Positions 1-43,122 of a stretch of DNA of 43,122 nucleotides are shown here, one piece after another. The stretch comes from Lachnospiraceae bacterium. Lineage in GTDB: Bacteria > Bacillota > Clostridia > Lachnospirales > Lachnospiraceae. The notes beneath the pieces are model-generated. The model worked only from the letters and a program-made list of their open reading frames with translations. It was not told where the DNA came from and searched no databases. How positions within the stretch are numbered: position 1 is the first letter of the stretch; every line of letters starts with the position of its first letter. The translations under genes were made by a program, and so were the position numbers. The DNA is taken from NCBI GenBank assembly GCA_017437785.1, contig JAFRXH010000051.1, positions 1 through 43,122 on the forward strand, written 5' to 3'.

Positions 1-120
1 ATGATATTTCTTTGCAGCTACTTCTATAAATGGTTGAAAGCTTAGCTGCCATGTAGTATCCACTCCATGAAGCAGCAGTAATGTAGTAGGATTTTCTTTT
101 CCAAATTCAAAGTATTTCAT
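1..120 (-). CDS. alpha/beta hydrolase, N-terminal part (runs off window)
   Basis: Only the first 40 codons are inside the window; the rest lies beyond position 1. The start is the ATG at 118-120, with GGAG at 132-135 as ribosome site. The peptide begins MKYFEFGKENPTTLLLLHG and continues with DTTWQLSFQPF. The LLLLHG stretch is the usual first beta strand and oxyanion loop of alpha/beta hydrolases, and the opening closely resembles that of the hydrolase at 7150-7932. The catalytic residues are outside the window, so the substrate cannot be judged. It starts 37 bases after the last reading frame of the preceding membrane-protein remnant and may be co-transcribed with it. Confidence 0.7.
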   Translation of the reverse strand, partial: MKYFEFGKENPTTLLLLHGVDTTWQLSFQPFIEVAAKKYH

Positions 121-157
121 GCTGTTTCTCACTCCAATTCTATTTATTCAAAAAACT

Positions 158-255
158 CTATAGCATAACAGCCAGTCCAGGAAACATAAATGCAGGAATC
201 GCATTAACTTTGGGTCCGCATGCATCCAGAAACGAAACCAGTCCCACCAGTAACA
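158..255 (-). pseudogene. decayed duplicate of the C-terminal end of the upstream membrane protein
   Basis: Just past the stop of the membrane-protein gene, the -1 frame stays open and reads LLVGLVSFLDACGPKV and then PAFMFPGLAVML before a stop at 158-160. This mirrors the intact end of the upstream gene (NAFMFLGLAVLL). At DNA level 158-193 matches 256-291 at 28 of 36 bases, including both stop codons. It may be the leftover 3' end of a second tandem paralogue, or the true C-terminus lost through a one-base frameshift near 260-275. A sequencing error cannot be excluded. Confidence 0.45.
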
Positions 256-864
256 CTACAACAAGACAGCTAATCCCAGAAACATAAATGCATTTGCAAT
301 ATTCCCCTTTGCAGGAATCTTAGTAGGCGCCAGTATCAAAAATGCAGGAAGTGTATTGAATACACATGCCCATCTCGGAATAAATGTTTTTCCGGTTACA
401 ACCATAACAAACAGTAATATATCAAAAACCAGGAGTCCTGCATAAGCTATTGCTGCCGGAGATGTTCTCTTAAAGAAATCCATAATCGCTTCAAGTGCGT
501 CTCCTGTTCTCCCAAGTCTCACATAAAACCATTCCGTGGCACCGCATAAGACATGGTGTGCCGCTATCAATACAATAAAGAACACAGACGCTCCTAACAT
601 AATGTACCCTACAGCGGGCGAATTCTCACAGATCAGCTTGCTGACACCTATATATCCGAAAGCAGTCATAAACAGTGCAAACACACCTATAAGCATTGCC
701 AGCTCTATCTGTTTCAACGAAGCTCCTTCAAAAACCTTTTGCATTTTTTTATTATCTTTCACATCAGAGAACTCAAATCTGCCATTTTTCATGTATGCCA
801 GCATACAATCTGTTATCCCACAAATAATGTGCCCTATGCAGGCAATGATAAGTGCTATCTTCAT
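256..864 (-). CDS. small multi-pass membrane protein, DUF6796-like
   Basis: Protein of 202 residues from the ATG at 862-864, chosen because GGAGG lies 10 bases upstream; an in-frame ATG at 885 has no such site. At least five hydrophobic segments are visible: residues about 1-20 (KIALIIACIGHIICGITDCML), 55-75, 88-110, 140-160 and 165-180. Histidine pairs (AAHH) and an aromatic GATEWFYVRLG stretch sit between them. The pattern resembles DUF6796-type integral membrane proteins of Firmicutes, whose role is unknown. The open reading frame may be shortened: a frameshifted extension continues to 158. It follows the hydrolase at 961-1872 and may belong to the same transcript. Confidence 0.6.
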   Translation of the reverse strand: MKIALIIACIGHIICGITDCMLAYMKNGRFEFSDVKDNKKMQKVFEGASLKQIELAMLIGVFALFMTAFGYIGVSKLICENSPAVGYIMLGASVFFIVLIAAHHVLCGATEWFYVRLGRTGDALEAIMDFFKRTSPAAIAYAGLLVFDILLFVMVVTGKTFIPRWACVFNTLPAFLILAPTKIPAKGNIANAFMFLGLAVLL

Positions 865-960
865 ACAATTATCGCCTCCGGTCATTTCCTGAATATCTCA
901 TCAAAGCAGGCATCTACATCTGACAGATCGGAATGTCTGCATCTGTCTTTCCCCCTCCGA

Positions 961-1872
961 TCAACTGCTCATCTTTTCCTTTATATAATCTATAACCTGC
1001 TGTTCTCCCTTTCGTCCCTCCGGAGTAAAAGTGAACGCAGGGTATGCATGGAACGTATCAGGCTCAATATGTATGCTGTAATCCTTCATGCCGCTTCGTT
1101 TAAAGGCTGCCTCATAATCAGGAGCATCTCCGGACATCATCTCATCTCCACCAAAGCCAAGAAGCGTTGGCGGAAATCCGGAATAATCATCCTCTGAGGC
1201 ATCCCCCGCTATATGTTTGGGAATGGACCTGTCAGGATCATAGAATTCCACAAACTGCTTTTGAAGATCACAGCCCATGACAACATCCTTATCCTGCAAA
1301 GCTTTCATTCTTTTTAAGCTTTCCGGCGATGTGTAGAGATTAAATACCGAAAATGCAACTATCACTCCGGGCATCGGAAGTTCGTAGTTTTCATGAGCTA
1401 TATGCCGTCCAAGCCCCATTACCAGAACCGCTCCTGCCGAATAACCGATCCAGACGATTCTTTCAGGCTCATAAGTTTCAAGCATTTTTCTATGCAGTTC
1501 ATAGCCGAATTTCACACCATCATACATATCCTTTGCAGGGTAAAGCGGATATAAAGGTATCCAAAGGTCCCCACCGATCTGATCTATAAGGTTACGGATG
1601 CTTTTCTTATTTGGCAATTGGTACTTTATATATCCGCCTCCTGCATAGTAAACGATAGCCTTGCTGTGATCACTCCCATTCCTTGAATACACAATGCAGC
1701 GACAGCCGGCAATCTCACGCTCCTGTTTTTCATAACCGGCTATCTCAGAGAATGTAAGATTACGCCTTTGCTTTTTCTCAGCCTGTCTTACAAAATCCTC
1801 CCTTGTCATGGCAGCTCTCCCCGCTGATGCCTTCCTTAAAACCGGTTTTAAGATACTGTAGATAAAGCTCAT
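961..1872 (-). CDS. alpha/beta hydrolase (hormone-sensitive-lipase-like esterase)
   Basis: Protein of 303 residues. The start ATG at 1870-1872 has GGAG 12 bases upstream and overlaps the stop of the preceding small gene (ATGA), so translation is probably coupled. The order of elements fits the alpha/beta hydrolase-3 group: a glycine-rich oxyanion region YYAGGGYI near residue 75 (replacing the classical HGGG), a nucleophile elbow GYSAG near residue 143, a late acidic region GFGGDEMMSGDAPDYE that should supply the Asp, and a His in DTFHAYPAF near residue 272. These proteins hydrolyse short carboxylic esters; the natural substrate cannot be told. No signal peptide is evident, so it is probably cytoplasmic. 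Confidence 0.75.
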   Translation of the reverse strand: MSFIYSILKPVLRKASAGRAAMTREDFVRQAEKKQRRNLTFSEIAGYEKQEREIAGCRCIVYSRNGSDHSKAIVYYAGGGYIKYQLPNKKSIRNLIDQIGGDLWIPLYPLYPAKDMYDGVKFGYELHRKMLETYEPERIVWIGYSAGAVLVMGLGRHIAHENYELPMPGVIVAFSVFNLYTSPESLKRMKALQDKDVVMGCDLQKQFVEFYDPDRSIPKHIAGDASEDDYSGFPPTLLGFGGDEMMSGDAPDYEAAFKRSGMKDYSIHIEPDTFHAYPAFTFTPEGRKGEQQVIDYIKEKMSS

Positions 1873-2168
1873 ATCAAAGTCTCCTTATCTTTTCGGCAAA
1901 CAGCTCCGGCCTCATTTCCTTTTTTTCCATAAAGCACACTCTTGTATCCGGCTTTCTCACTCTCGGCTACCTTCATGATCTTTTCAAAATTTGCCCAGAT
2001 TAAGGTTGGAATACCGGGAATGGATGTAAATCTCCAATATTTTCCGCGTTGTTTTTCTCCGATTTGAGGAGCATAATCCTTCATCATTTGAAGCGCTTCT
2101 TCCTTCGAAACATATTTTTGAAGAGCCTTATAAACACCTACAAATATCTGTAGCCACTGCCACATCAA
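1869..2168 (-). CDS. short protein, probably a frameshifted fragment
   Basis: Ninety-nine residues if read from the TTG at 2166-2168, 98 from the ATG at 2163-2165. Neither start has a convincing ribosome site, while a better start with a GAGGTG site lies upstream at 2235 in another frame. The sequence has two helical stretches followed by FTSIPGIPTLIWANFEKIM. It loosely recalls small proteins of the L-2-amino-thiazoline-4-carboxylic acid hydrolase (ATC_hydrolase) group, but I do not recognise it firmly. The end overlaps the start of the esterase at 961-1872 by four bases, so it may still serve for coupled translation even if the gene is broken. Confidence 0.4.
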   Translation of the reverse strand: MMWQWLQIFVGVYKALQKYVSKEEALQMMKDYAPQIGEKQRGKYWRFTSIPGIPTLIWANFEKIMKVAESEKAGYKSVLYGKKGNEAGAVCRKDKETLI

Positions 2169-2235
2169 AATTATCTCTTATCATAGCAAGAAACCCCTTG
2201 GAATAGACGCTCTTGTTTACTGAATTCTTCCGCAT
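2128..2235 (-). pseudogene. 5' fragment of the same broken small gene
   Basis: An ATG at 2233-2235 preceded by GAGGTG opens a frame of 35 codons beginning MRKNSVNKSVYSKGFLAM, then stops at 2128-2130. Around codon 23 the downstream frame (1869-2168) takes over if one frameshift is allowed. The good ribosome site and the promoter just upstream belong to this start. A frameshift, or a deletion joining two genes, explains both pieces. Function unknown. Confidence 0.4.
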
Positions 2236-2261
2236 AACCTGTTCACCTCAAAGCCCTAAAA

Positions 2262-2311
2262 GTTAGCCTTGTCTAACACCGTATAATAACACTTGTTTGC
2301 CTCTCTGTCTA
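2262..2311 (-). promoter_or_regulatory. promoter with palindromic operator for the 2235-961 genes
   Basis: On the minus strand a -35 TAGACA (2306-2311), 17-base spacer and -10 TATTAT (2283-2288) are followed immediately by the perfect palindrome GTTAGACAAGGCTAAC (2262-2277). Its place just downstream of the -10 suits a repressor operator. TTAG/CTAA half sites recall metal-responsive DtxR-type boxes, but the spacing differs, so the regulator is unknown. Confidence 0.5.
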
Positions 2312-2322
2312 TAATCTTCACA

Positions 2323-2358
2323 TAAAAAAAAGGTAGCCACGCACAAAACGCAGCTACC
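2323..2358 (-). terminator. intrinsic terminator after the phosphotransferase-like gene
   Basis: Stem GGTAGC (2332-2337) pairs with GCTACC (2353-2358); on the minus strand it is followed by a run of Ts (A run 2324-2331). It lies 48 bases past the stop at 2406 and closes the tetR-MATE operon. Confidence 0.8.
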
Positions 2359-2405
2359 CGCCATTTGGGGGATCAATGATCACAATTACGCTTTTCTCAC
2401 AAGAA

Positions 2406-4847
2406 TCAAACTACACTTACGTTACCGTTTGTACCATCCACCATTACGCTGTCTCCATCCTTCAGTCTGCCTGTGGCATTTCCGGTAGCCAGGACACATG
2501 GGATCTTATATTCTCTCGCTACAATAGCTGCATGGCTTAAGCTCCCTCCCGTATCCACCACAACAGCTGCCGCCAGTGTAAACAGCGGGGTCCATTCCGG
2601 ATCGGTATAGGGGCATACCAGTACCTCCCCCTGTTTCAGCCTGTAGAACTCTGCAGGCGAGCGCACTATCCGCACCTTTCCGGCTGCTTTCCCGGGACTG
2701 CCACTCACACCGCTTATCTTATCACTTCCGTTATCCAGCGCCTGTTCTATGCAGTGATTCCAATAAGCCAGCGCAAGCGGGCGCGCCGCCTTACGCTTTT
2801 CTATCAGCCTCCGATGCGTATCATCCGGCTTTCCCATCCGGCATAGATCATACAGCTCGTCTGCGAACAGATAAAGAAGATCATCATATTCCATATCCAA
2901 CTTATCCGCGCACTCTTTAAGCAATCCTCTGCAACATGCAAAAACACTTTCCCACAGATACTGCGTAGCCTCACGTATGTAATGATAATGACGCACCGCT
3001 TTTACTTTTTTCTCAAAAGCCGGATATGCGCGTGTTCCCAGTGTATGCTGCATCCTATTCATCAGCACTTTCAGCTTTTCCTTTCCTTCGCTTAAAGAAG
3101 GAACATGAAACTCCTCGCTTCGTATAAGCGTCCTTAATGTATGCAGGAATCTGTCCGGATCCTCATTCCATGAATGTGAAGTGAAACAATAGCAGTTAAA
3201 ATCGGATCTGTTACCGTATTTTTTCAGGAAGTCATCAAAGCTTTCCTTAAGGCTGCTTCGTTGTCCGCAAAGCTCACTATATCCATACTTCATCACATCT
3301 GCACAAAGATCCTTATCCGCACGGATATTCTCAGCTATCACGGCCATATCGCGGTTTATGTCTGCCGTAACATAGGAAAGCCCCTCACACAGATCAAAGG
3401 AATTCAGCTCCCGGTCCAGCCTCTTAAGCTTCTTTCCAAGGCTCATATTCTCCACTACCTGCGGAAAGATCGCATAACGAAATCTCGAATATGCGATATC
3501 TCCGATAAGGATCTGCATCCTCTTCAGTGCTTCTCCAAGCTCCTGAACGCTTTTGTGCTCTCTGTTCTTTTCTTCCTCAAGCCTCTCTCTGCATTCCTTA
3601 TACTTAGCATCCGCCATCCTGCAATTTGCTTCATCATCCTTAAGCTGCCTGATGCTCCGCCCGATCATAAGAATATTCTTATTCAGCCTGAAGCCACCTA
3701 TTTCAAAAGAAGATATCCCGTTTTCATCTATGGGTTCCATATCCCTCATATTGATACCAAAGTCCGCCAACAAGACCTGTTTCTGTTTTCCGACATTATC
3801 TCCAAAATCATGATCAAGCGGCAGATAAGGCTTGGGCATCTTTTCCAGATTAAAAAGCACATTCTCGCGCATTCTTCCGTTTGCTGCACTGATCTTAGGC
3901 AGACCTTCAAAATCCGCATCACTGAATACTCTCTTTTCATCCGTATCGATCGTTGTGATGCTCCGCGCCTGCAGAATATACACCTTATCATCACGCACTG
4001 CCCATTCGATATCCATAGGCTGTCCGTAATGCTCTTCTATCTTAAGTGCTTCACGCACAAGGCGCCCTGCCATCTCATCGTCAAGTACCCTGTCCGCTTG
4101 TTTTTCTTTGCTTACCGCTTTCTTCTCTGTTCCGTTTCCGCTGTAAACGATCATTACTTCCTTACTGCCGATCATGCATTTCTTTATTTTTCCATCACGA
4201 TCGCAGCGGTATTCATCAGGACTTACTATGCCCGATACCACGGCTTCTCCAAGTCCGTAGGAAGCGTTGATCACTATGTCATCTGTCAGACCTGAGGGAT
4301 CTTTGGTAAACAGTACTCCCGCACTCTCGCTTTCGACCATACGCTGGATCACCACAGCCAGAGCTACTTTCTGCTTATCATATCCCTTGTTTTTTCGGTA
4401 GCTTACCGCTCTGGCCCCCCATAAGGAAGCATAGCATTCCTTGATTTTTTCCAGCAGCTCATCCTCTCCGCGTACATTAAGAAATGTCTCCTGCTGTCCG
4501 GCAAAACTTGCATCTTTAAGATCCTCCGCAGTTGCCGATGAGCGCACAGCCACACGCACATCCTCTCCCATCGAATGATACAGCTCAAGGATCTCTCTTT
4601 TAAGATCCTGCGGGATTGTACCGCCAAGTATCGCTTCTCTTACGGATGCCGCATTTTCTTCGCTGATATCTTCCGTATCGATGGCATTTTCCTTCATATA
4701 ATACTCATATGTCTGCGCAGTAAGCACCGCTCCTTCAGGCACCGCTATGCCCGCCGAAGTCATCTCGCCAAGATTCGCACCCTTTCCTCCCGCTATGGAG
4801 ATATCCTCCTTTTTAATCCTCTCAAAGCCTAAAACATAATCGTTCAT
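2406..4847 (-). CDS. PEP-synthase-like / rifampin-phosphotransferase-type enzyme
   Basis: Protein of 813 residues. The N-terminus has the ATP-grasp signature of pyruvate-phosphate dikinases (AGGKGANLGEM near residue 19, VRSSATAEDLKDASFAGQQETFLNV near 100-125, DIEWAVRDDKVYILQARSI near 280-300). The C-terminus is a swivelling phosphohistidine domain with TDPEWTPLF and GGSLSHAAIVAREYKIP; His772 is the expected phosphorylated residue. The chain ends there and lacks the PEP-binding TIM barrel of true PEP synthase and PPDK. That order (ATP-grasp, substrate domain, His domain last) is the architecture of rifampin phosphotransferase, which moves the beta-phosphate of ATP to a substrate. Its start overlaps the MATE stop (ATGA), and a TetR gene leads the operon, which supports a detoxification role. 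The actual substrate is unproven. Confidence 0.8.
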   Translation of the reverse strand: MNDYVLGFERIKKEDISIAGGKGANLGEMTSAGIAVPEGAVLTAQTYEYYMKENAIDTEDISEENAASVREAILGGTIPQDLKREILELYHSMGEDVRVAVRSSATAEDLKDASFAGQQETFLNVRGEDELLEKIKECYASLWGARAVSYRKNKGYDKQKVALAVVIQRMVESESAGVLFTKDPSGLTDDIVINASYGLGEAVVSGIVSPDEYRCDRDGKIKKCMIGSKEVMIVYSGNGTEKKAVSKEKQADRVLDDEMAGRLVREALKIEEHYGQPMDIEWAVRDDKVYILQARSITTIDTDEKRVFSDADFEGLPKISAANGRMRENVLFNLEKMPKPYLPLDHDFGDNVGKQKQVLLADFGINMRDMEPIDENGISSFEIGGFRLNKNILMIGRSIRQLKDDEANCRMADAKYKECRERLEEEKNREHKSVQELGEALKRMQILIGDIAYSRFRYAIFPQVVENMSLGKKLKRLDRELNSFDLCEGLSYVTADINRDMAVIAENIRADKDLCADVMKYGYSELCGQRSSLKESFDDFLKKYGNRSDFNCYCFTSHSWNEDPDRFLHTLRTLIRSEEFHVPSLSEGKEKLKVLMNRMQHTLGTRAYPAFEKKVKAVRHYHYIREATQYLWESVFACCRGLLKECADKLDMEYDDLLYLFADELYDLCRMGKPDDTHRRLIEKRKAARPLALAYWNHCIEQALDNGSDKISGVSGSPGKAAGKVRIVRSPAEFYRLKQGEVLVCPYTDPEWTPLFTLAAAVVVDTGGSLSHAAIVAREYKIPCVLATGNATGRLKDGDSVMVDGTNGNVSVV

Positions 4848-6214
4848 GCCATACCCGCCTTTTTGTTAATATATTTACCACTTATCCTGCTGCCTAAAAC
4901 AATCGAAAACAGCAAAGCACATATATCGGATGCACTCCTGCACCATACCAGTCCTGCGTATCCCCCTGCTATCGTCATTATCAGAGCAATTGGTATAAGG
5001 AATGTCCCGTTCTGTGCTATTGTCACACAGGTCGCCGCACCAAAACGCCCTATATTTTGCAGCTGCATACCTATCAGTATGTAGTAAGCCATAAAGGGAA
5101 GGCTTATGCACTGCGCCCTTAATATGTCGCCTGCACATCCGAGAACCGTTTCATCCGCAGAAAACATTCCGCATAATGTATCCGTCCAAAGTGCAAAGAC
5201 GGCTGTCGCCACTATCAGAAAAAACGTAGCGGTAAACCAGGTCTGTCTAAAGCATTTTTTGATGCGTTCATATTTTCCTGCTCCGTAGTTGATCGCGCAT
5301 ATGGGCTGAAATCCCTGACCGAAGCCAATAACAAGCGCATATCCCATTTGCACGATACGTGTTGCTATACTCATACCCGCGATCACCGCATCCCCGTATT
5401 TACCTGCCATATTATTGAGTATTATGGCTGATATACTGCTGATCCCCTGTCTGCAGAAGTTCGGCGCACCGCCGGCAAGTATTTCTTTTATGTATGAAAG
5501 CTGAGGCTTTACCATAGATAAACGAACCGCTGTATTACCGTTTTTTCCCATTCTTGTTATCAGCAGGACAGTTCCGCACATCTGTCCGCACAAACTGGCG
5601 ATCGCCGCTCCCGCCACCTCCATCTTAAAGATAAGGATGAATACAGGATCAAGAAGCATATTGATCAGCATTCCCACAAGCATCCCCAGCATGCTGTCTT
5701 TGGCAGCCCCCTGCAAACGCAACACATTATAAAGTACATTTGCCAGTAACATCACCGGAACAGTAATAAGCGTGATACGCAGATACGAAAGAGTCGTATC
5801 CATCAGACTGCTGCTTGTTCCTGCCCCCAAAAGGATAGCAAGAGGTCTTATGAATACAAATCCAAGCATCATCGCTGCAATACCTGTAACAACTGCAAGT
5901 GCTGAAGCGATCGAGGTCATTTTATCCGCCTCATTTATCTTCCTTGCACCTATCTGCCTTGATACAAAATTACCTGCCCCGTATCCAAACCAAAATCCCA
6001 CTGCCTGTACAATGGCTATGAAAGCAAATACCAGCCCCACCGAAGCGGTAAGTTCCGTACGATTCAGTTTCCCGATAAAGTAGGTATCTGTCAGGCTGTA
6101 TACCGCACTCACCATCATTCCGATCATCGACGGTACCGCCATTCTCCACAGCAGCGGATACAGCTTATCCTCTGTTATTCGCCTGTACTTTTCGCCGGAA
6201 TCCTTATCTTTCAT
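4844..6214 (-). CDS. MATE-family multidrug efflux transporter
   Basis: Protein of 456 residues with about twelve hydrophobic segments in two homologous halves. Typical MATE features are LLWRMAVPSMIGMMVSAVYSL at the start, TDTYFIGKL, and GFGQGFQPICAINYGAG in the second half. MATE proteins expel cationic drugs and metabolites from the cytoplasm using Na+ or H+ gradients. The gene overlaps the upstream tetR by four bases and the downstream phosphotransferase-like gene by four bases, so all three are translated as a unit. Export by the pump and chemical modification by its neighbour would be two layers of the same defence. Substrate not deducible. Confidence 0.9.
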   Translation of the reverse strand: MKDKDSGEKYRRITEDKLYPLLWRMAVPSMIGMMVSAVYSLTDTYFIGKLNRTELTASVGLVFAFIAIVQAVGFWFGYGAGNFVSRQIGARKINEADKMTSIASALAVVTGIAAMMLGFVFIRPLAILLGAGTSSSLMDTTLSYLRITLITVPVMLLANVLYNVLRLQGAAKDSMLGMLVGMLINMLLDPVFILIFKMEVAGAAIASLCGQMCGTVLLITRMGKNGNTAVRLSMVKPQLSYIKEILAGGAPNFCRQGISSISAIILNNMAGKYGDAVIAGMSIATRIVQMGYALVIGFGQGFQPICAINYGAGKYERIKKCFRQTWFTATFFLIVATAVFALWTDTLCGMFSADETVLGCAGDILRAQCISLPFMAYYILIGMQLQNIGRFGAATCVTIAQNGTFLIPIALIMTIAGGYAGLVWCRSASDICALLFSIVLGSRISGKYINKKAGMA

Positions 6215-6813
6215 CTGCTTACCTTCAGGAAATCATTCACCACGCTTTTACAGAAAGACTCTAATATCTTCTCCATATAATCCTTATCCATACTGGAAGC
6301 ATTTGTTATCATAAAACTTTCCATCCTGATCGCCCACAACAAGCCTTCAAGATCCGCCTTAACCTTGTATCCGTTCTTACTCCAGAAGGTAAAGAGTTCC
6401 TCATAATACTTCCGATACAGACTTCTTATCCGTCCCGTAGTCTCTTTATCCACATTCTGATATATATCAAGTGTACCGCTGATCGTATTATCAAATGCCT
6501 TATTCTGTGTCAGCCGCATACCCTCTTCATACATCTGCCCGGCCAGATACCCGGAAGGATCTTCTAAAGATGCATCCCATTGTGCTTTCATATCTGCCAG
6601 TTTTTCATTTATACGAAACTCTATTATATCCAGGAGAAAATAGAATTTATCTTTATAAAACGTGTAAAAGCCCCCTTGGGCAATACCCGCTGCCGCGGTC
6701 AGCTGCCTGATCGATACTCCCTTTATGCCCTGTTCCCTGAATAGTTTAAGTCCTGTTCTTCTAAGCTTTTCCTGTACTAAAATACGCTCATCTTCCGTAA
6801 ATGCTTTACCCAT
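6211..6813 (-). CDS. TetR/AcrR-family repressor of the MATE operon
   Basis: Protein of 200 residues from ATG 6811-6813. This start is preferred over an upstream in-frame ATG at 6841-6843 because a GGATGGGG site precedes it and the upstream ATG lies inside the operator palindrome. The N-terminal helix-turn-helix reads GVSIRQLTAAAGIAQGGFYTFYKDKFYFLL (residues about 30-60 of this start); the C-terminal ligand-binding half is all-helical. Its stop overlaps the MATE start by four bases. It probably represses its own operon through the palindrome at 6837-6859 and releases it on binding a toxic ligand. Confidence 0.88.
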   Translation of the reverse strand: MGKAFTEDERILVQEKLRRTGLKLFREQGIKGVSIRQLTAAAGIAQGGFYTFYKDKFYFLLDIIEFRINEKLADMKAQWDASLEDPSGYLAGQMYEEGMRLTQNKAFDNTISGTLDIYQNVDKETTGRIRSLYRKYYEELFTFWSKNGYKVKADLEGLLWAIRMESFMITNASSMDKDYMEKILESFCKSVVNDFLKVSR

Positions 6814-6836
6814 TTCATCCCCCATCCGCATATCTG

Positions 6837-6895
6837 TGAACATATGCTATATTTGTTCATAGATATAAAATACAATGATTGCCTGCATTTGTCAA
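6837..6895 (-). promoter_or_regulatory. promoter and TetR operator of the MATE operon
   Basis: TTGACA (6890-6895), 17-base spacer and TATTTT (6867-6872) form a strong minus-strand promoter. Immediately downstream TGAACA and TGTTCA form an inverted repeat spaced by 11 bases (6837-6859), a typical TetR-family operator placed to block transcription start. Confidence 0.75.
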
Positions 6896-6923
6896 GCCGG
6901 AAATCACAAAACTACATGACCGC

Positions 6924-6957
6924 AAAAAAAGACCTCCCGACACGATATCGGCAGGTC
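6924..6957 (-). terminator. intrinsic terminator closing the structured RNA
   Basis: Stem GACCT (6931-6935)/AGGTC (6953-6957) with inner CCGA/TCGG and, on the minus strand, seven Ts (A run 6924-6930). It ends the transcript of the hydrolase at 7150-7932 and its structured 3' region. Confidence 0.8.
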
Positions 6958-7149
6958 CACGGCAGGCTGCTGCATTGCCCGATAAGCGCATAGTCCACAT
7001 CCGGATTTACACCACGGCTACACGCTTACCATTTCTTTGTCTTATTTCTGATAATACCTGCATCTTTTGCAGATGCAGTTTCTTCATGGAGAGACGCTTA
7101 TCCTGCTGTTCTGTAGCCGGATAGGACAGATTGTGGACTTGCTATGCTC
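6931..7149 (-). ncRNA. candidate structured, pseudoknotted RNA (3' region of hydrolase mRNA or separate RNA)
   Basis: The 220 bases after the hydrolase stop hold far more pairing than an ordinary 3' region. Nested helices: 6987-6992 with 7142-7147, 6992-6999 (AGTCCACA) with 7132-7139 (TGTGGACT), 7015-7021 (CGGCTAC) with 7113-7119 (GTAGCCG), and a hairpin 7058-7064/7072-7078 (CTGCATC/GATGCAG). In addition 6981-6988 (GATAAGCG) is complementary to 7095-7102 (CGCTTATC); this pair crosses the outer helix and would be a pseudoknot. It ends in an intrinsic terminator. No reading frame of note. No clear own promoter is visible, so it may be processed from the hydrolase transcript. I could not match it to a known RNA class. 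Confidence 0.5.
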
Positions 7150-7932
7150 CTAAGCATTTTCGTCCTCGACGAATTTCTTTATCTCACGAACCATTTTCTC
7201 CGGAAACGAAAGTATCTCTCCGTGACCGATTCCCGGGAAAGGATGATCCTCAGCTTTCGGATAAACCTTTCTGATCGCAGCTACAGCCTTTTTCATATTC
7301 GGCTCTTTTCCCCCGTACCATACAGATACTTTTGCATTTTCATCAGGAGTATAATTCTCAAGGTTCTTATACAATCTCCCGGCATCTTTCATACAGTTCT
7401 TCAAAGTAGTATATGAAATGTTATCCGGCATCTTTGCAAACATAGACAGCATACTTTTATCATCCGTACGGGTAAACAGCTTCATCATCCACGGAATTCT
7501 GCCTTTCTTCTGCGCCCTCTCCATCTTACCAAGAAAGCTGTACTGACTTCTCGGGATCATCCACGTGATAAAACCATTAAAGATTCCAAAGTTCATATAC
7601 TGCGGGCCATTCATGATCAGCCTCTCCACCCGGACCTTCCTGTTAATAAAAAGTGCAGCCGCACTTGCCGATCCGAATGACTCGCCAAACACAAGCTGGA
7701 TACTTCCCCCCAGATGTTCATTGATATAACCCGCAAGCTGATCCGCCGATTCCTCAGCTGTTGTAAATGTCGTTTCCTTAGATCCGTCAAATCCATCCGT
7801 ACTTACGGCTATAACATGATAATCCTTTTGCAGCAGCGGAATGATCGGCTCAAACTGCTTCCAGCACATCATCGTTCCGGGAATCAGCATTATCTTTTTT
7901 CTGTTCTCTTTTCCAAACTCTTTGATTTCCAT
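7150..7932 (-). CDS. alpha/beta hydrolase
   Basis: Protein of 260 residues; ATG at 7930-7932 with GAGGTG seven bases upstream. The fold markers are IMLIPGTMMCWKQFEPIIPLL (first strand and oxyanion loop), nucleophile elbow FGESFG near residue 85, an Asp candidate in the late region, and catalytic His in GIGHGEIL near residue 240. It resembles small proline-iminopeptidase/esterase-type hydrolases; substrate unknown. It is divergent from a tetR gene at 8059, with paired GATACA/TGTGTC motifs between them, which suggests local repression. Its 3' side carries a large structured RNA. Confidence 0.8.
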   Translation of the reverse strand: MEIKEFGKENRKKIMLIPGTMMCWKQFEPIIPLLQKDYHVIAVSTDGFDGSKETTFTTAEESADQLAGYINEHLGGSIQLVFGESFGSASAAALFINRKVRVERLIMNGPQYMNFGIFNGFITWMIPRSQYSFLGKMERAQKKGRIPWMMKLFTRTDDKSMLSMFAKMPDNISYTTLKNCMKDAGRLYKNLENYTPDENAKVSVWYGGKEPNMKKAVAAIRKVYPKAEDHPFPGIGHGEILSFPEKMVREIKKFVEDENA

Positions 7933-7947
7933 TTATTTCACCTCAAG

Positions 7948-8043
7948 TGATACAGTTGTGTCATTTCAGGGATCATGATACAATCAACCGGACAGATAGT
8001 CAATGAAATCACGTAAAGAGATACACATTTGCAAATATGTGTC
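7948..8043. promoter_or_regulatory. divergent control region with two TetR-type operators
   Basis: Minus-strand promoter TTGACT (7998-8003), 17-base spacer, TATCAT (7975-7980) serves the hydrolase. Two inverted repeats share GATACA and TGTGTC halves: TGATACAGTTGTGTCA at 7948-7963 and a longer-spaced one at 8020-8043 with the centre ATTTGCAAAT. They flank the hydrolase promoter and the start region of the tetR gene, so one regulator probably controls both directions. Confidence 0.6.
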
Positions 8044-8058
8044 ACTTGGGAGGCTTAT

Positions 8059-8616
8059 ATGAAAGATACACCTAATCCGATAGCGATACGTTCAAAGAAA
8101 ATGATCACGGACACGCTTTTTGAACTTCTCAAAACAAACGCCTATGAAGAAATAACCGTTACGGAAATAATACAGAACTCCGGGATAGCACGCAAAACCT
8201 TTTACCGCAATTTTGAGTCGAAGGATGATATATTAAAGTCTTATCTCCGCGGGCTGATAAACGATTATGCTGCGGAATGGGATGAACGAAGGCTGGACAG
8301 TGTGGCAGTTATTTTTGAATTTGTCGAAGACTATAAAGATACTTTATTGACGCTTTCCCGAAATAATCTGCTTCCTCTACTGCTTATATGTCTTAATGAA
8401 TATCTTCCCACAGCTCATTCCAAGGCTTCCGGGGATGAAGACATATACAGACATTTTTTCGGAGAACTCGATCCCAAATACCTTCTTGCATTTAATATCG
8501 GCGCAATATGGAATACCCTCTTCGTATGGATCAAGGGTGGCATGAAAGAACCAGCGTATGAGATCAAGGAACTTCTTCAAAAATACTATTCCATGTTTCA
8601 AAGACCGGGCACCTGA
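8059..8616 (+). CDS. TetR/AcrR-family regulator
   Basis: The only plus-strand gene supported here: 185 residues from ATG 8059, chosen because GGGAGG precedes it; an in-frame upstream codon at 8029 lies inside an operator repeat. The helix-turn-helix reads ITVTEIIQNSGIARKTFYRNFESKDDIL (residues about 28-55). The C-terminal half matches the helical ligand domain common in Firmicute TetR proteins. It faces the hydrolase at 7150-7932 across a short region with two palindromes and is the likely regulator of that gene and itself. It converges with the permease gene ending at 8653; no strong terminator is visible between them. Confidence 0.88.
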   Translation: MKDTPNPIAIRSKKMITDTLFELLKTNAYEEITVTEIIQNSGIARKTFYRNFESKDDILKSYLRGLINDYAAEWDERRLDSVAVIFEFVEDYKDTLLTLSRNNLLPLLLICLNEYLPTAHSKASGDEDIYRHFFGELDPKYLLAFNIGAIWNTLFVWIKGGMKEPAYEIKELLQKYYSMFQRPGT

Positions 8617-8652
8617 TCCTCTATCCGTTCGGGCTAATAGGAGACTAAGTCA

Positions 8653-10917
8653 TCAATCCTCCTGCTTGAGACTTTCAACCATATCAACTCTGTCAAGCTT
8701 GCGGCTTCCGAAGTAAAGTGACACGATATATGCACCCACGACTATAAAAAAGTACATTATCAGAGTAACAGGCTTCACCACAACATCAATATACACGCCA
8801 GAGTGTTCTGTAGAGCCCAGCATCATGAGCTTCGTCATATATATCGTTATAGGGATCGCCAAAATATAGCAGCATGGCAAAAGCAGGTGATTCGGGCGAA
8901 GTATGATCTGTCTTATCTCCGATCCGTGATACCCCAGCACCTTCAACATAGAGATATTTCTCTCATTTTCATCAATCAGCATACCTGAGAGAAGGTTGAC
9001 CATAAGAATACATACGATGATCCCAACCGTCAGAAGTATTGCATATACTACCTTTGTCGTGGCAAGCGCCTGCTCAAAGGAATCCCGGTATGAATCAAAA
9101 TCCGCTATCTTAAGTATATCTTTTGCAGGCACATCGACAGGTACAGCGCTTAATATATTGTTATATTCGTCCGGTGACACACCCACAATACGTGCAGCAT
9201 TTTCCTTACTTGTGAGTACGAGGCGAAGCGCATCATTGTCAATGATATCACTTATAGTAATGGTCGTTTCCACTCCTGTTATCCTGTGAATAAAGGTGAA
9301 ATCATCGCCCGCGCTGATGCCGTAGTATTTCGCAGCGCCGCTTGTCATATAATACTCACCATAAGTAAGCGGATTTCCCGATAAAGACTCTCTCTTAAGC
9401 AGCGTGTTGTCTTTATCATAACCTATAAGATTAAATGCTACCGAAGTGCCTGGTACTTCAAACATCACATCAATAAGAGTCTGACCATTCTCCACTTCCC
9501 CGGTACGGAAGGTTTTCAGTCCCGTCTCGTATCTGGCATCTCCCATCATGTCGGGCAGTACATTTTCAAGTACATTACGCTGTGAGTCCTGACACATGCC
9601 TCCGAGAAGTATGATCATGCTTGCAACGGTCATGCCTATGATAAACACCAGTGTCCTTACCGGATTTCCGATAAGGACACGAAACATATATACCGTTTTA
9701 AACCGAAGCCCCGACCCCCGGAAAAGCTTCCTGACCGTTTTTACATTCTTTCCTTTCTTCATAAGCATGGAAGCGTCTTTGCGAAGTAAAACAGAAGTAA
9801 CAATAACAGTCACCATGATATTGAATATGATCGGCAAAATGAATGCAACAACCATATATATGATTTTGTATCTCACACTGTAAGGAAAGCTGTCGACATC
9901 ACCATAGAAAAATGCGCAGAAAGCTCTTGAAAACGGAATTCCCGCCAGAATCCCCCCTAAGCTTCCGATAACGGACGGAATAAGCGCATAAAGAACATAG
10001 TGCCTGTTAAGCTCGCTCTCCTTATACCCAAGTGCCTTCAATGTACCGATATTAACCGATTCACCGTCTATGATACGCGAAAGCATAAACGCAACTATCA
10101 CCATAACAAGTGCGAAAAGGATGATGCTGTAAGAAGAGAACTCCTCCTTAAGCATGACTGCCTCACCCCTGAGTGTAGATATTCTGGAATTTGCGTCTGA
10201 ATTGAAGTACTCGACAGGTCTGTAGTCCGCGTAAAGAGTCTGCCTGAATGGATTAATATTATTGCTGTCATAAAAGATCACACTGTAATATGTATTATCT
10301 GTAAGAGTCATATCCGATTTCAGAATCTTTTCATAAGTATCGTCACTTACAACCGCTGTCGTAAAATGATAATAGTCGCCTATGGTCTCCGTGAGATCCT
10401 TTAAAGTATTCAGATAGTCCGGTCGAAGGGCATACCCGCCGATGGTCAATTTCTCATTACCGATCACCACTTCGTCACCTATGGAGAGATTGTTGTAACC
10501 GGCGTATTTTTTACATATATATACAACATCGTCCGTAGCGGATGAAGGTGTCACCTCTGTGCTTTTGCCATCTTTTGTCTCAAATATCCACGTAAGATTG
10601 ACCTTTGAAGATGCGCTAAACACCCTTATGATGTTATCTCCGATTGTGATATCCGTATATTTTTGCTCCTCCAGTAAAAGATCAAAATCATCTTCATATC
10701 GCAGCAGATCTTCATATGATATCTTCTGTCCGGTAGCAAACTGTGCATCCTCGACACACAGATTTCCGTATATCTCCTCGCAGCTTTGTCCCAATGTATT
10801 GGCGGTCGTAAGCGCGCCCACAAGCATAGTCACCGCCACTACCGTAAGAAAACATGTGACCAGATAAAAAGATAAGTTTTTGCGAACGGATCTGAAAGCT
10901 TTACGTCCGAGTGTCAT
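8653..10917 (-). CDS. ABC transporter permease, FtsX/MacB-like
   Basis: Protein of 754 residues. One membrane segment near residues 15-38, an extracytoplasmic domain to about residue 255, three segments around 258-370, another at about 410-430, a second exterior domain, and three final segments at about 630-650, 680-700 and 715-735. This duplicated FtsX layout is typical of MacB-like export or mechanotransmission systems that move peptides or lipoproteins, or release antimicrobials from the membrane. The start overlaps the ATPase stop by four bases (ATGA), so the two form a pair. It is the last gene of the operon led by the tetR at 13135. Confidence 0.85.
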   Translation of the reverse strand: MTLGRKAFRSVRKNLSFYLVTCFLTVVAVTMLVGALTTANTLGQSCEEIYGNLCVEDAQFATGQKISYEDLLRYEDDFDLLLEEQKYTDITIGDNIIRVFSASSKVNLTWIFETKDGKSTEVTPSSATDDVVYICKKYAGYNNLSIGDEVVIGNEKLTIGGYALRPDYLNTLKDLTETIGDYYHFTTAVVSDDTYEKILKSDMTLTDNTYYSVIFYDSNNINPFRQTLYADYRPVEYFNSDANSRISTLRGEAVMLKEEFSSYSIILFALVMVIVAFMLSRIIDGESVNIGTLKALGYKESELNRHYVLYALIPSVIGSLGGILAGIPFSRAFCAFFYGDVDSFPYSVRYKIIYMVVAFILPIIFNIMVTVIVTSVLLRKDASMLMKKGKNVKTVRKLFRGSGLRFKTVYMFRVLIGNPVRTLVFIIGMTVASMIILLGGMCQDSQRNVLENVLPDMMGDARYETGLKTFRTGEVENGQTLIDVMFEVPGTSVAFNLIGYDKDNTLLKRESLSGNPLTYGEYYMTSGAAKYYGISAGDDFTFIHRITGVETTITISDIIDNDALRLVLTSKENAARIVGVSPDEYNNILSAVPVDVPAKDILKIADFDSYRDSFEQALATTKVVYAILLTVGIIVCILMVNLLSGMLIDENERNISMLKVLGYHGSEIRQIILRPNHLLLPCCYILAIPITIYMTKLMMLGSTEHSGVYIDVVVKPVTLIMYFFIVVGAYIVSLYFGSRKLDRVDMVESLKQED

Positions 10918-11612
10918 ATTCCCAGTTCCTCCGCCTTAAGTTTTGTTTTGACAGTATTCTCCACAACCCTTCCGTCCCTGATCCTGACCAGCCTGTCTGC
11001 CATGCCGGATATCCTCTCATCATGGGTTATCATGATGATCGTTGTATTATACCGCTCGTTTATGGCTTGAAGAACTTTAAGAACCTCCCTTGTCGATGCG
11101 GAATCGAGCGCCCCCGTCAGCTCATCGCATAATAAAAGAGCCGGATTTTTCACAATAGCTCTTGCTATCGAACATCTTTGCTGCTGCCCTCCAGAAAGCT
11201 CCGACGGAAAATGCGTCATGTGTTTTTCGAGTCCCAGAACATGAAGCAGCTCAGTCTCGTCAAGAGGCTCTTTCGCTATATCCTTAACAACCCTGACATT
11301 CTCGATAACATTCAATTCGGGTATAAGATTATATGCCTGAAAAACCATCCCCAGTTTCTCCCGGCGGTAATCCGTAAGCTGCTTTTTATTAAGAGCAGTA
11401 ATTTCCAGTCCATCAACAGTTATCGAACCGCTGTCCACACGATCAAGTCCTCCGATCATATTAAGCAAAGTACTCTTACCTGAACCGGAAGGTCCCAGAA
11501 TAACGCAGACCTCTCCTTTTGATATATCAAGACTCACGTCATCCAGCGCCTTAACCGCGGATTCGCCCTGCCCATATCCTCTTGAAATATTTCTTATAGT
11601 TATGTGCTCCAA
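10914..11612 (-). CDS. ABC transporter ATP-binding protein (MacB/LolD type)
   Basis: Protein of 232 residues with Walker [11 protein letters not shown]-loop FQAYNLIPEL, signature LSGGQQQR and Walker B LLLCDELTGALD; the usual Pro after the catalytic Glu is Leu here. Switch His is in MITHDERI. The start is a TTG at 11610-11612 with GAGGTGG five bases upstream. It powers the FtsX-like permease that follows. Located ten bases after a BAAT-type hydrolase in a TetR-led operon, so hydrolase and exporter are probably expressed together. Confidence 0.9.
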   Translation of the reverse strand: MEHITIRNISRGYGQGESAVKALDDVSLDISKGEVCVILGPSGSGKSTLLNMIGGLDRVDSGSITVDGLEITALNKKQLTDYRREKLGMVFQAYNLIPELNVIENVRVVKDIAKEPLDETELLHVLGLEKHMTHFPSELSGGQQQRCSIARAIVKNPALLLCDELTGALDSASTREVLKVLQAINERYNTTIIMITHDERISGMADRLVRIRDGRVVENTVKTKLKAEELGI

Positions 11613-11622
11613 TTACGCCACC

Positions 11623-12537
11623 TCACTTTTTCCATTCATTTATAGCATAAGACATCTTCATATCCACATCTTCCCTGGTCTTTCTGCACTCTAAAGGGTA
11701 TTCTTTTCCTGCCTTGAATAAGCGTATAAATAAACCGCTGCCTACAGGAAGCATCGTTTTAAGAAGACTCTCCGGGAAAATAAAGTGGGTTCCGTGTTCA
11801 TAAACAAGGATTTCCGGTATACACCCGCTCTCCTTCTCTTTAAGCCGCAGCTCCATGCGCCGTATATACTTTGCAGTGTCCCACAGGACATCGTCCTCAG
11901 CCCCGATAAGAAGCAGCTTACCTTTGATCCTTTCGACTTTGATCTTCTCTTCCTCTTTAACCGGGTGTAGTCTCTCGGATTCATCGAACAGTTTTCGCGA
12001 GGCAACCATATCTCCTCCTGCTTTGGATTCTTCCTTAATCTTCTGTCCGTATTCGGGATGCCTGTACGCATAAGGCAGGAACGGAAGCTGCTTGCCCTGC
12101 CATGTTAAGGTGGACTCATTCTCTCCGGGCCACTCGTTAAAGCCATCCCTTTTGCCCCGATAAAATCCCTCCATGATAAAATCACTGGGAGAAAGTGCAA
12201 TCGTAAGCGTTATCTCCGGATAGTATGACGCTGCCACAAGTGAAACCATTCCGGTAGTGGATGCTCCGACTATACCGAATTTGCTGATCCCCTTTTTCCT
12301 CATATATTCGATGGCATTGCCGATACGCTCTACAGGCATACTATGATGACCGTAATCCTTGTGAGCAGGCGACAGAGTCATGACACTGACACCGTATTTT
12401 TTGTGAATCCACTTTACCGCTGACTTTGCCATATAATCTTCGCAGTCATCACCCAGCATCGCCATGATCGCCGCATCTGAACCCTCGCAGTGCCAGTAAC
12501 AACCATAAAAACCTTCCGTTATCTTCTCTTTGATCAT
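11623..12537 (-). CDS. BAAT C-terminal-like alpha/beta hydrolase
   Basis: Protein of 304 residues from ATG 12535-12537, preceded by AAAGGGG; an upstream TTG at 12555 lacks support. The sequence resembles acyl-CoA thioester hydrolase/BAAT C-terminal domains: a nucleophile region GIVGASTTGMVSLVAASYYP, an acid region IGAEDDVLWDTAKYIRRM and a His in YEHGTHFIFPESLL. The nucleophile elbow reads G-A-S-T-T-G, so Thr stands where the fifth Gly of GxSxG is usual. These enzymes cleave or transfer acyl groups; some act on bulky xenobiotic esters. It lies four bases after the tetR stop and before the ABC genes. Confidence 0.75.
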   Translation of the reverse strand: MIKEKITEGFYGCYWHCEGSDAAIMAMLGDDCEDYMAKSAVKWIHKKYGVSVMTLSPAHKDYGHHSMPVERIGNAIEYMRKKGISKFGIVGASTTGMVSLVAASYYPEITLTIALSPSDFIMEGFYRGKRDGFNEWPGENESTLTWQGKQLPFLPYAYRHPEYGQKIKEESKAGGDMVASRKLFDESERLHPVKEEEKIKVERIKGKLLLIGAEDDVLWDTAKYIRRMELRLKEKESGCIPEILVYEHGTHFIFPESLLKTMLPVGSGLFIRLFKAGKEYPLECRKTREDVDMKMSYAINEWKK

Positions 12538-12541
12538 CTTA

Positions 12542-13135
12542 TCATCCCCTTTCAAATATAAGATTTAATATCGTGTCAACCAGTGTATCAATGGTTTCCT
12601 TATATACAGCTTCGTGCAGTTCCTCTCTTGACTCTGATGCAATAACTAAAAGCTTCGTCATATTGGCTATCAGGGGAAGATTTACATCTTTCCTGACATT
12701 ATCCAGATGACTTAAAAGTTCGCCGGTGATCGCGCTTTCCTTCTCAATGTCAGGTTCAAAAGTATCGGTATTCTTAAAAAGCTTCGCTTCATCCTCAAGT
12801 GTAAGATGAGGATAGATGCTTATCTCTTCATCTACAACAGCATGAAGATACTTACGGGCGTCTTCCTCTCCAAGCTTCCTTTTCCCTTTTAAAACATCCT
12901 CACTTATAAGAACCGGAATCATCTTCTGCCTGTGATACAGTATAAGGTCTGCCATGTATTCTTCCTTGTTCTTCCAGAAATGATAGAAAGTTCCCTTGGC
13001 TATGCCTGCAGCTTCCGTAATTTTCGATATGGTCGTGTGGGTCATCCCATACTTTTTAAGTAATGGGAAACCCGCTTCAAGCATGATAAGCTTTATCTGA
13101 CTTTTTTCTTCTTCTGTAAAAACTCTGGTCGGCAT
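12542..13135 (-). CDS. TetR/AcrR-family regulator of the hydrolase-ABC operon
   Basis: Protein of 197 residues, ATG at 13133-13135 with AGGAG eight bases upstream. Helix-turn-helix near residues 28-58: HTTISKITEAAGIAKGTFYHFWKNKEEYM. First gene of a four-gene operon (tetR, BAAT-like hydrolase, ABC ATPase, permease), so probably autorepressing. The C-terminal half is divergent, as usual for the ligand domain; inducer unknown. Confidence 0.88.
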   Translation of the reverse strand: MPTRVFTEEEKSQIKLIMLEAGFPLLKKYGMTHTTISKITEAAGIAKGTFYHFWKNKEEYMADLILYHRQKMIPVLISEDVLKGKRKLGEEDARKYLHAVVDEEISIYPHLTLEDEAKLFKNTDTFEPDIEKESAITGELLSHLDNVRKDVNLPLIANMTKLLVIASESREELHEAVYKETIDTLVDTILNLIFERG

Positions 13136-13180
13136 ATAATCGCTCCTTTATGACCGTTTTGAAATAATGTTCATATGCAA

Positions 13181-13209
13181 ATACTACTACTCCCATGGTT
13201 AGTTGTCAA
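13181..13209 (-). promoter_or_regulatory. promoter of the tetR-hydrolase-ABC operon
   Basis: TTGACA (13204-13209), 17 bases, TAGTAT (13181-13186) on the minus strand, 45 bases before the tetR start. Confidence 0.65.
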
Positions 13210-13230
13210 TAGCAAACATTAGTTCCGGCT

Positions 13231-13253
13231 AACTGCATGCAGCAAATGCAGTT
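13231..13253. promoter_or_regulatory. palindrome upstream of the tetR promoter
   Basis: AACTGCAT (13231-13238) and ATGCAGTT (13246-13253) form a perfect 8-base inverted repeat, 22 bases beyond the -35. It could be an operator or part of an old mobile-element end; no partner is identified. Confidence 0.4.
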
Positions 13254-13277
13254 CCCACCAAAGCTGGTCAACACTTA

Positions 13278-13346
13278 TCCGAGTATTTGGACATTGTTCA
13301 TTCGAGTGTTTGGATATTATTCAATCGACTGTTTGTACTTGTCAGT
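13278..13346. repeat. three tandem 23-base direct repeats
   Basis: Units at 13278-13300, 13301-13323 and 13324-13346 share the pattern CGAGTRTTTGGAYATTRTTCA; the first two differ at few positions and the third is more diverged. They lie in the 391-base gap between the tetR gene and copA, which has no gene. They could be protein-binding repeats or the degenerate end of an insertion sequence with repeated terminal motifs. Nearby TGTTACGTAACA (13392-13403) is a perfect palindrome. Confidence 0.6.
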
Positions 13347-13406
13347 ATAAAGATTTTGCAATATACCGAATAGTGAAATGTTACCGCGTTTTGTTACGTA
13401 ACATAA

Positions 13407-13447
13407 TAAAAGCCTGTAACCGGCTCAAACCGGCTACAGACTTTTAA
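13407..13447. terminator. bidirectional-looking terminator after copA
   Basis: CTGTA-CCGG pairs with CCGG-TACAG across a CTCAAA loop (13414-13439). An A run on the left and T runs on the right allow termination on either strand; it lies 80 bases past the copA stop. Confidence 0.75.
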
Positions 13448-13526
13448 TTTTCCGCTAATGCTTTCTCAGGCCCCGGAATAATATGATTTTCAAGTATAGG
13501 GTAACGCCGGATACTATCCGGAAATC

Positions 13527-13733
13527 TTATTCTGCGATCCCCTCATATTCATATCCGGCATCGGTGATGGCATCTCTTATCAGCGCCTCATCTACCGCCT
13601 TTGAGTTCGTGATCGTCACCAGATTCTTTTCATGAGAAGCCACAGCGCTGTCGATGCCATCGATCGCCTCAAGCGCTTTCTTCACGTGAGCCTCACAGTG
13701 TGAACACATCATACCTTTTACTTTGATCTGCAT
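13527..13733 (-). CDS. copZ: putative internally initiated copper chaperone (CopZ-like)
   Basis: Inside and in frame with copA, AGGAGGA (13741-13747) stands seven bases before an ATG at 13731-13733. Translation from it would give 68 residues starting MQIKVKGMMCSHCEAHVKKA, a complete HMA metallochaperone. The site is as good as any in the window, so the same DNA could make both a fused domain and free CopZ. In the other frames the linker just upstream carries stop codons such as TAATAA, as would be expected if two once-separate genes were joined. Expression of the short form is an inference. Confidence 0.55.
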   Translation of the reverse strand: MQIKVKGMMCSHCEAHVKKALEAIDGIDSAVASHEKNLVTITNSKAVDEALIRDAITDAGYEYEGIAE

Positions 13734-16073
13734 TTTATTATCCTCCTTTATAGATGATTTATTGGTTGCTTTAGAAGCTATGTTTTCTGTAACCGCCTGT
13801 TTTATCTTCTTATCCCTTCTTCCGTCATAGGGTCTTACAAGATTAAGCCTCAGCGCATTTGATACAACGCAGAAGCTGGATAAGCCCATAGCCGCTGCGC
13901 CAAACATGGGATTAAGGCTCCAGCCGAATGCCGCCACATAGCAGCCTGCTGCCAGCGGTATACCTATCGCATTATAGAAGAACGCCCAGAACAGATTTTC
14001 ATGTATATTTCTGATCGTAGCTCTGGATATACGTATAGCCGCCGCCACATCCCTGATGCTTCCCTTCATCAGAACGATATCCGCCGCATCGATGGCTATA
14101 TCGGTCCCCGCTCCGATAGCTATGCCTATATCCGCCCTGGTAAGCGCAGGCGCATCATTGATACCGTCACCCACCATCGCTACCTTCCCATGTTTCATCA
14201 GTTCCCTGACCACCGCTTCCTTGCCATCCGGCATTACTCCGGCCACCACTTCGTCCACTCCGGCTTCCTTCGCTATTGCCGCAGCTGTTTTTTCATTATC
14301 TCCGGTCAGCATCACCACATGAAGCCCCAGATTTTTAAGTTCGCCGATCGCCTCCGCAGAATCTTCTTTTATCGTATCTGCCACCGCGATCATGCCGATC
14401 AGTCTGTTATCCCGCGCAAAAGCAATAGGAGTCTTTCCCTGACCACTCCACTGTTCTATAGTTTCTGTAAATCTGCCGGGTATAGTGTTCACCGACTGCA
14501 AAATATACTTAACGCTTCCTCCCAGATATACAGCGCCATCTATCTCTGCTTTCAGACCGTTTCCCGATACAGCTTCAAATCCTGTTGTATCCGATAAGCT
14601 CACGCCGTTTTCTTCCGCATATGAAACAATGGCTTTTGCAACAGGATGCTCGCTTTTGGCTTCCAAAGCGTATGCTGCTTCCAGTAATTGTTCCCTGCCG
14701 CCTTCCTCCACAGGCAGAACATCGGTTACAGACATATTGCCTGTCGTGATCGTTCCTGTCTTATCCAGCGCCACTATCTGCACCCTGCCCGCAAGTTCCT
14801 GCACCGCAGCAGTTTTATACAGGATACCGCTTTTTGCACCGACGCCGTTACCTACCATGATCGCTACCGGCGTAGCCAGCCCCAGCGCGCACGGGCAGCT
14901 GATCACCAGCACGGATACCGCTCTGGCCATGGCGTAGCCGGCTGTCTGCCCCACCAAAAGCCAGACTGCAAAAGTGATCACCGCTATCCCTATCACCACG
15001 GGAACGAATACACCGGACACTCTGTCTGCGATCTTGGCTATAGGTGCTTTGGTCGCCGCCGCATCGCTGACCATCCTGATTATCCCTGCCAGCGTGGTAT
15101 CTTCACCTACCCGCGTTGCTTCGCAGACCAGATACCCTGAAGTATTGATAGTAGCTGCCGATACTTTATCTCCCGGCTTTTTCTCTACCGGCATGCTTTC
15201 TCCACTCAGCGCCGATTCGTTCACTGCACTCTCACCTTCAACCACGATACCGTCCACAGGCATGCTTTCTCCGGGACGCACAGCAAAACGATCACCCACC
15301 TTCACTTCTTCTATCGATACAGTATGCTCTTTACCGTCTTTCAGTATCGTCGCAGTCTTCGGAGCCATCTTCATAAGAGATTTAAGCGCATCGGTAGTTT
15401 TTCCCTTAGACTTGGCCTCCAATGTCTTACCGACTGTGATCAGCGTAAGTATGGTCGCCGCAGACTCAAAGTAAAACTGATCCATATAGTACATTACACG
15501 CTGCGTATCATTCGCGACCACAGCGGAACTCATCGCAAAAAGCGCATATACACTGTATGCAAAAGATGCAGTTGCCCCCAGAGATACCAGAGTATCCATA
15601 TTGGGCGCCCCATGCATCAGCCCTTTAAATCCGCTCACAAAAAACTTCTGATTTATCACCATGATGAAGCCTGCCAGCAGCAGCTGATACAAGCCCATAG
15701 CCACATGATTTCCATTCATAAATGCCGGCAGCGGCCAGTCCCACAGCATATGCCCCATGGAAACATACATCAGCGGCACCAGTAGTATCACGGAAGCGAT
15801 AAGGCGTCTTTTAAGCACCGGAGTTTCCGTATCCTTCAGAATATCTTCACCTGCATCAGCTTTATCAGTTTTGGCATTTTGAAGACTTGCTCCGTATCCG
15901 GCTTCCTCTACTGCCCTGATGATCTGTTCCGGTTTAGCGCTGCCTTCCACGCCCATAGAATTCGTAAGCAGACTCACCGCGCAGCTCTTTACTCCATCTA
16001 CTGCATTAACAGCCTTCTCTACCCTTGCCTGACAAGCCGCGCAGCTCATCCCTGTCACATTATATCTGTCCAT
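13527..16073 (-). CDS. copA: copper-exporting P1B-type ATPase with N- and C-terminal metal-binding domains
   Basis: Protein of 848 residues from ATG 16071-16073 (AGGG seven bases upstream); starts further upstream are possible. N-terminal HMA domain with GMSCAAC (residues 8-14), then eight predicted membrane helices, the ion-translocation motif CPC (residues 393-395) in VISCPCALG, phosphorylation motif DKTGT, and hinge GDGINDAP. A second HMA domain with GMMCSHC follows the last helices from about residue 781. It pumps Cu+ out of the cytoplasm. The C-terminal HMA is unusual in that it has its own perfect ribosome site and start codon inside the gene. The gene follows csoR, 49 bases downstream, in one operon. 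Confidence 0.93.
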   Translation of the reverse strand: MDRYNVTGMSCAACQARVEKAVNAVDGVKSCAVSLLTNSMGVEGSAKPEQIIRAVEEAGYGASLQNAKTDKADAGEDILKDTETPVLKRRLIASVILLVPLMYVSMGHMLWDWPLPAFMNGNHVAMGLYQLLLAGFIMVINQKFFVSGFKGLMHGAPNMDTLVSLGATASFAYSVYALFAMSSAVVANDTQRVMYYMDQFYFESAATILTLITVGKTLEAKSKGKTTDALKSLMKMAPKTATILKDGKEHTVSIEEVKVGDRFAVRPGESMPVDGIVVEGESAVNESALSGESMPVEKKPGDKVSAATINTSGYLVCEATRVGEDTTLAGIIRMVSDAAATKAPIAKIADRVSGVFVPVVIGIAVITFAVWLLVGQTAGYAMARAVSVLVISCPCALGLATPVAIMVGNGVGAKSGILYKTAAVQELAGRVQIVALDKTGTITTGNMSVTDVLPVEEGGREQLLEAAYALEAKSEHPVAKAIVSYAEENGVSLSDTTGFEAVSGNGLKAEIDGAVYLGGSVKYILQSVNTIPGRFTETIEQWSGQGKTPIAFARDNRLIGMIAVADTIKEDSAEAIGELKNLGLHVVMLTGDNEKTAAAIAKEAGVDEVVAGVMPDGKEAVVRELMKHGKVAMVGDGINDAPALTRADIGIAIGAGTDIAIDAADIVLMKGSIRDVAAAIRISRATIRNIHENLFWAFFYNAIGIPLAAGCYVAAFGWSLNPMFGAAAMGLSSFCVVSNALRLNLVRPYDGRRDKKIKQAVTENIASKATNKSSIKEDNKMQIKVKGMMCSHCEAHVKKALEAIDGIDSAVASHEKNLVTITNSKAVDEALIRDAITDAGYEYEGIAE

Positions 16074-16122
16074 ATTCAAGCCCTGTACTCCATGTTTTTC
16101 CATTATGACCAAAAGTCTGTCT

Positions 16123-16461
16123 CTACTTCATCAGTTTCTGTAAGGTAAGCACCAGTTCATCGATGATCTCATCGTTTCCCTCGCGTATATTATCTGCCAC
16201 GCAGGTCCTCATATGATTGGCCAGCAGCACTTTGTTAAAACTGTTTAAAGCCGAAGTTATGGCCGATACCTGTATCAGTATATCCGTGCAATATGCATCA
16301 TTTTCAACCATGCCCTCTACGCCGCGTACCTGACCCTCGATCCGCTTAAGGCGGTTCATCAGATCCCTGTACTCTTTCTCATCCCTGACCTTATGCTTCC
16401 CCGAGCAGTGCGGGCATGCGCCCTTCTTTGCTGTATCAGCACCTGTTTTCTTTCCTGCCAT
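16123..16461 (-). CDS. csoR: CsoR-family copper-sensing repressor
   Basis: Protein of 112 residues from ATG 16459-16461 with GGAGG six bases upstream. All-helical CsoR/RcnR fold: RLKRIEGQVRGVEGM is the conserved helix, and the Cu+ ligands Cys58 (DAYC), His83 and Cys87 (NHMRTC) are present, giving the C-H-C signature of copper sensors. An extra CPHCSGKH stretch near the N-terminus may also bind metal. When copper binds, CsoR leaves its operator and the csoR-copA operon is expressed. Two operator copies lie upstream. Confidence 0.93.
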   Translation of the reverse strand: MAGKKTGADTAKKGACPHCSGKHKVRDEKEYRDLMNRLKRIEGQVRGVEGMVENDAYCTDILIQVSAITSALNSFNKVLLANHMRTCVADNIREGNDEIIDELVLTLQKLMK

Positions 16462-16480
16462 ATTATACCTCCGCATATAA

Positions 16481-16541
16481 ATACCCCCACCGGGTATAAT
16501 GATCCTGCGATCACTATATACCCTATGGGGGTATTTGTCAA
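16481..16541 (-). promoter_or_regulatory. csoR-copA promoter with two CsoR boxes
   Basis: Promoter TTGACA (16536-16541), 17-base spacer, TATAGT (16513-16518). One CsoR-type box, ATACCCTATGGGGGTAT (16518-16534), fills the spacer. A second, ATACCCCCACCGGGTAT (16481-16497), lies between the -10 and the ribosome site. Both match the G-tract palindromes of CsoR operators. Confidence 0.88.
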
Positions 16542-16565
16542 TATTCCACAGTATCCGTTCTCTTT

Positions 16566-17306
16566 CTATTCCGTATCCTTTCTCTTTTTACCGCCATATA
16601 TCACATCCACCAGAGCATATGCCCCCAGTCCTATAAACAGATATACCAGCCGGGTTATAAGATATCCGCTGCTGATCATAAAAGCTGTCTCCGTCTTTTC
16701 GATGTCTCCAAGCCCGGCTGCCATTGACATATAATAATCTGCTCCATTGATATCTATAGCCGCCCCTTTAAAAGCAAATGCCATTACCAGACATATCAGC
16801 ATTAAAACATATATCAGCGCCGGGCTTTTGCGACCCAGCAGCATTCCGACGCCTGTTATCAGAAAAACACACGGCAGACATATAAGCCCCCAGGCTGACA
16901 GGTAGTTTCCAAGATGTATTTCTCCAAACAGTCTCCACAGAAAGATACAGCCCAGTAAAAAACTAAGTATCATACTGAAGATAAAGAATCCCCCAATGAG
17001 AATGCTTCGTATCAATATCCTTTTCTTAGGCGGAAACGCCGTAACATCCGTTAGCATGCCGGCCTTCTTCTGTCTTTCGGAAAAGCTGAATGCGATGATA
17101 AGAAGTGTTATCAGCATATTGATAAGCGCACAGTCTCCGAGATATTTTCCGAAGCTCCATCCCGAAAAGGGCGCAGTATCCGATACGCCCAATATCGTCT
17201 CCGTTGACAGCAGATACCGGGAATATATCAGGGACGCTGCCAGCATGACCGGCACATATATCTTGCATAGAATTATCCTAAATTCATATTTAAATATCCT
17301 GATCAA
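16566..17306 (-). CDS. ABC-2-type membrane subunit
   Basis: Protein of 246 residues with six hydrophobic segments (about 12-28, 58-75, 95-120, 135-155, 165-180, 205-235) and the N-terminal MIRIFKYEFRIIL typical of ABC-2 permeases. The start is a TTG at 17304-17306, ten bases after GGAGG, inside the end of the preceding gene (17-base overlap). It is the third member of an ATPase / permease-peptidase / permease set. No terminator is seen before the csoR promoter 25 bases further on, so read-through into the copper operon is possible. Confidence 0.75.
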   Translation of the reverse strand: MIRIFKYEFRIILCKIYVPVMLAASLIYSRYLLSTETILGVSDTAPFSGWSFGKYLGDCALINMLITLLIIAFSFSERQKKAGMLTDVTAFPPKKRILIRSILIGGFFIFSMILSFLLGCIFLWRLFGEIHLGNYLSAWGLICLPCVFLITGVGMLLGRKSPALIYVLMLICLVMAFAFKGAAIDINGADYYMSMAAGLGDIEKTETAFMISSGYLITRLVYLFIGLGAYALVDVIYGGKKRKDTE

Positions 17307-19506
17307 TTTCGATATCCTCCTTCGTAAGCCCTGCTATGTCCAGAAAATCCTGCATGGTCTGTCCCTCGCTGCCGTCCCATTGATTAAAGCTGCCGTTTTC
17401 ATACAGCTGCCTTAAAACCTCATCCATGGCTTCTTCTCCTCCGAGCTTTTCCTCTGCCTTAAGCAGCATCAGCGGCATACGGCTGTATTTATTTATACTT
17501 CCCACCGAATTCTTTATCGCAGCCTGATAGCTTTCGGGCAAGATATCGATATACTCCGGATGTCTGAAATAAAAATTCCTGTTCTGATGCTTAACCTCCT
17601 CCGTCCATTTATCCACGTAATACTTCTTTGCATAAAGCTCACCATATTTTTCTTTAACTATCCTGTAAGTAGTATATACATCCAGTCCCTCAGCCGACCA
17701 CAGCCCGTCATCCGAAACCGCGCAGCCCATGTCTCCCCAGTAAAGGTGTATTATCTCATGCATGAAAGTCTCGTTCTTATTGCCGCCTTTATTATCATCT
17801 GACAGGGCCTGCGGAGAAAGGAAATTCTCGTCCATATACACATAACCTTCCCCCGCGCCGCCTCCGCCGTAGTCGTTACTGATCTGCTGTATCCGTATCC
17901 CTTCCGCACCTTCGGCAAACTTAAGCTCCCCGTAATGCTCATCGCAGTATCCCATCACATCCTTTATGGACTCATCCAGCTTATTATCCCTGACAGTCTT
18001 CTCATATTTTTTTGCATACAGGAATTCCGTAACGCCATCCACCCCGTCTGTATTGTTAACGCCGGATTCTATAATGGGTACATATTCCCTGCATTCCCAG
18101 CATATACTGCCGTCTTCGTTTTCCACGGTCTTTTTGAGCGCTTTGCCCCATGACGATGGGCAATGATCACCCGGAACATTTATGCGCACTACCGGCTCTT
18201 TTACTGATGCAAGGCCAGGTGCCTGAGGCGCTACACATACATCATCAAGTTTGATATAAGCACGACCTACGGAATCGCAGAATGTATAGCCCGATGTTCT
18301 GTACAGTGAATTTGATATCGCCGGATACCCTCCGTAAACGATAGTAAGCCTGCCCGTCTTTCTGTCCGGATTTTTTACGATCAGCTTTTTTACGCCCAGA
18401 TTAAGCTTATTATTATCTTCAGCATAATATTCGATGGAATGTTCAAGCTTTTCTCCGTCAAGCGTTACGCTCTTTACCTTGATCCCGCTTCTTATCTCAA
18501 AAAGGATCTCACGTCTTACAACCTCCGTAAGATCCATGTTCAATTCGCCTTTGATAGTTCCCAGCAGTGTATTAAACCTCACATCAGCCATACAGTTTTT
18601 GCAATTGCCCTGATATGGAGCATCATACCAGTTATCATCATAGGGCACGACCGGAGAATGATCCACAAAAGGTTCAAAAACAAACAGAAGAACTGCAGCA
18701 CACAGACTCATCAGCGCAGGGATGAATGCAAGCGGTTTCCTGAGATTTACCGCAAATGACTTAAACGCTCCCAGGCGGTACTTTCTTATAAACTTAACAG
18801 ACAAAAGATAAAACGCCAGACCAAGAAAAAACAACGCTATCCTTGAATAATAGAGAAACCTTAGCACCGATACCGAACCATAGCAGTCGGACAGCTCAAA
18901 GATACACGGTATATTCCAACGCAGAAAAAGATCTTTTTCGCTAAGCGGTGAAAACTGCGATATAGTAAGGAGCAGGACCACGAGCAGTGACACGCTGACA
19001 TTACGTGAGATATTGTACAGCCCGCAGCATACGGCTATTGTTATCCATACCCCCGGCAGGATATATACAAAGGAATAAAGGATATACCATTTAAGCGTAA
19101 AAAGATAATCCATCCTTTTAATACAAAGAGGCAGAAAAAAGAGCATACATATAAGCGCTGCGATCAGCGAAACTGTCATAAATGCGCAGATTCGGGCATG
19201 GGACACCGCCTTCTCATCCGTATACGCCGCCGTCATCTCTTCTGCGCCTTTTTTTACCGCTCTGTCAGCATCGCTTATCACATACAGTCCCCATATAAGC
19301 GCTGCAGCGAAGCCTCCGAAGCCAAATGGTATTATGACATTATTAGTCAATGAAGAGGTATATTCAAAGCCTTCTGCCGTAAACATGCCCTTTACATAAG
19401 CTGTGAATCCCAGACCTGTCATCAGGATATTCAGCATCATCGCAAGATATGTTTTTCTGTTCATAAGGAGTCTCTTTAACTCGACTCCCATTAGTTTAGC
19501 CCTCAT
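17290..19506 (-). CDS. ABC-2 permease fused to an M1-type zinc metallopeptidase domain
   Basis: Protein of 738 residues from ATG 19504-19506, six bases after GGAGG; it overlaps the ATPase gene by 11 bases. Residues 1-270 form about six membrane helices of ABC-2 type (starting MRAKLMGVELKRLLMNRKTY). Another helix at about 285-300 leads into a large exterior domain. Residues 583-587 are HEIIH and Glu606 follows after exactly 18 residues, which is the HExxH-x18-E zinc signature of M1 gluzincin peptidases; the sequence around it is HEIIHLYWG...LWSAEGLDVY. Similar ABC permease/M1 fusions are known as families without defined function. The peptidase would face outside the cell. Confidence 0.85.
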   Translation of the reverse strand: MRAKLMGVELKRLLMNRKTYLAMMLNILMTGLGFTAYVKGMFTAEGFEYTSSLTNNVIIPFGFGGFAAALIWGLYVISDADRAVKKGAEEMTAAYTDEKAVSHARICAFMTVSLIAALICMLFFLPLCIKRMDYLFTLKWYILYSFVYILPGVWITIAVCCGLYNISRNVSVSLLVVLLLTISQFSPLSEKDLFLRWNIPCIFELSDCYGSVSVLRFLYYSRIALFFLGLAFYLLSVKFIRKYRLGAFKSFAVNLRKPLAFIPALMSLCAAVLLFVFEPFVDHSPVVPYDDNWYDAPYQGNCKNCMADVRFNTLLGTIKGELNMDLTEVVRREILFEIRSGIKVKSVTLDGEKLEHSIEYYAEDNNKLNLGVKKLIVKNPDRKTGRLTIVYGGYPAISNSLYRTSGYTFCDSVGRAYIKLDDVCVAPQAPGLASVKEPVVRINVPGDHCPSSWGKALKKTVENEDGSICWECREYVPIIESGVNNTDGVDGVTEFLYAKKYEKTVRDNKLDESIKDVMGYCDEHYGELKFAEGAEGIRIQQISNDYGGGGAGEGYVYMDENFLSPQALSDDNKGGNKNETFMHEIIHLYWGDMGCAVSDDGLWSAEGLDVYTTYRIVKEKYGELYAKKYYVDKWTEEVKHQNRNFYFRHPEYIDILPESYQAAIKNSVGSINKYSRMPLMLLKAEEKLGGEEAMDEVLRQLYENGSFNQWDGSEGQTMQDFLDIAGLTKEDIEIDQDI

Positions 19507-20374
19507 GCTCATCCTCCCTCTTAACGCTGTTATGTATGCAGTATAGATATGCATCTTCCAGACTGGGTTCACACCTGTCCACATAGTCAGGAAGCTCTTT
19601 TGCCACGATACGCGTCAGCACGCCGTTTCTGGTATTTATCTTTGATACTATCTCGCAGTCCTTCGGAAGGATATCATCCACCTTCCTGATGTATGAGCCC
19701 ACATGATCCACGGTCTGTTCTATCAGCCCCGCAGGGCTTCCGTCAAAGAGAATGCTTCCGCCGTATATCACCAGCACCCTGTTGCAAACGGCCTGCACAT
19801 CATCCACGATATGGGTGGAAAGAAACACGATGCGCTCTGACGACATTTCCGAAAAGATATTCCTGAACCTGACACGTTCCTCGGGATCAAGCCCCACCGT
19901 TGGCTCATCCAGTATCATCAGTTCGGGATGCCCCATGATCGCCTGTGCGATGCCCACGCGCTGCTTCTGCCCACCGGAAAGATTTCCCACTCTGATCTTT
20001 CTTCTGTCGACAAGGCCGGTCTGTTCCATGGCCCATTCGATCTCGGCCTTATCCTTAATGCCCTTTAGCGCCGCCATATAATCCAAAAACTGCCATACCG
20101 TGAGTTCATCAAAAAGTCCAAAGGTCTGCGGCAGATATCCCAGCCTGCTCTTAAGCTTTTGTTCCTGATCCAGCAGTTTCTTATCATCCAGAAGGATCTC
20201 GCCCTTCGTTTCCTTAAGTCCTGCCGTCATAAGCTTCATCAGTGTGGATTTGCCGGCGCCGTTAGGTCCCAGTATGCCCACAAACTCCGGACTTTTTAAG
20301 CTGAAGCTGACGTCTGATAAGGCCTTCCTGCCGGACGAATATATCATGGTCACATTCTTAACATCGATCTTCAT
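19496..20374 (-). CDS. ABC transporter ATP-binding protein
   Basis: Protein of 292 residues with Walker A GPNGAGKST, signature LSGGQKQR, Walker B LMILDEPTVGLD and switch His in LSTHIVDD. A C-terminal extension of about 80 residues is typical of ABC-2 ATPases of the CcmA/YxlF group. The start ATG at 20372-20374 has AGGAGGA 11 bases upstream. It is the first gene of the ATPase / permease-peptidase / permease operon. A terminator and three direct repeats for the neighbouring response regulator lie just upstream. Confidence 0.92.
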   Translation of the reverse strand: MKIDVKNVTMIYSSGRKALSDVSFSLKSPEFVGILGPNGAGKSTLMKLMTAGLKETKGEILLDDKKLLDQEQKLKSRLGYLPQTFGLFDELTVWQFLDYMAALKGIKDKAEIEWAMEQTGLVDRRKIRVGNLSGGQKQRVGIAQAIMGHPELMILDEPTVGLDPEERVRFRNIFSEMSSERIVFLSTHIVDDVQAVCNRVLVIYGGSILFDGSPAGLIEQTVDHVGSYIRKVDDILPKDCEIVSKINTRNGVLTRIVAKELPDYVDRCEPSLEDAYLYCIHNSVKREDEHEG

Positions 20375-20407
20375 TTACTGAAATTCCTCCTGTTTATGAA
20401 TACATCC

Positions 20408-20432
20408 AAAAAAGCAGAGCCCCGGGCTCTGC
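20408..20432. terminator. terminator after the histidine kinase gene
   Basis: GCAGAGCCC pairs with GGGCTCTGC (20414-20432) with an A run on the left, giving Ts on the minus strand, and TGTATTTTT on the right. It separates the two-component operon from the ABC operon. Confidence 0.8.
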
Positions 20433-20460
20433 CTGTATTTTTATCATATAATGCATGTAG

Positions 20461-20493
20461 TGTGAATGGAGCTAATGTGGAGTTTATGTGAAG
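20461..20493 (-). promoter_or_regulatory. triple 11-base direct repeat, probable response-regulator binding site
   Basis: On the minus strand three contiguous 11-base units occur: CTTCACATAAA (20483-20493), CTCCACATTAG (20472-20482) and CTCCATTCACA (20461-20471). Eleven-base tandem half sites are the normal footprint of OmpR/PhoB-type regulators. They lie upstream of the ABC operon and downstream of the kinase gene, so the adjacent regulator (21817-22482) probably activates the ABC genes from here. Confidence 0.6.
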
Positions 20494-20494
20494 T

Positions 20495-21820
20495 TTATTG
20501 CCGCAATATGAATTCAACACCATCCCCGGTATTGCCTATTGAGTATTCAGCGCCGCACATTTCGAAAACCATGGCGCTGATGTAGAGTCCCAGGCCGCTT
20601 CCTTCCTCCTTACCGGGATCCGCCCTGTAAAAGGCTTCAAAAAGATGCGGGATATGCTGTTCATCTATATGCGCAGGTGAGTTGATCAGCTTAAGCTCTG
20701 TTTTCCCGGACCCGCTGTCCTGCGGCTTATCAAGCTTGATCCTTACGCTGCCGCCTGAAGGCGTATACTTGATGGCATTCCCCACCACATTACCGAGCGC
20801 CTTTTTTAAGAGCTTCTCGTCTCCCGTAAATTCCACATTATCCGGCACATCGTATGTAAGCTCGATATCTTTTTCGCTGATCAGCGTATCATAAAAAGCG
20901 ATCTCCTCATCAAGTATACCATCGATCTTTACCTTTTCTGCATTACTGCCATCACCCATGTCTATATGTGATACGAGCAGTATCTCATTTATAAATGCGA
21001 GCAGTTCATTGAGCGTATCACTGCATTTTGCAAGATATTTATCCCTGTCCTTATACACGCCTATGGAATCACGCATCCCATCTATCTGACCTATGACCAC
21101 TGATATAGGCGTCTTAAGCTCATGTGACACTCCCGCAAAAAACAGCATCCTTCTTCTCTCACGCTCTTTCTCCAGATCTATCTCATTTTCCAGATAAAGA
21201 TTTTTGTCATTCAGTTTTGACAGTGCGGCGCTCAGCTCATCAGAAAGCTTATTTAAGCTCTTTGCCAGTACTCCTATCTCATCGTCCCTCTCATCGGGGC
21301 AGTACCAGCCAAAGTCCTGCTCCGCCATCCTCTCGGCGATCTTACTCATCCTGACTATGGGCTTTTTCATATAATACGAAAAAATCTTTGCGCCGATAAA
21401 TGAGATAAAAACAGCAAGCAGTACCACTATGGGCAGGCATAAGCTCAGACTGTTTTGAAAGGCCTGTGTCCTGTAACTTACAGGCGTTATACATAATACA
21501 TATTCCCCGCTTCTGTCGGAAAAGCGCAGCGGAAAGAAGAGTTCCCCTTTATCGTTCTCCCTGAGGAAAGAATCCGCATCCGTAAGCTTAGTGTTTACTC
21601 CTTCACTTGCCGCAAATCCGTTTATCATTTCATCAGCCAGCGCATAGGTGGAATTCATGCAGCGCTGCGCCAGCTCCTCCGACCTGCTTTTTATGTACCC
21701 GGAATAGTTTTTTTCTCCCGCATATGGCGTCATAAAAAAGATGCACAGATAAAGAGCTGCTATTATGAGCAGTGACACGAGTAAAAAAGAAAAGAACATT
21801 TTTACAGACAGCTTCTTCAT
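20495..21820 (-). CDS. sensor histidine kinase
   Basis: Protein of 441 residues. Membrane helix at about 8-31, an exterior sensor region of about 95 residues, second helix at about 128-150, HAMP region at about 150-205, and phosphoacceptor His233 in FFAGVSHELKTPIS. The ATP-binding part has N box NVVGNAIKYTP and G box GSGLGLYIS. The start overlaps the regulator stop by four bases. Its signal is unknown; the neighbouring ABC/peptidase operon suggests an envelope or peptide signal. Confidence 0.92.
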   Translation of the reverse strand: MKKLSVKMFFSFLLVSLLIIAALYLCIFFMTPYAGEKNYSGYIKSRSEELAQRCMNSTYALADEMINGFAASEGVNTKLTDADSFLRENDKGELFFPLRFSDRSGEYVLCITPVSYRTQAFQNSLSLCLPIVVLLAVFISFIGAKIFSYYMKKPIVRMSKIAERMAEQDFGWYCPDERDDEIGVLAKSLNKLSDELSAALSKLNDKNLYLENEIDLEKERERRRMLFFAGVSHELKTPISVVIGQIDGMRDSIGVYKDRDKYLAKCSDTLNELLAFINEILLVSHIDMGDGSNAEKVKIDGILDEEIAFYDTLISEKDIELTYDVPDNVEFTGDEKLLKKALGNVVGNAIKYTPSGGSVRIKLDKPQDSGSGKTELKLINSPAHIDEQHIPHLFEAFYRADPGKEEGSGLGLYISAMVFEMCGAEYSIGNTGDGVEFILRQ

Positions 21821-22482
21821 GAAAGCGCCGCCTTATAACCTATACCGCGGACAGTAATGATAAAATCCTTATCACCAAGTTTCTTTCTGATATTCTTGAT
21901 ATGGGTATCCACTATCCTGCTGTCATCATAATACTCATAATCCCATAATTCAGACAGGAGCGACTTCCTGGTGACCACCGCGCCTTTTGCCTTCATGATC
22001 CGACTTAATATCTCGAATTCCTTTAATGTAAAGTCCACCATCGTACCGTCTATGGTCACAATATGTGTATTGGGATCAAGGACCACTCCGTTAAGCACAA
22101 GGCTTTCTTCCTCTGCAGTACCGCTGCTCCTGCGCAGTATCGCTTCTATCTTGCTGACGATTATAGGCATTGATACGGTCTTTGAGATATACTCATCGAC
22201 CTTGAGTTCATAACCGCGCATCTGATCCTCATCTGCAAAACGCGCAGTCAGTATTACAACGGGAACATTACTCTTTTTTCGTATCAATTCACAAAGAGTG
22301 AAGCCGTCGATCTTGGGCAGCATGATATCCAGAATGATAAGGTCAAACTCCTTGTCCTCCATGATATCGATCGCTTCAAGCCCGTTATCTGCTGTGGTAA
22401 CACTAAAGCCGGCATTCGAAAGATAGTTCTCCAGCAGCTCCTGATAATCCTTATTATCTTCAACAACAAGTATCTGTTTCAT
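21817..22482 (-). CDS. OmpR/PhoB-family response regulator
   Basis: Protein of 221 residues. Receiver domain with acidic pair near residues 8-9 (VVEDN), phosphoacceptor Asp52 in IILDIMLPKIDG, and the conserved Thr of VILTARF. The winged-helix output domain reads LKEFEILSRIM to VDTHIKNIRKKLG and ends VRGIGYKAAL. Partner of the kinase that follows with a four-base overlap. Probable target: the 11-base repeats at 20461-20493 in front of the ABC operon. Confidence 0.93.
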   Translation of the reverse strand: MKQILVVEDNKDYQELLENYLSNAGFSVTTADNGLEAIDIMEDKEFDLIILDIMLPKIDGFTLCELIRKKSNVPVVILTARFADEDQMRGYELKVDEYISKTVSMPIIVSKIEAILRRSSGTAEEESLVLNGVVLDPNTHIVTIDGTMVDFTLKEFEILSRIMKAKGAVVTRKSLLSELWDYEYYDDSRIVDTHIKNIRKKLGDKDFIITVRGIGYKAALS

Positions 22483-22531
22483 TTATGTTCACCTGTATTT
22501 ATAGCATTTCCCGATCATTACAGCAGTAAAG

Positions 22532-22560
22532 ATTTTACTATGTCCGTCAGTAAAGTGCAA
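22532..22560 (-). promoter_or_regulatory. promoter of the two-component operon
   Basis: TTGCAC (22555-22560), 17 bases, TAAAAT (22532-22537) on the minus strand, 50 bases before the regulator start. Confidence 0.55.
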
Positions 22561-22600
22561 ACAAAACATTACCGACACGCAAACGTCCCGGCTGTTTTTA

Positions 22601-24865
22601 TCACAGGATCTTCGCCGAAGCCGCGATCTTCTCAGCCTGTTCCTGTGTGAACATGTTTTTAGCCAGACTTACCATATAGTAAGTATCGCCCCCCTCCTTA
22701 ACATACCAGAACACCCAGTAGCTGCTGTGCTGCTCATCTTCACCGATCTTTATGCCCTGCTGCCCAAGTTCATAGATCTGCGCATGCGTATAAAGATCAT
22801 GCTCCTCCGAAAACTCCAGGATATAACGGCCGTCCGTGCCGCTCCCGGGAGCAATGGTCTGTATATATTCCTGAACGGTGTGGTTATCCATATAGAAATG
22901 GGAATTCTTATCAAAAACAGGTTCATGCTTATCATTAAAAACAAGCTGCACATTTGCAGCCGGCAGCCTTGTGATCACTCCCGAAGCCAGCCAGGACGCC
23001 GGAACACTATCTGTACGTTCAACCGTATATGCCTGCGGAAGGATATATGATCCTCCCATATAACCGGTATGATCTGAATATTCGCTGAGTAAAAAGCCCC
23101 GCGGCAGATCAAGCTCCATCCAGTAGTTTACCGGCACTTCAGATGTCCCATTTGGCATAATAGCAAAGCAATATGAAGCTGTACCATTTTCCCATTCTCC
23201 GTACAGCTCAAATATCAGTGGGGTATCCGCCGGTATCTTTATAAAAACTCCTTCATCACCCCCGGTGATATCGTATGATGACGTAAGGACGGTATACTCC
23301 TTTTTGTATGCATCTATCTTCTCTTCAGAACCGGCATCCCAGTATCTGTAATTCATCTTCTCAGGTGCATAAGGCATATGTATGCCCAGTGTGTCCGTAT
23401 TTTTACCAAGCTCTATATGCGTAATATGATCAACAGCATCGAGGGGATGTGCACTATCAGCGCTGGTCAAACATCCCTCGCCATTCTCGTCCACATATGC
23501 CCATTCATAGCTTCCCAGGCTTGCCTTATATGTCCTTCCGGCATATGATACCTCTACTGCCGGTGGCTGTTTAAGCTGCGGAGTAGTTGCTACATCCTGT
23601 GTATCAGGCTCCGTTTCATCAAATGGTATGATCTCCCCATTCTCATCCAATGCATGCATTCCTGTGATCACGGTATCTTTCAGCCAGTCTTTTGAATTAC
23701 TGCTGTATAAGCTGCGCGATACCCTTTCATATGTTATATCCGGATCATTGGTAAGAACAATAAACATACCGTCGCAGGCGGCTCCGGGATCGCGTCCTCT
23801 CAGTTCCTTTCTATACCGGTACGTTTTCTTATTACCGTCCCTGTCTTCCGCTACATACACTCCGTCTTCATAAGTGTAATCAACATCCATGTTATCCAAA
23901 GCATCATTTACTTCTGCCTGAATATCAGCATCATCCTTCTTCGGATTAGTCAAAAAACACACTGCAACAGCCACACAGACTATAAGCGCGATCAGTATGA
24001 TCCAGAAGGCCGGCTTCTTATAATTCAGTATCCCTTTTATCCTGGACTTAACTCCGGTCTCACCAAAAGCCAGGGGGCAGGCTGTGATGATCTTCCCCGA
24101 TACGCTGAGTTCCAGAAGTGCCTGCGAATAAGCCGCCATATATTCCCTGTCCTTATCTTTTATGACCTTCTCATCGCAGGCCGCCTCTATATCCCTGCAT
24201 AAAAGTATATATGCCAGCCAGCACAGAGGGTTAAACCAGTATACCGAAAGTAGGGCGAAACCGAAGGGCTTCCACCAGTGATCATGCCTGCTTATATGCG
24301 CTTTCTCATGCGCGCATACCATTTCCATCCTTTCACCTTCCAGAGCTGAAGGTACATATATCAGTGGTCTGATCATCCCCAGGATAAAAGGCGTCTTTAC
24401 TTCATCGCTCAGCATGATATTATCTTTAAATCTTATAGATGCGCGCACCTTTCTTCTGACAGCAATATAACTGATAAATGCATAAAGGATCATAACAGCC
24501 ATGCCGGCGATCCAGATACAGAACGAAGCGGATAAAACGTTCTGCATTATGTGTTTGCCTGCTTCCTCTGATGTAGCATATGCAATGTTCATCGCAGGAT
24601 TTATCGTGCTGTTGATAGCTTCAATGCCTGTATCTATCTTAGGCTGCATATCCGCTGTCTCGGGAACTACCTTTCCGCTGGGTATAAGACTCAGTGCGCT
24701 TTCGATGGATACAGGGCAGATAAGCCTTATCGCGACCAGCCCCCATAACAGACAGGATATCCATCTGGGTGCTTTCTTTAAAAGCAGCCTCAGCACGATC
24801 ACTGCCAGGATCAGCCAGGATGCTCCCCATGTCATGTTAAGTATCTTTAAGAATACCGCGCTCAT
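22601..24865 (-). CDS. BlaR1/MecR1-like M56 metallopeptidase with a non-PBP sensor domain
   Basis: Protein of 754 residues. Four N-terminal membrane helices enclose the M56 zinc motif HEKAH (residues 186-190), followed by DIEAACDEKVI, as in BlaR1/MecR1. After a final helix near residues 283-305 comes a region of about 440 residues to the C-terminus. Unlike classical BlaR1 this region shows no SxxK/KTG penicillin-binding motifs; it has acidic YTYEDGVYVAEDRDG repeats-like sequence and a C-terminal part rich in aromatic beta strands. Such proteins cleave their partner BlaI-type repressor when the outer domain senses a signal. It starts three bases after the blaI-like stop. The ligand is unlikely to be a beta-lactam. 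Confidence 0.8.
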   Translation of the reverse strand: MSAVFLKILNMTWGASWLILAVIVLRLLLKKAPRWISCLLWGLVAIRLICPVSIESALSLIPSGKVVPETADMQPKIDTGIEAINSTINPAMNIAYATSEEAGKHIMQNVLSASFCIWIAGMAVMILYAFISYIAVRRKVRASIRFKDNIMLSDEVKTPFILGMIRPLIYVPSALEGERMEMVCAHEKAHISRHDHWWKPFGFALLSVYWFNPLCWLAYILLCRDIEAACDEKVIKDKDREYMAAYSQALLELSVSGKIITACPLAFGETGVKSRIKGILNYKKPAFWIILIALIVCVAVAVCFLTNPKKDDADIQAEVNDALDNMDVDYTYEDGVYVAEDRDGNKKTYRYRKELRGRDPGAACDGMFIVLTNDPDITYERVSRSLYSSNSKDWLKDTVITGMHALDENGEIIPFDETEPDTQDVATTPQLKQPPAVEVSYAGRTYKASLGSYEWAYVDENGEGCLTSADSAHPLDAVDHITHIELGKNTDTLGIHMPYAPEKMNYRYWDAGSEEKIDAYKKEYTVLTSSYDITGGDEGVFIKIPADTPLIFELYGEWENGTASYCFAIMPNGTSEVPVNYWMELDLPRGFLLSEYSDHTGYMGGSYILPQAYTVERTDSVPASWLASGVITRLPAANVQLVFNDKHEPVFDKNSHFYMDNHTVQEYIQTIAPGSGTDGRYILEFSEEHDLYTHAQIYELGQQGIKIGEDEQHSSYWVFWYVKEGGDTYYMVSLAKNMFTQEQAEKIAASAKIL

Positions 24866-24868
24866 ATC

Positions 24869-25234
24869 TCACCCCTTGTTCCTGAATCCGTCGATCATCT
24901 TTTGTATCTCATCCACTTCTTTTTTGCTGAGCTTTTTGCGTGAAGTGAAAGCCGCGATAAAAGCCGGAAGCGAACCGTCATAAGAATCTTCGATTATCTG
25001 CTCGCTCTTTGCCGAGTAGAAATCTCCCCTGCTGATCAGCGATGTGACCGTACCGTTAACATTCTGCATTATTCCTTTTTCACACAGCTTCCGCAGCACC
25101 GTATATGTAGTCGGCTTTTTCCAATTCAGTTCCTTTTCGCATAGCTTTACCAGATCACCTGATGCCACGGGCTCGTTTGCCCAGATGATATCGGCAAATC
25201 TCTCCTGTACCGCTCCCAGTTCCAAATCCTTCAT
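24869..25234 (-). CDS. BlaI/MecI/CopY-family repressor
   Basis: Protein of 121 residues; ATG at 25232-25234 after a GGAGG site. N-terminal winged helix (IIWANEPVASGDLVKLCEKELNWKKPTTYTVLRKL, about residues 17-51) and a C-terminal dimerisation region SRKKLSKKEVDEIQKMIDGF. It binds paired palindromes over its own promoter and is inactivated by proteolysis triggered through the M56 protein downstream. Confidence 0.9.
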   Translation of the reverse strand: MKDLELGAVQERFADIIWANEPVASGDLVKLCEKELNWKKPTTYTVLRKLCEKGIMQNVNGTVTSLISRGDFYSAKSEQIIEDSYDGSLPAFIAAFTSRKKLSKKEVDEIQKMIDGFRNKG

Positions 25235-25252
25235 GATCGTTATCCTCCATTA

Positions 25253-25307
25253 GGTTTATCGTGATAAACCATATTTAGAGTTTATCACGATAAACCAGGA
25301 GTGTCAA
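25253..25307 (-). promoter_or_regulatory. promoter and twin operators of the blaI-like operon
   Basis: Promoter TTGACA (25302-25307), 17-base spacer, TAAACT (25279-25284). Two near-identical palindromes with TTTATCnnGATAAA cores lie at 25253-25270 and 25279-25296; the second fills the spacer and the first covers the transcript start. Typical BlaI/CopY autoregulation. Confidence 0.85.
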
Positions 25308-25391
25308 GCCAAATATCCCTTCCTTACAACTGCCCGGCGCATTCCATACGGCGGCCCTGTGCAATTGTGTCAAATACGCGGCCCTGCGCAC

Positions 25392-25417
25392 AAAAAAGCT
25401 GCCCCCGAAGGGGCAGC
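25392..25417 (-). terminator. strong terminator after the HD-domain gene
   Basis: GCTGCCCC-CGAA-GGGGCAGC (25398-25417), with six Ts on the minus strand (A run 25392-25397), 24 bases past the stop of the HD-domain gene. Confidence 0.9.
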
Positions 25418-25440
25418 TCATCATACCGAAATGTACCTGC

Positions 25441-26007
25441 TTAAAGCGTTCCGCCCAGGCCTATCTCCTCTGCATGCGCTTTCATACCTTCAATGCAGAT
25501 CTCCGCCACTTCAGCAACTTCCATTCCCAGCATCTCGCAGCCTTTTTTGATGGTCTCGCGGTCGCATTTGGCAGCAAACTTTTTGTCCTTAAATTTCTTC
25601 ATAAAGCTCTTTACTTCCAGATCCGTTATCCCGGCATGGCGCATTCTGGCGCAGGCCTGTATTATCCCTGTCAGTTCATCCACCGTAAACAGGCTCTTTT
25701 CCATATCCGTTTCCGGTTTCACATCATTTACTATACTGTATCCGTGAGCCATGATGGCGCGTACATCCTCTTCGGAAACGCCGGCTGATAACAGCTCATC
25801 CTGCGTATGCTGTAAATGCTCTTCCGGGAACTTCTCATAATCATAATCGTGCAGATATCCCACCGCCATCCAATGCTCCTCATCCGCGCCGAAATGCTTT
25901 GCCATGGCTCCCATAGCATAACATACATTCAGTGAATGAATGATCAGATGGTCCTGTGTGACCATATCCTTATTCAGTTCTTTTGCCCTTTCCATTGTGA
26001 GATTCAT
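25441..26007 (-). CDS. HD-domain (HDIG-type) protein
   Basis: Protein of 188 residues from ATG 26005-26007, which has GGAGG seven bases upstream; the frame stays open to 26103 but the extra part runs through a terminator and is not coding. Metal-site residues of the HD fold are visible: His24 (LIIHSLN), His53-Asp54 (YLHDYDYEKF) and His88 (IMAHGY). HDIG proteins are phosphohydrolases of nucleotides or related metal-dependent enzymes; the substrate is unknown. Monocistronic, with TATAAT at 26030-26035 as a possible -10 on the minus strand and its own terminator. Confidence 0.85.
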   Translation of the reverse strand: MNLTMERAKELNKDMVTQDHLIIHSLNVCYAMGAMAKHFGADEEHWMAVGYLHDYDYEKFPEEHLQHTQDELLSAGVSEEDVRAIMAHGYSIVNDVKPETDMEKSLFTVDELTGIIQACARMRHAGITDLEVKSFMKKFKDKKFAAKCDRETIKKGCEMLGMEVAEVAEICIEGMKAHAEEIGLGGTL

Positions 26008-26060
26008 TTTTTTGCCTCCATGATCTATAATTATATCTGTACGGGATACTTCTTCCCCGC

Positions 26061-26088
26061 AAAAAAAGCGGTCATACCGCGCTTTTTT
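26061..26088. terminator. bidirectional terminator after vapC
   Basis: AAAAAAGCG pairs with CGCTTTTTT around GTCATACCG. It lies 62 bases past the vapC stop and before the HD gene start. Its right arm belongs to a 28-base sequence repeated at 27919-27946. Confidence 0.8.
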
Positions 26089-26101
26089 CCAATAGTATTT
26101 C
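26074..26101. repeat. 28-base repeat, copy 1 (copy 2 at 27919-27946)
   Basis: The bases 26074-26101 match 27919-27946 in the same orientation at 27 of 28 positions. Copy 2 lies inside the unknown coiled-coil gene (coding GNPIGKKRG); copy 1 is noncoding and forms half of a terminator. This is too close for chance and suggests local duplication or gene conversion. Confidence 0.7.
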
Positions 26102-26149
26102 ATGATAACTGATTATAAATGCAGTTAAGCGATATGTGATGAAAGCCCA

Positions 26150-26551
26150 TCACTCTGCCCAGTTCTCAATTTTTAGATTGCTTACTCTGGAGAACTCTTT
26201 CACATTATTAGTCACAACAGTATACCCAAGGGACTGCGCATGACCGGCGATCATCATATCGAGAGGTCCTATCGGAGTTCCTTTTTTCTCCAAATCTGCT
26301 CTGATCTTTCCATAGCAATCGGCAGCATCTACATCAAAATCCAAAATCTCAATGTTTGCCAAAAGCATGGATAATGCCAACCTGTTCTTTTCTACGGCAG
26401 CACTTTTTTCTACCCCATGCACAAGTTCTGCATATGTGACCGAAGATACACACACATCTTCAGGCTCAACTTCCTGTAATTTCTGAAACACTTTCTCCGG
26501 CTTATGCTTGATCGAATAGATACAGATGTTGGTATCGAGCATATATCTCAT
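26150..26551 (-). CDS. vapC: VapC-type PIN-domain toxin ribonuclease
   Basis: Protein of 133 residues. Acidic Mg2+ site of PIN nucleases: Asp6 (MLDTN), Glu42 (YAELVHG) and Asp98 (GPLDMMIAGHA), followed by VVTNNVKEFSRV. VapC toxins cleave specific RNAs (often initiator tRNA) to arrest growth. The start overlaps the antitoxin stop by four bases, standard for this module. Confidence 0.93.
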   Translation of the reverse strand: MRYMLDTNICIYSIKHKPEKVFQKLQEVEPEDVCVSSVTYAELVHGVEKSAAVEKNRLALSMLLANIEILDFDVDAADCYGKIRADLEKKGTPIGPLDMMIAGHAQSLGYTVVTNNVKEFSRVSNLKIENWAE

Positions 26552-26778
26552 AATTCTTCACGCTCCTGTACCATATCTGTTGCTCTTCCGTCAGCCATGA
26601 AATCATCAGAGAACATATCTATCGCTCTCATAAAAGAATCCCATTTATTCTGTTTAGGAAGCAGGATCACAATATCTCCAATTTTATTCACCATCACCTC
26701 ATCTGATGTGAAACGACATTCCTTAGGAAGTCTGATTGCCTGACTTCTTCCATTTTCAAAAACCTTTGCAGTCATCAT
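26548..26778 (-). CDS. vapB: VapB-type antitoxin
   Basis: Protein of 76 residues from ATG 26776-26778, chosen for the AGGAAGGTG site upstream; a longer frame to 26934 crosses the promoter. N-terminal AbrB/MazE-like swapped-hairpin DNA-binding domain: AKVFENGRSQAIRLPKECRF; C-terminal acidic and hydrophobic tail MFSDDFMADGRATDMVQEREEL should wrap the toxin. Represses its own promoter with VapC. Confidence 0.9.
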   Translation of the reverse strand: MMTAKVFENGRSQAIRLPKECRFTSDEVMVNKIGDIVILLPKQNKWDSFMRAIDMFSDDFMADGRATDMVQEREEL

Positions 26779-26802
26779 AATGATCACCTTCCTTTCATCT
26801 AT

Positions 26803-26832
26803 AGTATATACCGCGATATAGACCATAGTCAA
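26803..26832 (-). promoter_or_regulatory. vapBC promoter with AT-rich inverted repeat
   Basis: TTGACT (26827-26832), 18 bases, TATACT (26803-26808). CTATA/TATAG inverted repeats around CCGCG (26799-26821) overlap the -10, fitting autoregulation by VapBC. Confidence 0.6.
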
Positions 26833-26873
26833 GAAAAACCTTTGCATATATTCGCTCATGCCCGTCATACACA

Positions 26874-26895
26874 AAAAGAAGCCCACACGGGCTTC
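26874..26895 (-). terminator. terminator after the coiled-coil protein gene
   Basis: GAAGCCC-ACAC-GGGCTTC (26878-26895), with Ts on the minus strand, about 36 bases past the stop at 26931. Confidence 0.85.
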
Positions 26896-26930
26896 TATAA
26901 AAATCAAATTGACTGTAAATAGTAACAATA

Positions 26931-28043
26931 TCATACCTGAATATCAAAAGACATTCCAGGCGAAGCCTCCGCTGCAGGCGCTGCCTCCGCACCGGCGGAT
27001 ACCGCAAACGATGCAGCTTCGAACGATGCCGGTGCAGCGTTTCCGGCTCCCATGCCCGGCAGCATCGCTTCCTTTGTGCTTTGATGCTTTATCATGCCTT
27101 TAAGATAATCCATATCAGCTTTGAGCATGGCTTTGCTTTCTGCCATACGGTGCTTAAGTTTAAGCTCTTTCAGCTCATCTTCCGTCATATGGGGATCGAG
27201 CATCTCCATATCTTCCAGCATTTCCATGGCCTCTTCAAGCTGCTTTAATTCCTCTTCACCGAATTCAGAGATCATCTCATTAAGATCCGCGAGCATATCT
27301 TCTGTCTGATCTCCAGCATTCTGCCGCATCTCTTTTGCTGCCTGCGTTATCTGCTCTTCCCGGCTCTCAAAGATCTCATCTTCCTTTTTGCCCAGCTTCT
27401 CTTCTTCCTCAGAGATCATGGCGTTTCTGATACTGTCTGCAGTCTCCTCCATCTTATCTCTCTGCTCGTCTGATTTAATGGTCCGATCCGCCAGCTCTTC
27501 CAGCTCAAGATGATTCTTTTTCTTTCGAGCAACCAGCTCCATTCGCTTTGCATGGGTAAGAGCCATCTGCAATTCCTCCGGATCACCTTCCTTTGCCGCG
27601 ATCTTTCGCTGCACATCCAGAACCTTTCGTTTGGCTGCCAGAAAAGCCTGTCCCGCGCTCACCGAAGTTTTGGCACGCTGTATCTTATTTGATACCTCTT
27701 TATAGTTATAATTTACCGGAGTCTGTACCTTCTCTTCTTCCTTTTCATCGGATTCAAGCGATTCTTCGATCAAGCTCTTGGGTTTAAGATCATCATTCTT
27801 TGATCCCTGCGCATTGCTGCGGTGAAGATCACGGATCATCTTACGCATCTCCAGTGATTCGTTTATGCTTTGATTCTTAAGCTCTTTTGCAGATGATGCT
27901 CTGTCCGGCCCGCTCATAATACCGCGCTTTTTTCCAATAGGATTTCCGGCCGTCTTATCCGCACGGCCGTATACACCGGAACTGCCCTGCATCCCGCCTG
28001 AGTACATTGATCCATATGAAGATATCGTGCTGATCCCTGCCAT
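26931..28043 (-). CDS. unknown coiled-coil-rich protein
   Basis: Protein of 370 residues; ATG at 28041-28043 after GGGAGG. I do not recognise a family with a known function. The N-terminal 45 residues are Gly/Ser/Tyr-rich (AGISTISSYGSMYSGGMQG) and end GNPIGKKRGIMSGPDR. Residues about 50-310 are highly charged and helical with long heptad-like runs (Lys/Glu-rich, then Met/Glu-rich EEAMEMLEDMEMLDP). The last 45 residues are Ala/Pro/Ser-rich (ASFEAASFAVSAGAEAAPAA). No signal peptide or membrane helix. This looks like a cytoplasmic scaffold or structural protein. It has its own terminator; a 28-base piece of it is repeated at 26074-26101. Confidence 0.7.
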   Translation of the reverse strand: MAGISTISSYGSMYSGGMQGSSGVYGRADKTAGNPIGKKRGIMSGPDRASSAKELKNQSINESLEMRKMIRDLHRSNAQGSKNDDLKPKSLIEESLESDEKEEEKVQTPVNYNYKEVSNKIQRAKTSVSAGQAFLAAKRKVLDVQRKIAAKEGDPEELQMALTHAKRMELVARKKKNHLELEELADRTIKSDEQRDKMEETADSIRNAMISEEEEKLGKKEDEIFESREEQITQAAKEMRQNAGDQTEDMLADLNEMISEFGEEELKQLEEAMEMLEDMEMLDPHMTEDELKELKLKHRMAESKAMLKADMDYLKGMIKHQSTKEAMLPGMGAGNAAPASFEAASFAVSAGAEAAPAAEASPGMSFDIQV

Positions 28044-28150
28044 AATGATCTACCTCCCTGTAGATGACGCCAAACTCCGTTTCAGCTATCGCAATATAGA
28101 AATACCTATCAATGTTACTATAGCACATATACGCCGTTGCCGCAATAAAA

Positions 28151-28192
28151 AAACACGGGGACGAAAACCACGGGGACGGACCTCGTAGTTTT
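28151..28192. repeat. REP-like element with GGGGACG motifs
   Basis: CACGGGGACG occurs twice in tandem and AAAACCACG (28164-28172) pairs with CGTAGTTTT (28184-28192). GGGGACG hairpins of this type are scattered intergenic repeats often linked to Y1 (REP-associated) transposases; no transposase is present here. Confidence 0.6.
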
Positions 28193-28193
28193 C

Positions 28194-28310
28194 AAACACC
28201 TCATCCGCCCCTTCGGGGCACCTTCACCTAACGGACGCAGCCCCGCTAAATTCGCTGTGCTCACTAAGCGGGAGCTAGTGCCCTCAAGGGGAAGGCTAAA
28301 AGGCCCCTTG
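28194..28310. repeat. intergenic palindromic repeat, also likely terminator of the mntP-ZIP gene
   Basis: Starts CACCTCATCCGCCCCTTCGG and ends CCCTCAAGGGGAAGG, the outline of a common dispersed repeat of gut Clostridia. Its middle carries another inverted repeat (CCCGCT with AAGCGGG, 28231-28271). The last hairpin, CAAGGGG (28285-28291) with CCCCTTG (28304-28310), lies directly after the mntP-ZIP stop and could end that transcript. Confidence 0.6.
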
Positions 28311-28312
28311 CT

Positions 28313-29686
28313 TCACCCCAGCTTTAAGAATATCATAAGCATTACGATCGCGAAGCCGGCCACAAATGCCAGAGCCCCTTTATCGTTATCCTTTCCCGCT
28401 GCGATCTGGGGGATCTCCTCTATGGTGGTATATATCAGCGCGCCGCCGGCCAGCGCCATAATGAACGGAAGAAGCGCCGGATACAATACCACGATAACTA
28501 CCGTGATCACACCCAAAAGCGGCGTAGGCACGCCGGACACCACTCCCATAAAGAAAGCCTTTCCGGCTTTGGAACCCTTTTCCCTTATGGGAAGAGCTAC
28601 ATATATCGCTTCGGGGATATTCTGAAACGCGATGGCTACAGCCAGGACCAGAGCCACGCTTTTAGATACCCACTCCGTCTGCATAAAATGCGCAGCATAT
28701 ATCGCGCCCAGCGCAATGCCCTCCGGTATATGATGTATCACCTCAGTCAGCATTACCTTTATCGCAGGATCAAGTCCGCTTTTAGGTCCTTCCGTTATCT
28801 CGGAATAAACATGAGTATGCGGCACGGCTTTATCAAGGATAAGCTGTATCACCACCCCCAGCAGGAAGCATATCGTCACCGGTATAATACCGTTTATATT
28901 CTCCTTGTTAAGTCCGTCTATCGCCGGCTCTATCATTCCCCAGACAGCTATCGACAGCATGATACCCGAGCTGCCTCCCACCAGTACCGCGCGCAGATCA
29001 TCAGCCATACGGTTCTTTTTAGCATATATCACTGCAGAACCAAGCAGCGTACCTATAAGCGGGATGAGCATGCCGAAGATCGTATCCCCGTCAGATAAAG
29101 TCTGTGACTTATCAAGATAGGTTATAAGAGAACGGAAGCCTATAAATATCAGTATCGTTCCGCCCATGATCTCGGATCCCGATTTATAACGGTCACCGAA
29201 AATGCTTCCTATCTTCACCCCGATCATTGAAATGATACAGGTGATCACTCCAATCACTATGACAGCAAATATCACATTGATAAGATGGCCTGCCTTAAGC
29301 ACCTCTACAGGAACTGCCACAAATGTAATACCCACAGCCAGCGCATCAATACTGGTAGCCACCGCCATCATAAACATAGTCTTTACATCAAAACCGGGAG
29401 CTGCCTCTTCATCGTCACCAAGCGCTTCCCTGATCATATTCCCGCCTATAAAAGAAAGGATAGCAAAGGCCAGCCACGGCGCTATCATACTGATAAGCTT
29501 TTCAAAGTTTGAACCGACCAGATAACCGATAAAAGGCATCAGCCCCTGAAAACCGCCAAACCACACTCCACACAGAAGGTATTCTTTTTTCGTTATCTTT
29601 CCTGCCGCAAGTCCTTTGCATATTGATACCGCAAAGGCATCCATCGCCAGTCCCACCGATAAAAGTATCAGTTCAAATAAGCCCAT
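28313..29686 (-). CDS. MntP manganese exporter fused to a ZIP-family metal transporter
   Basis: Protein of 457 residues from ATG 29684-29686, four bases after GGGGGAG. Residues 1-195 are a full MntP: SVGLAMDAFAVSICKGL with its conserved Asp, GFQGLMPFIGYLVG, and SIDALAVGITF in the second half. Residues about 200-457 are a ZIP (GufA-like) transporter with HHIPEGIALG (318-327) and QNIPEAIYVALP (355-366), the two metal-binding helix motifs. The frame is uninterrupted and no internal ribosome site is seen, so this is a true fusion with about 14 helices. MntP exports Mn2+; ZIP proteins usually move divalent metals into the cytoplasm. It follows the riboswitch-controlled ABC genes by 85 bases. Confidence 0.88.
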   Translation of the reverse strand: MGLFELILLSVGLAMDAFAVSICKGLAAGKITKKEYLLCGVWFGGFQGLMPFIGYLVGSNFEKLISMIAPWLAFAILSFIGGNMIREALGDDEEAAPGFDVKTMFMMAVATSIDALAVGITFVAVPVEVLKAGHLINVIFAVIVIGVITCIISMIGVKIGSIFGDRYKSGSEIMGGTILIFIGFRSLITYLDKSQTLSDGDTIFGMLIPLIGTLLGSAVIYAKKNRMADDLRAVLVGGSSGIMLSIAVWGMIEPAIDGLNKENINGIIPVTICFLLGVVIQLILDKAVPHTHVYSEITEGPKSGLDPAIKVMLTEVIHHIPEGIALGAIYAAHFMQTEWVSKSVALVLAVAIAFQNIPEAIYVALPIREKGSKAGKAFFMGVVSGVPTPLLGVITVVIVVLYPALLPFIMALAGGALIYTTIEEIPQIAAGKDNDKGALAFVAGFAIVMLMIFLKLG

Positions 29687-29715
29687 TCTACTCCCCCATG
29701 AGATACACAGCAGAA

Positions 29716-29744
29716 ATTCTATCATGGCCGTCAGATGACGTCAA
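29716..29744 (-). promoter_or_regulatory. possible own promoter of the mntP-ZIP gene
   Basis: TTGACG (29739-29744), 17 bases, TAGAAT (29716-29721). No terminator separates the permease stop (29772) from mntP, so the gene may be read both from this promoter and from the riboswitch transcript. Confidence 0.55.
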
Positions 29745-29771
29745 GCCGGAGTGCTGCAGTTTTATTTCCCT

Positions 29772-32471
29772 TTATTCCACATTCTTAAGCGCAACATCCA
29801 GAGGTATCCTGCGTATCCTGAAAAGGTCTATCAGTGAAACAAAAGCATAACCTATCAGCAGATACACTACCGACAGCACCATTGACTGTCTGCTCATATA
29901 AAATGCAAAGTATCCGTCCATCTGAAGCACAAAGGCTTTAAAGACAAGAAGCATCAGACCGTATCCCGCAAAGAAGCTAAGTATCGCAAAGATCACAATG
30001 ACTACTGCCGTCGGCAGTATATACAATGATGCGATCTCCTTATTCTCAAAGCCCAGTATCTTTACCATGGAAATTGAATGCTCATTTCTCTCGATGATGA
30101 TCTTTGCAAGCAGATATATGAGCGCCGCCGCCAAAACGATCAGTACGTATTTAAATACATTGATCACACCGCCAAGGGAATGTATCAGCTGATTGGTCAC
30201 TTCGGCTATATCATCTGCAGTGATCACCGTCGCTATATAGCTCTCATCTATATCCGTGATCTCTTCATGTGAAAAGTATCCCGTAAAATCATCTGCGTCC
30301 TTTTCAAAAACGGTATTAAAATCCGCATTCCTCATAAATACCGCAATGCCGCCGTCATAATCGATCTGCCCGGCGATCTTGAACTGATAACTTTTATTTT
30401 CATATTCCTCATGCAGATCTATCACATCACCCACGGACAGGTCAAATTTTTTTACAAATGCGCTCGAAGCATATACCGCACTTTCGTTAACATCACTTCC
30501 AAGGCTGACATATGCGCTGTTATCTTCTATTCCGTATACGGTAACGCTCTCATCACCGCCGCTGCCCATTCCGGAACGTATTAAAGATTTATTTCCCTTT
30601 GCATACATAAGATTTTTTGCGCTGAAGCGCTCCGCGCTTTCCTCGGCAGTTTCGATCAGCTCTCCGTCTTCATCCTTACTTCCCATCAGCATATACTGAT
30701 ATTCGGCAAATACCATATCTGCCGCCCTGCTGCCGTAATGCACCAGCGAATCAGGAAGTCCGAATGCAAAGCAAAGCATAAGTTCGATAAATATGACGCC
30801 AAAGATCAGCACCAGATAATTGGGCATATTCTGAAAGAGTATCCTCAAACGGAAGCGGCCAAGAAAAGACCACGCCGGCAGCCGCCTTGCCTTTGTCCTT
30901 TTATTCTTTGCAAGGTCATGGCGCAGAAATCGCAGCGGACTTATCTGCATCCTGCTTACGATAACATACAGATTAACGACCAGCATAAGGACAAAGGGTA
31001 TCACTGTCGTCTTTATAAGAGCAGTTTTACTCCAGACAATACTGCAGGGCGGCAGGCTGTAGCTCTGATAATACAGATTGAGCGCCACACTTTTGAACAA
31101 AGTGTAACCGAAAATGTTTCCTATAACAGCGCCCAGTATGGTAACGATAAACGGCATGGACATAAAATGCCTTATCAGCTCTGCTTTGGTGTATCCTGAC
31201 GCGCGCAGCGTGCCGATCACCGATGCTTCTTTCTCTATAGTATTGCTGATGGTAATGGCAAATATAAATGCAATGACGCCTATCAGGATATAACAGAGTA
31301 TGCTTGTGGTAGTGGAATCGCCCTCAATATCCGATATAGCAAAGTTTCGTGCCTGACTTAAATACCCCGGAAGATAATCCTTAAGCTCATTATCCTCTAC
31401 CAGCGTCTGTGTGATGAGCGCCTTTAAAAACGAATCGGCGTGATCCGCCTGCGCTATCTTATCTTCCGGCGCAGTAATATACTTATATGCATAATTGTAA
31501 TGAACACGCGAATCCAGCTTATCAAACGCCGAAGGTGTCAGCATCGCTACATCAAAACCAAAGGCGTCAAACATAAGATCCGTATTTTTCTCATGAAGAG
31601 TCAGATAATTCACATATGACAGAAGGCCCACTACCTTAAAGCTCTTGTTTCCGACGCTGATCTCATCTCCAAGCTTGACCCCGACATTCTGCGCATGCAT
31701 CCTGTCAATGGCTATCTCGTTATCGGCCGTCGGAGCGCCGCCTTCAAAAAAGACAGCCTTGTCGATCTGCGAATCACTTTTAAAGATCCTTACTGTCGCA
31801 TCCTGCTTTCCGTCATTATCATAGTCCTCTGCTTCGTTTCTGTAAAAGTGTTCGTAGAGCTTAACCGCTACTGGAGTAAAATCTTCAGAGTCCAGATCAT
31901 AGCGTTTGGATATCTCATCCCATTTTTCATCTACAGCTTTGATCACCTCTTCATGCGCTGTTTCATAGGCTTCATCAACCGCCTTTTTATATTCGTCCGA
32001 ATCCTTTGCCTCTGCCAGCGCATCATCAAATCCGGCCTCTATTGCCTGATCGATCTGTTCGCGGATCACAGTCTCATCGCTTATGCCGTACGCTTCACAT
32101 TGTGAACGCACAGCTTCTTCTATAGCTGCATTTACTTCTTCAGCAACTTTCTCTTCAACGGCATCTGCAACTTCTTTATCAGCTTCCTCGATTCCTTTGT
32201 TAATATAATATTCACGTACATCAGCCTTTGTGCCTGCTTCGATATCTGCGATCATATCCTCAGAAGCTTTATGCGCTGTCTCAAAACAGCCGTCCTCAAG
32301 AACAAGTTCTTTTTCCCCTGCGTTGATCTGAGCGAGCATGCTGTCATGTCCTACATACATGCCGGAGATCACGCCTATCATCAATACCATAAAGATGATT
32401 ATTACTATATATTTGTGCCAGTCTTTGATAAGCTCTCTGGGCACTCTTTTTATAAGCGGATTTCTCATCAT
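29772..32471 (-). CDS. large FtsX-like ABC permease with acidic coiled-coil exterior domain (Mn-riboswitch operon)
   Basis: Protein of 899 residues from ATG 32469-32471 after TAGGTG; a second ATG follows directly. First helix near 20-40, then an exterior region of about 340 residues. Its first half is strongly acidic and helical (roughly 65-195, Glu/Asp/Ala-rich). It is followed by a D-x-D-x-D-G-x-x-D loop (DYDNDGKQD, residues 216-224), like EF-hand/dockerin metal sites. Then come three FtsX-type helices, a fourth near 565, a second exterior domain and three last helices. The FtsX/MacB layout with two exterior domains is clear. Placed downstream of a Mn2+ riboswitch and upstream of mntP-ZIP, it is probably involved in manganese export or Mn-linked envelope stress; this is inference. 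Confidence 0.85.
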   Translation of the reverse strand: MMRNPLIKRVPRELIKDWHKYIVIIIFMVLMIGVISGMYVGHDSMLAQINAGEKELVLEDGCFETAHKASEDMIADIEAGTKADVREYYINKGIEEADKEVADAVEEKVAEEVNAAIEEAVRSQCEAYGISDETVIREQIDQAIEAGFDDALAEAKDSDEYKKAVDEAYETAHEEVIKAVDEKWDEISKRYDLDSEDFTPVAVKLYEHFYRNEAEDYDNDGKQDATVRIFKSDSQIDKAVFFEGGAPTADNEIAIDRMHAQNVGVKLGDEISVGNKSFKVVGLLSYVNYLTLHEKNTDLMFDAFGFDVAMLTPSAFDKLDSRVHYNYAYKYITAPEDKIAQADHADSFLKALITQTLVEDNELKDYLPGYLSQARNFAISDIEGDSTTTSILCYILIGVIAFIFAITISNTIEKEASVIGTLRASGYTKAELIRHFMSMPFIVTILGAVIGNIFGYTLFKSVALNLYYQSYSLPPCSIVWSKTALIKTTVIPFVLMLVVNLYVIVSRMQISPLRFLRHDLAKNKRTKARRLPAWSFLGRFRLRILFQNMPNYLVLIFGVIFIELMLCFAFGLPDSLVHYGSRAADMVFAEYQYMLMGSKDEDGELIETAEESAERFSAKNLMYAKGNKSLIRSGMGSGGDESVTVYGIEDNSAYVSLGSDVNESAVYASSAFVKKFDLSVGDVIDLHEEYENKSYQFKIAGQIDYDGGIAVFMRNADFNTVFEKDADDFTGYFSHEEITDIDESYIATVITADDIAEVTNQLIHSLGGVINVFKYVLIVLAAALIYLLAKIIIERNEHSISMVKILGFENKEIASLYILPTAVVIVIFAILSFFAGYGLMLLVFKAFVLQMDGYFAFYMSRQSMVLSVVYLLIGYAFVSLIDLFRIRRIPLDVALKNVE

Positions 32472-32476
32472 ATCAC

Positions 32477-33184
32477 CTACCATTCCAGTTCTTCAGCCGT
32501 AAGCTTCTTATCATTAAGATCATTATGACGCACCACGCCGTCCCTGAGTTTTATCACATGATCCGCCATATATTTGATCGCTTCGTTATGCGTTACCATG
32601 ATAACCGTGCTGCCGAATTTCTTATTGCAGTCTTCGATCAACGCCAGGATCTCTTTTGATGTCTTGTAATCCAGAGCCCCCGTCGGTTCATCGCACATGA
32701 GTATATCCGGATTTTTAACAACAGCGCGTCCTATTGACACTCTCTGCTGCTGGCCGCCGGATAACTGGCTGGGATATTTATACTTATGATCCTGAAGTCC
32801 GAGAGTGGTGATCACCTCTTCAACATCAAGCGGCTTATCCGAAAGATAAGCGCCCACTTCAATGTTTTCCTTTACATTCAGATTGGGGATAAGATTATAC
32901 ATCTGGAATACATATCCCAGATGTCTGCGCCTGTATGCCGTAAGCTGTTTCTCATTCATATCCTCAAGCTTATCACCTTTAATGCTTATATATCCGCTGT
33001 CAGGCGTATCTATGCCGCCGATTATATTTAACAGCGTTGACTTGCCCGATCCGGAGGGCCCCAGTAATACACAGAACTCTCCTTTATCGACTGTAAAACT
33101 CATGCCGCGCAGTACATCCTGTCTGGCTTCTCCTGTTCCGAAACTTTTTTTCAGATCCCTGATCTCCAAAAATGTCTTATTCAT
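32477..33184 (-). CDS. ABC transporter ATP-binding protein (Mn-riboswitch operon)
   Basis: Protein of 235 residues from ATG 33182-33184, three bases after GGAGGAG; the open frame upstream runs through the riboswitch terminator and is not coding. Walker [11 protein letters not shown]-loop [10 protein letters not shown], signature LSGGQQQR, Walker [13 protein letters not shown], switch His in MVTHNEAI: MacB/LolD type. Pairs with the FtsX-like permease starting five bases after its stop. Its leader holds a yybP-ykoY riboswitch and a terminator, so expression should rise with manganese. Confidence 0.92.
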
Positions 33185-33209
33185 AGCTCCTCCTTTTGGC
33201 TGTAGATTG

Positions 33210-33242
33210 AAAAACCCGGATATGGCAAAAACCATATCCGGG
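33210..33242 (-). terminator. riboswitch-controlled intrinsic terminator
   Basis: CCCGGATATGG and CCATATCCGGG (33232-33242 and 33215-33225) form a perfect 11-base stem followed on the minus strand by five Ts (33210-33214). It lies between the aptamer and the ATPase start, only 26 bases before the ATG, so it is a regulatory attenuator rather than an operon end. Confidence 0.88.
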
Positions 33243-33254
33243 TCCCAGATCTGA

Positions 33255-33375
33255 TCATATACAGACTCCATGCATAGTTTTTGCTACACATGAGTCTCGC
33301 AATTTGAAGCAAGCCAGACTATAAGGCCGGGATTGTTGACTTACTACGCAAAGCGCTTGCTACTCCCCCATGGGG
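33255..33375 (-). promoter_or_regulatory. yybP-ykoY (Mn2+) riboswitch aptamer
   Basis: Reading the minus strand the leader shows the conserved blocks of RF00080 in order: GGGGGAGTAGC (33359-33369), GTCAACA followed by CCCGGCC and CTGG in the inner arm, and GCGAGACTC (33292-33300). AGCAAGC (33355-33361) pairs with GCTTGCT (33308-33314) to form the long arm. GACTC pairs with GAGTC (about 33264-33268) to form the second arm. The two loops GGGGAGTAGC and GCGAGAC form the Mn2+ site in this class. Mn2+ binding is expected to prevent the downstream terminator and switch the operon on. The full consensus has not been checked by covariance model. Confidence 0.87.
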
Positions 33376-33436
33376 TATTTCCGTTATGTCGATCATACTG
33401 CAGTTATCACAGTATGACGTTTCATTTGTTGCCGTC

Positions 33437-33465
33437 ATCATATCATCATATGAACATATTGTCAA
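33437..33465 (-). promoter_or_regulatory. promoter of the riboswitch operon
   Basis: TTGACA (33460-33465), 17-base spacer, TATGAT (33437-33442), giving a leader of about 245 bases before the ATPase start. The -35 lies nine bases beyond the stop of the preceding membrane-protein gene. Confidence 0.8.
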
Positions 33466-33473
33466 ATGTTATT

Positions 33474-34709
33474 TTATCGATCTGCAGCCGCTCCCAGATT
33501 CCGAAGGATCTGATCATACCCATCCCTGCAGGGCTGATCCAGGCCGTTTACATACGCCTGCAGTTTATCTTTATCATCGATACTTCCCTGTACTCCCAGC
33601 GCTGAGAGTTTTCCTGTCAGTTCGGCCGCATAATTAAAATCGCTGTAATACTTATCACTCCATGCTGTTGTACTTTCTGCGCCGTCCCTGAACAGCTGCG
33701 TTTTCGTACCGTCTTTAAATGTGATCTCCATTTTTAAAACATCTTTTCCATAAATACGATAGGCTGCGATATCTTCAACCGCATATTCCCTGATGCTGCC
33801 TCCCTCCTTTATCGTAAAGCTGTTTTCCCGCACACAGATGTTTGCATTTATGCTGATAAAGGAATAAGCGGCAACCGTCAGGATAAATACGGCGATCGAA
33901 CCTGCCAGGATCAGCTTTCGCATTTTAACAAATGAGAATGCCATCATATCCCTGTCAATATCAGTCAGATAAACTCCCATCAATAACACGCTGATGATCA
34001 GTACCATTATCAGCCACCCGCCTCCGATATAAAAGCATACCACTTCCGTATCCGATATCCCTTTCATCAACACATTCGAAGGTGCCAATGCCATTAAAAC
34101 AATATCAAGCATGATCATAACTATTCCCACTGTGAATAAGCGTATTAAAGAATATATCCCATTCCACAAGCCTTCTATGAAATTATAATACAATGCTTTC
34201 TCATGCTGCAGCTCATAGGCTGTTTTCAGATATCTGATCAAAAATACTATTTCCGGTATGATTACAACTGCAGCTAAGAATAACACCATTACATGCTTAC
34301 CAATGATCCCGGCGCATCCGCCCGCTGTCAATGCAGTCATTCCAAACAGCTGAACTGGAATAAAGCGCATCACCAGCTCCTTATAATACCCTGTCACATC
34401 AAAACCATGATACCTGAGTATAGCAGTAAGTTCTTCCTTTCCTATTAGTCCGATGCCTTTCTTTTCCACCTCGTCTCCCAGATATATATTCATATATTTT
34501 GATACATAGGAATTGGAGGCGATGACCATCAATAAGACTGCCATTACTATATGGAAGATGCCAAAATCTTCTCCGATGAGTTCCTCTGTATTAAGCTCAC
34601 CTATCGGTATAAGAAGAAGTGCGAGACACCAGCAGGCCACATAACCATAAAGGTCATGGTTTTCTCTTCCTATCATTTTTCTGAAGTACTGTGTTGTTTT
34701 ATTATCCAT
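33474..34709 (-). CDS. multi-pass membrane protein, last gene of the dual-ABC operon
   Basis: Protein of 411 residues; ATG at 34707-34709 with GGAG four bases upstream. Eight or so hydrophobic segments in the first 310 residues (about 25-42, 50-68, 118-135, 140-160, 190-215, 225-250, 270-285), then a soluble C-terminal domain of about 115 residues (EITFKDGTKTQLFRDG). No family with known function recognised. The position after an ABC ATPase (34795-35502) suggests it is that ATPase's membrane partner. Two copies of an intergenic repeat lie between the two genes. Confidence 0.7.
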   Translation of the reverse strand: MDNKTTQYFRKMIGRENHDLYGYVACWCLALLLIPIGELNTEELIGEDFGIFHIVMAVLLMVIASNSYVSKYMNIYLGDEVEKKGIGLIGKEELTAILRYHGFDVTGYYKELVMRFIPVQLFGMTALTAGGCAGIIGKHVMVLFLAAVVIIPEIVFLIRYLKTAYELQHEKALYYNFIEGLWNGIYSLIRLFTVGIVMIMLDIVLMALAPSNVLMKGISDTEVVCFYIGGGWLIMVLIISVLLMGVYLTDIDRDMMAFSFVKMRKLILAGSIAVFILTVAAYSFISINANICVRENSFTIKEGGSIREYAVEDIAAYRIYGKDVLKMEITFKDGTKTQLFRDGAESTTAWSDKYYSDFNYAAELTGKLSALGVQGSIDDKDKLQAYVNGLDQPCRDGYDQILRNLGAAADR

Positions 34710-34738
34710 TTTTCTCCTTTTTTCGTGAAAGATCCTTC

Positions 34739-34786
34739 GCTTCGCTCAGGATGACATTACCGGTGGTGCTTCGCTCAGGATGACAT
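34739..34786. repeat. two copies of a dispersed CTTCGCTCAGGATGACA repeat
   Basis: GCTTCGCTCAGGATGACAT occurs at 34739-34757 and 34768-34786, 29 bases apart. This short motif is a common dispersed intergenic repeat in bacterial genomes. It lies within the dual-ABC operon, between the ATPase stop and the membrane-protein ribosome site. Confidence 0.75.
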
Positions 34787-34794
34787 GTTATTTA

Positions 34795-35502
34795 TCAGAA
34801 CAGCTCTTTCAGATCTCTTTCTCCGGCAGCTCCAAGCAGTTCAAATCTGCTGCCGGACCTGCTTATCCTGCCATCCTCTATCACATAGATCTTATCCACT
34901 ATGTCCGATATCTCATCACAAAGATGCGTGCTCAACAATACGCCTGTTTCATTCTCGCTTACACTCTTCTGGATCAGTTCCAGAATATCGGTCTTAAAGA
35001 CCGGATCTAAATTAGCAAGCGGTTCGTCCATAAGCAGAAACTTTGGTCTTCTTGCTAGCGCAAATACTATCTCTGCTTTCATCCGTTGTCCTTGGGATAA
35101 ACTCATACATATCTTATCCATATCCCCGGCTAAACCTGCCATATCTAACAGTTCCTTATAATATGCATTATCAAAGCCCGGATACAATATGCTGAAGATC
35201 TCAGTATTGCGCTTTATGCTGAGTTCCTCCGCGCACCAGCCTCCGGCCCCTACAAAAGCTACCTCCTGCCTGTATGCCGGAATATTTCTTATGCTTAACT
35301 TTTCACCGTTCCAAAATACCGAACCGCCACTGCTCTTTAAAACTCCGTACAGCAATTTCAGCAGCGTGGTCTTGCCGGAGCCGTTCCTTCCCAGCAGGCA
35401 GCTGATATAGCCCTGCTCAGGTTTAATGGACACATCCTTTATCTCAAACTTATCCACCCCGAATGGTCCGTATTTAAATTTCAGATTCTTTGCCTCGATC
35501 AT
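34795..35502 (-). CDS. ABC transporter ATP-binding protein (YtrB/YtrE-like)
   Basis: Protein of 235 residues with Walker A GRNGSGKTT, signature LSQGQRMK (not LSGGQ), Walker B FLLMDEPLANLDP and switch His in LSTHLCDE. ATG at 35500-35502, GGAA site upstream. It follows the GntR gene and precedes the membrane protein, so it energises one half of a two-part ABC locus. Confidence 0.9.
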   Translation of the reverse strand: MIEAKNLKFKYGPFGVDKFEIKDVSIKPEQGYISCLLGRNGSGKTTLLKLLYGVLKSSGGSVFWNGEKLSIRNIPAYRQEVAFVGAGGWCAEELSIKRNTEIFSILYPGFDNAYYKELLDMAGLAGDMDKICMSLSQGQRMKAEIVFALARRPKFLLMDEPLANLDPVFKTDILELIQKSVSENETGVLLSTHLCDEISDIVDKIYVIEDGRISRSGSRFELLGAAGERDLKELF

Positions 35503-35523
35503 ATTCAGTTCCTTTCCGCACGA

Positions 35524-35892
35524 TCAATCCCACAATATTCCCAGCATATCAAGCGCTTCCTGTCTGCTCATGCCGGAAGCTTTTGCTTCGTCTACCCAGC
35601 TGCTTAATTTTTCTTCCAGCCCCAGTGTCTTTTTTTCCTGCATATATTGCAGGTCAGGGTTATCGACGTAAAAGCCTTTTCCCTGCACGGAATAGATCAT
35701 CCCTTCCTTTTCCAGATCCTCGTAGGCGCGCTTTACAGTGATCACGCTTATCTTGGAATCAGCAGCCAGCGCTCTTATAGACGGAAGCATTTCTCCTTCT
35801 TTAAGCTTTCCCGAAACGATCATTTCTTTTATCTGTCTCTCGATCTGCTCATAGATTGGCAGACCGCTTTTTGTCTGAACATTTATATTCAT
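35524..35892 (-). CDS. GntR-family regulator, YtrA type
   Basis: Protein of 122 residues. N-terminal winged helix: LPIYEQIERQIKEMIVSGKLKEG, then SIRALAADSKISVITVKRAYEDLEKEGMI; short C-terminal dimerisation helix region (KLSSWVDEAKASGMSRQEALDML). The length is that of the YtrA subgroup, which controls ABC operons. Unusually it is the third gene of the operon, after one ATPase and its membrane partner; the start overlaps the membrane gene by four bases. Probable target: the ACAGT repeats at 37502-37526. Confidence 0.9.
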   Translation of the reverse strand: MNINVQTKSGLPIYEQIERQIKEMIVSGKLKEGEMLPSIRALAADSKISVITVKRAYEDLEKEGMIYSVQGKGFYVDNPDLQYMQEKKTLGLEEKLSSWVDEAKASGMSRQEALDMLGILWD

Positions 35893-36551
35893 GCCTTCTT
35901 TCCCCCTGCAAACAATTTTTCACTCTCCGGAGCATAATCTTCAACTTTCCATGTGTGCAGCATTTTAATACAGTTAAAGATAATCAAAATGATCGCTGCA
36001 GACATTATCACTATATGCAGTATTTCATTCCCGGCAAAGATCAAGCCTGTATCGCTGCCACGCACATATGATATCCCATATGCAAAGAATATGATCATGT
36101 GTATATGTCTTAGTACTGTTTCCAAAATACTAAGCCTGATCCCCTTACCGGTCACTCCTTCCAAAAGAACTTCAAATACCAGAAGCATCTGAAAAACAAA
36201 GAATACTATAGCAAAAGCAGGTCTTATGCTTATTATCCTGCGGATATTGTCAAAGCTTGATAAAACATACATCATGATATATCCGCCGGTCCCCAGGATA
36301 AGATATCGCAGCCATATCATCAAAACCCTGCAAAGCCTTCTTTTCTTGTATTCCTCATCCGTCAGCGGAAGCAGATATTCCTCTTCTGTAGAATAATTAA
36401 GCCCCAGCGAAAACATGATCCCAAGGAGCATAACACACCACTGGATATTACCGGATATCAGCATAAGCGTCACAAAGAAGACCCTTGCAAGATAGAGAAG
36501 CGGCATATAATGAAACGCTATGCTCTCCTGTCTGAAATAATCTTTCATCAT
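35889..36551 (-). CDS. membrane protein, partner of the first ATPase
   Basis: Protein of 220 residues with about five hydrophobic segments (residues about 15-30, 35-50, 80-105, 120-140, 170-195). The start overlaps the ATPase stop by four bases and the end overlaps the GntR start by four bases. No named family recognised; by position it is the membrane subunit for the ATPase at 36548-37438. Confidence 0.7.
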   Translation of the reverse strand: MMKDYFRQESIAFHYMPLLYLARVFFVTLMLISGNIQWCVMLLGIMFSLGLNYSTEEEYLLPLTDEEYKKRRLCRVLMIWLRYLILGTGGYIMMYVLSSFDNIRRIISIRPAFAIVFFVFQMLLVFEVLLEGVTGKGIRLSILETVLRHIHMIIFFAYGISYVRGSDTGLIFAGNEILHIVIMSAAIILIIFNCIKMLHTWKVEDYAPESEKLFAGGKKA

Positions 36552-37438
36552 GCCTCCTCCTTTTCTACGTAATACATGATCTCCTGCAGTGTAGGAAAAA
36601 CAAGCTTCTTAACCATGTCTTCCGGAAGCGCTTTATCAAATTCCTCATCCTTTCTACACAGCAGATATTCACAATGCGAAGCTCTTTCTCTCTTACCGGC
36701 GATCAGTTCTTTGGGAATATTATTCTCTTCTTTATCTACCGAAAGCAGACGATAAATATTTTTAAGATCATCTATGCTGCCTATAAATCTCACAAAGCCT
36801 CTCTCCTCTTCACGCCCCATCCAGAGCAGCTCATCTGCTATATGCTCCAGTTCGCTGACCAGGTGACTGGATATGATCACCGCATGTTTCTCATCGGATA
36901 CCAGTTTTCTTATCAGTTCATAAAACTCATCCCTGAAGTGAACATCCAGATTACCCGCAGGTTCGTCAAAGATATAAAGCAGTGCCGGATAACTCCGGGC
37001 AAAAGCCAGCTGCATTTTTATGACCTGTCCTTTTGAAAGCTCGCTTATGCCCTTTTTCGGATCAATGCCATATTCGCCAAGTAAAGCAAAGTAGCGGCTT
37101 TTGTTAAAATTGCGGTAATAGTATCCGTATCTTTCTCCCACTTCACCGGCATGCATGTTTTCGTTAAAAGGACATTCCTGCAAAACATATGCAATGTCAT
37201 TTCTGTATTCTTTCAAAGCCTTATGAAAATGATGGCCGTTTAATATCAGCTCACCCGTATCCTCCGCATCCGTATCAATACGGTAGCTGCCAAGTATAGT
37301 CCGCAGTAATGTGGTTTTTCCGCATCCGTTTATACCAATAAGCCCCAGGATCGTTCCGCCCTCCAGATCAAAGTCTATATCGGCGAGCCTGTATGTTCCT
37401 ATCTTTTTTGTAAGGCTCCTGCATTCAAACAGCGCCAT
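36548..37438 (-). CDS. ABC transporter ATP-binding protein, first gene of the dual-ABC operon
   Basis: Protein of 296 residues: Walker A GINGCGKTT, signature ELSKGQVIK, Walker B LLYIFDEPAGNLD and switch His in ISSHLVSE. ATG at 37436-37438 after GGGGTGG. The long C-terminal part (after about residue 215) resembles YtrB-type ATPases. Leads a five-gene operon: ATPase, membrane protein, GntR, second ATPase, second membrane protein. Confidence 0.9.
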   Translation of the reverse strand: MALFECRSLTKKIGTYRLADIDFDLEGGTILGLIGINGCGKTTLLRTILGSYRIDTDAEDTGELILNGHHFHKALKEYRNDIAYVLQECPFNENMHAGEVGERYGYYYRNFNKSRYFALLGEYGIDPKKGISELSKGQVIKMQLAFARSYPALLYIFDEPAGNLDVHFRDEFYELIRKLVSDEKHAVIISSHLVSELEHIADELLWMGREEERGFVRFIGSIDDLKNIYRLLSVDKEENNIPKELIAGKRERASHCEYLLCRKDEEFDKALPEDMVKKLVFPTLQEIMYYVEKEEA

Positions 37439-37501
37439 AACTTTCCACCCCTTTCAAAACCCTTATGTAAAGATCCGGTGACCTCCCCGGCTGTTTATAT
37501 G

Positions 37502-37533
37502 CACAGTATATACAGTTATACACAGTATGTCAA
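37502..37533 (-). promoter_or_regulatory. promoter with ACAGT repeats for the dual-ABC operon
   Basis: TTGACA (37528-37533), 17 bases, TATACT (37505-37510). On the plus strand ACAGT occurs three times at 9-10 base steps (37503-37526) across the spacer and -10, a likely GntR/YtrA-type operator. Confidence 0.7.
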
Positions 37534-37575
37534 GCAGTAATTTTAAAAAAACTTTCTGCTGCCCCGTGCATATAG

Positions 37576-37608
37576 AAAAAGCCCGGTGAGCTGCCCCCCG
37601 GGCTTTTA
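37576..37608. terminator. bidirectional terminator after the ABC exporter pair
   Basis: AAAAAGCCCGG pairs with CCGGGCTTTT (37581-37586 with 37598-37603), A run left and T run right; about 30 bases past the exporter stop at 37638. Confidence 0.88.
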
Positions 37609-37637
37609 TTAAAATATGGTATTTTAAAGGATATGCA

Positions 37638-39407
37638 CTATCCTGCGATCTGCCAGTTTTCCGCTGCCTGTCTTATCTTAACAAATTCAGCATACTTACC
37701 GCCCAGACGAACCAGTTCCCCGTGTCTTCCCTTTTCTGCAACACTTCCGTTATCGATCACAAGGATCTGGTCGGCTGCTTCTATCGTGGCCAGACGATGC
37801 GCTATGATGATCACGGTCTTACCTTTGGACAGCTCCGATATCGCTCCCTGGATCAGATGCTCATTTTCAGGATCGATGCTCGCCGTTGATTCATCCAGTA
37901 TTATGATAGGCGAATCCTTAAGGATCGCTCTTGCAATGGATATCCTTTGTTTCTGTCCGCCGGAGAGTGTTCCGCCGCCTTCACCGATCACTGTATCGTA
38001 ACCATCGGGCAGTTCCATTATAAAATCGTGACAGCGCGCCTTCTTTGCCGCGTCGATCATTTCTTCTTCGGAAACATTCTCCCTGCCAAAGCAGATATTT
38101 GCGCGGATAGTATCATTAAACAGATATACATTCTGGAACACCATGGAGATATTCGAAAGCAGACTGTCTAAGCTATATTTCCTCACATCCACTCCGCCAA
38201 GAGTGATCTGCCCCTTCGATACATCATAAAATCTGGCGATCAGATTACAGATCGTTGTCTTGCCGCTTCCGGAAGGACCTACTATCGCTGTGGTCGATCC
38301 CTGCGGGATATCAAAAGTAACATCTTTCAATACCTTTCTGTTTTCCGTTGATACCGCATCCGAATACGAGAACTCCACATCCCTGAATGCGATATCATAG
38401 TTCTGTGGTTTGATATCTTCCCCATCCGCATCCAGAAGATTGCTATCGGAAAACATCTCCATCTTATCAAAGGCATTATTGATCACTGATAATACATGTG
38501 CGCTGTCAGCTATCGGTTCCACCGAATTAAAGATCGACATAGACAAAAAGGCAACCACCAGCACCATAAACAGTTCCAGCCTTCCGTTAAGCGCCGCATA
38601 CATAACAGAGAGGATCATCCATACGCTTGCAGCTTTCAGAGCAAAAATATGGAGACAGTTATACGGGATAAATCCCCATTCGATCTTAAGCGCGATCTTC
38701 TTTGCACTTGCGCAGGCCTGTGTGAAATCCCTGACCGAAGCTCCCTCCATGCCAAAGGACTTAACTACCGGCAGACCTCTGGTGTATTCAAGAGCCGCTC
38801 TTGTGAGTTTTTCATTCTCCGCATTCAGTACCTTCGTATTTGCTGCGCTGTGTTTAGAGATCATGCAAAGAAAGACAAAGGAAAGCGCCACACCTGCTAT
38901 GGCTATCAGCGCGCATTCCGGAACCGCGATCAGCAGAAACAGAAGTATGCACAGAAAATTGAGATAACCGCCCACAAAACCGTCTACCATACGGATCCCC
39001 ATGTTTTCCAATGTTGCCAGGCCTGTTGTGATAGCGTTAAGTATGGCCCCTGTATCATTAGTCTGGAAATAACCAAGTGATACGCGCTTTAGCGCTTCGC
39101 CGATCTTTAAGCGGTCTCTTGCCACCAGCTCATAACCTATCTTTTCATGAAAACGCGCTTTAAGATAGTCAAATAAAAACCGTGCCAATACCATGAGTGT
39201 TATGAGCAGGAAGCTCTTAAGCGCCAGTCCCTTCTCCACTCCGTTACCGCTCTTAAGATTCCCGATGATACGGCTTATCACATAGCCGGCGTATGCTACC
39301 GGAGCCGCTATCGCCCATGATGAAAAGAAAGAAAATATAAATCCCGCAAACAGACTGCCCTTAAACTCTCCGCACCAGTCTATTATCCTTTTTATTGTTT
39401 TAAACAT
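37638..39407 (-). CDS. ABC exporter half-transporter, subunit B
   Basis: Protein of 589 residues; six membrane helices in residues about 15-300, then a nucleotide-binding domain with Walker A GPSGSGKTT, Q-loop VFQNVYLFND, signature LSGGQKQR, Walker B IIILDESTASIDPENE and switch His in IAHRLATI. Type IV (MsbA-like) exporter. GGGAGG precedes the ATG at 39405-39407. It follows subunit A by 14 bases, so the two probably form a heterodimer. The sequence style (DPENE after Walker B) recalls siderophore/IrtAB-YbtPQ-type and drug exporters; cargo unknown. Confidence 0.9.
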   Translation of the reverse strand: MFKTIKRIIDWCGEFKGSLFAGFIFSFFSSWAIAAPVAYAGYVISRIIGNLKSGNGVEKGLALKSFLLITLMVLARFLFDYLKARFHEKIGYELVARDRLKIGEALKRVSLGYFQTNDTGAILNAITTGLATLENMGIRMVDGFVGGYLNFLCILLFLLIAVPECALIAIAGVALSFVFLCMISKHSAANTKVLNAENEKLTRAALEYTRGLPVVKSFGMEGASVRDFTQACASAKKIALKIEWGFIPYNCLHIFALKAASVWMILSVMYAALNGRLELFMVLVVAFLSMSIFNSVEPIADSAHVLSVINNAFDKMEMFSDSNLLDADGEDIKPQNYDIAFRDVEFSYSDAVSTENRKVLKDVTFDIPQGSTTAIVGPSGSGKTTICNLIARFYDVSKGQITLGGVDVRKYSLDSLLSNISMVFQNVYLFNDTIRANICFGRENVSEEEMIDAAKKARCHDFIMELPDGYDTVIGEGGGTLSGGQKQRISIARAILKDSPIIILDESTASIDPENEHLIQGAISELSKGKTVIIIAHRLATIEAADQILVIDNGSVAEKGRHGELVRLGGKYAEFVKIRQAAENWQIAG

Positions 39408-39421
39408 CTCTATGCCTCCCT

Positions 39422-41188
39422 TCAGTTTCCGGCTGCCCAGTTTTTAGCGCCGATATGCGCCTGCCACATTCTCTGATAAAGCGGCGATGAACTCATCAGT
39501 TCTTCCTGACTTCCTGCTGCCTCGATCTGTCCGCCGTTTAATACAACGATGCGGTCCGCGCTCTTGATAGTAGATAAACGGTGCGCTATAACCAGCAGAG
39601 TCTTACCCTTTGTCAGGTTGGCTATCGATTCCTGAAGCTTCGTTTCATTTTCCGGATCGGTAAATGCCGTTGCTTCATCCAGGATAACGATAGGCGCGTC
39701 CTTAAGCATCATCCTTGCGATCGCTATCCTCTGCCGCTCACCTCCCGACAGACGTTTCCCGGCTTCACCTGCAGATGTATCATATCCGTCGGGAAGTTTT
39801 CTTATAAACTCATCACAGCATGCCGCTTTAGCAGCCGCTATCACTTCTTCATCCGTAGCTTTCGGATTACCCAGGCGGATGTTTTCCATAAGCGATCTGG
39901 AGAAAAGGAAATTATCCTGAGTCACAAAACTTACGATATCCGCCAGCGTAGTTACCTTCATATCCTTTATGTCAATACCGCCGATCTTTATGCTTCCGCT
40001 GCTCACATCCCAGAACCTTGCGATCAGTTTGGCCACTGTTGATTTTCCGCCGCCGCTGGGTCCCACCAGTGCCGTAAAGCTTCCCTCTTTCATTGTAAGA
40101 TCTATTCCGTGAAGCACCTCGCCCTGTGATTCGTCATAAGTAAAATGTACATCCTTAAGCTCAATGCCATAATTATCAGGCCGTCTTTCTTTTTCCGGTT
40201 CAGGCAGACTACTGATATTCAAAAACTTCTGTATCTCCAATACCGTATACTGCATCTGCCGCAGTCCGTTGGAGAAGACCTCGATCTTTGCCATACTGAT
40301 GACCATTGACATAGCCAGCATGACTGACAGGGCCATTTCCGATACAGTCATACTTCCTTTGTTGACCAGCAGGATACTTACGGGTACCACGCCCAGCAGG
40401 GTAGCCGGCATAAAGGCAAATGCCATCTTCATCGTGACCCAGGTTGATTCCAGCCACTCGATCACAAAATCCCTGTAATCACGGATCGATCCTGCAAATT
40501 TCTCATAGCTCACGCCTGCCCTGCCGAAGGCTTTGATCACCTCAATGCCTTCTACATACTCTACGATCACGCTGCTCATATGCGCATTTGCTTCCTGATA
40601 CTTAGTCATGTTCTTCCCGCTGATCACAAATGTCAGTATCATGAAAACCAGGCCCAGAGGAAACGCCAGAAGCGCTGCAAGCGCCACACGGATATCTACC
40701 ATAGCCAGTGCCGCAAAGCACACGAGCGGGAGCACTATGTGTCCGGCGCCCTCCGGGACCACATGTGCCAGCGGCGGCTCTATATCTTCGATCTTATCCA
40801 CGATCACGCTCTTTATCTCGCCGATCGAGTGCGCATATACCTCTCCAAGCGGTGCTTTAAGAAATACATCCGCCACCTTAAGGCGCAGGCCCTCCAATAC
40901 ATTAAAAGCCACATAATGGGATATGCCGGTAGATAAGCCGAAACAAATCACCTTTACCAGATATGCGCATAGCGCGATCAGACAGAACTGCAGGATATAG
41001 GATCTGTCCAAATCCTCTGCGATATACCTGTCCAGTATGCGGTATACACAATAGTAGGGGATCAGCCCCGCCAGCAGACTGATCATCGATAAGACCACCG
41101 ATACTCCCAGTCGTCCGCCACTGCCTTTTGCGTAAGACAAAAGCGTCCCAAACCACTTCTTTTCTTCTTTTGATGCTTCTTCGTTCAT
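39422..41188 (-). CDS. ABC exporter half-transporter, subunit A
   Basis: Protein of 588 residues from ATG 41186-41188, six bases after GGAAGG; an in-frame ATG at 41263 has no site. Six helices, then Walker A GPSGGGKST, Q-loop VTQDNFLFSR, signature LSGGERQR, Walker B VILDEATAFTDPENE and switch His in IAHRLSTI. Both half-sites of the pair keep the catalytic Glu. Sits behind a TetR gene, separated by a hairpin that may lower read-through. Confidence 0.9.
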   Translation of the reverse strand: MNEEASKEEKKWFGTLLSYAKGSGGRLGVSVVLSMISLLAGLIPYYCVYRILDRYIAEDLDRSYILQFCLIALCAYLVKVICFGLSTGISHYVAFNVLEGLRLKVADVFLKAPLGEVYAHSIGEIKSVIVDKIEDIEPPLAHVVPEGAGHIVLPLVCFAALAMVDIRVALAALLAFPLGLVFMILTFVISGKNMTKYQEANAHMSSVIVEYVEGIEVIKAFGRAGVSYEKFAGSIRDYRDFVIEWLESTWVTMKMAFAFMPATLLGVVPVSILLVNKGSMTVSEMALSVMLAMSMVISMAKIEVFSNGLRQMQYTVLEIQKFLNISSLPEPEKERRPDNYGIELKDVHFTYDESQGEVLHGIDLTMKEGSFTALVGPSGGGKSTVAKLIARFWDVSSGSIKIGGIDIKDMKVTTLADIVSFVTQDNFLFSRSLMENIRLGNPKATDEEVIAAAKAACCDEFIRKLPDGYDTSAGEAGKRLSGGERQRIAIARMMLKDAPIVILDEATAFTDPENETKLQESIANLTKGKTLLVIAHRLSTIKSADRIVVLNGGQIEAAGSQEELMSSSPLYQRMWQAHIGAKNWAAGN

Positions 41189-41290
41189 AGTCCTTCCTTT
41201 CTCCTCTTTCTTTTTATAACGCTCACGGCTCTGTCCGATCCGGCCGTCACGTTTCGTTAACATTCTCCACCATTCGTTTGCTTACCCCTA

Positions 41291-41343
41291 AAACGGCCTC
41301 ACCGCCTGATCCCTTACGGAACCAGACGGTGAGTATGTATTTG
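41291..41343 (-). terminator. hairpin between tetR and the exporter genes
   Basis: CTCACCG (41298-41304) pairs with CGGTGAG (41337-41343) with further pairing inside, followed on the minus strand by GCCGTTTTA. The T run is short, so it may act as a partial terminator or attenuator between regulator and exporter. Confidence 0.5.
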
Positions 41344-41366
41344 CAATATAAAATTTTTAAGTCCGT

Positions 41367-41975
41367 TCAGACGCCCATCAGCTTTTTCCATCCCGGCAGG
41401 AAGAATTTCTCCAGTGTTTCCAAAGCTTCATTCGCCTCCTCACGCGGATAATTGTGGACCACAGGTTCAAACAGAGCCGTAAGATATGCCGTAAGCAAAA
41501 GATGCAGCTGCTTCCGGGTTATCTCAGGCGCCTTTATACCTGAAGCTCTCAGCTCATCCAGATATACCAGGAACTTTTCCTGCGCCATCTCCGTCATATC
41601 ATGAAGGAAGTTTTCATATTTGCTGCCTTTCGACTTGGCGATAAGCAGGTGATAGTCTTCCATATCCGGATAGATCACCTCGCGCATCATGTCGATATAT
41701 GAATCCTGCCAGACCATCTTTTTCTGCTTCTTTACAGGTTCCTCATACCGCTGCGTATGCGCCCGGGCCCAGGCCATAAGCTTCTCTTCCGCAGGTGAGA
41801 CCAGCTGGTAAAAGAGATCCTCTTTGTCCCTGCAATGCCGGTAAATGGCTGCTGCAGTCATCTGCGCCCGCTCGCCGATGCTGCGCATCGACGCCTTTTC
41901 GAATCCCATTTCCAGAAACTCTGCTTTGGCTGCCGCCATTATCTTTATATGACTGACAGTTTTATCTCTTGGCAC
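41367..41975 (-). CDS. TetR/AcrR-family regulator of the ABC exporter
   Basis: Protein of 202 residues from a GTG at 41973-41975 with AGGAG ten bases upstream. Helix-turn-helix near residues 24-52: ASMRSIGERAQMTAAAIYRHCRDKEDLFY. C-terminal part resembles the WHG-type ligand domain. First gene before the exporter pair on the same strand; the palindrome at 42023-42044 is its likely operator. Confidence 0.88.
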   Translation of the reverse strand: MPRDKTVSHIKIMAAAKAEFLEMGFEKASMRSIGERAQMTAAAIYRHCRDKEDLFYQLVSPAEEKLMAWARAHTQRYEEPVKKQKKMVWQDSYIDMMREVIYPDMEDYHLLIAKSKGSKYENFLHDMTEMAQEKFLVYLDELRASGIKAPEITRKQLHLLLTAYLTALFEPVVHNYPREEANEALETLEKFFLPGWKKLMGV

Positions 41976-42006
41976 TTCTTATGCTCCTTTCTTCCCCGTG
42001 TTGTTC

Positions 42007-42070
42007 GCTAACGTCGTATGCTAACATCATTAGCTAACGATGTTATACAAAAAAAGGAGCTGATTGTCAA
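42007..42070 (-). promoter_or_regulatory. promoter and operators of the tetR-exporter operon
   Basis: TTGACA (42065-42070), 17 bases, TATAAC (42042-42047). Overlapping the -10 is a 22-base palindrome (42023-42044: AACATC and GATGTT arms around TTAGCTAA, one mismatched pair). GTTAGC occurs three times at 13-base steps (about 42007-42038). The -35 lies in the loop of the flavodoxin terminator. Confidence 0.75.
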
Positions 42071-42082
42071 GCTCCTTTTTTA
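42048..42082. terminator. terminator after the flavodoxin gene, overlapping the next promoter
   Basis: GGAGCT (42056-42061) pairs with AGCTCC (42070-42075), flanked by seven As and seven Ts, so it can act on both strands. It lies 29 bases past the flavodoxin stop. Confidence 0.88.
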
Positions 42083-42110
42083 CAAATTCTTTTCTGATGC
42101 CATCAGATCT

Positions 42111-42542
42111 TTAAAGACGCGCAAGACTCTTTCCCAGTTCATTACAAGCAAGAACTGCATCTGCATCCGGCGCCTCATGTGCGATCACGCCTTCTCCGCC
42201 GACAACCGTGGCTCCGGCATTCTTCATACGCTGCGTCCAGTCCCTCATCCACTGTCCGTCGCCCCATCCATAGGAACCGAAAAGCGCTACCGTCTTTCCT
42301 TTTACGATAGTTTCTACTTCTGCCACAAACGGCTCCATCTCGCTCTCTTCCAGCACTTCATCTCCCATCGCGGGACATCCCATCGCAAAGCCGGCCACAT
42401 TCTTAAGCTCATCCACTTTGGCCTCTCCGGGCTGCAGATATACCACTTCTTTTCCTTCCGAAGTCACGCCCTCGCCAACTGCCTGTGCCATCTGACCGGT
42501 ATTTCCTCCCTGTGTCCAAAAGATCACATATACCTTATCCAT
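42111..42542 (-). CDS. flavodoxin
   Basis: Protein of 143 residues; ATG at 42540-42542 after AGGAGG. FMN phosphate loop TQGGNTGQMA (residues 10-19; most flavodoxins have T/SGTGNT here), first isoalloxazine loop GCPAMGDEVLEESEM (residues about 55-69) and second loop FGSYGWGDGQWMRDW (about 88-102). Flavodoxins carry electrons in place of ferredoxin, often when iron is short. Single-gene unit with a palindrome over its promoter and its own terminator. Confidence 0.92.
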   Translation of the reverse strand: MDKVYVIFWTQGGNTGQMAQAVGEGVTSEGKEVVYLQPGEAKVDELKNVAGFAMGCPAMGDEVLEESEMEPFVAEVETIVKGKTVALFGSYGWGDGQWMRDWTQRMKNAGATVVGGEGVIAHEAPDADAVLACNELGKSLARL

Positions 42543-42587
42543 TCTGTTATTCCTCCTATATTATCGGTTATATATCTCTACCGTTGA

Positions 42588-42618
42588 TTAGTATATACTA
42601 ACTCCATTGAAATGTCAA
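42588..42618 (-). promoter_or_regulatory. flavodoxin promoter with palindrome over the -10
   Basis: TTGACA (42613-42618), 17 bases, TATACT (42590-42595). TTAGTATATACTAA (42588-42601) is a perfect palindrome covering the -10 and part of the spacer, the size of a MarR/HxlR-type operator. Confidence 0.75.
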
Positions 42619-42621
42619 TAC

Positions 42622-42646
42622 AAAAAGGCGGTCATCCGCGACCGCC
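42622..42646 (-). terminator. terminator upstream of the flavodoxin promoter
   Basis: GGCGGTC-ATCCGC-GACCGCC (42627-42646), with five Ts on the minus strand (A run 42622-42626). It shields the flavodoxin promoter from upstream transcription. Confidence 0.8.
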
Positions 42647-42670
42647 GTTTACCTTGTTCCCATCCACTGG

Positions 42671-42725
42671 CAAAGAAAAAGAGCATCAGAGCCACCGACC
42701 TGATCGGCCGGCCGCTCTACTGCTC
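42671..42725 (-). terminator. second terminator hairpin in the 42.6-42.9 kb gap
   Basis: TGCTC, GCTCT and TCGG on one arm (42705-42725) pair with GAGCA, AGAGC and CCGA on the other (42681-42698). On the minus strand it ends in TTTTTCTTTG. The 400-base gap between flavodoxin and the EamA gene holds three terminators and no convincing gene; a short unannotated RNA between about 42830 and 42680 is possible. Confidence 0.6.
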
Positions 42726-42850
42726 TGAACAAAGCTGGAATATTGAAATACCGCAATGGGCCGGTGAACATTTTCCGAAGTTCCGTCTGGAAGGATCCTT
42801 TTGGAAGCGTTTTGTCAAGAACAATATAGTATCAGTTGCAAAAATCACAC

Positions 42851-42882
42851 AAAAAAAGGAACCGATTTTACTCGATTCCTTC
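42851..42882 (-). terminator. terminator after the EamA transporter gene
   Basis: AAGGAA-CCG pairs with CGA-TTCCTT with seven Ts on the minus strand (A run 42851-42857), about 72 bases past the EamA stop. Confidence 0.8.
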
Positions 42883-42953
42883 AAGGTCATAGCCCGATTA
42901 ACTTCCGGTATAATGCTCATTCCAACAAACAGGAATTTGCCGTTATTTGTTTC

Positions 42954-43122
42954 CTATGCCCAAATCGCCATCGCCAAAGTGCCGACAACAATCAGAATCA
43001 ACCCGGCAAGCGCCTTTCTGCTCAACTTTTCTTTGAATACGAAATATGAAAAAGCGACGGAAACGATAATGCTGAGCTTATCGATCGGTACGACAACGCT
43101 GACGACGCCGTTCTGTATGGAG
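42954..43122 (-). CDS. EamA/DMT-family transporter, C-terminal part (runs off window)
   Basis: The last 55 codons of a gene whose start is outside the window. The peptide SIQNGVVSVVVPIDKLSIIV, then FVFKEKLSRKALAGLILIVVGTLAMAIWA, is the end of the second EamA repeat of drug/metabolite transporters: two membrane helices around a conserved short loop (FKEKLS). Substrate unknown. It is followed by its own terminator at 42851-42882. Confidence 0.85.
   Translation of the reverse strand, partial: SIQNGVVSVVVPIDKLSIIVSVAFSYFVFKEKLSRKALAGLILIVVGTLAMAIWA

Follow-up and report, generated by a model that had tools for sequence, protein, structure and literature searches.

We begin with a riboswitch of the Mn2+ class that, to judge from sequence comparison, stands ahead of an FtsX-type ABC ATPase-permease pair and recurs in this position across genomes. 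The explanation that we hold to be probable is that this riboswitch turns on the ABC genes at high Mn2+, that the pair is a metal-homeostasis transporter, and that the mntP-ZIP gene behind it has had a switch of its own deleted.

Layout of the locus

The window is the whole stretch of DNA that was analysed (43,122 nucleotides). All parts of the locus lie on its minus strand and run from 33465 to 28313 in the order promoter-like site, leader, ABC ATPase, permease, second promoter-like site and mntP-ZIP:

33437..33465, minus strand: sigma-70-type promoter-like site of the ABC transcript (TTGACA-17-TATGAT; 11 of 12 matches, TG before the second hexamer)
33289..33373, minus strand: Mn2+ riboswitch (yybP-ykoY class) aptamer, assigned on comparative evidence (98.1 bits)
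33264..33296, minus strand: switching hairpin H, the 3' strand of P1 paired with CUAUGCAUGGAGUC; excludes P1
33284-33273 with 33236-33225, minus strand: antiterminator of 12 pairs; excludes both H and the terminator
33210..33243, minus strand: intrinsic terminator hairpin and U tract (perfect hairpin 33243-33214, run of five T at its end)
32477..33184, minus strand: ABC ATPase, 235 residues, start ATG at 33184 behind AAAGGAGG (ABC_tran, 126.1 bits)
29772..32468, minus strand: FtsX-type permease, 898 residues (FtsX, 59.1 bits)
29716..29744, minus strand: promoter-like site of mntP-ZIP (TTGACG-17-TAGAAT; 10 of 12 matches, one of three such sites)
29688..29700, minus strand: 13-nt stub CATGGGGGAGTAG of a deleted second aptamer, likely the ribosome-binding region of mntP-ZIP
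28313..29686, minus strand: mntP-ZIP fusion, 457 residues (Pfam MntP 135.6 bits, ZIP 41.9 bits)

The source is a rumen-type bacterium with a draft genome of 107 contigs. The promoter-like site of the ABC transcript is the best among the 15 such sites in the 6 kb from 28000 to 34000 and is kept in three loci of the same genus (L033, L034 and L035); the number of sites in this region is not above that in shuffled sequences (15 against 12.7). The ABC ATPase and FtsX-like permease of the original prediction are both present, the permease having 898 residues and not 899, with two FtsX stretches and two large hydrophilic segments. The MntP-ZIP fusion also stands as predicted, both Pfam domains scoring over their cut-offs.

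The aptamer and its class

The aptamer is composed of P1, L1 (GGGAGUAG/GAGAC), P1.2, P2, and P3 with L3 (CAACA..UGG), arranged as a three-way junction in which P4 is absent (from P3 to P1.2 the model has 8 unpaired columns). The leader folds with a z-score of -5.0, and none of 200 shuffles is equally stable. By DNA search the leader occurs in 14 of 60 genomes, counting that of the window, and 15 leaders given to RNAalifold yield P1, P1.2, P2 and P3 around the three-way junction, with the L1 and L3 loops. The covariance model built from these 15 leaders, R1, matches 131 places in 105 of 392 genomes of the order and has matches in 28 of 398 genomes of the phylum, the window's own genome being counted both times. 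Among 101 distinct aptamers, 97.3% of the cells are paired, 17 of the 22 pairs are changed on both sides, and 0 of 500 shuffles comes out as high on any measure, for an alignment that was fitted to the R1 model with the 100 better-scoring loci, the lowest-scoring left out. This covariation backs the predicted helices P1, P2 and P3.

The loops are conserved among 102 sequences, with the lowest-scoring R1 loci outside the set: GGGAGUA of L1 in 101-102, GAGACU in 94-102 and CAACA of L3 in 96-102. The last adenine of L3 is invariant (102 of 102), and we take it to be aligned with the Mn-contacting A41 of the known Mn2+ riboswitch; the L3 loop of the subtype is presumably one base off the canonical loop. 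The contacts of A41 are described in PMC9190785.

The check that accompanied the original prediction, a match to RF00080, fails, and the outcome that the prediction had named as refuting it, no RF00080 hit, did thus arise at the gathering score. Nothing in the window reaches the gathering score; 371 bases of the leader give 12.9 bits against a gathering score of 45, a shorter stretch of 171 bases, which cuts through the 12.9-bit match, gives nothing, and the whole genome of the window has no match at E 0.001. In none of the 392 order genomes does the same model pass its cut-off (25 genomes have matches below it), and it reaches the gathering score at 0 of 20 selected R1 loci, among them loci before mntP and P-type ATPase genes. 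The gathering score is also missed on the E. coli K-12 mntP leader region (L309, 2300-2720), where a Mn riboswitch is reported (PMC9603457). With every one of the 392 order genomes, all 20 selected R1 loci and the E. coli mntP leader region falling short of it, the RF00080 cut-off tells us little about this group and was set aside as the sole test of class; with the gathering score missed, the class assignment rests on comparative evidence.

R1, for its part, matches 10 of 10 fetched loci at which RF00080 scores below its cut-off (E is 0.019 or lower at nine and 0.54 at the tenth); of the 29 RF00080 places in the order genomes, 10 coincide with R1 places. Its best match in the E. coli region sits before mntP and is weak (15.5 bits, E 0.46). 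On this comparison we place the aptamer in the Mn2+-riboswitch class, as a subtype common in the order, and predict that it binds Mn2+. The yybP-ykoY aptamer originally proposed before the ABC genes is thus borne out by covariation, loops, R1 matches and the gene context given below; of its proposed extent, 33255-33375, the 5' side is right within a few bases, and the 3' side takes in most of H. As a novelty the three-way junction was rejected, since PMC9495176 describes one in the pneumococcal mgtA member (Streptococcus pneumoniae).

Competing helices of the leader

Downstream of the aptamer the leader can form three pairs of mutually exclusive helices, P1/H, H/antiterminator and antiterminator/terminator, which are supported by covariation or by cognate pairing. 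The antiterminator joins the 3' arm of H to the terminator's loop and 5' arm. The original prediction correctly called a perfect terminator hairpin, which lies at 33243-33214 with five T at its end; a simple terminator scan reports in its place a shorter stem that overlaps it, 33250-33236.

Over 108 of 141 leaders (33 without a terminator-like hairpin were dropped), the cognate antiterminator pairing is at -10.4 kcal/mol against -7.3 kcal/mol for non-cognate pairing, with 0 of 5000 permutations reaching this. For the trimmed set of 93 leaders, cognate against permuted pairing gives -15.1 against -10.3 for H and -9.7 against -7.7 for the antiterminator (0 of 5000 each). The signal is a mean effect over leaders: the cognate antiterminator partner is mostly not the best one (median rank 22 of 108, rank 37 for the window), and H and the antiterminator both reach -8 kcal/mol or better in 52 of the 93 leaders, the trimmed antiterminator of the window being at -6.5.

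Computed values for the window are -77.9 for H with the terminator, -68.5 for P1 with the terminator, and -60.6 for P1 with the antiterminator. The OFF state is more stable at equilibrium, so the ligand and the co-transcriptional order must carry the ON decision. Since P1, the antiterminator and readthrough go together, as do H and the terminator, the leader reads as an ON switch; from the conservation of these competing helices we predict that it is turned on by Mn2+ and works through a separate antiterminator. Mn2+ binding would stabilise P1, whose formation would use up the 5' arm of H; the 3' arm, now free, would pair with the 5' arm of the terminator, and the polymerase would continue into the ABC genes. 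In the absence of Mn2+, H and the terminator would form and transcription would stop.

Genes behind the aptamer

The next gene is an MntP gene at 67 of 130 R1 places (4 of them fused to ZIP), a P-type ATPase at 27, an exchanger of the Na+/Ca2+ type at 13, an ABC ATPase-permease pair at 8 (the window included), a GDT1/UPF0016 gene at 3, and another gene at 12; Mn or cation exporter families lie downstream of 110 of the 130 aptamer copies. The count takes in 130 of the 131 R1 places (G253:C183:6755-6842 was left out). Genes were assigned by blast to reference proteins and by one motif, and Pfam confirmed one reference each of the P-type ATPase, the exchanger and GDT1. Besides the window, the aptamer precedes the ABC pair at L033, L034, L035, L036, L037, L038, L044 and L045, all of the same genus. 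The permeases under the aptamer form at least four lineages, window/L163/L129 (32% identity or more), L037/L038, L070/L077 (partial sequences) and L089, with blast identities of 18-32% between lineages. Such recurrence in other genomes, together with the metal-gene neighbours described below, speaks for the FtsX-type ABC pair as a target of the Mn2+-class riboswitch, as the original prediction had supposed.

The main rival on the ligand question is that some divalent signal other than Mn2+ (Fe2+, Ca2+ or a mixture) is what the subtype senses and what the ABC pair answers to. We regard it as improbable. It has to face the 67 of 130 copies that precede MntP, a Mn2+ exporter family, the 27 that precede a P-type ATPase, and the invariance (102 of 102) of the L3 adenine that we align with A41. 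In its favour, yybP variants for other divalent ions are expected in a review (PMC7266159), Ca2+ binding of the pneumococcal mgtA member is among the statements of PMC9495176, and the ABC family has feoB neighbours and an operator type common with feo genes. Mn2+ remains our preferred ligand.

Family and likely function of the ABC pair

With FtsX at 59.1 bits in the permease and ABC_tran at 126.1 bits in the adjacent gene, we assign the pair to the FtsX-type (type VII) ABC superfamily. The best-scoring models for the ATPase are DevA, DarD, MacB and LolD, none over its cut-off among the best 25 of 191. The MacB traits of an ATPase fused to the permease and of a periplasmic core domain are not seen, the genes being separate and MacB_PCD scoring 21.2 bits, under the cut-off of 27. 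A sequence search of solved structures with the permease gives nothing at E 0.01. The permease also has an EF-hand-like loop, DYDNDGKQD, which was weighed as a possible metal site and rejected; close relatives keep it, and elsewhere it is variable or absent.

To our knowledge, FtsX-type or MacB-type ABC transporters have no known link to manganese control. The superfamily mostly handles lipoproteins, peptides, haem and siderophores, and direct Mn2+ export by one of its members would be unusual, so that export of a metal complex or envelope protection is at least as likely as export of Mn2+. The efflux or envelope protection of the original prediction is thus a candidate role. The most likely function, a putative one, is detoxification, through export either of a metal complex or of an envelope component that binds metal or has been damaged by it.

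It is possible, though we find it doubtful, that the pair has an ordinary envelope job such as peptide or lipid export, and that its Mn2+ control is incidental or a general stress response. FtsX-type pairs do typically handle peptides, lipoproteins or lipids, and relatives of the permease are numerous (a match in 71 of 98 genomes). An ordinary job sits less well with at least four permease lineages under the aptamer, or with the FeoB, ZIP and DtxR genes and the feo-type repeat that recur around the ABC family, in counts that are not independent because the loci are related. A metal-homeostasis transporter is the reading with which we continue.

Loss of a second aptamer before mntP-ZIP

Three sister genomes (G025, G024 and G029) carry two aptamers each, one before the ABC pair and one before mntP-ZIP, the latter with its own promoter-like site and terminator. 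In G025 the permease is 99% identical to that of the window, and the two aptamers are about 80% identical. In the window genome we find one aptamer match (R1) and one mntP-ZIP copy. The promoter-like site of mntP-ZIP is common to the sister genomes, where it lies ahead of the second aptamer; in the alignment, the window keeps this promoter and CTCATGGGGGAGTAG and then goes directly to AATGGGC..., the start of mntP. The remainder of the second aptamer is gone, as are its H and its terminator. By this alignment a second riboswitch before mntP-ZIP is deleted in the window genome, and the retained GGGGGAG is likely the ribosome-binding site of mntP-ZIP. With the aptamer deleted, mntP-ZIP is probably expressed without a Mn2+ gate of its own. 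Deletion via the GGGAGTA repeats on either side of the aptamer region in the sisters is possible, but alone does not yield the exact junction.

Could the missing aptamer be an assembly artefact? The draft state of the genome (107 contigs) and the similarity of the two G025 aptamers would allow for it, but the junction has no repeat long enough for a collapse, and the promoter-like site and the start codon are left in working order. We hold an artefact to be very unlikely and keep to a deletion.

The original prediction treated the parts as one co-controlled unit, and rightly noted that no terminator precedes mntP-ZIP: the terminator scan lists no terminator-like site within the 85-nt gap behind the permease, its one match lying inside the 3' end of the permease (29876-29852). 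The gap would suit a single operon of the ABC genes and mntP-ZIP under one riboswitch, which we nevertheless think questionable, for mntP keeps a promoter-like site and the stub of its own aptamer, and the three sisters have separate aptamers, the permease and the mntP aptamer of L034 being about 4 kb apart. As originally put, the single unit is not supported, given the separate aptamers of the sisters and the deletion of the window's mntP copy. With its own promoter-like site and aptamer stub, mntP-ZIP does not read simply as the end of the ABC transcript, and readthrough from the ABC genes may add to its expression. MntP-ZIP fusions of 456-475 residues are also present at L054, L056, L058 and L083.

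Control of ABC homologues in other genomes

A search of the genome collection for the ABC pair was followed for the best 80 of 551 loci, mostly from rumen and other gut Clostridia. A strong R1 aptamer precedes the ABC genes in 17 of these 80, and most of the homologues examined have no aptamer. R1 is weak (21-27 bits) at L255, L256, L257 and L263; canonical-looking aptamers are visible at these four, and by eye at L258, L262, L265 and L279. Many of the homologues have an inverted repeat, GTTAGC-N4-GCTAAC, near the promoter. When at most 2 mismatches are allowed, for which the repeat is found in 1.7% of shuffled regions, the 71 usable upstream regions from the best 80 loci divide into 15 with the aptamer only, 36 with the repeat only, 8 with both and 12 with neither. 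Four loci were dropped as having no ATPase gene at 70% identity, and five for too little upstream sequence (L223, L273) or wrong slices (L218, L275, L278). In the group of 12 that scored for neither, a DtxR-family gene lies immediately upstream at L204, L210, L222 and L245, and an aptamer can be made out by eye at L258 and L262. These counts place the ABC pair under metal-type control by RNA, probably by protein, or by both.

The exact repeat occurs at 47 sites in 26 of 60 genomes, against 9 sites in 4 genomes for the reversed control pattern, and at 0 sites in the window's own genome (G000). Of 26 exact-repeat loci that were fetched, three lie before FeoA and three before FeoB (Pfam confirmed three FeoA and one FeoB). 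The other 20 show no feoA or feoB; they include the ABC ATPase of the studied type once and two ATPases of 53-54% identity, the remainder being other or unclassified genes. A DtxR-family gene adjoins the ABC pair in 6 of the best 80 loci (upstream at L204, L210, L222 and L245, downstream at L215 and L233), and both DtxR-family Pfam domains are found in 3 of 3 scanned (L222, L245 and L210). From these feo and DtxR contexts, and from what we take to be the DtxR/IdeR operator consensus, the repeat is probably a DtxR/IdeR-type operator, a putative one. FeoB is found in 14 and ZIP in 9 of the best 80 loci; with a background of about four PF02421 matches per genome (roughly two strong) and about 0.8 ZIP matches, chance would by our estimate account for fewer than one of each in the roughly 1 Mb of flank, which is not a test, the loci being related.

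On a quick tree of 86 ATPases, where 47 of the 83 inner branches are weak, the first scoring needs 13 changes of the aptamer state and the rescoring 11 (L034, L258 and L262 had first been scored without an aptamer); the repeat changes 20 times. Forty-five proteins were tried; L268, L270, L276 and L277 were left out, a stop being reported in L277 only.

The homologues would thus use a probable DtxR-type operator instead of, or together with, the riboswitch. A DtxR-type repressor is expected to turn genes on at low metal. Its expected sign is opposite to that of a Mn2+ ON switch, and the two together would suit genes expressed when the Mn-to-Fe ratio is high. The feo-type repeat before many aptamer-less homologues points to a wider Fe/Mn role, and the ABC transporter is probably an overlooked part of metal control. 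A further-reaching reading, rather unlikely in our judgement, is that the FtsX-type ABC pairs are new primary ATP-driven metal-stress exporters set by the Mn-to-Fe balance, that Mn2+ RNA and DtxR-type sensors interchange or co-act repeatedly (the basis being the 11 to 13 aptamer-state changes on the gene tree), and that the window is a natural riboswitch escape that frees mntP-ZIP. Candidate cargoes of such exporters are Mn2+, a Mn/Fe complex (metallophore, porphyrin) and metal-damaged envelope parts.

Targets of riboswitches have often pointed to the function of uncharacterised transporters, and here the Mn2+ class points to an FtsX-like ABC transporter. That an RNA sensor and a probable iron-type repressor replace each other in front of one gene offers a direct test of the way in which Mn and Fe signals combine; the deletion of the mntP aptamer is a natural experiment on the loss of riboswitch control.

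Comparison with known systems

The literature searched on manganese, riboswitches, ABC transporters and FtsX gave no report of an FtsX-type ABC transporter as a target, an overlooked listing being possible. What appears to be new is this target family for the Mn2+ class; the class itself, its MntP and P-type ATPase targets and the three-way junction are known.

The FtsX domain of the permease and the nearness of the ATPase to the DevA, DarD, MacB and LolD models are shared with the MacB/LolCDE/FtsX-type (type VII) ABC transporters; here, however, the genes are separate, the permease has two FtsX stretches, and the control is of a metal type. The MntP and ZIP (ZupT) transporters are both represented by their Pfam domains, but fused in one chain.

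With the Mn2+ riboswitch (RF00080) the leader has in common the L1 and L3 loops, P1 as the switch helix, control of a terminator, and MntP and P-type ATPase targets. It differs in scoring below the gathering score, in the absence of the P4 arm and in its new target family; moreover, a strand of P1 enters the separate hairpin H and not the terminator, and an antiterminator stands between. A review names Mn2+ riboswitches OFF switches (PMC11477304). For L. lactis yoaB, PMC11087558 and PMC6754395 have strand exchange at P1.1 deciding termination, with Mn2+ leading to readthrough. The strand exchange at the level of P1 is the same as here, and readthrough with Mn2+ is predicted for our leader. As these papers describe it, the 3' strand of P1.1 in yoaB is itself part of the terminator stem, whereas in the leader described here the signal would be relayed through H and the antiterminator.

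Further genes behind Mn2+-class aptamers

OAD_beta, the beta subunit of a Na+-transporting decarboxylase, is a further unexpected target of the Mn2+-class aptamers, and its gene lies immediately 3' of the aptamer in three of the loci (L-numbers) fetched from related genomes:

L172, 2286-3410: OAD_beta behind the aptamer
L164, 2250-3392: OAD_beta behind the aptamer
L182, 2332-3447: OAD_beta behind the aptamer

These aptamer-preceded proteins are assigned to OAD_beta with scores of 507-512 bits, and the same order is judged by eye to occur in L145 and L177. The protein is possibly a further cation exporter. In L106, the gene immediately 3' of the aptamer encodes a methyl-accepting chemotaxis receptor (516-2225), an order that hints at Mn2+-governed taxis. 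R1, our covariance model of the aptamer, finds a copy at 82 bits in L043 (5671-5754), with no obvious terminator or efflux gene seen 3' of it in the stretch inspected; this is perhaps an orphan or decaying copy.

Other gene pairs in the window

The window contains a second, distant pair of FtsX-type permease and ABC ATPase (8713-11603; permease 22% identical, ABC ATPase 51%), at which R1 has no match. A VapBC-like pair lies at 26150-26934: its PIN-domain member scores 73 bits with Pfam and is preceded by a small protein that appears antitoxin-like by eye and matches no Pfam family.

Metal genes and second regulatory elements around ABC pairs

Near ABC pairs of the same family as the window's we find FeoB (L036, L052) and a P-type ATPase with a shared N-terminus (L036, L049, L051). 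The contigs of L258 and L265 each carry two riboswitch-like leaders, one for the ABC pair, recognised by eye, and one for an exchanger gene, scoring 20-30 bits with R1, and FeoB lies between the two. Five loci (L255, L256, L257, L262, L263) have a second promoter-like region 3' of the aptamer and upstream of the ABC ATPase, where an inverted repeat with the pattern ATATGAAC..GTTCATAT resembles ArsR/SmtB operators.
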